Shown here piece after piece: positions 1 to 54,381 of a stretch of 54,381 nucleotides of DNA. How positions within the stretch are numbered: the first letter of the stretch is position 1; every line of letters begins with the position of its first letter. The stretch is from NCBI GenBank assembly GCA_017625725.1, contig JAGAKH010000073.1, positions 1 through 54,381 of the forward strand, read 5' to 3'. This DNA comes from Bacteroidales bacterium. Its GTDB lineage: Bacteria > Bacteroidota > Bacteroidia > Bacteroidales > UBA932. The position numbers and the translations under genes are program-made. Under the pieces are notes generated by a model. The model did no database searches. It was not told where the DNA came from and saw only the letters and a list, made by a program, of their open reading frames with translations.

Positions 1-417
1 CTCAACACTGAACATAGGATTCTGAGAAATTACAGGAGAATCCATAAGACCGCTGAGAAGAGCCTTCATTTCCTCAGTACCTACATTAAGTCCTGCCTTC
101 TGAGCATTCTTGACAAAAAGATACTTATCTACAAGAGACTGCCATGCAGCATTTCTGATTGAAATCTGCTGCTGCTCGTTCTGTACTGAAGAACCTGTCA
201 TGAGTTCGTTTAATGTCGTGAACTTGTCCACATCTGTCTGAAAGTCCACATAAGAGATTGATTTTCCATCGATTTCACCTACATCATACTTTGAAGACAT
301 AGAAGATGAAACCGACTGCAAAGTGCTCGGGTCAATAATGAATGATAACAATGCTACTGCGATGAGCACTGTTATAAGGACGCCGAACTTAACACGGATT
401 GTTTCAAGAACTGCCAT
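1..417 (-). CDS. PpiD/SurA-like periplasmic peptidyl-prolyl isomerase, N-terminal part (gene runs off the window)
   Basis: Reading on the minus strand from an ATG at 417 gives 139 codons with no stop before the window edge, so the gene is cut. The product begins MAVLETIRVKFGVLITVL and has one hydrophobic segment at about residues 11-29, the inner-membrane anchor typical of PpiD-like foldases of Bacteroidota. A SurA_N-like helical chaperone region follows. The parvulin domain would lie beyond the window, so isomerase activity cannot be judged. The family assists folding of outer-membrane proteins on the periplasmic side. It lies downstream of lptC in a minus-strand run devoted largely to the cell envelope. 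The family call rests on the N-terminus alone. Confidence 0.8.
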   Translation of the reverse strand, partial: MAVLETIRVKFGVLITVLIAVALLSFIIDPSTLQSVSSSMSSKYDVGEIDGKSISYVDFQTDVDKFTTLNELMTGSSVQNEQQQISIRNAAWQSLVDKYLFVKNAQKAGLNVGTEEMKALLSGLMDSPVISQNPMFSVE

Positions 418-489
418 TTCTATTTAATTTTAAAATTATCAGCGAAATATATTGGGGTGCGAAGATAGTAATTTTATCCCAATCTGCGT

Positions 490-1116
490 CTATTTTTTTT
501 GTAAAGGACCTATAAAATTGACAGAATCGAGGAAAACCTCAGTACTGTCCTGTACAACAATACCATAACTATTGAATGGTTTGTAGATTATGGAATTTCT
601 TGCCCTCTGATCTGATTCCATTCCATATCCCTGCATGAAACCGTCTGGAGAGTACATTCTGACATAGCAGTGAGTGTAGATCTTTTCGTTTTTCTGATCC
701 CAATAAAGAGTATCAGTCTCCATCACTTCCTGCTTGATAAGATTAGTCACAACTACATCACCATAAGCTTCCCAACTTTCCCTTCCATCAGAAAATTTCA
801 GATGCTTTGCATTATTTGCCTGAATTTCTGTTTCCAGTTTTCCGTCATCTGTATATCCATAGACAAAGAAACCCTTTGGAAACAACTCATATGATAAGGT
901 ATCCCTCTCATATCTTTCCATCAATGGAGCTTCTGCCCTCATCTGTATCTTTCCGTTTTCAGTCTGCACGATGAACATATCATCCACAGTCTGAACCGGA
1001 GTTTCCTCCAACAGAAGAGCATCCGCCTCGGCAAGGTCACTCTTACATGAATAAACGACGAAAGCAACCGCAGCTGCGGTTGCAATCATCTTGAATATAT
1101 TGATTGATTTTTTCAA
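490..1116 (-). CDS. lptC: LptC-like LPS export lipoprotein
   Basis: The product matches the LptC family: a short N-terminal membrane segment, then a beta-jellyroll that passes lipopolysaccharide from the LptBFG transporter to LptA. Visible landmarks are a lipobox-like VVYSC and the beta-rich stretch around TENGKIQMRAEAP typical of Bacteroidota LptC. The start is uncertain. An ATG at 1167 would overlap the upstream TPR gene by 46 bases. An ATG at 1089 leaves a signal peptide with no positive charge. I chose the TTG at 1116, six bases past the TPR stop, because it gives a proper lipoprotein signal (LKKSINIFKMIATAAAVAF, then C). About 208 residues, normal for the family. It is probably co-transcribed with the TPR gene. 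Confidence 0.8.
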   Translation of the reverse strand: MKKSINIFKMIATAAAVAFVVYSCKSDLAEADALLLEETPVQTVDDMFIVQTENGKIQMRAEAPLMERYERDTLSYELFPKGFFVYGYTDDGKLETEIQANNAKHLKFSDGRESWEAYGDVVVTNLIKQEVMETDTLYWDQKNEKIYTHCYVRMYSPDGFMQGYGMESDQRARNSIIYKPFNSYGIVVQDSTEVFLDSVNFIGPLQKK

Positions 1117-1121
1117 TTGAC

Positions 1122-2450
1122 TTATTTCTGAGTCCTTACAGTTGTAGTTGCTCTCAAACCTCCGCAAGAAACATCATAAGACTGGCCATCTGTAAGGTTG
1201 AACATGAATGCTTCAGCTGTCTGAGGATAGTATGCACTATACTGTCTGATATAGTCATTTGCTGTTTCTGCAAGAGTCTCATCAGCATTTCTTGCCTTGA
1301 TCATATAATCAACTGCAACCCAGTACTTTGATCTCTGCTGGATCTCATCTCCTGAGCATGGAAGAGTACCCCAGATTGTTCCCATCAGCATATAAGCCTT
1401 TCCTGCGATAGATGAATCAAGTTCTGCTGCCTTTCTTGCTGAATTATAAGCTTCTGTAATATTGCTGTTCTTATAGGAATAAGCAGCAAGTTCATAAAGA
1501 TATCCTGCATCGGTAGCCGGATCTGAATCCTCTCTGTCAATAGCTTCCTTTATATATTTGACTGCAAGGTCAGACTCATCCCTTGAAGAATGAAGCTTAT
1601 AAAGGAAGTAAGCTGATGTGTGTGAAGGTTCTGAATTATACATTACTGTAACAGCATTCATAAAAAGATCGTTATCAGTACAATCTTCAGTTACATTCAT
1701 CATCCTTACGATATTCTTTGCAATCTCTACATTCTGAGGATCAGCCTCAAATCTTGGTGTAAAGAGGGCTATGAGATTATCACAACTTGCCACATGACTC
1801 TGAATGAAGAGACTCTCTATATCTTCAACTGTCTTAGCAATCATCTTTCCTTCAGTCTCGTTCTTAGGAGTTACTTCTCCAAGATATTTTATAGCATTTT
1901 CATAAGCCTCGATTACCTTCTCCGCATCAAGAAGACCTTCCTTGTAAAGATCGATTGCTGTATTTACATGGAAGAGGAAGTTATTTGCTCTTGTCTTTGA
2001 ACCGAGTTTTGAAATGATTTCAGAAAGACCTTCATAAAGTTTCACCGGCTCATTCTTATAGTAATTGTAGATATCTGAAGCCTGATTATTAAGTGTATTT
2101 ACAGAATACTTAGGCCAGAATTCAACTCTCTGACTATAAAGAACCATAAGAGAGTCAATAAGTTTCTCCTTATAAACTGAATTCTTCGCATTCTGCTGGA
2201 TAAGTCTACGCATAAGTGTAGTTCCATCTGAAAGCATTGTATATCTTGCAGTAGGAGGACAATACTTATATGCCTTTCTCCAGTTAGGAAGAGCAGCATC
2301 ATAATTCTTCTGCTTGAAATACTCAGTGTAGTAAGAAAGATACTTTATACACTCTGTGCTGTCAGGACCGTATTTTCCCTGAGCTGATGCCTTACTGCCG
2401 CAAAGAAGTGCCATTGCAGCTACTGAAATTAACAGTACGATTCGTTTCAT
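1122..2450 (-). CDS. Periplasmic/secreted tetratricopeptide-repeat protein
   Basis: A 442-residue protein with a clear signal peptide (MKRIVLLISVAAMALLCGSKASA, cleavage near residue 23). The rest is almost all helical repeats: several 34-residue TPR-like units are visible, for example around AAYSYKNSNITEAYNSARKAAELDSS near the C-terminal third. TPR proteins are scaffolds for protein contacts, and no enzyme motif is seen. It sits 30 bases after the outer-membrane protein gene and directly before lptC, so a role in envelope assembly is a reasonable inference from context only. The exact partner is unknown. Confidence 0.75.
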   Translation of the reverse strand: MKRIVLLISVAAMALLCGSKASAQGKYGPDSTECIKYLSYYTEYFKQKNYDAALPNWRKAYKYCPPTARYTMLSDGTTLMRRLIQQNAKNSVYKEKLIDSLMVLYSQRVEFWPKYSVNTLNNQASDIYNYYKNEPVKLYEGLSEIISKLGSKTRANNFLFHVNTAIDLYKEGLLDAEKVIEAYENAIKYLGEVTPKNETEGKMIAKTVEDIESLFIQSHVASCDNLIALFTPRFEADPQNVEIAKNIVRMMNVTEDCTDNDLFMNAVTVMYNSEPSHTSAYFLYKLHSSRDESDLAVKYIKEAIDREDSDPATDAGYLYELAAYSYKNSNITEAYNSARKAAELDSSIAGKAYMLMGTIWGTLPCSGDEIQQRSKYWVAVDYMIKARNADETLAETANDYIRQYSAYYPQTAEAFMFNLTDGQSYDVSCGGLRATTTVRTQK

Positions 2451-2480
2451 GGTGTTTTATGTGTATTTAATATTATTATT

Positions 2481-3797
2481 CTACTGATACTGTACTTTCC
2501 TGAACCATATGTCATGAATATTGAATCCTATGACAAACATAGCATACCTTTCACGTACCATATCCCCTCTCGTACTCGATCTCTGTCCTAAATCGACTCC
2601 TAATGATATTCCGTTATAATATCTGAAAACAGGCAGTGTCACACCGAGGGTCAGACCTAAAGAGTTTATATTGTTTCCGTCAAACTTATAATAAGCCTGA
2701 TCATAGTAGACTCCTGCACGATATGCACATCTTCTTAAATAATATCTGATATCATTACGGTTAGGAACTATCTCGAATCCTAATCTGAATGACTGTGATA
2801 CTGTTGAAGAAAATCTCTTGTCTCCGCTTACAACCGAAAAACCCTGGGTTCCGTCGAATCCCGAACTTCTCCAGTCAGATCTGATGTAATTGAATTCAGC
2901 ACTCCACTTTTCTCCTCCCTTGACAGATATTCCTATTCCAAGTTCATCGCCAAACCTGATTCCTGCCCTTGACAAGGTATCTACCCTATGCTGCAAAGTA
3001 TCGACTACACTAGACTGATTGGCATATTTATAATTTGTAGAATATCCATCCACATTATTTGCCAGACGGTAGGTAGCTCCAACTATCATTGAAACATTTC
3101 CACCTAACTTCTGCTCATACTGAAGTCCGAACTTTCCGGTAAGTCCACCCAATGAAATCTCGCTCCCCGTATTATTCGACTTATATGAACTTTCCGAAAA
3201 TGTAAGGTTGGTAATCTTATCCACATTACCGAAATAATAGATAAGTTCAGCACCTACTGACAATCTTTTCCAGAAAGTAGCTCCAGCACCTAAAAACACC
3301 TGATATATACTTCCTGTTCCGTATGAGTTATAATTAATATTACCTGTATTTCCTATTATATCCTGATTGGTTTCAACCTTGGAAAAGTCATAACCTACAT
3401 CACTGAAAGGTGAAATACCAACCATGAATGCGGAAGATTTCCATATAGGAAAACTCATAACAAAATTATATATATTGAAAGTGTTATTAGCCGATCTGAG
3501 ATCATTCTGAGCATAAATGGTATTCTTCTGTGCAAGTCCGAAATCAGCCATAAAAGACAGAGAATCCCTTGCAGTCACTGCAGCAGGATTAAGATAATTT
3601 ATATATCTTCTGTTTCTTGTGGCAATTCCTACTCCACCCATACTCTTGTTAAATGCAGTACCCTGTTTGGATATATCTCCGATACCGTAAATCGAATACG
3701 GAGAATATGCACCATAAGCCCCTTCCTGTGCTGACACGGAAAAACTTATGATGAGAAATACTGACAATAGAATTACCCTCTCAATCTTTCTTATCAT
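2481..3797 (-). CDS. Outer-membrane beta-barrel protein of the Bacteroidota OmpP1/FadL-like type
   Basis: The 438-residue product has a signal peptide (VILLSVFLIISFSVSAQ). It then shows the N-terminal pattern YSPYSIYGIGDI...MGGVGIATRN..NYLNPAA seen in FadL/OmpP1-like barrels of Bacteroidota. The rest is alternating aromatic and polar strands rich in Gly, Tyr and Ser. It lacks recognised long-chain fatty-acid binding residues, so the substrate is unknown. Its start overlaps the 3' end of coaX by 17 bases, implying translational coupling. The same coaX-barrel-TPR order is common in the group. Function beyond being a barrel is not supported. Confidence 0.75.
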   Translation of the reverse strand: MIRKIERVILLSVFLIISFSVSAQEGAYGAYSPYSIYGIGDISKQGTAFNKSMGGVGIATRNRRYINYLNPAAVTARDSLSFMADFGLAQKNTIYAQNDLRSANNTFNIYNFVMSFPIWKSSAFMVGISPFSDVGYDFSKVETNQDIIGNTGNINYNSYGTGSIYQVFLGAGATFWKRLSVGAELIYYFGNVDKITNLTFSESSYKSNNTGSEISLGGLTGKFGLQYEQKLGGNVSMIVGATYRLANNVDGYSTNYKYANQSSVVDTLQHRVDTLSRAGIRFGDELGIGISVKGGEKWSAEFNYIRSDWRSSGFDGTQGFSVVSGDKRFSSTVSQSFRLGFEIVPNRNDIRYYLRRCAYRAGVYYDQAYYKFDGNNINSLGLTLGVTLPVFRYYNGISLGVDLGQRSSTRGDMVRERYAMFVIGFNIHDIWFRKVQYQ

Positions 3798-4494
3798 ATT
3801 CTAAAGCTATTAAAGCCAACCCCATCAAAACGAGGTTACAAACTACAAAGATGGAGTTTTTCATCCGTTTTGCAAAATAAATTGCATCCCCACCCGTAAA
3901 AACAATGATATTTTCCGGATGAATCCTAAGATATCCCTCAATTTCAAATATTATGCCTTTAACAACACCCGAAGTTATTGAAGATGAAAGATCTTTACAT
4001 TTTTCTTCTGTTTCATCTGTTATATCCAATAAAGGCAGATAACGTGAATACCTGTTTATAGATCTGAATCTAGTACGACAACCTGGTGAAATATATCCTC
4101 CCTCGTATAATCCATTTTCATCTATGAAATCTATGGATAATGTAGTACCGAAATCAAATATCGTACATTTCCTACCCTTGAACAGATATCTGGATGCAAC
4201 TATTGCAGCTGTTCTGTCGGCAGTAATATAATCAGGTATATCATATAAGGCATTTACTGAGTTATCCACTATAATCAATCTTTCACAATTCCCCTTAAGC
4301 GTTCCAATATCATTGGTACTTAATTTTCCTGAATTACTCAATACTATTTTCTCGGGTCTCCTCTCTGATATCAAATATATTATATAATCCAGAATCCTTT
4401 CTCCCTGATATCTGTAAGTTCTTCCGAGAGTGATACCGTCAGCCCATGCCGCCCTTAATGCGGTATTACCTATATCTATGATTAAATCAGCCAC
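3781..4494 (-). CDS. coaX: Type III pantothenate kinase
   Basis: CoaX phosphorylates pantothenate, the first step of coenzyme A synthesis in the cytosol. The 237-residue protein shows the ASKHA-fold phosphate-binding signature D7-x-G-N-T11 at the N-terminus, the internal DFGTTLSIDFID segment near residue 120, and the GGDA motif near residue 203. All are diagnostic of the type III enzyme, which unlike CoaA is not inhibited by CoA and has a high Km for ATP. Length is normal. It lies 21 bases after mfd and overlaps the next gene, so it belongs to the mfd-led operon. Confidence 0.93.
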   Translation of the reverse strand: MADLIIDIGNTALRAAWADGITLGRTYRYQGERILDYIIYLISERRPEKIVLSNSGKLSTNDIGTLKGNCERLIIVDNSVNALYDIPDYITADRTAAIVASRYLFKGRKCTIFDFGTTLSIDFIDENGLYEGGYISPGCRTRFRSINRYSRYLPLLDITDETEEKCKDLSSSITSGVVKGIIFEIEGYLRIHPENIIVFTGGDAIYFAKRMKNSIFVVCNLVLMGLALIALEYDKKD

Positions 4495-4515
4495 TTTATT
4501 CTAATTTATATAAAA

Positions 4516-7500
4516 CTACTGTAACTTTTTCAAAATTTCATAAGCCCTTGAAATACCATCAACATTTCTTGAAAATACTCTGAGCCTGTTATCATTCTGT
4601 TTCAATTCAAATAATTTAGGATTCAATGAAACATTCTCAAGTATTCTAGAAAACACATTGGTACGATAATATTGAGATAAAGGATTGGAAATGAAGAAAG
4701 CAATCAAGACACCATTCTTAATTATTATCTTTTCAAATCCAAGTCTTTCACCTAACTGCCTTATCCTTACAATATCAAAGAGTCTTTCAAGTTCTTCAGG
4801 CATTTTGCCGAACCTGTCTGTAAGTTTTTCCTTAAAGCTATTGATTTCCTTATCTGACTGAAGAGAATCAAGTTCCTTATATATCCTTATCTTTTCAGCA
4901 GTCATATCTATATATGTGTCCGGAATCAGGGCAATCTGGTCTGTTTCGATAGTACAATCCACAGTAAATCCTTCGTTTGTACTTCTGGTCACTATACCTG
5001 TCTCCATACCAAGTTCTTCCATAGCTTCGGCGAGTATCTTCTGATATGTTTCAAATCCCATATCCGTTATGAATCCGCTCTGCTCGGCACCAAGAAGATT
5101 TCCCGCTCCCCTTATATCAAGGTCCTGCATCGCTATATTGAATCCGCTTCCGAGATCTGAAAAAGATTCTATAGCCTTAAGCCTTCTTCTTGCCTCATCG
5201 GTGATTGATGTCAGAGGAGGAACTATAAGATAACAGAAAGCCCTTCTGTTAGAGCGTCCTACCCTACCCCTCAACTGATGAAGATCACTTAATCCTATGT
5301 TCTGAGCCTGATTGATTATGATCGTATTGGCATTAGGAATGTCAAGACCGTTCTCTATTATGGTAGTACAAAGAAGCATATCATAATCTCCGGCCATGAA
5401 ATCAAGAATCTTGTTTTCAAGCACTTTTGACTCCATCTGACCATGTGCCATACATATCTTCATATCAGGGACCAGTCTATGAAGGATATCATATACAGAT
5501 TGAAGTTCTTCTACTCTGTTATGAACGAAAAAAAGCTGTCCTCCCCTATTGAGTTCATAATTTATGATCTTCTTTATTTCATCATGATCAAACAGCATTA
5601 TTTCCGTCTGGACAGGAATCCTGTTAGGTGGAGGAGTGTTTATTATAGAAAGGTCTCTTGCTCCCAAGAGTGAGAACTGAAGGGTACGAGGTATAGGAGT
5701 GGCTGTAAGAGTCAGTGTATCCACAGATGCTTTCAATTGACGGAGCTTCTCCTTGGCTCCTACTCCGAATTTCTGTTCCTCATCGATTATAAGAAGACCT
5801 AAATCCTTGAATTCAAATCCTTTACCTATAAGCTTATGTGTACCTATCACTATATCCAATGTTCCAGCCTTCAATCTTTTCTGGATATCGGAAATTTCCT
5901 TGGCAGTCCTCAGTCTGCTCACATAATCTATATTACATGGAAGATCGGCAAGCCTTTTCTTAAACGTATTATAATGCTGAAGCGACAGAATTGTAGTAGG
6001 AACCAGAACAGCAACCTGCTTACTGTCTGCAACAGCCTTGAAGGCTGCTCTTACAGCCACCTCTGTCTTTCCGAATCCTACATCACCACATACAAGGCGA
6101 TCCATAGGACAATCATCCTCCATATCCCTTTTCACTGCATATACAGCCTTTTCCTGGTCAGGAGTGTCCTCATACATGAAAGAAGATTCAAGTTCCTGCT
6201 GGAGATAAGTATCGGCGGAGAATGCAAATCCTTTGGAACTCTTTCTCTTTGCATAAAGCTGTATAAGATCCTTGGCTATATCCTTTACTTTAGATTTGGT
6301 CGAAGACTTAAGGTTCTGCCAGGCCCTTGATCCAAGCTTATGTATCTTAGGAGGTTCTGAATCTTTTGATTTATAACGTGATATCTTATGAAGAGCATGG
6401 ACGGATACAAAGACCACATCATTATCCTTATATGTAAGCTTTACCACCTCATGCATTCTTCCCTTGTCATCCTTCATTCTGACAAGTCCACCGAATATTC
6501 CCACTCCATAGTCTATATGCACTATGTAATCACCTATGGCAAAAGAAGTAAGGTCATTAATGGTAAGCTGCTCGCTCTTATCTACACTTCTTCTTATATT
6601 GACACGATGAAATCTGTTGAATATTTCATGATCACTGTAACAGCATACCTTATTCTCATTATCAATGAAACCGTTATGAATATTACAACGTGAAATGAAT
6701 TCCGGAAGTATTCCCCCGCTTTGATTAAGTATAGACTTGAGTCTGTCAAGCTGGGATTCCTTATCTCCGTATATTCTGACTCTATATCCCTGTTCAAGTC
6801 TTGATCTTATATCTTCTGTAAGAAGTTCGAAATTCTTATTGAAGGAAGGTTGAGGAGTAATACTGAATCTTACAGAATCAACATCCTGACGCGACAAAGG
6901 TACATCAGTAAATATCCTTCTGAATCCATCAAGTTCATTAAAGAATGTCTTCTCCTTATACATATCAGAAGAATCAAGCCAGATAAGAGTATCTTCAGGA
7001 AGAATAGAGCATATAGACACATTTTGCCCCTCACTATCCTCAGATGTTATATCCGGATAGATATCCACCGAATCAGCATTAGCTTTAGACAACTGTGAAT
7101 TGCAGTCGAATATATTTATAGAATCTATTTCATCTCCAAAGAAGGATATACGGAAAGGATCATTATAGGAGTATGAAAAAATATCAACTATAGCTCCTCT
7201 TACAGCAAACTGTCCCGGCTCTGAAACAAAATCCACTCTTTCGAATCCATTTTCAAAAAGAAAAGAAACAAGATCTTCACGACCTATCTCTTCACCCACA
7301 GAGAGTTTCAATACAGAATTTCTAATTGATAGAGTATCAGGTATACCCTCTTCAAGTGCCGCCGGGTAGGTGACTATAATCTTCATGCCCGGTCCACCTT
7401 CAATGATCTTCCCCACAGCAGAAGTCCTCTGAACCATGAGTGAAGCCTTATAATTGCTTCTTTCAAGACTCTTGCCTGAATCCGGAAGGAAAAACACATT

Positions 7501-7704
7501 ATCACCTTCTATAAGATTATAAAGATCGGCAGCACAATATTCAGCACTATCCTTGTCAGGAAGAATTATTACCTGAATCCCTTCATGAGAATATTCAGAA
7601 ACCACGAACCATCTTGCAGAGAGAAAAAGACCACTGCAGAATGCTTCGCCGGAATCATTTATATCTTTTTTTAGTTTTTCGACTGAATCGGTACTTATTA
7701 ACAT
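4516..7704 (-). CDS. mfd: Transcription-repair coupling factor (Mfd)
   Basis: Mfd removes RNA polymerase stalled at DNA lesions and recruits UvrA. The 1062-residue product has the UvrB-like N-terminal module, the RNA-polymerase-interacting domain around residues 385-450 (GDYIVHIDYGVGIF), and the RecG-like translocase. Walker A is GDVGFGKTE at 540-548 and the DEExQ box is DEEQKFG at 641-647. The helicase C domain follows with the QLRGRVGRS motif, then a TRCF C-terminal domain. The length is slightly below E. coli Mfd (about 1150), as in other Bacteroidota. It is the first gene of the leftward run and its start faces the AT-rich 7705-7991 segment. Confidence 0.97.
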   Translation of the reverse strand: MLISTDSVEKLKKDINDSGEAFCSGLFLSARWFVVSEYSHEGIQVIILPDKDSAEYCAADLYNLIEGDNVFFLPDSGKSLERSNYKASLMVQRTSAVGKIIEGGPGMKIIVTYPAALEEGIPDTLSIRNSVLKLSVGEEIGREDLVSFLFENGFERVDFVSEPGQFAVRGAIVDIFSYSYNDPFRISFFGDEIDSINIFDCNSQLSKANADSVDIYPDITSEDSEGQNVSICSILPEDTLIWLDSSDMYKEKTFFNELDGFRRIFTDVPLSRQDVDSVRFSITPQPSFNKNFELLTEDIRSRLEQGYRVRIYGDKESQLDRLKSILNQSGGILPEFISRCNIHNGFIDNENKVCCYSDHEIFNRFHRVNIRRSVDKSEQLTINDLTSFAIGDYIVHIDYGVGIFGGLVRMKDDKGRMHEVVKLTYKDNDVVFVSVHALHKISRYKSKDSEPPKIHKLGSRAWQNLKSSTKSKVKDIAKDLIQLYAKRKSSKGFAFSADTYLQQELESSFMYEDTPDQEKAVYAVKRDMEDDCPMDRLVCGDVGFGKTEVAVRAAFKAVADSKQVAVLVPTTILSLQHYNTFKKRLADLPCNIDYVSRLRTAKEISDIQKRLKAGTLDIVIGTHKLIGKGFEFKDLGLLIIDEEQKFGVGAKEKLRQLKASVDTLTLTATPIPRTLQFSLLGARDLSIINTPPPNRIPVQTEIMLFDHDEIKKIINYELNRGGQLFFVHNRVEELQSVYDILHRLVPDMKICMAHGQMESKVLENKILDFMAGDYDMLLCTTIIENGLDIPNANTIIINQAQNIGLSDLHQLRGRVGRSNRRAFCYLIVPPLTSITDEARRRLKAIESFSDLGSGFNIAMQDLDIRGAGNLLGAEQSGFITDMGFETYQKILAEAMEELGMETGIVTRSTNEGFTVDCTIETDQIALIPDTYIDMTAEKIRIYKELDSLQSDKEINSFKEKLTDRFGKMPEELERLFDIVRIRQLGERLGFEKIIIKNGVLIAFFISNPLSQYYRTNVFSRILENVSLNPKLFELKQNDNRLRVFSRNVDGISRAYEILKKLQ

Positions 7705-7991
7705 TTATACGTATTTTTATGTTGATAACCTGTTCAAAACCCTGTTGATATCAATTAAAAACTAAATTGGAAAATCCGGAAAATCCATATATCAGCAAAA
7801 ATTAAATTCTATTCAAAATAATTCCTATAATTTTTTCAAATAAGTTCAGACCATGTTTTTCAACAGTTATAAACATTATTAAAAAATTTATAATCAATTA
7901 ATTAAATATGATATCAACATTTCAACAATGATATAATCATCATACATTTATAAAAATATAGACTATATTTGTATATAATTATTTTGTTGAC
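7705..7991. other. Candidate replication origin: gene-free, AT-rich divergent region with DnaA-box-like repeats
   Basis: Seen: 57 of 287 bases are G or C (20%). Six copies of TCAACA or its complement occur: TGTTGATAA at 7720-7728, TGTTGATAT at 7743-7751, TTTTCAACA at 7857-7865, ATATCAACA at 7911-7919, ATTTCAACA at 7919-7927 and TGTTGACAT at 7985-7993. A looser TTATAAACA lies at 7867-7875. TTATCAACA differs from the classical DnaA box TTATCCACA at one base. All genes to the left are transcribed leftward, and ruvB-sdhAB rightward. Three parS-like sites lie 8-10 kb away. Inference: this may be oriC or a DnaA-regulated promoter region. No dnaA gene is present in the window, which neither supports nor excludes this. 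Confidence 0.4.
7964..7971 (+). promoter_or_regulatory. -7 promoter box of ruvB
   Basis: TATATTTG matches the Bacteroidota -7 consensus TAnnTTTG exactly and stands 20 bases before the ruvB ATG. A clear TTTG -33 element is not seen. Confidence 0.6.
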
Positions 7992-9032
7992 ATGAATACG
8001 GATTTTAATCCTCACAATTTCAACGAGGGCAAAGATAAAGAATTGGACGGAATAATACGTCCACAGGATCTTCAAGAGTTTACAGGACAAGAGAAAATTG
8101 TTTCCAATCTCAAAATTTTCGTTGCAGCTGCAAAAATGAGAGGGGAGTCTCTCGACCATGTTCTTTTTCATGGTCCTCCGGGATTAGGAAAGACTACTCT
8201 TGCACATATAATTGCAAATGAACTTGGTGTCAATATGAAGGTCACTTCCGGACCTATTCTCGATAAACCTGGAGATCTGGCCGGACTTCTGACTTCTCTT
8301 GAGGAAGGTGATGTGCTATTTATTGATGAAATACACAGGCTTTCTCCTGTTGTAGAAGAGTATCTATACTCGGCTATGGAGGATTTCGTGATCGATATAA
8401 TGATAGATAAAGGTCCAGGAGCACGTTCCGTACGCATTTCTCTCAATCCTTTCACTCTTGTGGGAGCTACGACAAGAAGCGGTCTGCTGACTTCTCCGCT
8501 CAGGGCTCGTTTCGGAATTACCTGTGCCTTGGAATATTATGATACGATGACTCTTGTCAATATAGTAAAGAGAAGTGCAGCTATATTGAAGATAGGCATA
8601 GAGCAGGATGCTGCATATGAGATTGCTCTCCGTAGCCGAGGAACTCCTCGAATAGCGAATTCTTTATTAAGAAGGGTAAGGGACTTTGCTCAGGTACTAG
8701 GAAACGGAAGTATCGATCTGTCGGTTGCCAGGTATGCACTTGATGCATTGAACATCGACAAGAGGGGATTGGATGCTATAGATAATAAGATACTCAGGAC
8801 TATAATAACAAAATTCAAGGGAGGACCTGTGGGTGCCAATACTATAGCTACAGCAGTAGGGGAGGATCAGGGAACCCTTGAGGAAGTGTACGAACCTTTC
8901 CTTATTAAAGAAGGCTTTATCATAAGGACCCCTCGAGGTAGGGAAGCAACAGAACTTGCTTACCGTCATTTAGGGCTTGACTACAGAAGCTCTGATGAAG
9001 GCAGTTTATTTTGCTCGTTTGACGAAAATTGA
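7992..9032 (+). CDS. ruvB: Holliday junction branch-migration ATPase RuvB
   Basis: RuvB is the hexameric AAA+ motor that drives branch migration with RuvA during recombinational repair. The 346-residue protein carries Walker [10 protein letters not shown] (residues 61-69), Walker B with D112-E113 in IDEIHR, the GATTR sensor-1 stretch, and the C-terminal winged helix with the TPRGR segment that contacts DNA. Length is normal. ruvA lies 8 kb away on the other strand, so the pair is unlinked as an operon. The sdhA start is 36 bases downstream, so read-through into sdhAB is possible. Confidence 0.97.
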
Positions 9033-9068
9033 TTAAAATTGTGCCGAAATTTCATTAAACACTATAAA

Positions 9069-11015
9069 ATGGCCGAAAAACTTATTTCTAAGATTCCTGA
9101 GGGTCCTTTGTCTGAGAAGTGGACAAAGCACAAATCTCAGATCCGTGTTGTCAGCCCTGGCAACAAAAGGAAACTCGAAGTCATTGTCGTTGGAACCGGA
9201 CTTGGTGGAGCGTCTGCAGCTGCTTCACTCGGTGAACTCGGTTATAACGTAAAGGTCTTCTGCATCAGTGATTCTCCACGTCGTGCTCACTCTATCGCAG
9301 CACAGGGAGGTATCAATGCAGCAAAGAACTACCAGAACGATAATGACTCTATTTATCGTCTTTTTTATGATACCATCAAGGGTGGTGACTACCGTGCACG
9401 CGAGGCAAACGTTTACCGTCTTGCCGAGGTCAGCAACAACATCATTGACCAGTGTGTTGCACAGGGTGTTCCTTTCGCAAGGGAATACGGCGGACTTCTC
9501 GCCAACCGTTCTTTCGGAGGTGCGCAGGTAAGCCGTACCTTCTATGCAAGAGGACAAACCGGTCAGCAGCTCCTTCTCGGTGCTTATGCGGCTCTGAACC
9601 GTCAGATTGCAGCAGGAACTGTAAAGAGTTATCCACGTTATGAGATGCTTGACGTTGTCCTTATCAACGGTGAGGCTAAGGGTATCATTGCCAGGAATCT
9701 TGTAACAGGTAAGATTGAAAGATTCGGTGCACATGCAGTTGTAATCGCAACCGGAGGATATGGAAACACATACTTCCTTTCTACAAATGCGATGAATTCA
9801 AACGGTTCTGCAGCTTGGCAGTGCTATAAGAAGGGTGCATTCTTTGCAAATCCATGCTTCGCACAGATCCATCCTACATGTATCCCTGTTCATGGTGACC
9901 AGCAGTCGAAGCTGACTCTCATGTCTGAGTCTCTCCGTAATGACGGACGTATCTGGGTACCTAAGAAGATGGAAGATGTAAAGGCTCTCCGTGCTGGTAC
10001 AAAGAAACCTTCTGACATTGCAGAAGAAGACCGCGACTACTATCTCGAGCGTCGTTATCCGGCATTCGGTAACCTTGTTCCACGTGACGTTGCTTCACGT
10101 GCTGCCAAGGAGCGTTGCGATGCAGGTTATGGTGTCAATAACACAGGTCTTGCTGTATTCCTTGATTTTAAGACAGCTATCGAGCGTCTTGGTGAGGATG
10201 TGATCGCTGCAAGATATGGTAACCTTTTCCAGATGTATGAGAAGATTACTGACGTTAATCCTTATAAGGAGCCGATGATGATCTATCCTGCTATCCACTA
10301 TACTATGGGTGGTATCTGGGTTGACTATAATCTTCAGACAACTATTCCTGGTCTTTATGCAATAGGTGAGGCTAACTTCTCTGACCATGGTGGAAACCGT
10401 CTCGGTGCATCTGCCCTCATGCAGGGTCTTGCTGACGGTTATTTCATCCTTCCTTATACAATCGGAGACTACCTTGCAGGTAAGTTCAAGGAGCCTAAGA
10501 CAGACACTAACGCTCCTGAGTTTGCAGAGGCTGAAAAGGCTGTCACTGACAAGATCAACAAACTTTTTGCTGTCAAGGGTAAGAGATCTGTCGATTCATA
10601 TCACAAGGAACTCGGACACATCATGTGGGAGTACGTCGGTATGGCACGAAACGAAGCCGGTCTTAAGAAAGCTATCGAGCTTATCAAGGCTCTCAAGGCT
10701 GATTTCTGGAAGAATGTTTTCGTTGCAGGTGATAACGATCAGTTCAACCAGGAACTTGAGAAGGCACTTCGTCTCATTGACTTCTTTGAAATCGGTGAAC
10801 TCATGGCTCGTGACGCTCTTAATCGTAACGAGTCTTGCGGAGGACACTTCCGTGAAGAAATGCAGACAGAAGAAGGTGAAACCAAGCGTGATGACGAGAA
10901 CTACATGTACGTAGCTGCATGGGAATACAAGGGAGAGGACGCAGAGCCTGAACTTCATAAGGAAGCTCTTGTATATGAAAATATTAAGATAGCTACCAGA
11001 AACTATAAAGACTAA
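9069..11015 (+). CDS. sdhA: Succinate dehydrogenase/fumarate reductase flavoprotein subunit
   Basis: This catalytic subunit interconverts succinate and fumarate at the cytoplasmic membrane. In Bacteroidales it works mainly as fumarate reductase during anaerobic respiration. The 648-residue product shows the FAD dinucleotide fold GTGLGG (residues 42-47), the histidine expected to bind FAD covalently (H74 in [10 protein letters not shown]), the substrate-loop HPTCIPVHG, and the [18 protein letters not shown] block. I chose ATG 9069 over an upstream GTG at 9039 because family alignment starts at MAEKL. Codon use is strongly biased (CGT, CTC, GGT), which suggests high expression. sdhB follows by 5 bases. 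No membrane-anchor gene (sdhC) precedes it, unlike the usual CAB order. Confidence 0.95.
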
Positions 11016-11020
11016 TTGAC

Positions 11021-11800
11021 ATGGATTTGACATTGAAAGTATGGCGTCAGAAAAACGCCAAGGCACAAGGACATTTTGAGACCTATAAGGTCAAGAATAT
11101 TTCCGCTGACAGTTCTTTCCTCGAGATGCTCGATATCCTCAATGAACAGCTTATTGCTGAGGGTGTAGATCCGGTAGCTGTCGAGAAGGGTTGCAAGAGC
11201 AGCGGTCCTGTATCATTCGATCATGACTGCCGTGAGGGTATCTGCGGTGCATGTTCACTTTATATCAACGGACGTGCACACGGACCAGACGATGAGGTTA
11301 CAACCTGTCAGCTCCATATGCGTAAATTCAAGGATGGTGACACAATCACTATCGAGCCTTGGAGAGCAAAAGGATTCCCGGTAATAAAGGACCTCGTTGT
11401 AGACCGTCAGGCTTATGATAAGATTCTTCAGGCTGGTGGATATGTTTCAGTAAGAACAGGTGGTGTTCCAGATGGTAACGCTATTCCTATTCCTTACGAG
11501 AAGGCTGAAGAAAGTATGGACGGTGCTGCATGTATCGGTTGCGGTGCATGTGCAGCAACTTGTAAGAACGGTTCAGCAATGCTTTTCGTAGCAGCTAGAG
11601 TAAGCTCGCTTGCACTTCTCCCACAGGGTAAGGTTGAAGGTGCTAAACGTGCAAAGGCTATGATTGCAAAGATGGACGAACTCGGATTCGGTGCATGTAC
11701 AAACACACGTGCTTGTGAAATGGAGTGTCCTAAGCACATCACAGTTTCGCATATCGCACGTCTTAACCGCGAGTTCCTCTGTGCTAAACTCCAGGATTAA
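11021..11800 (+). CDS. sdhB: Succinate dehydrogenase/fumarate reductase iron-sulfur subunit
   Basis: The 259-residue subunit passes electrons between the flavoprotein and the quinone-binding membrane anchor. Ligands for all three clusters are visible. The [2Fe-2S] cluster has C70, C75, C78 and C96 (CREGICGAC then TTC). The second and third clusters have C171, C174, C177 and C181 ([11 protein letters not shown]) and C226, C232 and C236 ([11 protein letters not shown]). It is translationally close to sdhA and shares its biased codon use. A strong hairpin terminator follows at 11822. The membrane subunit is absent on this side as well. Confidence 0.95.
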
Positions 11801-11821
11801 TCTCTTGATTCATTATACAGG

Positions 11822-11850
11822 AAAAGGTGGCCTTATGGTCACCTTTTCTT
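11822..11850 (+). terminator. Intrinsic terminator after sdhB, possibly bidirectional
   Basis: AAAAGGTGGCC and GGTCACCTTTT form an 11-bp stem with one G-U pair and a TTAT loop, followed by CTT. The flanking A and T runs make it usable in both directions between the convergent sdhB and hflX genes. Confidence 0.8.
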
Positions 11851-11866
11851 ATATCTTTTATATTGT

Positions 11867-13057
11867 TTACCAGAGGAAATTATCGAACGGGTAGCGTCCG
11901 GCATGGATTTCCGCTACCATCTTATAAAGATCTCCGCGCAGTTTGTCTATACCTATCTTATCTTTTGCTGATATGAATATACATGGAGTATTTTCCTTTG
12001 CTATCCAACTGTTCTTAAACTCGTCAAGAGTGTAATTTATCTGCTTTTTAGGCTCCAAAGAGAACTCGTCGTACTCTTCATATCTATAGGCATCAATCTT
12101 ATTGAAAACGACGAAAATAGGCTTGTTTATGGCCTTTATATCCCTTAATGTTTCCTCTACTACCCTGATATGATCTTCGAAGTTTGGATGTGATATATCA
12201 ACTACATGCATCAGTATATCGGCTTCCCTTACTTCATCCAGTGTGCTCTTGAATGCTTCCACCAGCTGGTGAGGTAATTTACGTATAAAACCGACTGTAT
12301 CACTAAGCAGGAACGGTACATTCTCAATAACCACCTTACGGACTGTAGTGTCAAGAGTGGCGAAGAGTTTATTTTCTGCAAACACCTCACTTTTCGCTAG
12401 CAGGTTCATCAAGGTACTCTTACCTACGTTAGTGTATCCTACAAGAGATATTCTGACCAAGGAACCCCTGTTTCCTCTTTGTGAGGCCATCTGTCTGTCT
12501 ACCTTTTTAAGCTGCTCCTTCAGCTTGGAAATCTTGTCCTGGATGATTCGTCGGTCAGTTTCTATCTGAGTCTCACCAGGACCTCTCATACCGATACCTC
12601 CTTTCTGTCTCTCAAGGTGTGTCCACATCCTTGTAAGTCTTGGTAGAAGATATTGATACTGAGCAAGTTCAACCTGCATTTTAGCATAAGCTGTCTTAGC
12701 TCTCTGAGCGAAAATATCAAGTATAAGATTGGTTCTGTCAAGAATTCTTATATTGAGTTCCCTTTCTATGTTTCTCAACTGAGTAGGGGAGAGTTCATCA
12801 TCGAAAATAACAACTTCGATTTCATTCTCATCAATATATTCTTTTATTTCCTGTAGTTTACCGCTTCTTATATAAGTTCTCGAGTCCGGTCTGTCAACCT
12901 TCTGTATGAATTTCTTAACACCTATTGCACCGGCTGTTTCTGCCAGAAATTCAAGTTCATCAAGATATTCCAGTATTTGTCTTTCGTCATCTCCTTGCTT
13001 GATGACACCTACAAATACTGCTTTTTCATTATGCTTTTCTTCTGTAATTTTCGCCAT
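11867..13057 (-). CDS. hflX: GTPase HflX
   Basis: HflX is a ribosome-associated GTPase that splits stalled 70S ribosomes under stress. The 396-residue protein has the N-terminal HflX-specific domain (about residues 15-195) with the glycine-rich GGIGMRGPGETQIETDRR stretch and a coiled-coil helix. The G domain follows with P-loop GYTNVGKS at 207-214, the DTVGFIRKLP switch II, and the NKID specificity motif. It is transcribed leftward, downstream of tonB. A terminator lies between the two genes, so it probably has its own transcription. Confidence 0.95.
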   Translation of the reverse strand: MAKITEEKHNEKAVFVGVIKQGDDERQILEYLDELEFLAETAGAIGVKKFIQKVDRPDSRTYIRSGKLQEIKEYIDENEIEVVIFDDELSPTQLRNIERELNIRILDRTNLILDIFAQRAKTAYAKMQVELAQYQYLLPRLTRMWTHLERQKGGIGMRGPGETQIETDRRIIQDKISKLKEQLKKVDRQMASQRGNRGSLVRISLVGYTNVGKSTLMNLLAKSEVFAENKLFATLDTTVRKVVIENVPFLLSDTVGFIRKLPHQLVEAFKSTLDEVREADILMHVVDISHPNFEDHIRVVEETLRDIKAINKPIFVVFNKIDAYRYEEYDEFSLEPKKQINYTLDEFKNSWIAKENTPCIFISAKDKIGIDKLRGDLYKMVAEIHAGRYPFDNFLW

Positions 13058-13069
13058 ATTGTCTATTCA

Positions 13070-13104
13070 GAAAAAATAAGACCGATCAAAAATTGGTCGG
13101 CCTT
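13070..13104 (-). terminator. Intrinsic terminator after tonB
   Basis: On the minus strand AAGGCCGACCA pairs with TGATCGGTCTT (one mismatch) around a short T-rich loop and is followed by ATTTTTTC. It sits just past the tonB stop. Confidence 0.75.
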
Positions 13105-13126
13105 ATCATTTATCTTTAGTGATTGA

Positions 13127-13816
13127 TTATCTCAACTGGAATATAACAGGGAAGGTATAAGTTACAGGAACCGCACGGTCTCTCTGCTTACCTGGTTTCC
13201 ACTTCGGAGACATTGAAACTACACGAACAGCCTCTTTATCAAGTGATGGGTCAACACCGCGGAGAACCTTTACCTTAGTTACTGTACCATCTTTCTCTAC
13301 TGTAAACTGGAGTGTTACTCTACCCTGAACACCGTTTTCCTTTGCTATTTCAGGATAAACAAGTCTTGAGTTCACCCATTTTGAGAACTGGTTTGCATCT
13401 CCTCCCTGGAATGAAGGCTTTTCCTCCACGAGCTGGAACGGAATAGCTTCCTCTTCTACAACTTCCTCTTCAACTTCCACATAGTCAATGATTTCTACTC
13501 CAAGACTTGAATCATCTTCAAGGTTCATGAACATATCATCATCCACCTTGATTTCATCATGAACGATGTCGATCTGGTCAGAAAGAATAGGAATCTTTGG
13601 TGCTGCTGGTGGAGGTGGAGGGGTCTCCTGGGTAATTGGAATAATTTCTTCTTCTGTAATTACCTGAGTTGTGTCTTCGAGAACTGATACTTCAGTTTCT
13701 GAACTTGTCCACTCAAGTGCTACCAATGTTATGAGAAGGGATACTACTAATCCTATCTCTACAAACAAGAGCTTCTTGTTCTCCAAGCTAGCTTTTTCTG
13801 ACTTTTTGATTTCCAT
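13127..13816 (-). CDS. Energy transducer TonB
   Basis: TonB couples the ExbBD proton-driven motor to TonB-dependent receptors in the outer membrane. The 229-residue product has one membrane helix near residues 16-34, a proline block (TPPPPPAAPKIP, about 66-77), a very acidic spacer, and a C-terminal TonB domain (about 135-229) with the YPEIAKENGVQGRVTLQFTV pattern. Bacteroidota encode several TonB paralogues, so no specific receptor can be assigned. exbB and exbD are not adjacent. The promoter TTTG-N19-TAACTTTA lies just upstream. Confidence 0.9.
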   Translation of the reverse strand: MEIKKSEKASLENKKLLFVEIGLVVSLLITLVALEWTSSETEVSVLEDTTQVITEEEIIPITQETPPPPPAAPKIPILSDQIDIVHDEIKVDDDMFMNLEDDSSLGVEIIDYVEVEEEVVEEEAIPFQLVEEKPSFQGGDANQFSKWVNSRLVYPEIAKENGVQGRVTLQFTVEKDGTVTKVKVLRGVDPSLDKEAVRVVSMSPKWKPGKQRDRAVPVTYTFPVIFQLR

Positions 13817-13848
13817 ATTGAATGACTTTTATATTCCATATTTCCCGG

Positions 13849-13879
13849 TAAAGTTAGAAATAATAATTTTTATTTCAAA
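13849..13879 (-). promoter_or_regulatory. Promoter of tonB
   Basis: On the minus strand a TTTG (-33; plus-strand 13876-13879) is followed after 19 bases by TAACTTTA (-7; plus-strand 13849-13856), one mismatch from TAnnTTTG. The tonB ATG is 32 bases downstream of the -7 box. Confidence 0.55.
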
Positions 13880-13895
13880 CTTTTTATACATTTTG

Positions 13896-13903
13896 TAGAT
13901 TTG
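13896..13903 (+). promoter_or_regulatory. -7 promoter box of ybeY-mnmG
   Basis: TAGATTTG is an exact TAnnTTTG match 17 bases before the ybeY ATG. The region is shared with the divergent tonB promoter. Confidence 0.65.
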
Positions 13904-13920
13904 CAGAAAAATTACGGCAT

Positions 13921-14340
13921 ATGATTTCTTACTATTTCGAAGATACTGATTTCATTTTTAAAGCTAAAACAAGAACTAACCGTTGGTTGAAGCTGGTTGC
14001 GGAAAGTGAGATCCGAAGGATAGGGGATATTTCAGTCATTTTCTGTTCGGATAACTATATTCTTGATATTAATCAGAGATTTCTTCAACATGATTATTTC
14101 ACCGATATAATTACATTCGATTATTGTGAGAATGACAGACTTTCCGGAGATCTTTTCATCAGCGTCGATACAGTTCGCGAAAATGCCATTGAGTATGGAA
14201 GTGATTTCAATGATGAGTTGAATCGAGTTATTGTCCATGGCATTCTTCATCTTATCGGATATGATGATCATTGTGATGAGGATATTCAGATAATGAGAAG
14301 CAAAGAAAATTATTATCTTTCATTGAGGGAGTTGGTATAG
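13921..14340 (+). CDS. ybeY: Endoribonuclease YbeY, rRNA maturation
   Basis: YbeY is a zinc-dependent endonuclease needed for 16S rRNA 3'-end maturation and ribosome quality control. The 139-residue protein has the metal motif [12 protein letters not shown] with H106, H110 and H117. The usual spacing is HGxLHLxGYDH, so the third histidine is shifted by one residue here. A nearby D or H could still complete the site. One base separates its stop from the mnmG start, so the two genes are translated together. Confidence 0.9.
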
Positions 14341-14341
14341 C

Positions 14342-16450
14342 ATGCAGAAGACATATGATGTAATAGTAGTTGGAGGTGGTCATGCCGGTTGTGAAGCCGC
14401 AATGGCTGCATCAAGAATGGGATCTTCAGTCCTTCTTATATCGATGGATATGAATAAATATGCCCAGATGTCTTGTAATCCAGCAATTGGCGGTATAGCT
14501 AAAGGTCAGATAGTCAGGGAGATAGATGCTTTAGGAGGGTATACAGGAATTGTTACTGATGCATCTACGCTTCAATTCAGGATGCTTAATAAGTCAAAAG
14601 GTCCTGCTATGTGGAGCCCTCGAGCACAATGTGATAAAATCCTATTTTCCCTATATTGGCGAAAATTGCTTGAAACTGCCTGTAAATTAGACCTTTACCA
14701 AGATACAGTGACTTCTTTTCTTTTCACTGGTTCAAAAATTACGGGCGTTTGTACGACTACCGGTGCAATTTTCAATTCTCAGACGGTTATTCTGACTGCC
14801 GGAACCTTCTTAAGTGGTCGAATGTTTATTGGAAGGACAATGTTCGAGGGTGGAAGAATCGGTGAACTCCCTTCATTAGGATTGACAGAGCAACTCACTT
14901 CTCTTGGAATCCGGACTGCCCGTATGAAGACAGGTACTCCTCCTCGTATTGATATTTCTTCTGTCGACACTTCAAAGTTGCCGATGCAGTTCGGAGATTC
15001 TCTACCGGATAAGTTTTCTTACCTTCCTTTTCTGTCTACAGTTCAGAACGGCACCTCGCAGATGCCATGTTATGTGGTCCATACCAATAATGAGGTACAT
15101 GATATTCTTAAATCCGGTTTTAATGATTCCCCATTGTTTTCCGGATTGATAACAGGAATTGGACCACGATACTGTCCAAGCATAGAGGATAAATTAAGGA
15201 CTTTTGCCGATAAGAATGAACATCAGCTTTTTCTTGAGCCAGAGGGTAGGGGAACGAATGAGTATTATCTTCAAGGATTTTCTTCTTCTTTACCTTTGAA
15301 TATTCAGATGGATGCTTTACATGCCATCAAGGGTCTTGAAGATGCCAAAGTATATAGGCCTGCTTATGCAGTTGAATATGATTATTTCGATCCTACTCAG
15401 TTGAAACCTACTCTTGAACTGAAGGATATAGAGAATCTTTTCTTTGCCGGTCAGATAAATGGAACAACCGGTTATGAGGAGGCAGCTGCTCAGGGGTTGA
15501 TTGCTGGTATTAATGCTCATCTTAAGGTTGCGGGAAAGGATCCATTTATTTTGAAGAGAGATCAGGCATATATCGGAGTCCTTATAGACGATCTTATAAC
15601 AAAAGGAGTTGATGAGCCTTATAGAATGTTCACTTCCCGTGCTGAGTACAGGATTCTTTTGAGACAGGATAATGCTGATATACGTCTAACTCCAATTTCC
15701 TATAATATAGGCCTTGCAGATGCTTACAGGTATGATTATACCATGAGAAAATATGATTCAGTCAGTAGAATCAATGATTTTTTTGATGAAGCATCGATTA
15801 AGCCTGATTCAGTGAATGATTACTTGTCGACTGTAGGAACTTCTCAGGTTTCCAATAAAAGAAGACTGTCGGATCTATTATCAAGACCGCAGGTAGATAT
15901 TGATGGATTATTGAAATTAGTTCCACGTGGAACATTTTCTAAATATAATATAAATTTAGAAGATGAATTTAATTCTCCTCTAAATAATGTTTTGTCAGAT
16001 AATGTTTCATATTCAGATGTATTAAGTTTTGATTCGAAGGGTAAATTATCTGATTTTATTGATGAGAAGTATAGAAAAGGTAATATATCCTTTATTGATG
16101 CAGTGTATATTTTGAAATATAATGCCGATCACCCTATATCATTATTGAATAGGGAAGAGTTTGACTCTATCATAGCTGCAGATTATAAAAAGACTATACT
16201 TGATTCATCCGAAATAGCAATCAAATATAAGGGATATATTGAGCGAGAGCAGCAGCTTGCAGATAAGATAATGAGGCTTGAGAACCTGTCAATTCCTGAA
16301 AATTTTGACTTTGATAGAGTAGAGAGTTTATCTATAGAATGCAGGCAGAAGTTAAAGAAATACTCACCTAGAACAATTGCTCAGGCCTCCAGAATTTCAG
16401 GTGTATCTCCGTCTGATATATCAATACTTCTGGTTTATTTTGGTAGATAA
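14342..16450 (+). CDS. mnmG: tRNA uridine-5-carboxymethylaminomethyl modification enzyme MnmG (GidA)
   Basis: MnmG, with MnmE, installs the cmnm5 group at the wobble uridine of several tRNAs using FAD. The N-terminus has the FAD-binding [10 protein letters not shown] (residues 11-20). Further on are [33 protein letters not shown] and the C-terminal [17 protein letters not shown] block. The protein is 702 residues, about 75 longer than usual (about 625). The extra, AT-rich segment lies at about residues 533-612, between LLKLVPRG and [12 protein letters not shown], and no known domain is recognised in it. A parS-like site lies in the coding sequence at its boundary. Confidence 0.95.
15919..15934. 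promoter_or_regulatory. parS-like ParB-binding site inside mnmG
   Basis: AGTTCCACGTGGAACA contains the perfect 14-bp palindrome GTTCCACGTGGAAC and differs from the parS form TGTTCCACGTGGAACA only at the first base. It is translated as part of LVPRGTF in mnmG. One of three such sites within 2.3 kb. Confidence 0.7.
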
Positions 16451-16454
16451 AATA

Positions 16455-16482
16455 AAAAAGTGTTCCACGTGGAACACTTTTT
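16455..16482. promoter_or_regulatory. parS site (perfect) that doubles as a bidirectional terminator
   Basis: TGTTCCACGTGGAACA at 16461-16476 is a full parS palindrome, the ParB centromere site conserved across most bacterial phyla. It is extended by AAAAAG on the left and CTTTTT on the right to a 28-bp perfect inverted repeat. It occupies the gap between the convergent mnmG (stop at 16450) and ruvA, and its right edge overlaps the ruvA stop codon. As RNA it forms a stem with a T tract in either direction. Confidence 0.8.
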
Positions 16483-17068
16483 ATAATTTCTTTAATGAAA
16501 GTTTAATTATTTCTTCAAGAGAAGCATCCGGTTTTTCTTTTAATACACTGTTTACAGCCTTATTTACATTAGCTTTAGTAAATCCGAGCAGTACCAGTGC
16601 AGTAACCGCCTCTTCGGTATTTGAGTTGGAATTATTTCCGAATAATGAAGAATTATCGGTTCCACCTCCCTTTATTATCTTGTCTTTAAGTTCAAGAATA
16701 AGCCTCTGAGCACTCTTGAGTCCTATTCCTTTAATACTTTTGATCTTATTGATATCTTCTGAAAGGATGGCATGTCTGATTTCATCGGAGCTGAGCGACG
16801 ACAACATCATCCTTGCTGTTGAGGCTCCTATTCCGGATACACCTATCAAAAGCCTGAACAATTCTCTCTCGTCTTTGTCTGAAAATCCGTAATAGAGTTC
16901 CTCATCTTCTCTCAAGTAGTGATGAATATATATTGTCGCGTCTTTCAATTCCCTCAACCTTTCGTATGTCTGCAGAGAAATAAGAGTTCTGTAGCCTATT
17001 CCATGACATTCTATTATGGCCTCTGTAGGGGTAAGTTCAACCAGGTTTCCTTTAATGTACTCTATCAT
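16481..17068 (-). CDS. ruvA: Holliday junction DNA helicase subunit RuvA
   Basis: RuvA binds four-way junctions as a tetramer and loads RuvB. The 195-residue protein has an N-terminal OB fold (MIEYIKGNLVELTPTEAIIE), then two helix-hairpin-helix motifs (LLIGVSGIGASTARMML and IKSIKGIGLKSAQRLILELKDKI). A linker and a small C-terminal RuvB-contacting domain (EAVTALVLLGFTKANVNKAV) follow. Length is normal. Its stop codon lies within the parS/terminator palindrome. A -7 box is seen upstream on the minus strand. Confidence 0.95.
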   Translation of the reverse strand: MIEYIKGNLVELTPTEAIIECHGIGYRTLISLQTYERLRELKDATIYIHHYLREDEELYYGFSDKDERELFRLLIGVSGIGASTARMMLSSLSSDEIRHAILSEDINKIKSIKGIGLKSAQRLILELKDKIIKGGGTDNSSLFGNNSNSNTEEAVTALVLLGFTKANVNKAVNSVLKEKPDASLEEIIKLSLKKL

Positions 17069-17113
17069 TTTGTTTAGTTTGGATTATGTGTAGACTGATT
17101 ATTTCCGGTCTTG

Positions 17114-17121
17114 CAAAATTA
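17114..17121 (-). promoter_or_regulatory. -7 promoter box of ruvA
   Basis: The minus strand reads TAATTTTG, an exact TAnnTTTG match, 45 bases before the ruvA ATG. Confidence 0.55.
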
Positions 17122-17155
17122 TGATAAAATCCTGTAAAAGAACGATTGTTTTTCC

Positions 17156-17163
17156 TAAATTTG
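17156..17163 (+). promoter_or_regulatory. -7 promoter box of the sufS operon
   Basis: TAAATTTG, an exact TAnnTTTG match followed by the common CA, 36 bases before the sufS ATG. Confidence 0.65.
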
Positions 17164-17199
17164 CAAGTTTAATGGAGATTCTGATAGTATAAGTAATTT

Positions 17200-18426
17200 A
17201 TGGATATAAGAGAAATACGCGAAATGTTTCCAGCACTTGACAGAAAGGTGTATGGGAAGGATCTTGTGTATTTTGATAATGCTGCTACCAGCCATAGGGT
17301 ACAGTCAGTTTTAGATACCTGGAACAGGATTTCCATTGAGTCTAATTCCAATATCCATAGAGCGGTCCATAGGTTGGCAGATGAAGCTACACAGGCTTAT
17401 GAACTGGCACGTGATTCAGTAAAGACCTTTTTAAATGCAGCTTTCAGGGAGGAAATAGTTTTTACTTCAGGAACGACTTCGGCGGTAAATCTGGTTGCAT
17501 TCAGCTTCGGAGAGGCTTTTGTTCATGAAGGTGATGAGGTTGTTGTTACGGAAGCGGAGCATCATTCCAATATAGTTCCTTGGCAGTTGATGTGTGAAAG
17601 AAAAGGTGCTTTACTTAGGGTTCTGCCTGTCGATGATGACGGATATCTCAAAATGGAAGAGCTTGACGGGCTTCTGACTGAAAGGACAAGAATAGTTGCT
17701 GTGACGCATATTTCCAATGTACTTGGAATTGTCAATCCGATAAAGGATATCATTGAAAAGTGTCACGCGAGAAACGTTCCTGTGCTTGTAGATGGTGCTC
17801 AGGGAGCAGTGCATTGCAGGGTGGATGTCCAGGACCTGGATTGTGACTTCTATGTATTCTCCGGTCATAAGCTTTATGCTGCTACAGGAACAGGAGTTCT
17901 TTATGGAAAGAGAAAATGGCTGGAAGTCATGCCGCCTTATATGGGTGGGGGAGAAATGGTAGGCACTGTAGGATTTGATAAGACCACGTTTGCTCCTCTT
18001 CCTTTGAAATTTGAGGCAGGTACTCAGAATTTTGCTTCTGCTGCAACATTAAAACCAGCTATAGATTTTATTAACTTATTGAATGATAATAATTTAATAA
18101 AAGAAAACGAATTAATAAAGGATTTTCTTCTGGCAAAACTCATGTCTGATGAAAGGGTAAGACTGTATGGTGTTCCACGAGGAACAGGAGAAGATAAGAT
18201 TCCTTTGTTTTCGTTTACCGTAAATGGAGTTCATCATGAGGATCTGGCTCTGATTCTTGACAAGATGGGGGTAGCGGTAAGGTCCGGACAAATGTGTGCT
18301 GAACCCCTGATGAACAGATTTGATGTGACCGGTATGCTTAGGATTTCTCTTGCTCCTTACAATACAATGGATGAAGCTGAGTATTTTATTAAATGCCTTG
18401 ATAAGGCTATTAATATGTTGATTTGA
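17200..18426 (+). CDS. sufS: SufS-type cysteine desulfurase
   Basis: SufS takes sulfur from cysteine, using PLP, and hands it to SufE for iron-sulfur cluster assembly. The 408-residue protein shows the PLP pocket: AEHHSN near residue 119, DGAQGAVH near 198, and the Schiff-base lysine K224 in SGHKLYAATGTG. The persulfide cysteine is C366 in VRSGQMCAEP. It is first in the operon sufS-sufE-sufT-folK-glyS. The scaffold genes sufBCD are not in this window. A parS-like sequence lies in its coding region at 18171. Confidence 0.95.
   Translation: MDIREIREMFPALDRKVYGKDLVYFDNAATSHRVQSVLDTWNRISIESNSNIHRAVHRLADEATQAYELARDSVKTFLNAAFREEIVFTSGTTSAVNLVAFSFGEAFVHEGDEVVVTEAEHHSNIVPWQLMCERKGALLRVLPVDDDGYLKMEELDGLLTERTRIVAVTHISNVLGIVNPIKDIIEKCHARNVPVLVDGAQGAVHCRVDVQDLDCDFYVFSGHKLYAATGTGVLYGKRKWLEVMPPYMGGGEMVGTVGFDKTTFAPLPLKFEAGTQNFASAATLKPAIDFINLLNDNNLIKENELIKDFLLAKLMSDERVRLYGVPRGTGEDKIPLFSFTVNGVHHEDLALILDKMGVAVRSGQMCAEPLMNRFDVTGMLRISLAPYNTMDEAEYFIKCLDKAINMLI
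18171..18186. promoter_or_regulatory. parS-like site inside sufS
   Basis: TGTTCCACGAGGAACA matches the parS palindrome TGTTCCACGTGGAACA at 15 of 16 bases, with the mismatch at the centre. It encodes GVPRGT of SufS. Third member of the 15.9-18.2 kb cluster and the least certain. Confidence 0.5.
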
Positions 18427-18428
18427 TC

Positions 18429-18839
18429 ATGACACTTAGAGAAGCTGAAAACGCCGTCATTGAAGAATTTTCGATGTATGACGAGTGGTTGGACAAATAT
18501 GAATATCTCATTGAGTTAGGAAAGGCTTTAAAGGATTATCCGGAGTCTTCTAAAACAGATGATAGACTTATAAAAGGATGTCAATCAAGGGTTTGGCTTG
18601 ATTATGAGTTCAGGGATGGAAAAATATGGTTCAATGCTGACAGTGATGCGATAATTACAAAGGGTATAATTTCATTGCTGATAGGAATTTATTCAGAAAG
18701 GACTCCTCAGGAAATTCTGTCTTCTGATTTTTCCGTTGTTGAAAAAATAGGATTGAAAGAGAATCTTTCTCCTACCAGGGCCAACGGACTTGTGTCGATG
18801 ATTGCAAAGATCAGGAATATTGCCGAGTGTAATTTATGA
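18429..18839 (+). CDS. sufE: SufE sulfur acceptor
   Basis: SufE accepts the persulfide from SufS and stimulates it. The 136-residue protein matches the SufE/CsdE family, with the sulfur-accepting cysteine C51 in LIKGCQSRVWL and the usual helical N-terminus (MTLREAENAVIEEF). I chose ATG 18429 over the upstream in-frame TTG at 18423, which overlaps the sufS stop. The stop overlaps the next ATG as ATGA, so translation is coupled to sufT. Confidence 0.93.
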   Translation: MTLREAENAVIEEFSMYDEWLDKYEYLIELGKALKDYPESSKTDDRLIKGCQSRVWLDYEFRDGKIWFNADSDAIITKGIISLLIGIYSERTPQEILSSDFSVVEKIGLKENLSPTRANGLVSMIAKIRNIAECNL

Positions 18840-19207
18840 GTATAAGAGATTTTTTAAATAGGAAGTCTGCTGAGATAGCAGAAGAAGAAAAGGAAAGAAA
18901 GATGAGATTGGAAAGAGATATAATCATGGCTCTCAGGCAGGTATATGATCCTGAGATTCCTGTAAATATTTACGACCTGGGTCTTATCTACGAGATAAAG
19001 GTGGATGAGGATCATAATGTATATATTCAGATGACTCTTACGGCTCCTAACTGTCCGATGGCAGATTATGTGGTGGATCAGGTAAGGAATGCTGTTGAGG
19101 ATGTTCCGGGAGTTGTCAGTGTAAGGATAGACCTGGTATTTGAACCGGTATGGGACAAGAGCAGAATGTCTGAGGAGGCACTTGTTGAACTTGGACTAGA
19201 TGAGTGA
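18836..19207 (+). CDS. MIP18-family (DUF59) iron-sulfur assembly factor, SufT-like
   Basis: The 123-residue protein has the MIP18/DUF59 fold with the family core YDPEIPVNIYDLGLIYEI and the segment LTAPNCPMADYVVDQVRNAVEDVPGV, whose cysteine is conserved. SufT and PaaD relatives help load Fe-S clusters onto target proteins. Here it is coupled to sufE by ATGA, which supports a SufT-like job. A charged N-terminal helix (residues 1-30) precedes the domain. The exact clients are unknown. Confidence 0.88.
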   Translation: MSIRDFLNRKSAEIAEEEKERKMRLERDIIMALRQVYDPEIPVNIYDLGLIYEIKVDEDHNVYIQMTLTAPNCPMADYVVDQVRNAVEDVPGVVSVRIDLVFEPVWDKSRMSEEALVELGLDE

Positions 19208-19215
19208 CCGGCATT

Positions 19216-19683
19216 ATGCAGAAGATAAGGTTATACCTGTCTTTAGGGTCTAATTTAGGCGACAGGGAAGAAAATATCAGGAAAGCTTTATCTTTGCTTG
19301 ATGAAGAATTAAAAACTCCTTATAAGGCTGTTTCTTCATTTATTGAGACAGAGCCCTGGGGGTTTGAATCTGATGATAGATTCATAAATGCGGTTGTTTT
19401 ATATGAAATTGACCTGCCTGATGATTTTGAACCTGAAGAAGAGGGTCTGAGGATACTCAGGATATGCAAGAAGACGGAACGTATTCTTGGCAGAACTGAA
19501 GAACCAGAATATGACGACAGCGGAAACAGACTTTATAAGTCTAGGACAATAGATGTGGATATTCTTCTTTTAGGAGATGAAAGAGTTGATAGTGAAGAAC
19601 TTACTATTCCTCACAAATTGATGGAGAAGAGAGATTTCGTGATGGTGCCGCTAAGGCAGATAATGAATAGAAATGAATGTTAA
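19216..19683 (+). CDS. folK: 2-amino-4-hydroxy-6-hydroxymethyldihydropteridine pyrophosphokinase
   Basis: FolK transfers pyrophosphate from ATP to the pterin alcohol in folate synthesis. The 155-residue product has the HPPK hallmarks YLSLGSNLGDRE at the N-terminus, ETEPWGFESDDRFINAV, and KSRTIDVDILLLG with the metal-binding aspartates. An in-frame GTG at 19204 overlaps the sufT stop, but ATG 19216 fits the family start better. It sits between sufT and glyS. folA and thyA, other folate genes, are 10 kb downstream in a separate operon. Confidence 0.93.
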   Translation: MQKIRLYLSLGSNLGDREENIRKALSLLDEELKTPYKAVSSFIETEPWGFESDDRFINAVVLYEIDLPDDFEPEEEGLRILRICKKTERILGRTEEPEYDDSGNRLYKSRTIDVDILLLGDERVDSEELTIPHKLMEKRDFVMVPLRQIMNRNEC

Positions 19684-19700
19684 ATATAAATTGAACTATT

Positions 19701-21242
19701 ATGACACAGGAAGAACTTTTCAAGATTCTCGTAGCTCATTGTAAGGAGTACGGTTTCATTTTCCCTTCAAGTGAGATCTATGATGGTCTCGGTGCCGTTT
19801 ATGATTATGGCCAGCTCGGATCTGAGCTTAAGAATAATATAAAGAGATATTGGTGGGAGGCTATGACAAGGCTTCATGAGAATATTGTAGGTATTGATTC
19901 TGCAATCTTCATGCATCCTAAGATCTGGGAGGCTTCAGGACATGTAGGAGCTTTCAATGACCCTCTGATCGATAATAAGGATTCCAAGAAGAGATATCGT
20001 GCAGACGTACTTATCGAGGATTACATCGGAAAGCTGGAGGAGAAGATCGAGAAGGATGTGGAGAAGGGTAAGAAGAAGTTTGCAGATGCTTTCAATGAGG
20101 AGCAGTTCAGAGCAACCAATCCAAACGTACTCCGTAATCAGGCTAAGATTGATGCGGTACGTAAAAGGATGGCTGATGCTCTCAATGCAAATGATCTTGC
20201 AGAACTCCGTCAGATCATCATTGATTGTGAGATAGCATGTCCTATTTCTGGAACAAAGAACTGGACTGATGTACGTCAGTTCAATCTTATGTTCTCTACT
20301 CAGCTTGGAAGTGTTTCAGGAGAGGCTAATGTGATTTATCTGCGTCCGGAGACTGCTCAGGGTATTTTCGTAAATTATCTCAATGTCCAGAAGACAGGAC
20401 GAATGAAGATTCCTTTCGGTATAGCACAGATAGGAAAGGCTTTCAGAAACGAGATTGTGGCACGTCAGTTCATTTTCCGTATGAGAGAGTTCGAGCAGAT
20501 GGAAATGCAGTTCTTCATCAAGCCGGGAACAGAACTCGACTGGTTTGCACAGTGGAAGGAAAACCGTATGGCATGGCATAAGGCTCTTGGAATGGGAGAT
20601 GAGAACTATCGTTTCCACGATCACGACAAGCTTGCACATTATGCAAATGCAGCTACAGACATTGAGTTCCGCTTCCCGTTCGGCTTCAAGGAGCTTGAAG
20701 GTATCCACTCACGTACTGATTTCGACCTTGGAAACCATCAGAAGTTCTCTGGTAAGAAAATCCAGTACTTCGATCCTGAACTCGGTGAGAACTATGTACC
20801 TTATGTTGTAGAGACTTCGATAGGTGTAGACCGTATGTTCCTTGCAGTTCTTTCTAATTCATATAAGGAGGAGCAGCTTGAAAATGGAGAAAGCCGTGTT
20901 GTTCTGAGCATTCCGGCACCGCTGGCACCTGTAAAGGTTGCCGTACTTCCGCTTATCAAGAAAGACGGACTTCCAGAGCTTGCTAGAGAGATAATGGATG
21001 AACTCAAGTATGACTTCAACTGTCAGTATGATGAGAAGGATTCTATAGGAAAGAGATATCGTCGTCAGGATGCTATCGGTACACCTTTCTGTGTGACAAT
21101 TGACCATGATTCATTGAATGACCGTTGTGTTACTATCCGTCATCGTGATTCAATGCAGCAGGAGCGTGTAAAGATTGAGGATCTTCATTCAATAATTTCA
21201 AATGAAGTGAACCTCAGCAATATCCTCAAGAAATTGAAGTAA
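19701..21242 (+). CDS. glyS: Glycine-tRNA ligase (dimeric class II type)
   Basis: This enzyme charges tRNA-Gly. The 513-residue single-chain protein is the alpha2 type shared with archaea and eukaryotes rather than the alpha2beta2 bacterial type, as is usual in Bacteroidota. Class II motifs are visible: motif 2 as AFRNEIVARQFIFRMREFEQMEMQFF and motif 3 as ETSIGVDRMFLAVL. An anticodon-binding domain (APVKVAVLPL onward) forms the last quarter. Codon bias points to strong expression. It ends the suf-folK operon. Confidence 0.96.
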   Translation: MTQEELFKILVAHCKEYGFIFPSSEIYDGLGAVYDYGQLGSELKNNIKRYWWEAMTRLHENIVGIDSAIFMHPKIWEASGHVGAFNDPLIDNKDSKKRYRADVLIEDYIGKLEEKIEKDVEKGKKKFADAFNEEQFRATNPNVLRNQAKIDAVRKRMADALNANDLAELRQIIIDCEIACPISGTKNWTDVRQFNLMFSTQLGSVSGEANVIYLRPETAQGIFVNYLNVQKTGRMKIPFGIAQIGKAFRNEIVARQFIFRMREFEQMEMQFFIKPGTELDWFAQWKENRMAWHKALGMGDENYRFHDHDKLAHYANAATDIEFRFPFGFKELEGIHSRTDFDLGNHQKFSGKKIQYFDPELGENYVPYVVETSIGVDRMFLAVLSNSYKEEQLENGESRVVLSIPAPLAPVKVAVLPLIKKDGLPELAREIMDELKYDFNCQYDEKDSIGKRYRRQDAIGTPFCVTIDHDSLNDRCVTIRHRDSMQQERVKIEDLHSIISNEVNLSNILKKLK

Positions 21243-21270
21243 CCACTATTAACTACTAAAATTAAATACA

Positions 21271-21783
21271 ATGAAAATTTCAGCATTTTTCGTAGCTATT
21301 GCCATGACTGTTCTTACAGTTGCATCATGCGGCGTACTTGGACAGTCATCAACGACAGCTACAACTGCCACAACAGCAGTTTCAGGTTCTACAAGCGGTC
21401 AGCAGGCCGGTGCTGCACTTAAGACTCTCTATACTCAGTATAAGACTGATGGAAAGCTTGATGTGACAAATCTTAACAATATCATCAATCTTGCAACTCT
21501 TGCAAAGAATGTTGAAGGCCTCAAGGAAATGTCGGACAAAACAGCTTTCTATAAGGATTTTGCTGCAGGACTTATCCTTGGGTCGAATAATCTTGTTACA
21601 AACACAACATCAAACACAGTAACCAGTGCTCTTGCAGGACTTGCAAAAAATGTTAATCTTTCAGATTTGGCAGCTGTAACGTCGGGTTCTGTGTCAGATG
21701 TGGCGACAAAAGGTACTGAGGTAATTAATAATGCTTCTGATATTGTATCATCTGTTACAAACATCCTGAAAATCTTCAAATAG
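21271..21783 (+). CDS. Small lipoprotein of a Bacteroidales-conserved family, function unknown
   Basis: The 170-residue product has a lipoprotein signal ending at the lipobox VASC (C20). A low-complexity Thr/Ser/Ala linker follows (residues 26-48), then a helical domain with LKTLYTQYKTDGKLDVTNLNNIINLATL. Similar lipoproteins occur in Bacteroides, but no function is known to me. It starts 28 bases after glyS with no visible promoter of its own and ends against the convergent CpXC gene. Confidence 0.75.
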   Translation: MKISAFFVAIAMTVLTVASCGVLGQSSTTATTATTAVSGSTSGQQAGAALKTLYTQYKTDGKLDVTNLNNIINLATLAKNVEGLKEMSDKTAFYKDFAAGLILGSNNLVTNTTSNTVTSALAGLAKNVNLSDLAAVTSGSVSDVATKGTEVINNASDIVSSVTNILKIFK

Positions 21784-21786
21784 AGA

Positions 21787-22449
21787 TCATCTCATCTTGG
21801 AATAAAGCCAGTCAGCGTCGATTCTTTCGAATCCGTCGGCTGGCTTCATTATTGGATTGCGCTCAAGTATCCCCTTACAGTCCTGATAGACATTCCATGC
21901 TACATTTACTCCAAGCATCTGTCCGTCAAAACCGTACATGAATGTTATAAGTCTTTCATTTCCTTCACCTTCTGATTTGTAGAAATGGAAGGATGTTGCC
22001 ATGAATTCTTCCTTTCTGTCGCTTCCGATGCTTTTCTGCAGCATTTCCATCTTTGTGACGTATTTGCACATTTCCAGAACGGCATCATCAAGACCGGCTT
22101 CGTTTACAAGCACCTTTTCCATCAGAGATCCCATATCGTTAACTCTTCTCAGAGTATAACCTCCCATTGCCTTGGTATGCATCGTTATAGCCTTCATCTG
22201 AGTTTCTGAAATATCTCCCTCAGGAAGGAGCCATACCATGAGCTTACGTTCCGGATCATGGTAGAGGGTTTCATATCGTGCCAGATTCATCTGTCCACAA
22301 TGCGGACATTCCCATAGAAAGAGAGATCCGTCCTTTACCTTATCCCTTAGACCGGGATTTTCCGATATGTTTATGCTTTTGAAGATTGTGATCTTGTTTT
22401 TCTGTCCACATTTGCTGCATGGAGCAAGAGCTTCACCTGTTATTGCCAT
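21787..22449 (-). CDS. CpXC-domain protein
   Basis: The 220-residue protein begins with two zinc-knuckle-like Cys pairs (CSKCGQ at 12-17 and CPHCGQ near 52), the pattern of the CpXC domain, which is thought to bind zinc. The rest is mixed alpha/beta with no recognised catalytic motif. It has no signal peptide, so it is probably cytosolic. It follows the 1034-residue metallopeptidase-like gene by 15 bases and is likely co-transcribed with it. Function is unknown. Confidence 0.75.
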   Translation of the reverse strand: MAITGEALAPCSKCGQKNKITIFKSINISENPGLRDKVKDGSLFLWECPHCGQMNLARYETLYHDPERKLMVWLLPEGDISETQMKAITMHTKAMGGYTLRRVNDMGSLMEKVLVNEAGLDDAVLEMCKYVTKMEMLQKSIGSDRKEEFMATSFHFYKSEGEGNERLITFMYGFDGQMLGVNVAWNVYQDCKGILERNPIMKPADGFERIDADWLYSKMR

Positions 22450-22464
22450 TTTACGTATGATATT

Positions 22465-25400
22465 TTAGAATGAGACATTGAATGCCGGTCCTATGGACCA
22501 TCTTTTATATTGTATTCCGTATTGATTTATTTCGTCAAGAGCCGATCCACCTTTGTATGAGCATGTCAGTCCTATTGTGCAAGGCCATTCGAATGTCATT
22601 ATAGCTTCAAGGTCAAGGGTCAGATCCAGTCCTGCCGACCATAATCCGTTTTCATCAAGGAAAGAATAATCAAAGTGAGGCGTCAGATTAAGTCTTTTGA
22701 CGGCCATTATATTTCCTCCTATCCTTATATCTCCGATATATATAGGAATTGCATAATCTGCTGTGATCCTCACAGGATTGTTTTTCATAAGTGCCACCCA
22801 CGACGCAATTTCCGGATTATCCGAATAACCTCTTGGAAGAACATTGACAAACGGTTGTCCGATCGGGGATTCTTTAAATAATCTTTTCTGATATGTTGCG
22901 GAAATTCTCATGCCATGTTCACGGACTATTCCAGGAATATAGCCATAGCAATAGAGGTATCCCATAGGAGAAAACAAGCTATGACTTTCAATGGAAGCGT
23001 TGAATCCGCTCTCAAAGCCGATTCCCCATCTGGGATATATGCATGAACTGGCAGTCGGTCTCATCATGTATCCTCTGACTGATGCACTCAGATAATGCCT
23101 GAAATAGTGGTTACCCTTGACATATCCTAAAAATACAGGTGCTGTACCATTGCTTCCGTCTTTTATGTCAAGTCCCATCTTTACGATACTGCTGTTGAAC
23201 ATATCGTTTGTAATCCTATAGTTGAGTTGAGGAATGATGCCTCTGGACCATCCTCCGGAAGAAAGGTTAAATGGGATATATGCCTTTATCTGTCCATTCA
23301 GGTAAGGTTTGTCGGTAGGTCTGGAACTGATCATTATACTTGTCTGATCGTTCTTCTGTATTGTCTGCACTCTGAATTCTCTTGAAGCCCTGTCGTTTAC
23401 ATCGAATCGGAATTCAAAGACAGGATAAAGTCCGGAATATATGAATTTAATATGTCCTGAATTTCTCCACCTGCTCTTGTCGTAAGGATCTTTATGTGCT
23501 GAATATCCGAATTCTCCCCTTGCTGTGGACAGCCTGTTCTGGAGGATGGCTGATGCACCAAGTGATACGGCCTGCCAGAGATTCTCATAAGACATGTTCA
23601 TTATGTTGTTTACGCTCAGATATACCGGTGCCCATGTGTGGATATTGAACATGTGCGGAAGCTTTCTGTATCGTTCCGGAGCGGATATTCTTATGTCTGA
23701 ATCACTTGATACAGTATAGCTGTAACCGTCCTTGAGAGCTGCATTTCTTTCCTGTGCTGTTATTTTTTCTGCAATAGGATAAGAGAATGTTTGACCCCAG
23801 TCGGTCTCAATGCTCAGAAGAGAATCTGCCATAGTGCGGAAAACAGGTTTTCCATTCAGTCTTTGTGAAGAATAATAGAGCCATTTCCTGTCATTGCTGT
23901 ATATGAAGTCGCCACCTCCGTATCTGAGCGATGTCTTTCGATACAATCTTCCTTCATTGATGTCATAATGATAGAATTCATTGCTTCCGGTCATGTCGCA
24001 TGTAAATTCTATCTGCTCTTCAAATGAACTCAGTTCACTGATCGTTACCGGTTTCGGCGGAAGGACCATTACCCAGCTTCCATAAGAAGAATCATTTATA
24101 TCTGTCTGTACGCAATAGATTCCGTATCCATTTTCTGAAATGGCACTTGAATATATGATGCTTCCCATCCATGTGTTTTCTACAAGCTGGAGACTGTCAG
24201 GTGCAGGAATTTCACGATAAACCTTCTTTGTCTTCAGGTTTATCAGTTCAAGCGATGATCTTCCTTCCGGATAATATCTCGACACTGCGATATTGTCATT
24301 TTCATCACATATCGACGGATTATTCAGGAAATGACTGCTGTTTATATCGCGTTTTTTCTTTTCATTCAGGTTCATGTGCCTTATTCCGGCCCTGGTTTTC
24401 AGGCTCCACCTCTTATCTGATGTTATTTCACTCCAAAACAGTTCATTATCCTGCTCTGACCAGTGAAGTCCTCCTATATTGCCGGAAAAAGAAGAAACCT
24501 TTGTTTCGTTGCCTTCAGAGTCAATTCTGACAAGAGTCGAGGCATCTGCATAACCTTTTTTCACAGCGTATATATCTGAACCGACAGGTACCAATTCCGA
24601 ATATTCTGTATAATGCTCACTGTCTTTGGTCACCTGTTCAGACGGAATATATGGCTTTCTTTTGTCTGCATTGCCTCTCCATAAAGTAAGCATTGTGTCG
24701 CACACTTCCGTAAAGGCATCATTGAACTTCTTTCCGGAGACTTTTTCAGTCTGTCTGAAAATAGACCCGGTATGGAACATGTTGTCAGCGGAATAATGCA
24801 ATGCATCACTGATGAAATAAGGGGAGTCGTAGAGGTAACGGAAGCCGCCGATGGTCAGATATCCCAGAGCATAATAGGACGGTGCGTAATACTTTTGAGA
24901 GGGATATCTCCATCTGAACCAGTTTCGGTTCATTCCATTATCAAGAGAAACCCAGAAATAATTGAGGAAGTCTGCGGAACGTCCTCTTCCTGATGGGGTC
25001 AGTGCAGTTTCAGCTATTACTGCATCTCCTTCCATGTTTGCCAGAGAAGCTCCTGGATAAAGAAGGAAGGTGAGTATATTCCAGGATTCACCGATAATGT
25101 AATTCAATGGTTTCAAGGCTTTTGTCTGTCCGAACTGCATCTGTGTGACATGTCTTGATTCATGAACAGAAAGCATGGTGCTCCATGGAAGAGGTTCCGG
25201 GTCGAATGCGGATGGAATGGTGAAAAGATCCATCCTCTTGGGTGCCCATGCAACCGAGCCGTTGGCATCATTATAACCATGCAGAACTACCGGCATCAGT
25301 CTTCCGTCTCCTTGTCCTGTGATGTATCCGGATGTTCTTGAAACAGGTATTTTGTATTTCTCCAGTTTCATTCCATAGATTCTTGCCAGAGAATCAAGTC

Positions 25401-25569
25401 CTTCAGGATAGATGACCCTGTAACTATCTGTGTCCATAAAATACCATTTCAGCCTTCCGGGATCATCTCCCGTCACATAGTATTGTGCACTACAGACGGC
25501 AGGAATCAGCAGGAGGATTATGGCATATAGTATTTTTTTTACAGACATTCGCAATAAGTTGAGGTTCAT
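22465..25569 (-). CDS. Secreted metallopeptidase-like N-domain with beta-propeller and putative outer-membrane barrel
   Basis: A 1034-residue exported protein (signal peptide around residues 10-28; an alternative start is M8 at 25548). Residues 136-140 read HESRH, a zinc HExxH motif, and NMEGDA follows with E180 placed as the third ligand, as in gluzincin (peptidase MA-like) domains. Residues about 290-640 look like TolB-type propeller blades (repeated Ser/Asp-rich WSEQDNELFW, SNDRKWLYYSSQ). The last 350 residues alternate like a beta-barrel and end in phenylalanine (FNVSF), typical of outer-membrane proteins. Function is not known. A divergent promoter region with nptA lies upstream. Confidence 0.7.
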   Translation of the reverse strand: MNLNLLRMSVKKILYAIILLLIPAVCSAQYYVTGDDPGRLKWYFMDTDSYRVIYPEGLDSLARIYGMKLEKYKIPVSRTSGYITGQGDGRLMPVVLHGYNDANGSVAWAPKRMDLFTIPSAFDPEPLPWSTMLSVHESRHVTQMQFGQTKALKPLNYIIGESWNILTFLLYPGASLANMEGDAVIAETALTPSGRGRSADFLNYFWVSLDNGMNRNWFRWRYPSQKYYAPSYYALGYLTIGGFRYLYDSPYFISDALHYSADNMFHTGSIFRQTEKVSGKKFNDAFTEVCDTMLTLWRGNADKRKPYIPSEQVTKDSEHYTEYSELVPVGSDIYAVKKGYADASTLVRIDSEGNETKVSSFSGNIGGLHWSEQDNELFWSEITSDKRWSLKTRAGIRHMNLNEKKKRDINSSHFLNNPSICDENDNIAVSRYYPEGRSSLELINLKTKKVYREIPAPDSLQLVENTWMGSIIYSSAISENGYGIYCVQTDINDSSYGSWVMVLPPKPVTISELSSFEEQIEFTCDMTGSNEFYHYDINEGRLYRKTSLRYGGGDFIYSNDRKWLYYSSQRLNGKPVFRTMADSLLSIETDWGQTFSYPIAEKITAQERNAALKDGYSYTVSSDSDIRISAPERYRKLPHMFNIHTWAPVYLSVNNIMNMSYENLWQAVSLGASAILQNRLSTARGEFGYSAHKDPYDKSRWRNSGHIKFIYSGLYPVFEFRFDVNDRASREFRVQTIQKNDQTSIMISSRPTDKPYLNGQIKAYIPFNLSSGGWSRGIIPQLNYRITNDMFNSSIVKMGLDIKDGSNGTAPVFLGYVKGNHYFRHYLSASVRGYMMRPTASSCIYPRWGIGFESGFNASIESHSLFSPMGYLYCYGYIPGIVREHGMRISATYQKRLFKESPIGQPFVNVLPRGYSDNPEIASWVALMKNNPVRITADYAIPIYIGDIRIGGNIMAVKRLNLTPHFDYSFLDENGLWSAGLDLTLDLEAIMTFEWPCTIGLTCSYKGGSALDEINQYGIQYKRWSIGPAFNVSF

Positions 25570-25585
25570 ATTTTAAAAGCTAAGG

Positions 25586-25593
25586 CAAATCTA
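25586..25593 (-). promoter_or_regulatory. -7 promoter box of the metallopeptidase-like gene
   Basis: The minus strand reads TAGATTTG, an exact TAnnTTTG match, 17 bases before the ATG at 25569. Confidence 0.6.
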
Positions 25594-25604
25594 ATATTTT
25601 TTTA

Positions 25605-25612
25605 TATTTTTG
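25605..25612 (+). promoter_or_regulatory. -7 promoter box of the nptA operon
   Basis: TATTTTTG, an exact TAnnTTTG match, 29 bases before the ATG at 25641 and back to back with the leftward promoter at 25586. Confidence 0.6.
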
Positions 25613-25640
25613 TACGATTTTAACTTATATAATAACTTTT

Positions 25641-27344
25641 ATGAATATCGTTCTTCAGATCTTCACCTTGATCGGTGCCCTTGGAATGTTCCTTTACGGA
25701 ATGACACTCATGAGTGAAGGACTCCAGAAATTTGCCGGAGATAAATTGAGGTCATTCCTTGCTTCAATGACTTCCAATCCTCTTAAACGTGTGCTGACAG
25801 GAGTTGGTGTGACCGCTTTGGTTCAGTCTTCTTCCGCTACAACCATCATGGTGGTCAGCTTTGTTAATGCAGGACTTCTTACCTTGGCCAATGCCATAGG
25901 TGTAATCATGGGAGCAAACATCGGTACCACTCTTACAGCATGGATCACTGCTTTGGGATTCTCAGTGGACATTTCTGTATTCTCTGTTCCGCTTATGGCC
26001 CTAGGCTTTGTTTTGAACACATCCAAGAAACAGAAGAACAAGAGCATAGGAGAGTTCATCGTCGGATTTGCAATCATGTTCCTCGGACTTTCATTCATGA
26101 AGTCATCTGCAGGTACATTGCTCAGCAACAAGGATGCGATGCTCACTTTCTTCTCTCATTTCACCGAGTTCGGATTCGGTTCAGATCTGATATTCCTTCT
26201 TGCAGGTACTATTCTTACAATAGTTCTTCAGGCATCAAGTGCCACTATGGCAATTACCATGCTCCTTGCAACATCTGGTCTTATTGATTTTGAACTTGCA
26301 TGTGCAATGGTGCTTGGTGAAAACATCGGTACCACAATCACAGCAAACATGGCTGCGGCAGTAGGTAATACTTCTGCAAAAAGAGCTGCACGTGCTCACA
26401 CGGTATTCAATGTGTTTGGTGTAATCTGGATGCTGATAATATTCAAGCCGTTCCTCAATCTGGTAGGCATAATAATGGAGACTCTTGGATTTGCCAATCC
26501 TATGACAGTCGATTTGACTTCTCCGGGAGCCGACACTGCTCTTCTTTATGGAATTTCAATGCTCCATACACTCTTCAATATCACCAACACTCTCCTCCTC
26601 ATATGGTTTGTTCCTCAGATCGTGAAGATAGTTCAGTGGATGGTGAAGGAGCCGAAAGGAGAAGGCGAAGTATTCAGACTCAAGTATATTTCCGGTGGTC
26701 CTCTCAGTACAGCTGAACTTTCAATAAGCGAAGCTCAGCAGGAGGTAATTCATTTTGCTGAAATATGCCGCAACGGCTTCGGATATGTGCGTCAGGCTAT
26801 AAATGAGCAGGATCCTGACAAGTTTGATGAAATCAATGAGAAACTCATCAAATATGAGGAAATCACTGACAGGATCGAATATGAAATAGCTTCATATCTT
26901 AATGAGGTGTCAAAGAATGAAATCAGTGAAGAAGCTGCCGATAAAATCAAGGCCATGTACAAGATCATCGGAGAGATGGAGTCCCTTGGTGACTCAGGAG
27001 AATCGATCGGACGTATCCTCAAGAGAAAGATTGCTCACAACAAGGTATTCGACAAGTCTATACTTGACCGTCTGAACAAGATGATGGATATGGTACAGAA
27101 GGGATATGATGTGATGATAGAAAATCTTAGAAATGAGAATCTTTCAGACATATCCAATGCTGAGAATGCCGAGTACAACATCAACGAGTGCAGAAACCAT
27201 CTCAGGGAAGAGCATATAGTCAATATCGAAAACAACAGCTATAACTATCTTACCGGAGTTTACTACATGGATGTTCTTGCAGAGCTTGAGAAGCTTGGAG
27301 ACTTCATGATCAATATATCTCAGGCAGCAGCATTCAGAAAATGA
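25641..27344 (+). CDS. Na+/phosphate cotransporter of the NptA/YjbB family with PhoU-like tail
   Basis: The 567-residue inner-membrane protein imports or exports phosphate with sodium. It has the two inverted QSS-type repeats of the family (VQSSSATTIM near residue 59 and LQASSATMAI near residue 197), about eight to nine membrane helices, and the GMTLMSEGLQKFAGDKLR start. A cytosolic PhoU-like helical domain covers about residues 350-567. Its stop overlaps the next ATG as ATGA. It heads a packed operon with DUF5106, galM, thyA, folA and an NSS transporter, with no obvious shared pathway. Confidence 0.92.
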   Translation: MNIVLQIFTLIGALGMFLYGMTLMSEGLQKFAGDKLRSFLASMTSNPLKRVLTGVGVTALVQSSSATTIMVVSFVNAGLLTLANAIGVIMGANIGTTLTAWITALGFSVDISVFSVPLMALGFVLNTSKKQKNKSIGEFIVGFAIMFLGLSFMKSSAGTLLSNKDAMLTFFSHFTEFGFGSDLIFLLAGTILTIVLQASSATMAITMLLATSGLIDFELACAMVLGENIGTTITANMAAAVGNTSAKRAARAHTVFNVFGVIWMLIIFKPFLNLVGIIMETLGFANPMTVDLTSPGADTALLYGISMLHTLFNITNTLLLIWFVPQIVKIVQWMVKEPKGEGEVFRLKYISGGPLSTAELSISEAQQEVIHFAEICRNGFGYVRQAINEQDPDKFDEINEKLIKYEEITDRIEYEIASYLNEVSKNEISEEAADKIKAMYKIIGEMESLGDSGESIGRILKRKIAHNKVFDKSILDRLNKMMDMVQKGYDVMIENLRNENLSDISNAENAEYNINECRNHLREEHIVNIENNSYNYLTGVYYMDVLAELEKLGDFMINISQAAAFRK

Positions 27345-28300
27345 CCAGAATAAGGCATCTGATGATTCCTGCAGCGGTCATCATGCTTATTGTTGCCGGC
27401 TGCAGACAGAAAAAGGAAGAGAAGTTTACTCCTCTTCCTTTTCCTGATGTTATTCCTCCGGCAATGATGGAAGATATGCAAAGCAGGGTAGAATATGCTG
27501 CACAGCATTGGTGGGATAAGTTCACATCTCAGGAAAGGGCATATCCTTGTGATTCCGTTCTGGTGTCCGGGGTTGATGTCAATGAACTGGAACAGCAGTT
27601 TGCCAATTGGACGAGGATGTTGCAGATGTCTGATTATGACATTGCGGTGAAATCGGTCATCCGTCTCTATGATAAGATAGCCGCATGTGAAAGAAGGGAT
27701 ACGTCTTCGAATGTCTTTGAAACATTGACGGATTTCATGGTCAAATATCTTTATGACCCGAATTCTCCAATGAGAAATGAGGATATTTACGGTCCATTTG
27801 TCGAAAAACTGTCGAAGAGTGATCTTGTAGATGATGAGAAGAAGCCGGCTTATGCTTATGATGCCATGATGTGTTCTTTGAACAGGACTGGAACAAAGGC
27901 TGCTGATTTCAGGTTCTCCGATAGATATGGAAAGATCCGTAGTCTTTATAGTGTAGATGCTGAGCATGTCCTGCTGTTCTTTAGTAATCCAGGATGTGAA
28001 GCATGTATGGACATCATAGAGAAGCTTAAGGCCAATGGCTTGATTTCCCAGATGATATCTTCCGGAAGACTTGCAGTCCTCAATATTTATATTGACGAAG
28101 ATATAGACTCCTGGAAATCCTATATGCCGATATATCCGGAGGAGTGGTTGAACGGCTTTGATCCGGATTATGTAATAAGGACGGATGTCCTTTATAATGT
28201 GAGGGCTATACCATCCCTTTATCTGCTTGATCAGGATAAGACGGTGATTTTCAAGGATGCACCGGATGAAATGGTATTCAATTATCTCATGGAATTGTAA
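27341..28300 (+). CDS. DUF5106/thioredoxin-like lipoprotein
   Basis: The 319-residue product has a lipobox IVAGC with C21. A DUF5106-type helical region follows (about 40-180), then a thioredoxin-like domain with SNPGCEACMDIIEKL (a CxxC near residues 219-222) and the cis-proline region AIPSLYLLDQD. It is probably a periplasmic, membrane-anchored disulfide oxidoreductase. Partners are unknown. Translation is coupled to the nptA stop. Confidence 0.82.
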   Translation: MTRIRHLMIPAAVIMLIVAGCRQKKEEKFTPLPFPDVIPPAMMEDMQSRVEYAAQHWWDKFTSQERAYPCDSVLVSGVDVNELEQQFANWTRMLQMSDYDIAVKSVIRLYDKIAACERRDTSSNVFETLTDFMVKYLYDPNSPMRNEDIYGPFVEKLSKSDLVDDEKKPAYAYDAMMCSLNRTGTKAADFRFSDRYGKIRSLYSVDAEHVLLFFSNPGCEACMDIIEKLKANGLISQMISSGRLAVLNIYIDEDIDSWKSYMPIYPEEWLNGFDPDYVIRTDVLYNVRAIPSLYLLDQDKTVIFKDAPDEMVFNYLMEL

Positions 28301-28313
28301 AAACACAAGAAAT

Positions 28314-29363
28314 ATGGAACAGACTAGGAAATTATGGGGCAAAAGTGCCTGTGGAAAGGATATTTACCTTTACACATTGAAGAATTCAAGTGGAGCATAT
28401 GTGCAGCTGTCGAATGTAGGAGCTGGAATCGTTTCTGTTGTTGTGCCTGACAAGGAAGGTAATCTTGCAGATGTAGCATTGGGATATCCTGATCCTATGA
28501 GTTATTTCGGTGACGGGCCATGTGCCGGTAAGGTTCCCGGCAGATTTGCCAACCGTATCGCTTCCGGTCGTTTTATTCTTGATGGAAAGGAATATGAACT
28601 TCCTATAAACAATGGACCAAACCATCTTCATGGCGGTCCTGAAGGTTTTCAGAACAAGGTATGGGAGTCCAGGGAACATGAAAACGGAGTTGAATTCCTT
28701 TATTATTCGGAAGATGGTGAAATGGGTTATCCGGGAGCAGTAAAGGCTATTGCAAGGTATGAGTGGAGCGAGGAAAACGAACTCCGTCTTACGCTTACTG
28801 CCGAGTCTGATGCACCGACTGTCATCAATCTTACCAACCACGCATATTTCAACCTCAACGGCGAAGGAAATGGAGATATTCTTGGTCACGTACTTCGTCT
28901 TAATGCATCCGAATACCTTCCTACAAGTGATTCTTTGATTCCCGAAGGGGAAAGTGCTCCTGTGGCCGGTACTCCTATGGACTTTATCAACGAGAAGGTG
29001 ATAGGAGCTGAAATAAAGGCGGATTTTCCGGCTCTTGTATATGGAAAGGGCTATGACAACTGCTGGGTGATTGACGGAGCGGAGCCTGGACAGATTCAGG
29101 AAGCAGCAGAACTTTATGCCCCTGAAAGCGGCAGGGTATTGACAGTATACACAACCCAGCCGGGAGTTCAGGTATATACAGGAAACTGGCTTGCAGGCTC
29201 ACCTGTAGCAAAGTGCGGTAGAAGCTACAATGATTATGATGGTGTGGCAATAGAGTGCCAGAATTTCCCTGACGCACCTAATAAGGAAGAATATCCGTCT
29301 CCGGTTTTTCGTCCGGGAGAGGTTTACCAGCAGGCAATCATCTTTGCATTTGGAGTAAAATGA
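28314..29363 (+). CDS. galM: Aldose 1-epimerase (mutarotase)
   Basis: GalM interconverts the alpha and beta anomers of galactose or glucose. The 349-residue protein shows [16 protein letters not shown], the catalytic histidines in NHLHGG and [12 protein letters not shown], and the catalytic glutamate in [15 protein letters not shown] chose ATG 28314 because the longer in-frame start at 28257 overlaps the previous gene with non-family sequence. No signal peptide is seen, so it is cytosolic. ATGA overlap with thyA. Confidence 0.93.
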
Positions 29364-30154
29364 AACAATACTTAGACCTATTACGCCATATCCGTGAAAA
29401 CGGTACAATGAAGAGTGACCGCACAGGAACAGGCACACAGAGTGTGTTCGGATACCAGATGCGTTTTGACCTCAGCGAAGGATTTCCTCTGCTTACTACG
29501 AAGAAAGTTCACCTGAAATCAATTATTCACGAACTTCTGTGGTTTATTGCAGGCGATACAAATATAAAGTATCTGAAGGATAACGGAGTGACCATCTGGG
29601 ACGAGTGGGCAGATGAGAACGGAGATCTCGGACCAGTATACGGTCATCAATGGCGTAGCTGGCCGACTCCTGACGGAGGTACTATCGATCAGCTTGCCAA
29701 TGTGGTGAACATGATAAAGAACAATCCGGACTCCCGTAGAATGATAGTTTCTGCATGGAATGTGGCGGAAGTAGAGAAGATGGCCCTGCCTCCTTGTCAT
29801 TCTCTTTTCCAGTTCTATGTGGCCGACGGAAAACTTTCATGCCAGCTGTATCAGCGTAGTGCCGACGTTTTTCTCGGTGTACCGTTCAATATCGCTTCCT
29901 ATGCCCTTCTGACAATGATGATTGCTCAGGTATGCGGTCTTCAGCCGGGAGAATTCGTACACACGACAGGAGATACACATATCTACGTAAATCATTTCGA
30001 GCAGGTTGCCATCCAGCTGAGCAGAGAACCACGTAGCCTTCCTAAGATGAAGATCAATCCTGATGTAAAGAGCATATTTGACTTCAAATACGAAGATTTT
30101 GAACTGATAGATTACGATCCTTATCCTCGTATTCCTGCACCGGTAGCGGTATAG
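29360..30154 (+). CDS. thyA: Thymidylate synthase
   Basis: ThyA methylates dUMP to dTMP with methylene-tetrahydrofolate. The 264-residue length equals the E. coli enzyme. The nucleophile is C146 in [14 protein letters not shown], with the DRTGTGT loop (residues 20-26), [10 protein letters not shown], and the C-terminal [11 protein letters not shown] that closes on the substrate. It is coupled to galM by ATGA. folA, which recycles the dihydrofolate it makes, follows after 46 bases. Confidence 0.97.
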
Positions 30155-30200
30155 CCGTCGGTCTGACCGGTTCAATCCAAGGGTCATAAAGGAGCTTATT

Positions 30201-30692
30201 ATGGAAAAATGTATTATAGTTGCTATAGCGGACAATAATGCTATAGGTAAGAATAATGCCCTCTTGTGGCACATCTCTGAGGATCTGAAGTTCTTCAAGC
30301 GTACAACATCAGGAAGTCCTGTCATCATGGGCCGCAGAACATATGAATCCATCGGCAGGCCATTGCCCAAGAGGTTGAATATAATCATAACCAGAGGCGA
30401 TGCTGCTCCTGATGGTACCATCCTTGCCCATTCATTGGAGGAGGCCTTTGAAATTGCTGAAAATCATGGTTCAGAGAAGTGTTTCATTATAGGAGGAGGC
30501 CAGGTCTATTCGCAGGCTCTTCCTCTGGTTGAAAGGCTTATAGTGACACATGTTCACACCGAAATAGAGGATGCGGACACATATTTCCCTATCATAGATC
30601 CGAGCGAATGGACAATTGTCTCACGCTCAGAAATGTTGAAGGACGTGGAGACTGGCTATGATTTTGAATTTATTGAGTATATAAGGAATTAA
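30201..30692 (+). CDS. folA: Dihydrofolate reductase
   Basis: DHFR reduces dihydrofolate to tetrahydrofolate, closing the thymidylate cycle with ThyA. The 163-residue protein carries the family blocks IADNNAIGKNNALLWHISEDL (with D28 matching the catalytic acid of E. coli D27), VIMGRRTYESIGRPLPKR and IIGGGQVYSQALPLV. Length is normal. It sits between thyA and the NSS transporter on the same strand. Confidence 0.96.
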   Translation: MEKCIIVAIADNNAIGKNNALLWHISEDLKFFKRTTSGSPVIMGRRTYESIGRPLPKRLNIIITRGDAAPDGTILAHSLEEAFEIAENHGSEKCFIIGGGQVYSQALPLVERLIVTHVHTEIEDADTYFPIIDPSEWTIVSRSEMLKDVETGYDFEFIEYIRN

Positions 30693-30702
30693 GTTTTACA
30701 GA

Positions 30703-32046
30703 ATGAAAAGAGATAGTTTTGGCAGTCAGATCGGAGCACTTTTGGCAATGGCTGGTTCTGCTGTAGGGTTAGGTAATCTTTGGCGCTTTCCCTACCTTGT
30801 CGGAGAAAACGGAGGTGCTGCCTTCATTATCATATATATCATATTGAGTTTTCTCATATGTCTTCCAATTTTTATATCGGAATTCATCATGGGCAGAAGG
30901 AGTCAGAAGAATGCTTATGCAACTTTCAAGAATCTTTCTGGAGGTTCGGCGTGGAAATGGGTCGGATTATTCACCATTATCGTGCCTTTGATTGTATTGT
31001 CATATTACAGTGTCATCGGAGGATGGTCTATTGATTATCTGCTGAAATCGCTTACTTTCTCATTTTCTGATATGGCTCAACAGAATGCGGCCAACAGCAT
31101 ATTTACCGAACTGGTTACATCCACATGGACACCTTTACTGGCTCATACAGTCTTTCTTCTGGTAACAGCTCTGGTTGTCGTTGTAGGAATCAAGGATGGT
31201 ATTGAGAAATTCAGCAAAATCATGATGCCGCTTCTCTTTTTCATCGTTCTGGCAATTGCAATATACGTCATAACACTACCAGGGGCAAAAGCCGGTCTGG
31301 ACTATCTTTTCCGTCCTGATTTTTCAAAAATCGATGCTAAAGCATGTGCTGCAGCCCTTGGTCAGGCTTTTTTCTCCTTGTCTCTGGGATTCGGAACCAT
31401 CATGACGTATGCCTCATATGTAGATAAAAATGACAATATCATGAAACAGAGCACAGCAACAGCTCTGTCTGACCTTATGTTTGCCCTTATCGCTGGGGTT
31501 GCAATCATGCCGGCAGTCTTTGCTTTTGGTCTTGATCCGCAGTCCGGTCCGGGACTTGTCTTTGAAACGCTTCCTTATGTCTTCGGGCAGATGCCTGCCG
31601 GAGGACTGGTTGCCATTTTGTTCTTCCTTGCACTCCTTGTTGCCGCTTTGACATCGTCTATTTCCATGCTTGAAGTTGCTGTTGCCTATCTGATGGAAGA
31701 AAAGAAATTCTCGCGTGTGTCGGCTTGTGTCGCTCTCTTTATATTCTGCTGGATCATCGGTGCAGTATGTTCGCTATCATTTGGTCCGCTTTCGGGTATT
31801 ACCATAGGAGGAAACAACATCTTCAACTTCTTAGATACTCTGTCATCGAATGTCCTGATGACCCTGGGAAGCCTGTTTACCGTGATTTTCGTCGGCTGGA
31901 GACTTAAAAAGACAGATGTCTACGAAGAATTCACAAACGGAGGAAGCCTTTCTGCCAATGTCAAACTTTTTGGCGTACTCTGGTTCCTTGTACGTTATGT
32001 GGCACCGTTGGCCATCATCTTCATCTTCATTTCGGGTCTGATATAA
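30703..32046 (+). CDS. Sodium-dependent transporter of the NSS/SNF family
   Basis: The 447-residue inner-membrane protein belongs to the LeuT-like neurotransmitter:sodium symporter family. The TM1 sodium/substrate signature GSAVGLGNLWRFPYLVGENGG is visible at about residues 19-39. About 11 membrane helices are predicted, the prokaryotic number, rather than 12. Substrates are usually amino acids or related amines. The specific one cannot be told. It starts 10 bases after folA and ends at a strong terminator. Confidence 0.92.
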   Translation: MKRDSFGSQIGALLAMAGSAVGLGNLWRFPYLVGENGGAAFIIIYIILSFLICLPIFISEFIMGRRSQKNAYATFKNLSGGSAWKWVGLFTIIVPLIVLSYYSVIGGWSIDYLLKSLTFSFSDMAQQNAANSIFTELVTSTWTPLLAHTVFLLVTALVVVVGIKDGIEKFSKIMMPLLFFIVLAIAIYVITLPGAKAGLDYLFRPDFSKIDAKACAAALGQAFFSLSLGFGTIMTYASYVDKNDNIMKQSTATALSDLMFALIAGVAIMPAVFAFGLDPQSGPGLVFETLPYVFGQMPAGGLVAILFFLALLVAALTSSISMLEVAVAYLMEEKKFSRVSACVALFIFCWIIGAVCSLSFGPLSGITIGGNNIFNFLDTLSSNVLMTLGSLFTVIFVGWRLKKTDVYEEFTNGGSLSANVKLFGVLWFLVRYVAPLAIIFIFISGLI

Positions 32047-32089
32047 GAAACAGATACCTGCTCCAGAAAGAGCAGGTATCTGTTTCTTT
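32045..32089. terminator. Strong bidirectional terminator between NSS transporter and YfhO-family gene
   Basis: A perfect 19-bp stem (32045-32063 with 32070-32088) around the loop CAGAAA, flanked by A and T runs, separates two convergent genes. The right arm overlaps the stop codon of the minus-strand gene. Confidence 0.88.
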
Positions 32090-34694
32090 AATGCCGTCTG
32101 ATCAATATCATTCCTGCAGCAGACAAGAGCATCAGGATGATCAAGGTGATGGAGGATGCAAGTGATATGTTTTCTCCGACCTGATATGAATCCGGTTCAA
32201 AACGCATTATAAGTTCTCCTTCCCCTTCCGGAATCATGACTCCGCGAAGAATCCAGTCTGCACGGAAAATATCTACCTCCTGTGCTTGCTCTGTAGGAAC
32301 ATAATGACCTTTTACGACTTTACCGCATGCACCTGCAGGCTCGATCCACGCCTTCCATCCTTTCGGATAATAGACTTCGCTGAATATGGCTGCTCTTTTC
32401 CGCTCCGTGCTATAGCTGTATCTCAGTTCGTTAGGAGCATAATAAGTCAGCCGGATTTCATCGACAGACGTAGAATCTGCTATAGGAAAGTCATCCATGG
32501 CATCTTTGAAATCCAGCCCGATCACAGCTTCAGAAGTGACATCTGCAGAAGCCAGAAGGCTGATTTCATCATCCGGAGTATCTGCCGGAACGAAAGAATC
32601 TACAAACCAGCAGTTTCCCATTGCATAAGGGTTGAATACCGGAGGAAGATTCTCACCAAGGATAACATATTTGCCATTAAGCATGGAAACAACCTTCAGG
32701 TATGGGAAATTGTCCTCTACATCCTGTACGGTCGCCGATTCTCCTATCACTTCATACGCAGCCCTTATTTCCTTGGTTATATATCTGTCAATCAAGTCCT
32801 GGTAACGCTGAAGCTTCACAGGGCTATATCCTCCGATCGTCTTGTGGTGGTAGCTTGGTATGGCGTCATTGAATGTGTTCACACTCAGGTCGAGCACTCT
32901 GAAATCAGGGTCATCATCCTCATGAATCATGGTATCTACAGCCCTTGGCTCATACTGGGAGGAGAAGTCCTTCTTTGTGACGAAATGATCCTTGTTCAAA
33001 TATCTCTTTCCGATAGGAATGAGGTCTATGCATATAAGCAGTATGATACTTACAGCAATGATATTCATTCGTCCCTTTCTTTGCTCTTCAATCTTGCTCA
33101 TGTATCCCCAAAGTATGAGAATGAATACGGCACTTATGAGAACGAAAGACCTTATGGCATCCTTTTTCAGAAGCATCTGTCTGTCGGCAGCAAGACTTTC
33201 TATGAGAATGTCCGGTTGTCCGTTATCCACAGCTCCGGTGAATGTTCCTGCAATTCCGGGAATAAGCCAGCATGCAAGGCAGAAAGCTCCTGTAAGAGCA
33301 AAGGCTATGATTCCTGCCTTTCTGAACTCCTTGAAGTCATATTTTCCTTTTATTATACGGTCCAGGGCATAGAATCCTAGCAGAGGCACCGTAACCTGAA
33401 GGACAATAAGAGCCATCGACACCGTCCTGAATTTATTATAGAAAGGAACGTATTCGAACCAAAGTCTTGTAAACCACATGAAGTGGCTTCCCCATGCCAG
33501 CAGGACTGCTACAATAGTAGCAGCCAGCATCCACCATCTTTCGCGTCCTTTGCAAAGAAACAGTCCAAGCATGAAAAGGAAGATGGATATGGCTCCGATA
33601 TACATAGGACCGGCGGTAAAAGGCTGAGGTCCCCAGTACAGCGGCATGTGTTTCAAAGTCTCCCTCAGATTGCCCTGTCCGGCCCTCTTGAGGAGTTTGC
33701 CGGTCTCCGAATCCATTTCCAAAGCTCCAGAAGACGCTCCTCCGTTGAAGTTAGGTATCATGAGGTTAGGCATTTCCTCTATTCCATATGACCATGCTGT
33801 AGCATAATCCAGATCCAATCCTTTTGAATTATGGTTTACATTGTCAGCTGAAAGTTCCGACCCTCCTCTCATAGTATATGGAGTATATTCATATGTAGGG
33901 ATCAGCTTATTGGCGTTGGTGGCTATTCCTATGCATCCTATGACAAGCAGGAGTGCTGATGCGGCGAAAAACCTCTTCAGCATATCTCTTTCCTCTTTCT
34001 TTACGCAGAGGTGTATCAGCAGAGCGATGGCATAGATGAAAATAACAATTGCAAGATAATAAGTGATCTGAATGTGGTTTGCCTTTATCTGCATGCTTAG
34101 AGCCAACGCGAACAGTACTGCTCCCAGAACAGTCTTAGGAAGCCACTTCTTCCACTCTTTTTTCCTGCTTAGTGCAGCCCGGTAAGTGAATATGACTCCG
34201 GCAAGGACCCATGGAAAAAAAGCGATTGCCTGCATCTTCGTATTGTGTCCGACCTGGATAATCTGCATGTTATATGAGCAGAAAGCGACAGCTATGGCCC
34301 CGGCAACAGCTACAATTCCGTTTATTCCCATTGAAAGCATCAGAAGGAAGCCTCCGACAAGTGCGATGAAAAGATAATTTGCCGGTCTTTTCCCTATCAT
34401 CAGGAAATTATATATCTTCTGCGTCCAGTCGCCTTCAAACTGACCGATGATGGCTGTTGTCGGCATACCTCCGAACATGGATCCGGTCCATGCGGTACGG
34501 TCTTCCGGATTTGCCTTGTTGTGGGAAATAGCCTCCTGTGCCATTCCCTGCCATGCAGAAATATCCGACTGGTTTACGATTTTTCCTCCAAGGATTTCAG
34601 GTGTGAATCCATATGAAAGGACAAGAAAGAAGATAATTATACCTGCGTAAGTAAGGATTTTTTTAATCATTGCCTTATCCATAAGTTCTTTCAT
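32088..34694 (-). CDS. YfhO-family multi-spanning membrane protein
   Basis: The 868-residue protein has about 12-14 hydrophobic helices, a large extracytoplasmic domain between about residues 560 and 840, and one last helix near the C-terminus. This is the layout of YfhO-type GT-C-like membrane proteins. The first loop carries SDISAWQGMAQEA, which is typical. The family is linked to glycosylation of envelope polymers in Firmicutes. The activity in Bacteroidota is not established. It follows a glycosyltransferase gene by 11 bases, which agrees with a glycan role. Confidence 0.82.
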   Translation of the reverse strand: MKELMDKAMIKKILTYAGIIIFFLVLSYGFTPEILGGKIVNQSDISAWQGMAQEAISHNKANPEDRTAWTGSMFGGMPTTAIIGQFEGDWTQKIYNFLMIGKRPANYLFIALVGGFLLMLSMGINGIVAVAGAIAVAFCSYNMQIIQVGHNTKMQAIAFFPWVLAGVIFTYRAALSRKKEWKKWLPKTVLGAVLFALALSMQIKANHIQITYYLAIVIFIYAIALLIHLCVKKEERDMLKRFFAASALLLVIGCIGIATNANKLIPTYEYTPYTMRGGSELSADNVNHNSKGLDLDYATAWSYGIEEMPNLMIPNFNGGASSGALEMDSETGKLLKRAGQGNLRETLKHMPLYWGPQPFTAGPMYIGAISIFLFMLGLFLCKGRERWWMLAATIVAVLLAWGSHFMWFTRLWFEYVPFYNKFRTVSMALIVLQVTVPLLGFYALDRIIKGKYDFKEFRKAGIIAFALTGAFCLACWLIPGIAGTFTGAVDNGQPDILIESLAADRQMLLKKDAIRSFVLISAVFILILWGYMSKIEEQRKGRMNIIAVSIILLICIDLIPIGKRYLNKDHFVTKKDFSSQYEPRAVDTMIHEDDDPDFRVLDLSVNTFNDAIPSYHHKTIGGYSPVKLQRYQDLIDRYITKEIRAAYEVIGESATVQDVEDNFPYLKVVSMLNGKYVILGENLPPVFNPYAMGNCWFVDSFVPADTPDDEISLLASADVTSEAVIGLDFKDAMDDFPIADSTSVDEIRLTYYAPNELRYSYSTERKRAAIFSEVYYPKGWKAWIEPAGACGKVVKGHYVPTEQAQEVDIFRADWILRGVMIPEGEGELIMRFEPDSYQVGENISLASSITLIILMLLSAAGMILIRRH

Positions 34695-34705
34695 TTATAT
34701 TTTTG

Positions 34706-35995
34706 TCAGGAAATCAGACTGTCAAACAGTTCTGCCATCCGTCTTGTGAGTTCCTTGCGTGAGTAGCGTTTCAAATCCTTTCCGGTTTCCGGTTCTTTTC
34801 CCTCTTTGAACTGTAACCAGCATTTTTCTATGTAATCAGATGTTTCCTTTCTGTCTGTCCAGTCAAGAATCACTCCACTTTCTGTCTCCTGAAGAACCTG
34901 TGCCATAGCCCCTTCTCTGGTGCCGACTCCTAAGATCGGCTTGCCTGCAGCCATATATTCAAATAGTTTACCGGGAAGTATGGCCTTGGTTTCCGGTTCC
35001 TCTCTGATAGGGAGAATGAGGAGCGAGGCATTCTTCTGGAATCTGACCGCAGTCGAATGATTCTGGTATCCGTGATCGTGCAGGAATCCATCCAGTCCTG
35101 CCTCGGAAATGGATTCAATAACTTCCTTATCTGTCTTGCCGACCAGAATAAGCCTGAATTTAGACCGGAAGTCTTCATCATTCCTGCATTTATCGGCAAG
35201 AGCCTTCCAAAGCTCTACCGGATTACCTTCTTTGGTCAGCAGTCCGGTGTGAGTTACATTGAAATAACCGTCATTTTCAGCCGGGAAGTCAAAGTCACAT
35301 TCATCGAAGCCGTTTGTGATCAGATGAACGGGAGTGGACGTCATCTCCTGAAAATCCTTTTGTACAAGGGGAGATACCGCAACTATGGCCGTTGCATCGT
35401 CAAGTACCTTCTTTTCCAGGACAGCATGTCTTTTTGCAGCAGCCTTACCCAGCATCAGGTGCTTGAAATAAAAGATTTTTGTCCAGGGGTCGCGGAAATC
35501 GGCAACCCAGGGTATACCGGTGGCCAGTGACACCTTTCTTGCAATCAGATGCATTGACTGAGGCGGGCCGGTGCTTACAATAATGTCTACGGGATGTTCT
35601 TTAAGATATTTTTTCAGAAATCGGACGGATGGTCTTATCCACAGACACCTCGGGTCGGGAATGAAGAAATTACCCCTGATCCACATGGAGGCCTTTTTCA
35701 TGAAGCCATTTCCGGATTTCTTCTTTCCGTTTTCTTGAGCGGGGCCTTTCTTCTGACCTGTGAACATTCTCCAGATTCCATAAGGCTCCAGAATCCTTTT
35801 CTTCAGGACCTCTGCTTCTTTGGGAATCTCTTCTTCAAGAGAATGATCTATGGAGGCCAATTCAGGGTTCTCCGGTGTGTATATTACCGGCTGCCAGCCC
35901 TGCATAGGCAGATATTTGGCAAATTTCACCCATCTCTGCACTCCGGAACCTCCTGTCGGCGGCCAGTAATATGTTATGACTAGAACCCTTTTCAT
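34706..35995 (-). CDS. Glycosyltransferase, GT4-like (GT-B fold)
   Basis: The 429-residue protein has the N-terminal pattern VLVITYYWPPTGGSGVQRWVKFAKYL and the C-terminal nucleotide-sugar site region LPGKLFEYMAAGKPILGVG (EX7E-like), both typical of GT-B retaining transferases. I chose ATG 35995 over one at 36028 because the promoter -7 box lies at 36018-36025 and the family starts at MKRVLVITYYWPP. Donor and acceptor are unknown. It leads an operon with the YfhO-family gene. Confidence 0.87.
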   Translation of the reverse strand: MKRVLVITYYWPPTGGSGVQRWVKFAKYLPMQGWQPVIYTPENPELASIDHSLEEEIPKEAEVLKKRILEPYGIWRMFTGQKKGPAQENGKKKSGNGFMKKASMWIRGNFFIPDPRCLWIRPSVRFLKKYLKEHPVDIIVSTGPPQSMHLIARKVSLATGIPWVADFRDPWTKIFYFKHLMLGKAAAKRHAVLEKKVLDDATAIVAVSPLVQKDFQEMTSTPVHLITNGFDECDFDFPAENDGYFNVTHTGLLTKEGNPVELWKALADKCRNDEDFRSKFRLILVGKTDKEVIESISEAGLDGFLHDHGYQNHSTAVRFQKNASLLILPIREEPETKAILPGKLFEYMAAGKPILGVGTREGAMAQVLQETESGVILDWTDRKETSDYIEKCWLQFKEGKEPETGKDLKRYSRKELTRRMAELFDSLIS

Positions 35996-36017
35996 CCTAT
36001 AGCATATCTTCAACCTG

Positions 36018-36025
36018 CAAATATA
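36018..36025 (-). promoter_or_regulatory. -7 promoter box of the glycosyltransferase-yfhO operon
   Basis: The minus strand reads TATATTTG followed by CA. Transcription would begin a few bases downstream, which rules out a start codon at 36028. Confidence 0.65.
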
Positions 36026-36094
36026 CAAGATTCCTCTGAATATTATTCTGAATTTAGTTTCGCTGCATATTATCGAAGGAACCGATATAATTTG

Positions 36095-36102
36095 TAAATT
36101 TG
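36095..36102 (+). promoter_or_regulatory. -7 promoter box of mutS
   Basis: TAAATTTG followed by CA, an exact TAnnTTTG match, 18 bases before the mutS ATG. Confidence 0.65.
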
Positions 36103-36120
36103 CATTAAATCATAATTCAT

Positions 36121-38742
36121 ATGTCAGAAAAGAAACCTACCGAAACACCTATGATGAAGCAGTTCTTCGCAGTCAAGGCAGAACATCCCGAGGCTGTGCT
36201 TCTTTTCAGGTGCGGTGATTTTTATGAAACATACGGAGACGATGCGCTTATTGCAAGCAAGGTACTTGGCATTGTCTTGACAAAGAGATCAAGCGCTGTT
36301 CCGGGAGCGATTCCTATGGCCGGATTTCCGTATCATTCCATCGAGACCTACCTTCCGAGACTGGTACGTGCAGGATATAAGGTTGCTGTCTGTGATCAGC
36401 TGGAAGACCCTAAATTGACTAAAAAGATAGTAAAGAGAGGCGTTACCGAACTTGTGACGCCGGGAGTGGCATTCAATGAGCAGCTTCTCGAACAGAAAGA
36501 ACATAATTATATTGCTGGTCTCACCTTTTTCAAGGACCGCTGCGGTGCTGCATTTCTGGATGTGTCCACCGGCTCGTTTCAGGTGGCGGAAGGTTCTGCG
36601 GATTACATAGGAACACTGCTCAGTTCATTCTCTCCAAAGGAACTTCTCGTTCAGAGAGGAACAGAAAGGGGAGTCAGGGAACGCTATGGAGACCATTATT
36701 ACATTTCAACCCTCGATGAGTGGGCATTTGTGTATGAGAGTTCTGTAGAAAGGTTGAAGAAGCAGTTAAGGGTTGATTCCCTGAAAGGATTTGCCATAGA
36801 TACATTTCCTCTTGGCGTGACGTCTGCCGGTGCTCTTCTTGTATATCTGGAACAGACTCAGCACGTAGGCTTGACCAATATATGTTCTGTTTCCCGCATT
36901 GATGAAGGAAGTTTCGTGTGGATGGACCGCTTTACGTTCAGAAATCTGGAAATCTTTGCATCTGCGGCTGGAAAAGAAGGGACTTCGCTCGTTGAGGTCA
37001 TTGACAGGTGTGCCTCCCCTATGGGGGCCAGAATGTTGCGCACATGGCTTTCTATGCCGGTCATGGACCTTCAGGAGCTGGAAGACCGGTATGACATAGT
37101 CGGTCATTTTGTTAATGATCAGGATGGATTGAAATCAATCCAGTCAATGATAGGCGACATCGGGGACCTTGAAAGAATCATATCACGTGCTGCAGCCGGC
37201 AAGATAATGCCAAGGGAAGTGATGCAGCTCAAGAGAGGCCTCGGCCAGACAGGCCCTATAATAAAGCTATGCAAAGGCAGGGGAGTCGAAGCTCTTGACG
37301 CTCTTGTCGCAAAAATGGACGATTGTGCAGAACTTCTTGATTATCTGGAAAGAACCATGCATCCGGAGACCGCTTCCCAGCTTGGCAAGGGCGACGTCAT
37401 AGCTTCCGGTGTAAGCGAGGAACTGGATGAATTGAGAAAGATAGCCCGCCACGGAAAGGATTATCTCCTTGAGCTCCAGCAACGCGAGATAGAAAGAACC
37501 GGCATATCTTCTCTTAAGATAGGTTTCAACAATGTATTCGGCTATTATCTGGAAGTAAGAAACACCTATAAGGACAGCGTCCCTCAGGAATGGATCAGAA
37601 AACAGACTCTTGTCAATGCCGAACGGTATATTACAGAGGAACTTAAGGAATATGAACAGAAGATTCTCGGTGCTGAAGAAAGAATATATGTCCTTGAGTC
37701 TCAGATCTATGCAGAACTGGTATCCAGGATTCAGGCCAGCATTTCAATGATTCAGAACAACTGCCGTATAATTTCTCGACTTGATGTTCTTTCAGGATTT
37801 GCGGATCTTGCTGTCACTAACCGTTACTGTCGTCCAGAAATGAATGACGGAAAGAGGATTGATATAAAGCAGGGACGTCATCCTGTTATCGAGACCTTGA
37901 TGCCGGCAGGAGAGGAGTTCGTGCCGAATGATATCGTTCTGGACAATGCCGGCCAGCAGATAATAATTCTTACCGGACCGAATATGGCCGGTAAATCTGC
38001 TCTCCTGCGTCAGACAGCCCTTATTGTTCTGATGGCTCAGATAGGCAGCTATGTTCCGGCGGATGCAGCGAAAATCGGATACTGTGACAAGATTTTCACA
38101 AGAGTGGGAGCTTCTGATAACATTTCAAGAGGAGAATCGACCTTCATGGTGGAAATGCTGGAGACCTCAATGATTCTGCATAATCTTTCTTCCCGTTCGC
38201 TTGTACTTCTTGATGAAATCGGACGAGGAACCTCCACTTACGACGGAATGTCCATTGCAAGGGCTATAGTGGAATATATCCATGAATATGGAGACGGGGC
38301 CAAGACCTTGTTTGCTACGCATTATCATGAATTGAACGACCTTGAAGAAATCTACCCGCGAGTAAAGAATTTCCATATAGCGGTCAAGGAAGTCGGTAAG
38401 AATGTCATCTTCCTCAGGAAACTTCTCGAGGGAGGTGTTGCACATAGTTTCGGTATACATGTGGCCAGGTTGGCGGGAATGCCGCGTCAGGTTCTGGAGT
38501 CTGCACAGAAGACTTTGGCATCATTGGAAAAAGGGCAGCCTAAAAAACATACCATAAAACCTCATAATGTCAGGGAAGGTCGGGTTGAAAGTGACGGTTC
38601 GTTGCAGCTGTCTTTCTTCCAGCTGGAGGATCCTTTGCTGTCTTCTCTGAAGGAAGAGCTTGAAAGAGCAGACCTTAATAACATGACCCCTCTTCAGGCC
38701 TTCGATCTGTTGAGGAATATGAAGGATCAGTTAGGAATTTAA
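36121..38742 (+). CDS. mutS: DNA mismatch repair protein MutS
   Basis: MutS finds mismatches and starts repair with MutL. The 873-residue protein has the mismatch-contacting FYE (residues 36-38, in RCGDFYETYG), connector, lever and clamp domains. The ATPase has Walker A GPNMAGKSALLRQ near residue 619, the STFMVEM signature, Walker B LVLLDEIGRGTST, and the TLFATHYHEL H-loop. Length and domain order are those of MutS1. mutL is not adjacent. A C-terminal tetramerisation-like tail with LSFFQLEDPLL is kept. Confidence 0.97.
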   Translation: MSEKKPTETPMMKQFFAVKAEHPEAVLLFRCGDFYETYGDDALIASKVLGIVLTKRSSAVPGAIPMAGFPYHSIETYLPRLVRAGYKVAVCDQLEDPKLTKKIVKRGVTELVTPGVAFNEQLLEQKEHNYIAGLTFFKDRCGAAFLDVSTGSFQVAEGSADYIGTLLSSFSPKELLVQRGTERGVRERYGDHYYISTLDEWAFVYESSVERLKKQLRVDSLKGFAIDTFPLGVTSAGALLVYLEQTQHVGLTNICSVSRIDEGSFVWMDRFTFRNLEIFASAAGKEGTSLVEVIDRCASPMGARMLRTWLSMPVMDLQELEDRYDIVGHFVNDQDGLKSIQSMIGDIGDLERIISRAAAGKIMPREVMQLKRGLGQTGPIIKLCKGRGVEALDALVAKMDDCAELLDYLERTMHPETASQLGKGDVIASGVSEELDELRKIARHGKDYLLELQQREIERTGISSLKIGFNNVFGYYLEVRNTYKDSVPQEWIRKQTLVNAERYITEELKEYEQKILGAEERIYVLESQIYAELVSRIQASISMIQNNCRIISRLDVLSGFADLAVTNRYCRPEMNDGKRIDIKQGRHPVIETLMPAGEEFVPNDIVLDNAGQQIIILTGPNMAGKSALLRQTALIVLMAQIGSYVPADAAKIGYCDKIFTRVGASDNISRGESTFMVEMLETSMILHNLSSRSLVLLDEIGRGTSTYDGMSIARAIVEYIHEYGDGAKTLFATHYHELNDLEEIYPRVKNFHIAVKEVGKNVIFLRKLLEGGVAHSFGIHVARLAGMPRQVLESAQKTLASLEKGQPKKHTIKPHNVREGRVESDGSLQLSFFQLEDPLLSSLKEELERADLNNMTPLQAFDLLRNMKDQLGI

Positions 38743-38764
38743 CCACACATAATATGTATAACTA

Positions 38765-38796
38765 TTTGTGTATTTACAAAAAATGTAATACATTTG
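38765..38796 (+). promoter_or_regulatory. Promoter of the ATPase gene
   Basis: TTTG at 38765-38768, 20 bases, then TACATTTG at 38789-38796. Both elements match the Bacteroidota consensus. The ATG is 21 bases downstream. Confidence 0.75.
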
Positions 38797-38817
38797 TAGT
38801 TAAATATATTTTTATAG

Positions 38818-39951
38818 ATGAATATACCATTTAACCCTAGTGAAATAGCTTCTGATGCGTTATTTGCAGGAAGAGAGAAAGAGGTCGCGATCTTGACTGA
38901 AAATATTTTGTCTGGAAAAAATACCATTATTTTATCTCATTTAAAGGAAGGAAAATCTTCTCTATTTGCAAGGGCAGTCAGTTTGTCGTCGGACAGGGAT
39001 GTCAATCTTAAAGTGTGCAGAATCTCATCTGCGGACATTACCTCTGAGGCTGATTTCTGCAGAGTTCTGGTGCAGCAGATACTTGTTTCTCTTTCGGCGG
39101 GAGTGGAGGAGTCCATGGGTTTTCTTAACAGGTGTTTCCCTTCGTCAGATCCGAGGATTGTGGTCGGTAATGACGGAGCTCTTCGTTTGGAAACAGACTT
39201 TTCCCGTTGCACACAGGCTCAATTGTTCAGGGCTTTTGATATAGTTGCATCTTATGTAGAGGAAAAAGGCGTGAAATTATGTCTTGTAGTGGAAGATATC
39301 CAGCAGATTCTTCAATTCAACGACCCGGTTGAATTCTACAGACACTTTTCTTCATCAGTAAGAAAATCACGCAATATGTTCTATTGCCTTTTCGGAAGTT
39401 CGGTTTTCAGGATGCATGAATTCTTGAAAGGGGCGTCGAGGTCTTTTAAACTGCATGACTCTGTCATTACCCTTCAACAGTTGAAGGTTTCGGATTTCGG
39501 CACCCGGCTCTCGGATATTTTTGCTGCATCCGGAAAGTATCTGGACCCGGACAATTCAACTTATCTTGCAGGTCTGGCTGCTGCCCATCCTTATTATGTG
39601 AATCTTCTTGCCCGACAGGCCTGGCTTATGACCAGTGTTGTCTGCACACGCGAAATAATCTCCCAGGCCTTCGAATCCTTGCTTGATGTGATGTCTCTTT
39701 CTTTTCAGAAGTATCTGCAGACAATGACCGAGCAGCAGATATGTTATCTCAGGGCTATCATCTCTGGAGAGACATCTGTAAGTTCGGCGGCCGTTCTTAA
39801 TCGATTCGGGATAACATCGGCAACTTCTGCATCAAGATCCAAAGCAAGTCTTCTTGCATGTGATTTCATTCATTATTCTGATGGGAGGATACGTGTGACA
39901 GATCCTCTTATGGAAAAATGGCTTAATAGACGCTTTTCAATCGGCAGATAA
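38818..39951 (+). CDS. P-loop ATPase of the archaeal-ATPase/STAND-like kind, function unknown
   Basis: The 377-residue protein opens with FAGREKEVAILTENI, followed by a P-loop SHLKEGKSS (about residues 38-46) in which the usual first glycine is serine. A Walker-B-like LCLVVEDIQQ has the acidic pair as E-D. The C-terminal 80 residues look like a winged helix (VSSAAVLNRFGITSATSASRSKASLL). Such proteins are standalone ATPases of unknown role in Bacteroidota. It has its own textbook promoter and no partner gene in the same direction close enough to suggest a system. Confidence 0.7.
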   Translation: MNIPFNPSEIASDALFAGREKEVAILTENILSGKNTIILSHLKEGKSSLFARAVSLSSDRDVNLKVCRISSADITSEADFCRVLVQQILVSLSAGVEESMGFLNRCFPSSDPRIVVGNDGALRLETDFSRCTQAQLFRAFDIVASYVEEKGVKLCLVVEDIQQILQFNDPVEFYRHFSSSVRKSRNMFYCLFGSSVFRMHEFLKGASRSFKLHDSVITLQQLKVSDFGTRLSDIFAASGKYLDPDNSTYLAGLAAAHPYYVNLLARQAWLMTSVVCTREIISQAFESLLDVMSLSFQKYLQTMTEQQICYLRAIISGETSVSSAAVLNRFGITSATSASRSKASLLACDFIHYSDGRIRVTDPLMEKWLNRRFSIGR

Positions 39952-39981
39952 CCACTAACCAATAATCAACACAAAATTATC

Positions 39982-41148
39982 ATGAAAAAGACAGCATTAG
40001 CAATTTCCCTTATCGCCCTTTCGATGTCTGCTGCGGATGCCCAGTCATTTTACACAGATGCGGTAAATTCAGAAATGCTCAGATCGGCCGACCAGCACGG
40101 CAGGAACCGTAAGGAAATCATTATCCCTCAGGTAAATGGCCTTAATGTGTACAAGGCAGACCTTCACACTCATTCCATTTTTTCAGACGGATCGGTACTT
40201 CCTGATCTCAGGGTGTCTGAGGCCTGGGTTGACGGTCTTGATGTAATGGCTGTAACCGAACACATCGAATACCGTCCGCATGAATCAAAGTTCCTTGAGT
40301 ATTTTTCAGAATACACAAATCCAGAGGCGACCAAAGATATTACAATTCAGAAGGTGGATCTGAACCAGTCGGTAAGAGAGGCTCAGAAGGCAGCCGAACG
40401 GTATGGCCTTACCATCATTCCTGGAACAGAAATCACACGTAGCGGTACTTGGGTGGGACATTTCAATGCCCTTTTCACAACAGACAACAATACTATATAT
40501 GCAGAGGATCATCTGCAGGCTATCCGTAATGCAAAGGCTCAGGGAGCACTGGTCATGCATAATCACCCTGGTTGGACCAGGAAGAACATAGATTTCACAG
40601 AGACAGAGAAGGCAGCATACGCAGAAGGCCTGATCGACGGAGTAGAGGTCATGAACTCCAATGAAATCTATCCGGGAATAATCGACAGGGTCAGGGAGTA
40701 CGGCCAGTTCATAGCTGCCAATACAGATGTACATGGCACCACTGCTCTTGACTATCTTCTTGACGGAACTCCACGTCCGATGACATTGATCTTTGCTAAG
40801 GACCAGAGTCTCGACTCAATCAAGGAAGCTCTCGTAAATGATCTTACTCTTGCGTACGGTTACGGAATCCTTTGCGGATCTGAGCAGCTTCTTTCTGATC
40901 TTTTCAAGGCATGTGTAAGCCTCAGGGTCATCAGACAGGGAGCAGAGGGTAAAGGTGCATCACTGATGCTTACAAATAATTCTTCTATTCCGTTCCGACT
41001 TTCGAGAAACGGAGGAAATCCTTTCTATCTTGATCCGTTCACGACGATAAGCATCACCGGCGATGCAGGATCTGACACTGTTAAGGTCAAGGTTGTGAAC
41101 ATGTTCTGTTCAAAGGACGTAAACCCGGAAATTGTACTTTCTTTTTAG
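39982..41148 (+). CDS. Exported PHP-domain phosphodiesterase, Sb-PDE family
   Basis: The 388-residue product has a signal peptide (MKKTALAISLIALSMSAADAQ) and a PHP metal-binding domain. Visible ligands include H62 and H64 in DLHTHSIFSDGS with D69, then TEHIEYRPH, PGTEIT, MHNHPGW and NTDVHG. A C-terminal beta domain (LMLTNNSSIPFRLSRNG) matches Sb-PDE-type phosphodiesterases. It probably hydrolyses phosphodiesters in the periplasm using two or three metal ions. The natural substrate is unknown. It lies 30 bases after the ATPase gene. Confidence 0.85.
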   Translation: MKKTALAISLIALSMSAADAQSFYTDAVNSEMLRSADQHGRNRKEIIIPQVNGLNVYKADLHTHSIFSDGSVLPDLRVSEAWVDGLDVMAVTEHIEYRPHESKFLEYFSEYTNPEATKDITIQKVDLNQSVREAQKAAERYGLTIIPGTEITRSGTWVGHFNALFTTDNNTIYAEDHLQAIRNAKAQGALVMHNHPGWTRKNIDFTETEKAAYAEGLIDGVEVMNSNEIYPGIIDRVREYGQFIAANTDVHGTTALDYLLDGTPRPMTLIFAKDQSLDSIKEALVNDLTLAYGYGILCGSEQLLSDLFKACVSLRVIRQGAEGKGASLMLTNNSSIPFRLSRNGGNPFYLDPFTTISITGDAGSDTVKVKVVNMFCSKDVNPEIVLSF

Positions 41149-41169
41149 TCTCTTTATAGATTAAATCAT

Positions 41170-41177
41170 TACCTTTG
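41170..41177 (+). promoter_or_regulatory. -7 promoter box of tnaA
   Basis: TACCTTTG followed by CA, an exact TAnnTTTG match, 49 bases before the tnaA ATG. The leader is AT-rich and shows no TnaC-like peptide with a tryptophan codon. Confidence 0.7.
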
Positions 41178-41226
41178 CACGACAAATCGAAAACACACAT
41201 AAAAATAAATTTAATAAACAATAATC

Positions 41227-42600
41227 ATGAAATTACCTTTTGCAGAATCTTGGAAGATCAAGATGGTTGAGCCCCTCCGTATGAGTACTCGCGAGGAGCG
41301 CGAACAGTGGATCAAGGAAGCTGACTATAATCTTTTCCAGCTGAAGTCGGATCAGGTTTATATTGACTGTCTTACAGACTCAGGAACCGGTGCGATGAGC
41401 GACCGTCAGTGGGCAGCAATGATGATGGGTGATGAGAGCTATGCAGGATCAGCATCATTTTTCCAGCTTAAGGATACCATTACAAAGATTACAGGATTTG
41501 AGTATGTGATACCTACTCACCAGGGTCGTGCTGCTGAGAATGTCCTTTTCAGCCACCTTGTGACAGCCGGTGCCATTGTTCCTGGTAACTCTCATTTCGA
41601 CACAACCAAGGGACATATCGAAAGCCGTAAGGCTTTTGCAGTTGACTGCACAGTTGACGAAGCAAAGGATACTCAGCTTGAAGTTCCTTTCAAGGGAAAT
41701 GTAGATCCTAAGAAACTTGAAAAGGTCCTTGCAGAAAATGCCGACAAGGTTCCTTTCATCATTGTAACCATTACGAACAATACTGCCGGAGGACAGCCTG
41801 TATCAATGCAGAATCTTCGCGAAGTACGTGCAATTGCCGATAAGTATGGCAAGCGTGTGATCTTCGACTCGGCACGTTTTGTTGAGAACTCATATTTCAT
41901 CCGCACACGTGAAGAGGGCTACGCAGACAAGTCAATCAAGGAAATCTGCAAGGAAATGTTCTCATATGCAGACGGTATGACAATGTCTTCAAAGAAGGAC
42001 GGTCTTGTCAATATGGGAGGTTTCATCGCAACACGCCACGAAGACTGGTATGAAGGAGCAAAGAAGTTCTGTATTCCATTTGAAGGCTTCCTTACATATG
42101 GAGGTATGAACGGCCGTGATATGGCTGCCCTTGCAGTTGGTCTTGATGAGAACACTGAGCTTGAGACAATCGAGACACGTATCCGTCAGGTACAGTATCT
42201 TGCAGCAAAGCTCGATGAGTATGGCATTCCTTATCAGCGTCCTGTCGGCGGACACGCAATCTTTGTTGATGCAGACAGGGTTCTTGACCAGGTTCCAAAG
42301 GAAGAGTTCCCGGCTCAGACACTTGCAATCGAACTTTATATCGAGGCTGGTGTACGTGGATGTGAGATCGGATATATCCTTGCAGACCGCGATCCTGTGA
42401 CAAGAGAGAACCGTTTCGGTGGCCTTGACCTGCTTCGTCTCTGTATCGCACGCCGTGTATACACCAACAACCACATGGACGTGATTGCAGCTGCTCTCAA
42501 GAACGTTTATGATCGTCGTCATGAAATCACCCGCGGTGTGAAGATTGTTTGGGAGACCGAACTCATGCGACACTTCACTGTAAAACTTGAAAGACTTTAA
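41227..42600 (+). CDS. tnaA: Tryptophanase
   Basis: A PLP-dependent beta-eliminating lyase that cleaves tryptophan to indole, pyruvate and ammonia. The 457-residue protein has the family core LTDSGTGAMSDRQWAAMMMGDE and the Schiff-base lysine K257 in MSSKKDGLVNMGG. Tyrosine phenol-lyase is the close alternative. Three positions favour tryptophanase. HFDTTKGH has D where phenol-lyase has T124. GVRGCEIG has I where phenol-lyase has R381. RHFTVKL has H where phenol-lyase has F448. Codon use is strongly biased and it has its own promoter and terminator, so it is probably highly expressed. Confidence 0.92.
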   Translation: MKLPFAESWKIKMVEPLRMSTREEREQWIKEADYNLFQLKSDQVYIDCLTDSGTGAMSDRQWAAMMMGDESYAGSASFFQLKDTITKITGFEYVIPTHQGRAAENVLFSHLVTAGAIVPGNSHFDTTKGHIESRKAFAVDCTVDEAKDTQLEVPFKGNVDPKKLEKVLAENADKVPFIIVTITNNTAGGQPVSMQNLREVRAIADKYGKRVIFDSARFVENSYFIRTREEGYADKSIKEICKEMFSYADGMTMSSKKDGLVNMGGFIATRHEDWYEGAKKFCIPFEGFLTYGGMNGRDMAALAVGLDENTELETIETRIRQVQYLAAKLDEYGIPYQRPVGGHAIFVDADRVLDQVPKEEFPAQTLAIELYIEAGVRGCEIGYILADRDPVTRENRFGGLDLLRLCIARRVYTNNHMDVIAAALKNVYDRRHEITRGVKIVWETELMRHFTVKLERL

Positions 42601-42624
42601 TAATCTGCACAGATTCATCTATAT

Positions 42625-42655
42625 GCCCGCTGTCCCTTAGGATAGCGGGCTTTTC
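42625..42655 (+). terminator. Intrinsic terminator after tnaA
   Basis: GCCCGCTGTCC and GGATAGCGGGC form an 11-bp stem (one G-U pair) around CTTA, followed by TTTT. It begins 24 bases past the tnaA stop. Confidence 0.88.
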
Positions 42656-42665
42656 GTTCATATAT

Positions 42666-42697
42666 TTTGTATTATTTGTAAAAATGTTTTTAATTTG
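42666..42697 (+). promoter_or_regulatory. Promoter of the YeiH-family gene
   Basis: TTTG at 42666-42669, 20 bases, then TTAATTTG at 42690-42697 (one mismatch to TAnnTTTG), followed by CA. Confidence 0.5.
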
Positions 42698-42755
42698 CAA
42701 TTTAATAGGTTATTAAATAAGCAGATTAATTACTCGCAACTAAAACCAAAACCAA

Positions 42756-44240
42756 ATGAACAAGAATAATAATTATACCAATCTTTTCCGTAAAGAGGAT
42801 TGGTTATCCGTGTGGATCGGTGTCATTATCATTGCATTAGGAGCGACAGCCGTACTTACCGGATGGTTCGATTTCTCCGCATTGAGTTTTAAGACCTGGA
42901 CGGTAGGAGAGTCACTGTCTGAGAAGGATGCAGCAAAAGTGATACCTCTTGCTGAACAGTTATGTTCATGGGCTTTCTGGGGAAAATGTCTTCGTACCGT
43001 GCTTGTACTGGGAACTCTTTTCGGAGTCGGTGTCAAGCTTCAGGGAGAAAAGCTCAGTAAGTTCATTCCAGCTTTTCTCATGTTGTTTGTGATAGCTGTC
43101 ATCGTACGTATGGTCAGTGCGGAGTTTACTTTGAAGCGTTATCTTGAATGGGCTTTCTGGGCACTTCTCATAGGACTTCTCATTGCCAACACTGTAGGTG
43201 TTCCGAAATGGCTCAAGCCTGCAATCAGAACGGAGTTCTATATCAAGACTGGTCTTGTAGTCTTCGGATTTTCTGTCCTCTTCTCCAATATCGCAAAGTT
43301 CGGTCTTTATGGCCTCGGTATCGCATGGGGAGTGACTCCAATCGTGATCCTCTTTATGTGGTGGTTCGGAAACAAGGTGCTTAAGATAACCAACAAGCCT
43401 TTGCTTATAACTGTAGCCTCAGCAACTTCCGTATGTGGAACTTCGGCTGCAATTGCAACAGGAGCGGCTTCCGGAGCAAAGAAGGAGGATCTTTCTGTAG
43501 CCATATCCGTTTCCATCATCTTCACCATTCTGATGATGGTCTTTGAACCGATGATCATAGAATGGGTCGGCCTTGGCCAGATTATGGGTGGAGCACTGAT
43601 CGGAGGTACAATAGACTCAACCGGTGCCGTTGTCCTTGCAGGAAGCGTTCTCGGACCGGAAGCGGAGCAGGTCGCTTCTCTTGTGAAGATGATCCAGAAC
43701 ATTCTGATAGGTTTCATTGCCTTTTTCGTTGCAATATTCTTTGCCAGAAAGGTGGATAAGAACGGAAAGTCAGAGGTCGGAGCTTCAGAGATCTGGCACC
43801 GTTTCCCTAAGTTCATCCTTGGTTTCATAGTAGCCTCGATCGTTGCATCCATCATATTCGTTCCTGCTTTCGGTGCGGAGCAGACAGGTGCGATAAACAA
43901 GGTGCTTGGACAATATAAGGACTGGGCATTCGTGCTGGCGTTCACATCTATCGGTCTTGACACCAATTTCAAGCAGCTTGCGAAGAGCATGCAGGGTGGA
44001 AAGGTTCTGTGGCTTTACATTGTAGGTCAGACCTTCAATATCATCCTTACTTTCGCGGTTGTATGGCTTCTTCTTTCGGGCAAGATATTCCCTCAGCCTG
44101 ACATTAAGACCTTTACCGACAAGGAAGAAAAGATAAAGGCGAAGAAGGAAGCATCTGTGACTCCAGCTCAGCCGGCACCGGCAGAAGCGACAGCAGACTT
44201 TGTGGCAGCGGAAGCGGCCGGAAATCAGGAACAGAAATAA
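42756..44240 (+). CDS. YeiH/UPF0324-family putative sulfate exporter
   Basis: The 494-residue inner-membrane protein has about 11-12 hydrophobic helices. It carries family signatures such as SATSVCGTSAAIATGAASGA (about residues 224-243) and IGGTIDSTGAVVLAGSVLG (about 282-300). Relatives are annotated as putative sulfate exporters, without firm proof in this phylum. It is longer than E. coli YeiH (about 350), with extra N-terminal helices and a charged Ala/Pro/Glu-rich tail after residue 455. The gene for a small two-helix protein follows after 7 bases. Confidence 0.85.
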   Translation: MNKNNNYTNLFRKEDWLSVWIGVIIIALGATAVLTGWFDFSALSFKTWTVGESLSEKDAAKVIPLAEQLCSWAFWGKCLRTVLVLGTLFGVGVKLQGEKLSKFIPAFLMLFVIAVIVRMVSAEFTLKRYLEWAFWALLIGLLIANTVGVPKWLKPAIRTEFYIKTGLVVFGFSVLFSNIAKFGLYGLGIAWGVTPIVILFMWWFGNKVLKITNKPLLITVASATSVCGTSAAIATGAASGAKKEDLSVAISVSIIFTILMMVFEPMIIEWVGLGQIMGGALIGGTIDSTGAVVLAGSVLGPEAEQVASLVKMIQNILIGFIAFFVAIFFARKVDKNGKSEVGASEIWHRFPKFILGFIVASIVASIIFVPAFGAEQTGAINKVLGQYKDWAFVLAFTSIGLDTNFKQLAKSMQGGKVLWLYIVGQTFNIILTFAVVWLLLSGKIFPQPDIKTFTDKEEKIKAKKEASVTPAQPAPAEATADFVAAEAAGNQEQK

Positions 44241-44247
44241 TACGTTT

Positions 44248-44532
44248 ATGAAGATAAACGGAAAGATGATATATTGGACAGTCACAGCTATCATGGTTGT
44301 GGCTGTCCTTGCTGTTGCTATATATATAATGGTAAACAGGCTGGGACTTGTCGAGGGGTACGATTTCGGAGGCGGAGCCTATTACTATGTCGATATCCCC
44401 GGATTTGATGATATTGTTAAGGAGGATGCGTTCATTACTTCTGTTCCTGTCTGGGTTCATGCCGTCCTGTTCATCGTATGGGGGTGGCTTATGTGGCGTC
44501 TGTGGCTGTGGATAGACCGTAAGACAAGATAA
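44248..44532 (+). CDS. Small two-helix membrane protein
   Basis: A 94-residue protein starting at MKINGKMIYW. It has a membrane helix at about residues 8-28, a short extracytoplasmic loop rich in Gly, Tyr and Asp, and a second helix rich in tryptophan (about 68-87). A longer in-frame start at 44200 lies inside the YeiH gene and is unlikely. No family is recognised. Its position 7 bases after the transporter gene suggests an accessory subunit, by context only. Confidence 0.7.
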   Translation: MKINGKMIYWTVTAIMVVAVLAVAIYIMVNRLGLVEGYDFGGGAYYYVDIPGFDDIVKEDAFITSVPVWVHAVLFIVWGWLMWRLWLWIDRKTR

Positions 44533-44564
44533 TTTGCATTGAACGAGGCGATTGTTTATATTTG
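44533..44564 (+). promoter_or_regulatory. Promoter of the TetR-family regulator gene
   Basis: TTTG at 44533-44536, 20 bases, then TATATTTG at 44557-44564. A consensus Bacteroidota promoter with a very short leader. Confidence 0.75.
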
Positions 44565-44575
44565 TCTGTATTTGA

Positions 44576-45211
44576 ATGTATATGGACAGAAATCAGAACA
44601 TAGAGAAACGAATCTTATGGGTTGCTGAACGCCTTTTTCTTGAAAAAGGTTTCAGCGGAACCTCCACTACGGAGATTGCCAAAGCCGTGGGCTGCAATCA
44701 GGCATTGATACATTATTATTTCAGAACGAAGGAAAAATTGTTCTGGGATGTGTTCTCACCTAAGGTAGAACAGGTTGTGGAGTGTCTGGATGCTCCTTTG
44801 GATGAGAACATAGGTTTCTTTGACAGGGTCCGTAACATCATAGACTTCTATTTCGGTATGCTTGAACTCGATGAAAGATTGGCTCCTTTCATCGTCAACG
44901 AGCTTATCATGCATCCGGCAAGATGGGAGAAATTCAGAGAAAGGTATCTGCAGAGCGAAAGCAGAAGCAGTGCATTCAACAGGTTTGAGCTTATGGTAGA
45001 AGAGGAGTCCGCGAAAGGGACCATAAGAAACGTCCTCCCTATAGATATTCTCCTTAATGTGATGTCTCTGTGCATCTCGACATTTATAATGGCTCCTATG
45101 GGATATGCTCGTGGTGAGTGTGACTCAAGTACCAGAAAAGAGTATCTGACTCATAGAAAGCAGGATGTTACCGAGTTGATCATCAATGGATTGATGCCAC
45201 CCCGGCAATAA
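44576..45211 (+). CDS. TetR/AcrR-family transcriptional regulator
   Basis: The 211-residue protein has a TetR DNA-binding domain at the N-terminus: RILWVAERLFLEKGFSGTSTTEIAKAVGCNQALIHYYFRTKEKLFWDVF, with the recognition helix at about residues 38-46 (cited here by position within the domain, residues 12-60). The C-terminal ligand-binding part is helical and unspecific. The leader from the promoter is only a few bases, so the second ATG at 44582 could be used instead. Its last 29 bases overlap the convergent ybaK gene. Targets are unknown. The YeiH-small protein pair upstream is one candidate. Confidence 0.85.
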   Translation: MYMDRNQNIEKRILWVAERLFLEKGFSGTSTTEIAKAVGCNQALIHYYFRTKEKLFWDVFSPKVEQVVECLDAPLDENIGFFDRVRNIIDFYFGMLELDERLAPFIVNELIMHPARWEKFRERYLQSESRSSAFNRFELMVEEESAKGTIRNVLPIDILLNVMSLCISTFIMAPMGYARGECDSSTRKEYLTHRKQDVTELIINGLMPPRQ

Positions 45212-45671
45212 TACCGCCAATATAGGCGATCAGATCCTTCGGATCTATTTCAAGCTGAAGACCGCGTACTCCGGCACTTACATATATGGTTTCAAAATCA
45301 ATGGCCGTAGAGTGAACGAAAGTCGGGAATTTCTTCTTCATGCCTATAGGGGAACAGCCCCCTCTTATGTAACCTGTAGTCGATAACAGGTCCTTCATAG
45401 CTATCATTTCCACTTTCTTGTTGCCTGAGACCTTTGCTAGTGCCTTCAGGTCCACTTCACAGTTTCCCGGAATTACGCAGACAAGATGTCCGTTCCGGTC
45501 TCCCCACAGCACCAGTGTCTTGAACACTCTTTCTATATTCTGACCCAGACTTTCGGCAACATGATATGCTGCAAGGTCGTTTTCATCAAATTCATACGGA
45601 ATCAGCCGATATTGTATGCCTGCTTTATCCAGAAGTCTGGCGACATTGGTTTTTTCTATCTTTTTCCCCAT
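45183..45671 (-). CDS. ybaK: Cys-tRNA deacylase, YbaK/EbsC family
   Basis: YbaK hydrolyses mischarged Cys-tRNA(Pro). The 162-residue protein has the family pattern: NVARLLDKAGIQYRLIPYEF at the start, VFKTLVLWGD with the catalytic-site lysine, VCVIPGNCEVDLKALAK, and GGCSPIGMKKKFP. Length is normal. It overlaps the 3' end of the TetR gene by 29 bases in opposite orientation. Confidence 0.92.
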   Translation of the reverse strand: MGKKIEKTNVARLLDKAGIQYRLIPYEFDENDLAAYHVAESLGQNIERVFKTLVLWGDRNGHLVCVIPGNCEVDLKALAKVSGNKKVEMIAMKDLLSTTGYIRGGCSPIGMKKKFPTFVHSTAIDFETIYVSAGVRGLQLEIDPKDLIAYIGGIIAGVASIH

Positions 45672-45718
45672 GCGACAATCAATTTTAGCAAAACGAGGTT
45701 AAATATACCTAAAATCGC

Positions 45719-45746
45719 TATATTTGGAAGGCTTAACTTAAGTTAA
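45719..45746 (+). promoter_or_regulatory. Promoter and palindromic operator-like site of the TonB-receptor gene
   Basis: TATATTTG at 45719-45726 is a consensus -7 box. A perfect 14-bp palindrome, TTAACTTAAGTTAA, lies at 45733-45746, right where transcription should begin and two bases before the ATG. It could be a repressor site or a start-codon hairpin. Confidence 0.5.
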
Positions 45747-45747
45747 A

Positions 45748-47922
45748 ATGAGAAATCTTTTTGTTTACGCCATAATCCTGCTGTCTCTGTTTTGCCAGGA
45801 AGTCCGGGCAGAGACAGACTCGCTTTATGTCACTGAAACCAAAGAGATGCTTGACACCATATCCCCGTCCTTTGTTGTAGAATCCAGACGCAGGCTGGAG
45901 AAAGATACTCAGACTGGTCTGATGAGGCTTGATGCATCTAAATTCAAACAGAGTTTTGTCTTCATTGGTTCTCCGGATGTGATAAAGATAATTCAGATGC
46001 TGCCAGGAGTGGCATCTGGAACAGAACTTATGTCCGGACTATATGTCCATGGGGGAACAGGCTCGGATAATCTGTTTCTTCTTGACGGCGTTCCGTTGTA
46101 TCAGGTCAGTCATCTCGCTGGAATGTTTTCTTCCTTCAATACTGAGATAACAGAGAATCTCGACTTTTATAAAAGCGGTTTCCCAGCCAGATACGGTGGC
46201 CGTCTGTCTTCTGTTGTGGATGTCACCACAAAAGTCGGAAACATGAACGAATACCATGGAACACTATCCATAGGTGCTATCGATGGCAACATCCAGATAG
46301 AAGGTCCGATCATAAAAGGAAGGACATCCTTCAATGTCGCACTTCGACGCACATGGATGGATCTTATAACCACACCGATCTTCAGACTTATAAACATGTA
46401 TTCCGGAAATGACTTTCATGTTATGTCTGCCTATGCATTCTGGGATGGCAATGCTGGAGTCGACCATATAATAAATGACAGAAACACCCTTTCATTCAGG
46501 TTTTATATGGGTCGGGACTGGATGGAAATGGATCTGTTTGATAAAGAGAATAAGGAGGACAGTGAGAGTATGCTGATTGACATGGACACCGATTGGGGAA
46601 ATATTCTCACGTCATTGAAGTGGAGCAGCCGGCTGACTGATTCGATGACCTCAAAAATACTTTTATACCATTCCAACAACAGTTCTACGGTAACTACGCA
46701 GCTTGGTATGGATGAATATAAGGAAAGTTTCAAATTTGAAGCTTCCGACCTGGCAAGGGTAAACGATCTCGGACTGAAGGCTGATTTCGACTGGACGCCA
46801 ATCCCGTCAAACAGAGTCAGATTCGGAGGCTCTTTTCAGTATCATTTCTTTAATCCGGAGCGGTACGACAGGATGATTTCTAATATTCCGGAACTGCAAG
46901 ATTTTACTTTAGGAACGACGGACAAAGCTGATTACTATGGCTATGAGCCTGCAGTCTATATTGAAGACGAAATCAGAATATCCGACTGGTTTGATGTGAA
47001 TGCGGGTTTCAGATATGCTCTGTTCGGTGTTCCAGGCAAGGTATATCATGCCTTTGAACCGAGGCTGTCTCTCAGATTAAGTTTTGCCGATTGGGGTAGC
47101 CTGAGGGCATCATATACGGAAATGAATCAGTTTATGCACCAGGTATCTACTGCATATATGGATATGCCGACCAATTCATGGATGCCAGTGACGGCAACAA
47201 GAGCCCCCATGTGCTCCCATCAGCTTGCCGGAGGCATCTATACTCAGTTTTCCAAAGGAATTACATTCAATCTCGAGGCTTATTTCAAAAGCATGGACAA
47301 TATTCTGGAATACACCGGCATGAATGCCCTTTATCCCCCTCTTACGCAATGGGAATCGGCCTTTTCCAGCGGTCACGGGCGTTCCTATGGTCTGGAGGCA
47401 GAACTATCTTGGAAAACAAAAAATATAGATCTGTCCGCATATTACACCCTTTCCAAAACAGAGCGACTGTTCAAGGATATATATCCTTCGTGGTATCCGG
47501 ACAGGAATGACAACCGTCATAAAATATCCTTGATGGCAAGCTATAAGCCTAATCAAAAGATAGACATCTATGCGGCATGGAACTGGCATAGCGGCAGCAG
47601 ATTTACAGCTTACAGCCATACTGTAATCCATTATCCGCAATTTTATCCGAACTATGCCGTTCCCGAGCAAACATATTACTATTCTTCACCAAATAATGTA
47701 AGAATGCCGTCCTATCATCGTCTGGATCTAGGGGTAAACTTTAGAAAAAAGACATATAGCGGCTATGAAAGCATCTGGAACATAAGTATTTACAATGCTT
47801 ATTGCAGAATGAATCCATTCCTTTTGATAGATGCATCTTTCAATAAAGATGGCGTCTTTCAGGGCACTGCAGTAGGAATAGTACCGATAATACCATCTTT
47901 CAGCTATACATTCAGATTCTGA
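45748..47922 (+). CDS. TonB-dependent receptor without a carboxypeptidase-like N-domain
   Basis: The 724-residue outer-membrane protein has a signal peptide (to about residue 21). A plug domain follows, with DVIKIIQMLPGVASG, GLYVHGGTGSDNLFLLDGVPLYQ and FYKSGFPARYGGRLSSVVDVTTK. A 22-strand-type barrel comes next, ending in phenylalanine (SYTFRF). Many Bacteroidota receptors carry a CarboxypepD-reg domain before the plug. This one does not. It is paired with a DUF4249 lipoprotein gene 4 bases downstream, a recurring pair in the phylum. The substrate is unknown. Confidence 0.9.
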   Translation: MRNLFVYAIILLSLFCQEVRAETDSLYVTETKEMLDTISPSFVVESRRRLEKDTQTGLMRLDASKFKQSFVFIGSPDVIKIIQMLPGVASGTELMSGLYVHGGTGSDNLFLLDGVPLYQVSHLAGMFSSFNTEITENLDFYKSGFPARYGGRLSSVVDVTTKVGNMNEYHGTLSIGAIDGNIQIEGPIIKGRTSFNVALRRTWMDLITTPIFRLINMYSGNDFHVMSAYAFWDGNAGVDHIINDRNTLSFRFYMGRDWMEMDLFDKENKEDSESMLIDMDTDWGNILTSLKWSSRLTDSMTSKILLYHSNNSSTVTTQLGMDEYKESFKFEASDLARVNDLGLKADFDWTPIPSNRVRFGGSFQYHFFNPERYDRMISNIPELQDFTLGTTDKADYYGYEPAVYIEDEIRISDWFDVNAGFRYALFGVPGKVYHAFEPRLSLRLSFADWGSLRASYTEMNQFMHQVSTAYMDMPTNSWMPVTATRAPMCSHQLAGGIYTQFSKGITFNLEAYFKSMDNILEYTGMNALYPPLTQWESAFSSGHGRSYGLEAELSWKTKNIDLSAYYTLSKTERLFKDIYPSWYPDRNDNRHKISLMASYKPNQKIDIYAAWNWHSGSRFTAYSHTVIHYPQFYPNYAVPEQTYYYSSPNNVRMPSYHRLDLGVNFRKKTYSGYESIWNISIYNAYCRMNPFLLIDASFNKDGVFQGTAVGIVPIIPSFSYTFRF

Positions 47923-47926
47923 TAAT

Positions 47927-48835
47927 ATGAAGCGGATATACATATTTATACTATCTCTTCTGGCCATCTCATGTGAGATGATTTTTGATATTGAGTATGA
48001 GAACGGTAAAAACCGTTTTCTGATAGCCTGTGTCCCTTCTGCCGGAGATGAAAAGGTGGAAATCCATCTTTCTCTTGCCAGATCGGTAAGTGCTCCGGTT
48101 GAAGAGCCCTTGCGTCCTGAAGACATTGACCTCAGACTGTTTGCTGATGGGAAGAGTATTCCGGTAAAGTATGACCGGACAAATGGTCCTCAGTTTTATT
48201 ATATCTCTGAATTTCCTATAAGAGCCGGTCAGGACATCAGAATCGAGGCTCGGGCGGACAACTATGAAACTGCGTATTCGGAAATAGAGGTGCCGCAACC
48301 TCCTGTTTTGGCATCGGATATAATGGTAGAGAACATACTGTTAACGTCAGACCCCTTATATGGTACCTGCGAAGTGTCTTTCATAGACAATCCGGAGACA
48401 GAAGATATCTATGGTCTGATGTTATGGAGGACAAAAACCTCTTCTGCCGATGTGCCGTCCCTTCACACGCCATGTGCCATAGACCTGAATGTCGATAGTT
48501 TTGTCTTTCCGGATAAGTATGAGGTAGACCTGAATGTCGGCCAGATGATATTCTGGAAGGAAAGTGCATCCAGTCAGGAGCAAACAATCAAATTGGATAT
48601 CATTACTTTGGAATCAAGCGCAAAAGGGGACCCTTTCATCTACAGGCCCGTTATATACAGGCTGTCACCGGAGCTTTACAGATACTGCAAGGGCCAATGG
48701 GATATGAGGAATAATTTTGTTTCTACTTCCGGATTTTCGCCTGCAACCTTTGCCTATACCAACATAGTGGGAGGAATAGGAATATTAGGAGCCATGAGTC
48801 CTGTTACAGGACCATGGTTTAATATAGGTTTTTAA
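47927..48835 (+). CDS. DUF4249-family lipoprotein
   Basis: The 302-residue product has a lipobox LLAISC (C at about residue 16) and a beta-rich body of the DUF4249 type (FLIACVPSAGDEKVEIHLSLARS near the start, GFSPATFAYTNIVGGIGILGA near the end). It is encoded directly after a TonB-dependent receptor, and such pairs are thought to act together at the outer membrane, like the SusCD pair but with a different partner family. The ligand is unknown. Confidence 0.85.
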   Translation: MKRIYIFILSLLAISCEMIFDIEYENGKNRFLIACVPSAGDEKVEIHLSLARSVSAPVEEPLRPEDIDLRLFADGKSIPVKYDRTNGPQFYYISEFPIRAGQDIRIEARADNYETAYSEIEVPQPPVLASDIMVENILLTSDPLYGTCEVSFIDNPETEDIYGLMLWRTKTSSADVPSLHTPCAIDLNVDSFVFPDKYEVDLNVGQMIFWKESASSQEQTIKLDIITLESSAKGDPFIYRPVIYRLSPELYRYCKGQWDMRNNFVSTSGFSPATFAYTNIVGGIGILGAMSPVTGPWFNIGF

Positions 48836-48863
48836 ATAAGGTCGGCTTTTCCTTTGCAGTTGC

Positions 48864-50654
48864 TTAGTCCCCCACATGTACCCAGTCGACCTGCATCCAT
48901 CCGCTGTCATTCTTTGGTGTATGTCGGTTACAGAATAGGCCGAATTTTGCTCCGATCCATTTGCCTGGCTTGGCAATGAAGGAGAATCCATCGGAAAGGT
49001 CTGTCCATTTCCTTCCGTCCAGGCTGTAGCTGAATGATGCCGTCATGTCCGGTACATTGCCCTTTCTCTCTCTTGGTCTTACCTGCATCCTGATGAAGAT
49101 ATCGGTTTCCATATAATCCAGAGGCTTTACAGGAGGGACAGTCTTAGACATATACTTATTTGAATATGGGGTTTCCAGAGCTTTGGATTCAAGTCTGTGT
49201 TCCGCCATGACCTTTTCAGCCGAACCTTTCAAGGCATTTTCACACACTACATACTGGAGTACCACACCGTCTTTGGTGTAGGTAAGTCTGATGGCAGCAT
49301 AGTCCTGTCCCATAAGGACGAAACCACAGGATTCACTCTTCTCCTTCAGTTGTGGATTTGGGATAAACTTCAGCTTTGCCTTGACTGTAAATTCGTCTGC
49401 AGGCGTTTTCTGCAATAAGAGATTCGGAGAGTCACTGAGGTTCTTCCATTCCTCCGACTGTTGAACTGAATAAAGTCTGAGGGCACCCAATCCGTTGGTC
49501 ATATCTTCCTTTGCTGCAGAATCGACATAATACCAGTAAGGGGATAGAACACCGTTCCATTGCCACTGAAGCCCCAGTTCTCTTTCTGTGAAGCTGTCGC
49601 TTGTAGCGGGCTGGAATGTTCCGGAAGACTTAAGGTCCGGTTTCCTGTATTTCATCACTGGTTCTCCCACTCCGTCAGCGTCGGAATCCATGCCTATTAC
49701 AGGCCAACCGTCTTCATTCCAACTCATCGGCTGCAGATGTACAACCCTTCCATAGGCGTCCTTGTCCTGGAAATGCATGAACCAATGCTCTCCCTTTCCC
49801 GTCTCTATCCATGCTCCCTGATGAGGTCCGTTTACCGGAGAATTACCTTGTGCCATGACAACCTTTTCCTCATAAGGCCCCCAGGGACTTTCTGACCTCA
49901 GCACTACCTGCCATCCTGTAGGAACGCCTCCAGCTGGAGAGAATATGTAATATTTCCCCTCTCTTTTGTAGAATTTGGTACCTTCTATGGTAGGCTGCGT
50001 CTCATGTCCGTCATACACAATACGGCTTGGTCCGGTCAGCCTGCATCCGTCTTCGGACATCGGTGCAACAAACAGCACGCTTTTCAATCCGGCCCGGCTG
50101 CCGGCACAACCGTGAGAGAGGTATGCCTTTCCATCCTCATCCCAAAGCGGACAAGGATCGATGTATCCCTTGGCTTTTACTACCCACACCGGATCAGACC
50201 ATTTCCCCTTGGGATCTGAGGTCTTTACCATGAAGATGCCCCTGTCCGGATCTCCGCAATAAATGTAGAATTCCCCGTTATGGAATCTGATGGCAGGAGC
50301 CCAGACTCCGTTTCCGTGCTGGGGAGTTGTCTGCCATAGGTCGTTTTCTGCTCCATCCATCCAGTTGGGTCCCGGATAGTCTGTCAGGGCAGCGCCGATG
50401 ATTTTCCAGTTGACAAGATCAGTTGAATGAAGGATCTGTAGGCCGGGAAAACATGCAAATGAAGAGGATGTCATATAGAAATCATCCCCCACGCGGCATA
50501 CATCCGGATCGGAGTAGTCGGCATTGATAACCGGGTTGATGTAGTGGGTACCTTTATCCGGGTTCCAGCTTTCAGAGGGTATCTGAGCCTGTACGGAACT
50601 TACTGCAGTTGCAAGAAGGATGGAAGAACAAGCAATTCTTACGGTGTGATTCAT
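48864..50654 (-). CDS. Secreted GH43 glycoside hydrolase (xylosidase/arabinosidase type)
   Basis: The product from ATG 50654 has 596 residues and a signal peptide (MNHTVRIACSSILLATAVSSVQAQ). The longer start at 50687 adds residues ahead of that signal. The five-bladed GH43 domain shows the catalytic base in NADYSDPDV, the pKa-modulating Asp in YIDPCPLWDEDGKAYL, and the acid Glu in TIEGTKFYKREGKYYI. A C-terminal concanavalin-like domain (from about residue 345, TERELGLQWQWNG onward) resembles that of GH43 beta-xylosidases. It likely trims arabinose or xylose side chains of plant polysaccharides. Exact specificity is unknown. Confidence 0.9.
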   Translation of the reverse strand: MNHTVRIACSSILLATAVSSVQAQIPSESWNPDKGTHYINPVINADYSDPDVCRVGDDFYMTSSSFACFPGLQILHSTDLVNWKIIGAALTDYPGPNWMDGAENDLWQTTPQHGNGVWAPAIRFHNGEFYIYCGDPDRGIFMVKTSDPKGKWSDPVWVVKAKGYIDPCPLWDEDGKAYLSHGCAGSRAGLKSVLFVAPMSEDGCRLTGPSRIVYDGHETQPTIEGTKFYKREGKYYIFSPAGGVPTGWQVVLRSESPWGPYEEKVVMAQGNSPVNGPHQGAWIETGKGEHWFMHFQDKDAYGRVVHLQPMSWNEDGWPVIGMDSDADGVGEPVMKYRKPDLKSSGTFQPATSDSFTERELGLQWQWNGVLSPYWYYVDSAAKEDMTNGLGALRLYSVQQSEEWKNLSDSPNLLLQKTPADEFTVKAKLKFIPNPQLKEKSESCGFVLMGQDYAAIRLTYTKDGVVLQYVVCENALKGSAEKVMAEHRLESKALETPYSNKYMSKTVPPVKPLDYMETDIFIRMQVRPRERKGNVPDMTASFSYSLDGRKWTDLSDGFSFIAKPGKWIGAKFGLFCNRHTPKNDSGWMQVDWVHVGD

Positions 50655-50738
50655 CTTATTGTAATCTAATTTCCGTAAAGTTAACAAATCCTCTTAAATA
50701 TGTGTAAAATTCTATATCTTCTATCTTTAATTCATTTT

Positions 50739-50753
50739 TGGCACGCACTTTGT
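50739..50753 (+). promoter_or_regulatory. Sigma-54-like promoter of RNA copy 1
   Basis: TGGCACGCACTTTGT has the -24 GG (50740-50741) and the -12 dinucleotide (GT at 50752-50753, consensus GC) separated by exactly 10 bases, as required for sigma-54. Expected start is about 50765. An alternative is a housekeeping promoter using TTTG (50749-50752) and TAGTTTAG (50771-50778). Confidence 0.5.
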
Positions 50754-50764
50754 AAAAGTATAGT

Positions 50765-50842
50765 CACGGTTAGTTTAGTTGTTAATAATAGGGTTATGGT
50801 TTCATCCGGCTGGTCGATCTGAAGGTCAGCCGGATGTTTTTA
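50765..50842 (+). ncRNA. Putative small RNA, copy 1 of a twin pair
   Basis: Bases 50767-50824 are identical to 51643-51700. The predicted RNA is about 77 nt: an unpaired, UA-rich 5' part of about 37 nt, then a 12-13 bp hairpin (50803-50815 with 50824-50836) and a T tract. Two stem pairs are G-U here but G-C or A-U in copy 2, so pairing is kept. It lies upstream of the SIMPL gene on the same strand, ahead of that gene's own -7-like box. No match to a known RNA family is recognised. An eight-codon frame (MVSSGWSI) at 50796-50822 also exists. Confidence 0.6.
50804..50842 (+). terminator. Terminator of RNA copy 1
   Basis: ATCCGGCTGGTC pairs with GGTCAGCCGGAT (two G-U pairs) around GATCTGAA and is followed by GTTTTTA. 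It would also block transcription into the SIMPL gene. Confidence 0.8.
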
Positions 50843-50843
50843 T

Positions 50844-50851
50844 TATCTTTG
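50844..50851 (+). promoter_or_regulatory. -7 promoter box of the SIMPL gene
   Basis: TATCTTTG, an exact TAnnTTTG match just after the RNA terminator and 49 bases before the ATG. No clear -33 element is seen. Confidence 0.45.
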
Positions 50852-50900
50852 GCTTTATTTTGGTAATAAATCTGAGGTAAGTGAATTTAATCTAAATATT

Positions 50901-51605
50901 ATGGATAAGGGTAAAGTATTCAGCGGGCTGGCTATAATGATCGGCCTTGTTGTCTTGGGCTTGATGATGCCTAAGGCGGTGGAGAAGTATCGTTCTTATG
51001 ACAGGGTAGTGAACGTCAAGGGCTTATGTGAAAAAGAAGTCATGGCGGATAAGGTCATATGGCCTTTGGTATATAAGGTCATGTCCAATGATATCCAGTC
51101 CATCTATGACCAGACTGATGCCAGCAATGGCCTGATTATGGATTTTCTCACGGATGGGGGAATCTCTGAAAAGGAAATAACGGTTTCTGTTCCGTCCATT
51201 TCAGATAAGCTTGCAAACGAATACGGAGACAATAACAGAGCCTTCCGTTATATAGCGAAGAATGTGATAACGGTATGTACTGATGATGTTGATGCTGTCT
51301 TGAGACTTATGTCAAAGCAGTCAGAACTCCTGAAGAAAGGAATTGTTACCTCAGAAAACAGTTGGGAGAATCCGGTGGAATTCAAATATGAAGGCCTTAA
51401 TGACATAAAGCCTCAGATGATAGAGGAAGCGACGAAGAACGCCCGTGAAGCGGCAGAAAAATTTGCAAAGGATTCCGACAGCAGTCTGGGTAAGATCAAG
51501 AATGCAAACCAGGGGACATTCACGATAGAGAACAGGGACAGCAACACCCCTTATATAAAAAGAATACGTGTCGTGACATCTGTTACCTATTATCTGAACA
51601 ACTGA
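50901..51605 (+). CDS. SIMPL-domain (DUF541) protein, membrane-anchored
   Basis: The 234-residue protein has one N-terminal hydrophobic helix (about residues 5-24) and then the SIMPL/DUF541 domain: VVNVKGLCEKEVMADKVIWPLVYKV, TDGGISEKEITVSVPSISDK, and a C-terminal segment with AREAAEKFAKDSDSSLGKI. The family is periplasmic and its function is unclear; BP26 of Brucella is a relative that forms channels. It is flanked on both sides by the twin RNA copies and lies between two leftward GH43 genes. Confidence 0.87.
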   Translation: MDKGKVFSGLAIMIGLVVLGLMMPKAVEKYRSYDRVVNVKGLCEKEVMADKVIWPLVYKVMSNDIQSIYDQTDASNGLIMDFLTDGGISEKEITVSVPSISDKLANEYGDNNRAFRYIAKNVITVCTDDVDAVLRLMSKQSELLKKGIVTSENSWENPVEFKYEGLNDIKPQMIEEATKNAREAAEKFAKDSDSSLGKIKNANQGTFTIENRDSNTPYIKRIRVVTSVTYYLNN

Positions 51606-51613
51606 TATGATTC

Positions 51614-51628
51614 TGGCATAGCCTTTGC
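51614..51628 (+). promoter_or_regulatory. Sigma-54-like promoter of RNA copy 2
   Basis: TGGCATAGCCTTTGC has GG at 51615-51616 and GC at 51627-51628 with 10 bases between, a full -24/-12 arrangement. It begins 9 bases past the SIMPL stop. Expected start is about 51640, just before the sequence shared with copy 1. Confidence 0.6.
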
Positions 51629-51639
51629 GATATGCTAAG

Positions 51640-51718
51640 GTGCGGTTAGTTTAGTTGTTAATAATAGGGTTATGGTTTCATCCGGCTGGTCGATCTGAAG
51701 ACCAGCCGGATTCTTTTA
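51640..51718 (+). ncRNA. Putative small RNA, copy 2 of a twin pair
   Basis: The same 58-base body as copy 1 (51643-51700), ending in a perfect 12-bp stem (51680-51691 with 51700-51711) and TCTTTTATT. About 77 nt. The 3' end runs into the last codons of the convergent GH43 gene at 51716. Outside the body, only the promoter core and the stem are alike between the two copies, which suggests selection on these parts. Confidence 0.62.
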
Positions 51719-51720
51719 TT
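51680..51720 (+). terminator. Terminator of RNA copy 2
   Basis: ATCCGGCTGGTC and GACCAGCCGGAT form a perfect 12-bp stem around GATCTGAA, followed by TCTTTTATT. The minus strand lacks a T tract, so it acts mainly rightward. Confidence 0.85.
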
Positions 51721-53497
51721 GCACAGGTATCGTTTCGCTTACAGGAGAAATACCGTTGATGTTGAATGCTTCTACCTGAACATAATATTCCTGGCCGGCG
51801 CAGAGACATCTCAGGTCGAGTTCTGTGGCATCATAAAGAAGCCATGAATTATAAAGCTTGTCCGGTGCTATTCCCCATCTTACATTATATCCCTGACTTC
51901 CGGCGGATGCCTTCCAGCTCAGATGCATGTTCTTGCCGTCAGCAGATCTTTGGGCCGAAAGCCCCTCAACGGCGTCAGGAGCTTCTCCATAGCCTTTTCC
52001 AAATACTCTTATATCCGAAATTGCAAGATATGGAGCCGAAACCTTGATGTTTCTATATCTTATATATCTTACGCTTTGAGGCTTTTCAAGCTGGATATAT
52101 GCATTTGGAGCATCTTTTTCCGATTTGCTTCTGTCTTCCAGAATCGTCCAGTCTTTTCCGTCGAGGGAGCCTTCCAATACGTATTTCTGGCAGAGACCCT
52201 CAGGTCTGCCGTAAAGCATGGTCTCATGATCAAAATAATTGACCTGAATGGCATATACGTCTGCAGTTTCCTCAAGATCTATGCAGATCCACTGTGAGTC
52301 ATCATTGCTTTCTGCGAGCCAGTAGGTCTTGCAGTTTTCATCCGTAAGGTTTCCCGGTTTGAAATCAGGGGATGTTTCCGGCCTGTTTTCCTCTGTAAAT
52401 CCTTCTGCCTTCTTGGCCGAGCCCTCCGCAAATGAAGATGCAGTGACCGGCTTTCCGTATGAAAGCAGCATCCATCCGGTAAAGGCCCCTTTCTTGCCCT
52501 TCTGTGAAGGAGCGAAGTGCGGGTAGTCTGCGTACTCGTTGTCGCAATACATTATTCCGTCTTTATCGAAGAAGGTCGGAAGGAGGCATATCCTTCTTTC
52601 CCAGTTCACGATTGCTGAAAGAGACATCGTCGCGAAATGCCAATAGTTTCCGTCAGTGTCAAGCACTGTACTTCCGTGTCCGGCTCCGTTCATGAATCCG
52701 CCCGGCTTGTATGAAACAGGATTATGAGGCTGGTATGTGTACGGACCCATAGGGCTGTCCGCGGTGTATACGCCGTCTCCGTAAACGTTGAATTCGGTTC
52801 CGGGTGCGGCATACTGCATATAATACTTGCCGTTATGCTTTGTCATCCATGTTCCTTCTATATATGCCTTTATGTTTCTGTCCGAGTGGTTCTCTCCGAA
52901 ACGTTCCCAACCATGGGCAGTGCTGTCTGTGTTGAAAAGTTCGAATGTCTCTCCCTCGATAAGGAAACGGTCTCTCATGTTCAGTTTCTTTCCCCTGACA
53001 GGGTAGAAATTTGATGAACCCCAGAACATATATGCCTGCCCGTCATCATCAATGAAAAGATCCGGGTCCTGAAGGTCATGCAGAATTGCCGGCTCTGCCT
53101 TCCAGAGTCCGGCTTTCGGATTGTCGGAGTACATGATGCTCATCGAGCCGGATGGATCACCGGTAACGTAAAGGAGGGAATCCTTGTAATTATGGGCTGC
53201 GGGTGCATTGCATCCTTGAGGATACCATGTGCTTTTAGGTTCGATGAAGTTCCAGTTGACAAGGTCTGTGGAGTGCCAGTATCCAAGGGATCTTGTCACG
53301 AACATATAATATTCTCCGCGGAATTCCACCACAGCCGGATCGGCTCCGGAACGGTAGGACAGATTCCTGTCAGAGTTGTATATCATGTAGGTGTAGTCTA
53401 TGTCAAGGGGATTGCAATATGTTGTCTTGATGTCCTCTGTGCTGTTGCAAGAAATGAACAGTGTCAGTGCGGCAGTAAGGAATAAGAGTCTTTTCAT
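51716..53497 (-). CDS. GH43-like glycosidase lipoprotein with F5/8-type carbohydrate-binding and Fn3 domains
   Basis: The 593-residue protein has a lipobox LFISC (C16). The GH43 fold shows SGADPAVVEFRGEYYMF (base Asp), LQDPDLFIDDDGQAYMFWG (second Asp) and YIEGTWMTKHNGKYYM (acid Glu). A discoidin-like domain follows (about residues 355-500, CKTYWLAESNDDSQWICIDLEE and VRYIRYRNIKVS), then a fibronectin-type-III-like C-terminus (VEGLSAQRSADGKNMHLSWKAS). It is probably surface-anchored and acts on plant or host glycans. It starts 18 bases after the methyltransferase gene. Its ribosome-binding region is complementary to the twin RNAs. Confidence 0.87.
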   Translation of the reverse strand: MKRLLFLTAALTLFISCNSTEDIKTTYCNPLDIDYTYMIYNSDRNLSYRSGADPAVVEFRGEYYMFVTRSLGYWHSTDLVNWNFIEPKSTWYPQGCNAPAAHNYKDSLLYVTGDPSGSMSIMYSDNPKAGLWKAEPAILHDLQDPDLFIDDDGQAYMFWGSSNFYPVRGKKLNMRDRFLIEGETFELFNTDSTAHGWERFGENHSDRNIKAYIEGTWMTKHNGKYYMQYAAPGTEFNVYGDGVYTADSPMGPYTYQPHNPVSYKPGGFMNGAGHGSTVLDTDGNYWHFATMSLSAIVNWERRICLLPTFFDKDGIMYCDNEYADYPHFAPSQKGKKGAFTGWMLLSYGKPVTASSFAEGSAKKAEGFTEENRPETSPDFKPGNLTDENCKTYWLAESNDDSQWICIDLEETADVYAIQVNYFDHETMLYGRPEGLCQKYVLEGSLDGKDWTILEDRSKSEKDAPNAYIQLEKPQSVRYIRYRNIKVSAPYLAISDIRVFGKGYGEAPDAVEGLSAQRSADGKNMHLSWKASAGSQGYNVRWGIAPDKLYNSWLLYDATELDLRCLCAGQEYYVQVEAFNINGISPVSETIPVQ

Positions 53498-53515
53498 AAG
53501 ATTATGGTTGTTATG

Positions 53516-54109
53516 TTATTCTTCTATGCTGAATTCAAGGTTGATCAGTTTCCGTTTAAGATCCTTTCCAAGTGCGTATTCACCAAAATCGGTCGCCTTG
53601 TCCTTAAGAATGCTGGCAAGGCATAGGTCATCTCCTTTGAATATTGTGCTTTCCGCCTTTTTCCTGATGTCGAGAATTCTGTCAATAGTCTCCTTCGGGA
53701 CCACGAGATGACAAGGGATCAGTGCCGGAAGGGGGTTCAGTCCGATGGCATGTGCTACAGCACGGACGCCGGCCCTGTTGTCGCATAATTCCGCGAAATC
53801 ACTGTAACTGATAAGCCTTGTTTCTGCAGCAGGATCGGTAGGATGGGTCAGCTCCCACAGCTTTTTCCACACCTTTTTCTGGAAATCGGTCCCGAACAGC
53901 ATCATATCATCCCATGATACTTCCTGACAAAGCTTCCACACATCTTCAAAACAGACGGTATTGGCTGTGATCTCTTCAATGGATACTCTTGTGGATTGGG
54001 CCAGATGGGTGGATATGGCTGCCAGCCTTCTGTAATCTGTGGATGTCGCTGCAATCTTTCCGTCAATACGGACAATGATCCATTTCCGGTCTGTATGGTC
54101 GGTTCCCAT
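53516..54109 (-). CDS. Methylated-DNA-protein cysteine methyltransferase (Ogt/Ada-C type)
   Basis: The protein repairs O6-alkylguanine by moving the alkyl group to its own cysteine. With the start at ATG 54109 it has 197 residues and the active-site motif IPCHLVV with C133 and H134 (usual PCHRV; Arg is Leu here). FGTDFQKKVWKKLWEL and RAVAHAIGLNPLPALIPCH form the DNA-binding helix-turn-helix and active site. I prefer this start to 54136 because the minus-strand -7 box lies at 54134-54141, so an ATG at 54136 would be upstream of the transcript start. Confidence 0.88.
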   Translation of the reverse strand: MGTDHTDRKWIIVRIDGKIAATSTDYRRLAAISTHLAQSTRVSIEEITANTVCFEDVWKLCQEVSWDDMMLFGTDFQKKVWKKLWELTHPTDPAAETRLISYSDFAELCDNRAGVRAVAHAIGLNPLPALIPCHLVVPKETIDRILDIRKKAESTIFKGDDLCLASILKDKATDFGEYALGKDLKRKLINLEFSIEE

Positions 54110-54133
54110 AATATCTATGTTTTTCTCAACTTT

Positions 54134-54164
54134 CAAATATACATAAAGTTATCAACAACTCAAA
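54134..54164 (-). promoter_or_regulatory. Promoter of the methyltransferase gene
   Basis: On the minus strand TTTG (plus-strand 54161-54164), 19 bases, then TATATTTG (plus-strand 54134-54141). Both elements are consensus. A TTATCAACA box lies between them. Confidence 0.7.
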
Positions 54165-54193
54165 GTGTTGAAAAACAATATTTTTGTTGATAA
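54149..54193. promoter_or_regulatory. Cluster of three DnaA-box-like sites between ogt and rpsL
   Basis: TTATCAACA at 54149-54157, TGTTGAAAA at 54166-54174 and TGTTGATAA at 54185-54193. The outer two are an exact inverted pair. They overlap the leftward ogt promoter and the -33 region of rpsL, so a bound protein could affect both. Confidence 0.45.
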
Positions 54194-54208
54194 ATAAAAA
54201 ATAATTCG

Positions 54209-54216
54209 TATATTTG
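54209..54216 (+). promoter_or_regulatory. -7 promoter box of rpsL
   Basis: TATATTTG followed by CA. TTG at 54187-54189 lies 19 bases upstream as the -33 element. The leader of about 45-50 bases begins with a small hairpin (CCCCA 54221-54225 with TGGGG 54231-54235). Confidence 0.7.
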
Positions 54217-54268
54217 CAGCCCCCAAATTATGGGGTAATGAACATAAATAATTTATTTACAAACATTT

Positions 54269-54381
54269 ATGCCTACAATTCAACAATTAGTTCGCAAAGG
54301 ACGCGAGGTTATCGTCGAGAAGAGCAAATCTCGCGCGTTGGATGCTTGTCCTCAGAGAAGAGGCGTATGCGTACGTGTGTA
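54269..54381 (+). CDS. rpsL: 30S ribosomal protein S12, N-terminal part (gene runs off the window)
   Basis: The 37 visible codons read [20 protein letters not shown] and then [17 protein letters not shown], the standard N-terminus of S12, which sits at the decoding centre. Streptomycin-resistance positions (K43, K88 in E. coli numbering) lie beyond the window. It should head the str operon (rpsL-rpsG-fusA) continuing to the right, on the strand that would be leading if the origin is at about 7.8 kb. Confidence 0.97.

What the first reader, a model, noticed from the sequence alone, without database searches (positions are those of the whole stretch)
50739..51720. Twin small-RNA genes flanking a SIMPL-domain gene
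Seen: 50767-50824 and 51643-51700 are identical over 58 bases, both on the plus strand and both followed by a hairpin plus T tract. The right arm of the hairpin differs at two bases between copies (GGTC versus GACC), yet both variants still pair with the left arm (G-U in one, A-U and G-C in the other). Flanking DNA is otherwise unlike. The layout promoter, about 37 nt unpaired body, terminator is that of a trans-acting bacterial sRNA, and duplicated sRNAs are a known theme (Qrr, GlmY/GlmZ). I recognise no known RNA family. Inference: a new twin sRNA pair.
Basis: partly seen in the sequence, partly recalled or inferred. Interest (0 to 1): 0.8.

Follow-up and report, generated by a model that had tools for sequence, protein, structure and literature searches.

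The report
Sigma-54-driven small RNAs in gut Bacteroidales
The two near-identical small-RNA genes belong to a large, previously unlisted family in an uncultured group of gut bacteria; each sits behind a special (sigma-54) promoter and looks built to pair with the start regions of messenger RNAs, possibly those of sugar-uptake proteins.

Summary
In detail: two 78-nt copies (95% identical, first 58 nt identical) with terminator hairpins flank a SIMPL-domain gene. The new-sRNA reading is supported and goes further. Both copies carry a sigma-54 type promoter (50739-50753, 51614-51628). Of 109 distinct members from Cryptobacteroides-type genomes, 87 have TGGCAY-N5-TTGC without mismatch and 22 with one, 13-16 nt before a nearly invariant unpaired body; terminators have 102 distinct left arms, yet 108 of 109 still form stems. 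A promoter-only search of 151 genus genomes found 37 sites; 29 precede such sRNAs (reversed-pattern control: 15). No Rfam match. The SIMPL gene is incidental. Closest known is FopS (RF04319): same layout and probable target class (SusC-like transporters), but the window's body is not FopS by sequence and FopS has another promoter. Complementarity of the body to start regions exceeds shuffles in genomes that carry it (14 vs 3.4 ten-mers) and not in those without (2 vs 1.8), though replication outside the first genome is modest. Transcription, sigma-54 dependence and targets are inferred; no expression data were available.

The parts
50739..50753 (+). sigma-54 type -24/-12 promoter of copy 1 (TGGCAC-GCACT-TTGT; one base off TGGCAY-N5-TTGC)
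   Evidence: sequence; listed; same element at the same distance in 109 of 109 members with 0 or 1 mismatch
50765..50842 (+). sRNA copy 1; start inferred as 12 nt after the -12 base
   Evidence: repeat and fold; model R1 hit 50767-50846, 76.8 bits
50767..50800 (+). unpaired conserved body of copy 1 (proposed seed)
   Evidence: conservation; body MFE -0.3 vs -1.4 kcal/mol shuffled over 109 members
50803..50836 (+). terminator hairpin of copy 1, then T tract
50901..51605 (+). SIMPL-domain gene between the copies; not thought to be part of the system
   Evidence: PF04402; SIMPL adjoins 6 of 113 members
51614..51628 (+). sigma-54 type promoter of copy 2 (TGGCAT-AGCCT-TTGC), 8 nt after the SIMPL stop codon
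   Evidence: sequence; (0 mismatches)
51640..51718 (+). sRNA copy 2; start inferred as 12 nt after the -12 base
   Evidence: repeat and fold; model R1 hit 51643-51722, 78.1 bits
51643..51676 (+). unpaired conserved body of copy 2
51680..51711 (+). terminator hairpin of copy 2, then T-rich tail
   Evidence: inverted repeat I2

Best explanation
Both loci are genes of a family of about 75-80 nt trans-acting small RNAs transcribed by sigma-54 RNA polymerase, hence only when some enhancer-binding activator is switched on. The RNA is a nearly invariant unpaired 5' body (CGGUUAGUUUAGUUGUUAAUAAUAGGGUUA...) plus a terminator hairpin whose sequence drifts freely. Proposed action: the body pairs with mRNA leaders just upstream of start codons (such as TTATTAACAACTAAACT...ATG) and blocks translation; SusC-like TonB-dependent transporters and other exported proteins are the most likely targets. 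Shown here from sequence: the family, the layout, the promoter element at fixed distance, covariation of the hairpin, lack of a constant cis target, and an excess of complementarity at start regions in carrier genomes. Inferred: transcription, RpoN dependence, the activator and its signal, repression, and the target class.
For: 109 of 109 distinct members have TGGCAY-N5-TTGC with 0 (87) or 1 (22) mismatch, 13-16 nt before the body, though the promoter was in neither search pattern nor model; 17 of 17 weak or variant model hits read have it too. In L046-L149 (808 kb) 88 of 89 perfect sites precede the sRNA. Promoter-only search: 29 of 37 sites in 151 genomes precede such sRNAs, control 15 sites. 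Stems in 108 of 109, 102 distinct left arms; 92% of cells paired and changes on both sides at 11 of 11 pairs in a fitted alignment of 103, 58.7% vs 43.6% shuffled in an unfitted one of 31. rpoN in G000 and 56 of 61 genomes, activator domains in G000. Complement ten-mers at start regions: carriers 14 vs 3.4 shuffled (0 of 400), non-carriers 2 vs 1.8; none in the +25..+80 coding control at 10 nt. SusC 5 of 18 vs 9 of 893 other genes in carriers.
Against: No transcript evidence. The window's two promoters each deviate by one base from the strictest pattern, which has no site in G000, and a looser pattern has 100 sites in G000 against 45 in the control. No shared activator site was found. The model does not hit 100 of 151 genus genomes. 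Target signal: carriers examined after the first genome give 10-mers 7 vs 2.3 (15 of 1000 shuffles) but 9-mers 130 of 1000 and 11-mers 164 of 1000; duplex energies showed no significant excess; an independent SusC set gave 3 of 47 in carriers vs 0 of 47, and one of the three lies inside the reading frame.
Confidence: 0.7

Rival explanations
1. A sigma-54-dependent sRNA whose invariant body is mainly a protein-binding site (for example for an RRM protein like RbpB), so that it acts by titrating a protein or as a carrier, with mRNA pairing secondary.
For: The body is conserved over about 30 nt, longer than a usual seed; RbpB binds single-stranded parts of FopS RNAs (PMC11697453, passages).
Against: Carrier-specific excess of complementary ten-mers at start regions. 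No RRM-like protein was seen in the stretches scanned by a simple motif (0 hits; a partial and crude scan).
Confidence: 0.15
2. The promoter is of the housekeeping sigma-ABfr type (TTTG ... TAnnTTTG), as in FopS, and the sigma-54 likeness is secondary.
For: TAnnTTTG with up to one mismatch lies within 45 nt upstream in 68 of 109 members, exact in 15.
Against: GGCA is invariant in 109 of 109 and TTG nearly so, at the -24/-12 spacing (the sigma-54 consensus is recalled); perfect sites are otherwise about 1 per 800 kb in these contigs; promoter-only search leads back to the sRNAs.
Confidence: 0.06
3. A cis-acting element (terminator or leader) or a dispersed repeat without a trans function.
For: The hairpins lie between genes, often after a stop codon, and could end transcription of neighbours; twins exist.
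Against: Conserved body without a constant downstream gene: of 92 members with a gene within 400 nt downstream 61 face it convergently. Own promoter in every member. A bare terminator needs no conserved body.
Confidence: 0.05

Closest known systems
FopS (RF04319, BTncRNA_FopS; PMC11697453, abstract and passages seen)
   Same: Multi-copy sRNAs of Bacteroidales with an unpaired conserved 5' part and a Rho-independent terminator; FopS represses SusC-like transporters at the start region, the class also suggested here.
   Different: The window's body is no more like the published FopS R1' consensus than shuffles (719 of 1000 score as high) and gets no RF04319 hit. FopS has a conserved hairpin and a sigma-ABfr promoter (30 of 30 loci read, within one mismatch); this family has drifting hairpins and a sigma-54 type promoter.
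Type II and bridge RNAs found here (L211-L214, L218, L224, L236; L250, L257)
   Same: Same promoter, spacing and layout as the window's copies.
   Different: Bodies resemble FopS R1' (0 of 1000 shuffles for type II and for L250) with RF04319 scores of 27.8 and 38.1 bits, below its cut-off of 56; none passes the cut-off.
Qrr1-5 of Vibrio and GlmY/GlmZ of enterobacteria (recalled)
   Same: Paralogous sRNAs with sigma-54 promoters.
   Different: No sequence match to any Rfam family above chance level; other phylum; those need Hfq or RapZ (recalled).
GibS (RF04182)
   Same: Bacteroides sRNA with a 5' seed related to FopS.
   Different: No hit in the window; described promoter is neither sigma-54 nor the canonical one (PMC11697453, passages).

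Membership tests
FopS (RF04319) | match to the Rfam model at its gathering score | tested here: not met
   No RF04319 hit in the window at E<=10 nor at gathering
FopS (RF04319) | R1' sequence in the 5' part | tested here: not met
   Body I vs R1' consensus: 719 of 1000 shuffles as good
FopS (RF04319) | sigma-ABfr promoter | tested here: not met
   sigma-54 type element in 109 of 109 members; exact TAnnTTTG nearby in 15 of 109, within one mismatch in 68
FopS (RF04319) | single-stranded 5' part followed by a terminator hairpin | tested here: met
FopS (RF04319) | targets start regions of SusC-like mRNAs | tested here: inconclusive
   5 of 18 SusC vs 9 of 893 others, but only 3 of 47 vs 0 of 47 in an independent set
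FopS (RF04319) | bound by RbpB | not testable with these tools
   needs CLIP or EMSA
sigma-54-dependent sRNA genes (kind, as Qrr and GlmY/GlmZ) | -24/-12 promoter at fixed distance from the RNA | tested here: met
sigma-54-dependent sRNA genes (kind, as Qrr and GlmY/GlmZ) | rpoN and activators in the genome | tested here: met
   PF04552 in G000 and 56 of 61 genomes; PF00158 5 matches in G000, three strong ones in the listing (the family also rings in all 14 control genomes, so weak matches say little)
sigma-54-dependent sRNA genes (kind, as Qrr and GlmY/GlmZ) | activator binding site upstream | tested here: inconclusive
   no shared motif in 36 non-homologous upstream stretches
sigma-54-dependent sRNA genes (kind, as Qrr and GlmY/GlmZ) | transcript that depends on rpoN | not testable with these tools
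   no expression data
Qrr or GlmY/GlmZ families themselves | match to their Rfam models | tested here: not met
   neither is listed or 80

The most novel reading that the evidence does not exclude
In this genus sigma-54 is chiefly a small-RNA sigma factor: its clear promoters serve a fast-diversifying set of sRNAs aimed at mRNA start regions (bodies I, II and intermediates, with grpE the one recognised protein gene among the sites read), so that one signal shuts down synthesis of glycan transporters and other exported proteins. FopS does the same elsewhere in the order under the housekeeping sigma factor, so control of one sRNA strategy would have moved between sigma factors.
Probability: 0.3. 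Interest if true: 0.85.

Novelty: new variant of a known kind. Interest (0 to 1): 0.68.

Why it matters
What sigma-54 does in Bacteroidota is little explored: a 2025 survey of sigma-54 regulons names chaperones and ABC transporters there, and a search of its main text for sRNA, small RNA and noncoding gave no occurrence (PMC12316311, passages). Here the promoter predicts the RNA, and the RNA predicts targets, in an uncultured gut group, so the question becomes directly testable. It also suggests that sRNA control of SusC-type transporters, known from FopS, recurs under a different sigma factor.

Tried and rejected
Cis-acting leader: unlikely, since 61 of 92 members with a gene within 400 nt downstream face a convergent gene. 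Small protein: 40 of 109 members have an ATG in the first 45 nt, and the longest frames have no common length. SIMPL link: 6 of 113. Ancestral der site in the window genome: no sRNA in the 400 nt read downstream of der in G000.

Target tests that did not help: start regions within L046-L149 gave 9 vs 1.5 for ten-mers (mononucleotide shuffles, largest of 30 was 6), but four of the nine look like orthologues of one gene. Duplex energies gave no significant excess for body I. Body II is complementary to start regions in carriers and non-carriers alike, perhaps because UUUUUUCAU is antisense to ATGAAAAA, so its crossover is uninformative. Activator motif: none found. Order-wide search with R1: outside the genus only weak hits; of 20 weak hits read, 4 have a same-strand sigma-54 element with at most one mismatch (L242, L250, L251, L257), and several others look by eye like the antisense of mRNA leaders. 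RRM proteins: simple motif scan, nothing.

Literature: searches (open-licence PubMed Central only; listings seen, of which searches showed only 20 of 33 and 15 of 26) showed no report of sigma-54-driven sRNAs in Bacteroidota nor of sRNAs in Cryptobacteroides. Papers opened: PMC11697453 and PMC12316311 (passages), PMC12596196 (term search, no occurrence).

Full report
What was claimed and what is there. The two copies (50767-50844, 51643-51720) are real, 95% identical over 78 nt, the first 58 identical. Each folds into a largely unpaired body and a strong hairpin (z -3.37 and -3.68). Rfam 15 has no match at gathering score anywhere in the window and only chance-level ones around the copies at E<=10 (best bit score RT-12, 19.5 against a cut-off of 44.2).

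Relatives. A DNA search of 61 genomes found ten clear copies in seven other genomes of the same genus. A body-only pattern scan of the named genome collection found 104 stretches; their records are Bacteroidales or Bacteroidia MAGs, several named Candidatus Cryptobacteroides, one labelled Paraprevotella (L075). The window's own record is unnamed; that it is a Cryptobacteroides is inferred from these relatives. A covariance model (R1: body plus hairpin, no promoter; 3 of its 31 sequences had been found through the promoter) hits 51 of 151 genus genomes at E<=0.001, 23 of 62 good ones, and outside the genus only weakly. The family is frequent but patchy.

Anatomy. Aligned on the body, 109 distinct members show little conservation upstream, then TGGCAY-N5-TTGC (87 without mismatch, 22 with one), 13-16 nt, GGTTAGTTTAGTTG(T/A)TAATAATAGGGTTA, then a steep loss of sequence conservation. 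The pattern demanded most of the body, so its invariance is overstated; variants found otherwise read GGTTAGTTTTAGTTGGTTTAGTTAATAATAGG, GGTTAGTTTTAGTTAATAATAGGG, GGTTGTTTAGTTAGTTAATAATAAGG. The promoter was in neither pattern nor model. All 17 weak or variant R1 hits that I fetched have it (11 with 0, 6 with 1 mismatch; two of the 17 lie on contigs already seen). The wider set, before removal of repeats and edges, had 122 hits: 98 with 0, 21 with 1, 1 with 2 mismatches, and 2 without (L044, an unrelated weak hit outside the genus, and L100, cut off at the end of the locus). Hairpin sequences drift (mean identity of 36-nt tails 0.31 over all pairs), yet 108 of 109 form stems of at least 8 bp and 99 of 109 have at least three T in the next eight bases. 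On the model-fitted alignment of 103 matches 92% of cells pair with changes on both sides at all 11 pairs; on the unfitted alignment of 31 it is 58.7% against 43.6% shuffled.

The promoter seen from the other side. TTGGCAYN4TTTGCW in 151 genus genomes gave 37 sites in 31 genomes, the reversed pattern 15. I read all 37 by eye: 21 precede body I or variants, 7 a second body (type II, CCGAATAGTTTTTTCATAGGTTAAATTTTAGGTTAGAATTGCAA and variants), 1 another sRNA-like sequence (L235), 8 neither. One of the 8 is grpE (L223; PF01025), in line with PMC12316311, which calls grpE of B. thetaiotaomicron sigma-54 dependent (passage). Eight is fewer than the reversed control, so at this stringency the excess of sites lies in front of these sRNAs; weaker sigma-54 promoters of other genes would be missed. 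In L046-L149 88 of 89 perfect sites precede the sRNA, but those contigs were chosen for it. The window genome has no site of a strict form because each of its two promoters deviates by one base from it, and a loose form is common there (100 sites, control 45).

Machinery. rpoN (PF04552) is found in G000 and in 56 of 61 genomes; sigma-54 activator domains in all 61, five matches in G000, though this family also rings in all 14 control genomes. No shared activator site was found.

Context. 45 of 113 members directly follow a DUF4783 gene (PF16022), commonly with a convergent der downstream and rlmH beyond. The promoter often begins just after the stop codon of the upstream gene. SIMPL adjoins 6 of 113. 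Twins recur on several contigs; among those compared some share the hairpin but not the upstream DNA, as here (0.89; L031 0.97), one shares the upstream DNA but not the hairpin (L068).

Relation to FopS. RF04319 is widespread in the order: 108 of 393 genomes at E<=0.01, 75 over cut-off; G000 has one weak match (E 0.0027) whose place was not listed. The 30 loci read all have a sigma-ABfr -7 element within one mismatch; one has a sigma-54-like site at two mismatches. That -7 element is loose (68 of 109 of our members have one), so the contrast rests on the sigma-54 side. Body I is not FopS-like; type II and the bridge L250 are (RF04319 27.8 and 38.1 bits, under the cut-off of 56). So one genus runs FopS-like RNAs and a distinct body under the same promoter.

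Targets. Test: perfect complement of 9, 10 or 11 nt to body I in -45..+10 of ORF starts, against 400 dinucleotide shuffles of the body (first run with 300 shuffles). G032 (262 starts): 10, 7, 6 against 3.3, 0.9, 0.3. Type II genomes G129+G023 (305): 2, 1, 0 against 2.7, 0.8, 0.2. Added afterwards: G000 with the window (341) 8, 4, 1 against 5.3, 1.6, 0.5; G518 (224) 5, 3, 1 against 2.6, 0.8, 0.2; G091 (84) 0, 0, 0; G016 (305, no R1 hit) 5, 1, 0 against 3.5, 1.0, 0.3. Pooled carriers: 10-mers 14 vs 3.4 (0 of 400), non-carriers 2 vs 1.8. Carriers without the first genome: 10-mers 7 vs 2.3 (15 of 1000), 9-mers 13 vs 7.9 (130 of 1000), 11-mers 2 vs 0.7 (164 of 1000). So the signal is strong in the first genome and modest on replication. 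Of the 14 ten-mer sites in carriers five are SusC-like (L279, L331, L336, L346, L351), three look like lipoproteins (L267, L275, L278), one like a sugar permease (L343), the last four named by eye; one (L269) lies at a doubtful inner start. SusC 5 of 18 against 9 of 893 others, Fisher p 3e-6; the class was noticed in the same data, so that p is optimistic. A dedicated set of SusC genes gave 3 of 47 in carriers (one a 14-nt complement, L399; one, L395, inside the frame) and 0 of 47 in non-carriers.

Reading. Shown: a family of independent, terminated RNA genes with a sigma-54 type promoter, under strong selection for the body and for pairing of the hairpin. Inferred: that they are transcribed, need RpoN and repress translation by covering start regions. 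The SusC link is the most likely but least secure step (about 0.45). I call it a new variant of a known kind: paralogous sRNAs with sigma-54 promoters are known in Proteobacteria (recalled) and SusC-directed sRNAs in Bacteroides, but neither this family nor the combination was found in Rfam or in the searches listed.

Noticed in passing
L211-L214, L218, L224, L236: A second sRNA body (type II, FopS-like) under the same sigma-54 type promoter in genus genomes; four of these loci lie beside a similar small lipoprotein-like gene (L211, L212, L213, L224). G124 has both body types.
   Followed up: partly
L242, L250, L251, L257: sRNA-like sequences in other families of the order with a sigma-54 type element upstream; L250 and L257 look intermediate between bodies I and II.
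   Followed up: partly
L235:452-630 (G076): A further sigma-54 site followed by a longer sRNA-like sequence with a different body (GGTTATTAGTTTTAGTGTTATT...) and a hairpin.
   Followed up: no
L223:1500-2094; L155:1500: sigma-54 type promoters in front of grpE (L223, PF01025) and, by eye, of a dnaK-like start (L155, another family), which hints at a heat-shock link.
   Followed up: partly
L479-L508: Many FopS loci have a palindrome like ATGTTGTACAACAT or TATGTT..AACATA just upstream of the -7 element, a possible activator site of FopS.
   Followed up: no
G000, place not listed: The window genome has one weak RF04319 (FopS) match, E 0.0027.
   Followed up: no
L115:3367-3500: Two members head to tail 106 nt apart, each with its own promoter and with dissimilar hairpins.
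   Followed up: no
window 48864-50687 (-) and 51716-53497 (-): Both outer neighbours of the pair are glycoside hydrolase family 43 genes (PF04616), so the pair lies within a carbohydrate-use region.
   Followed up: no
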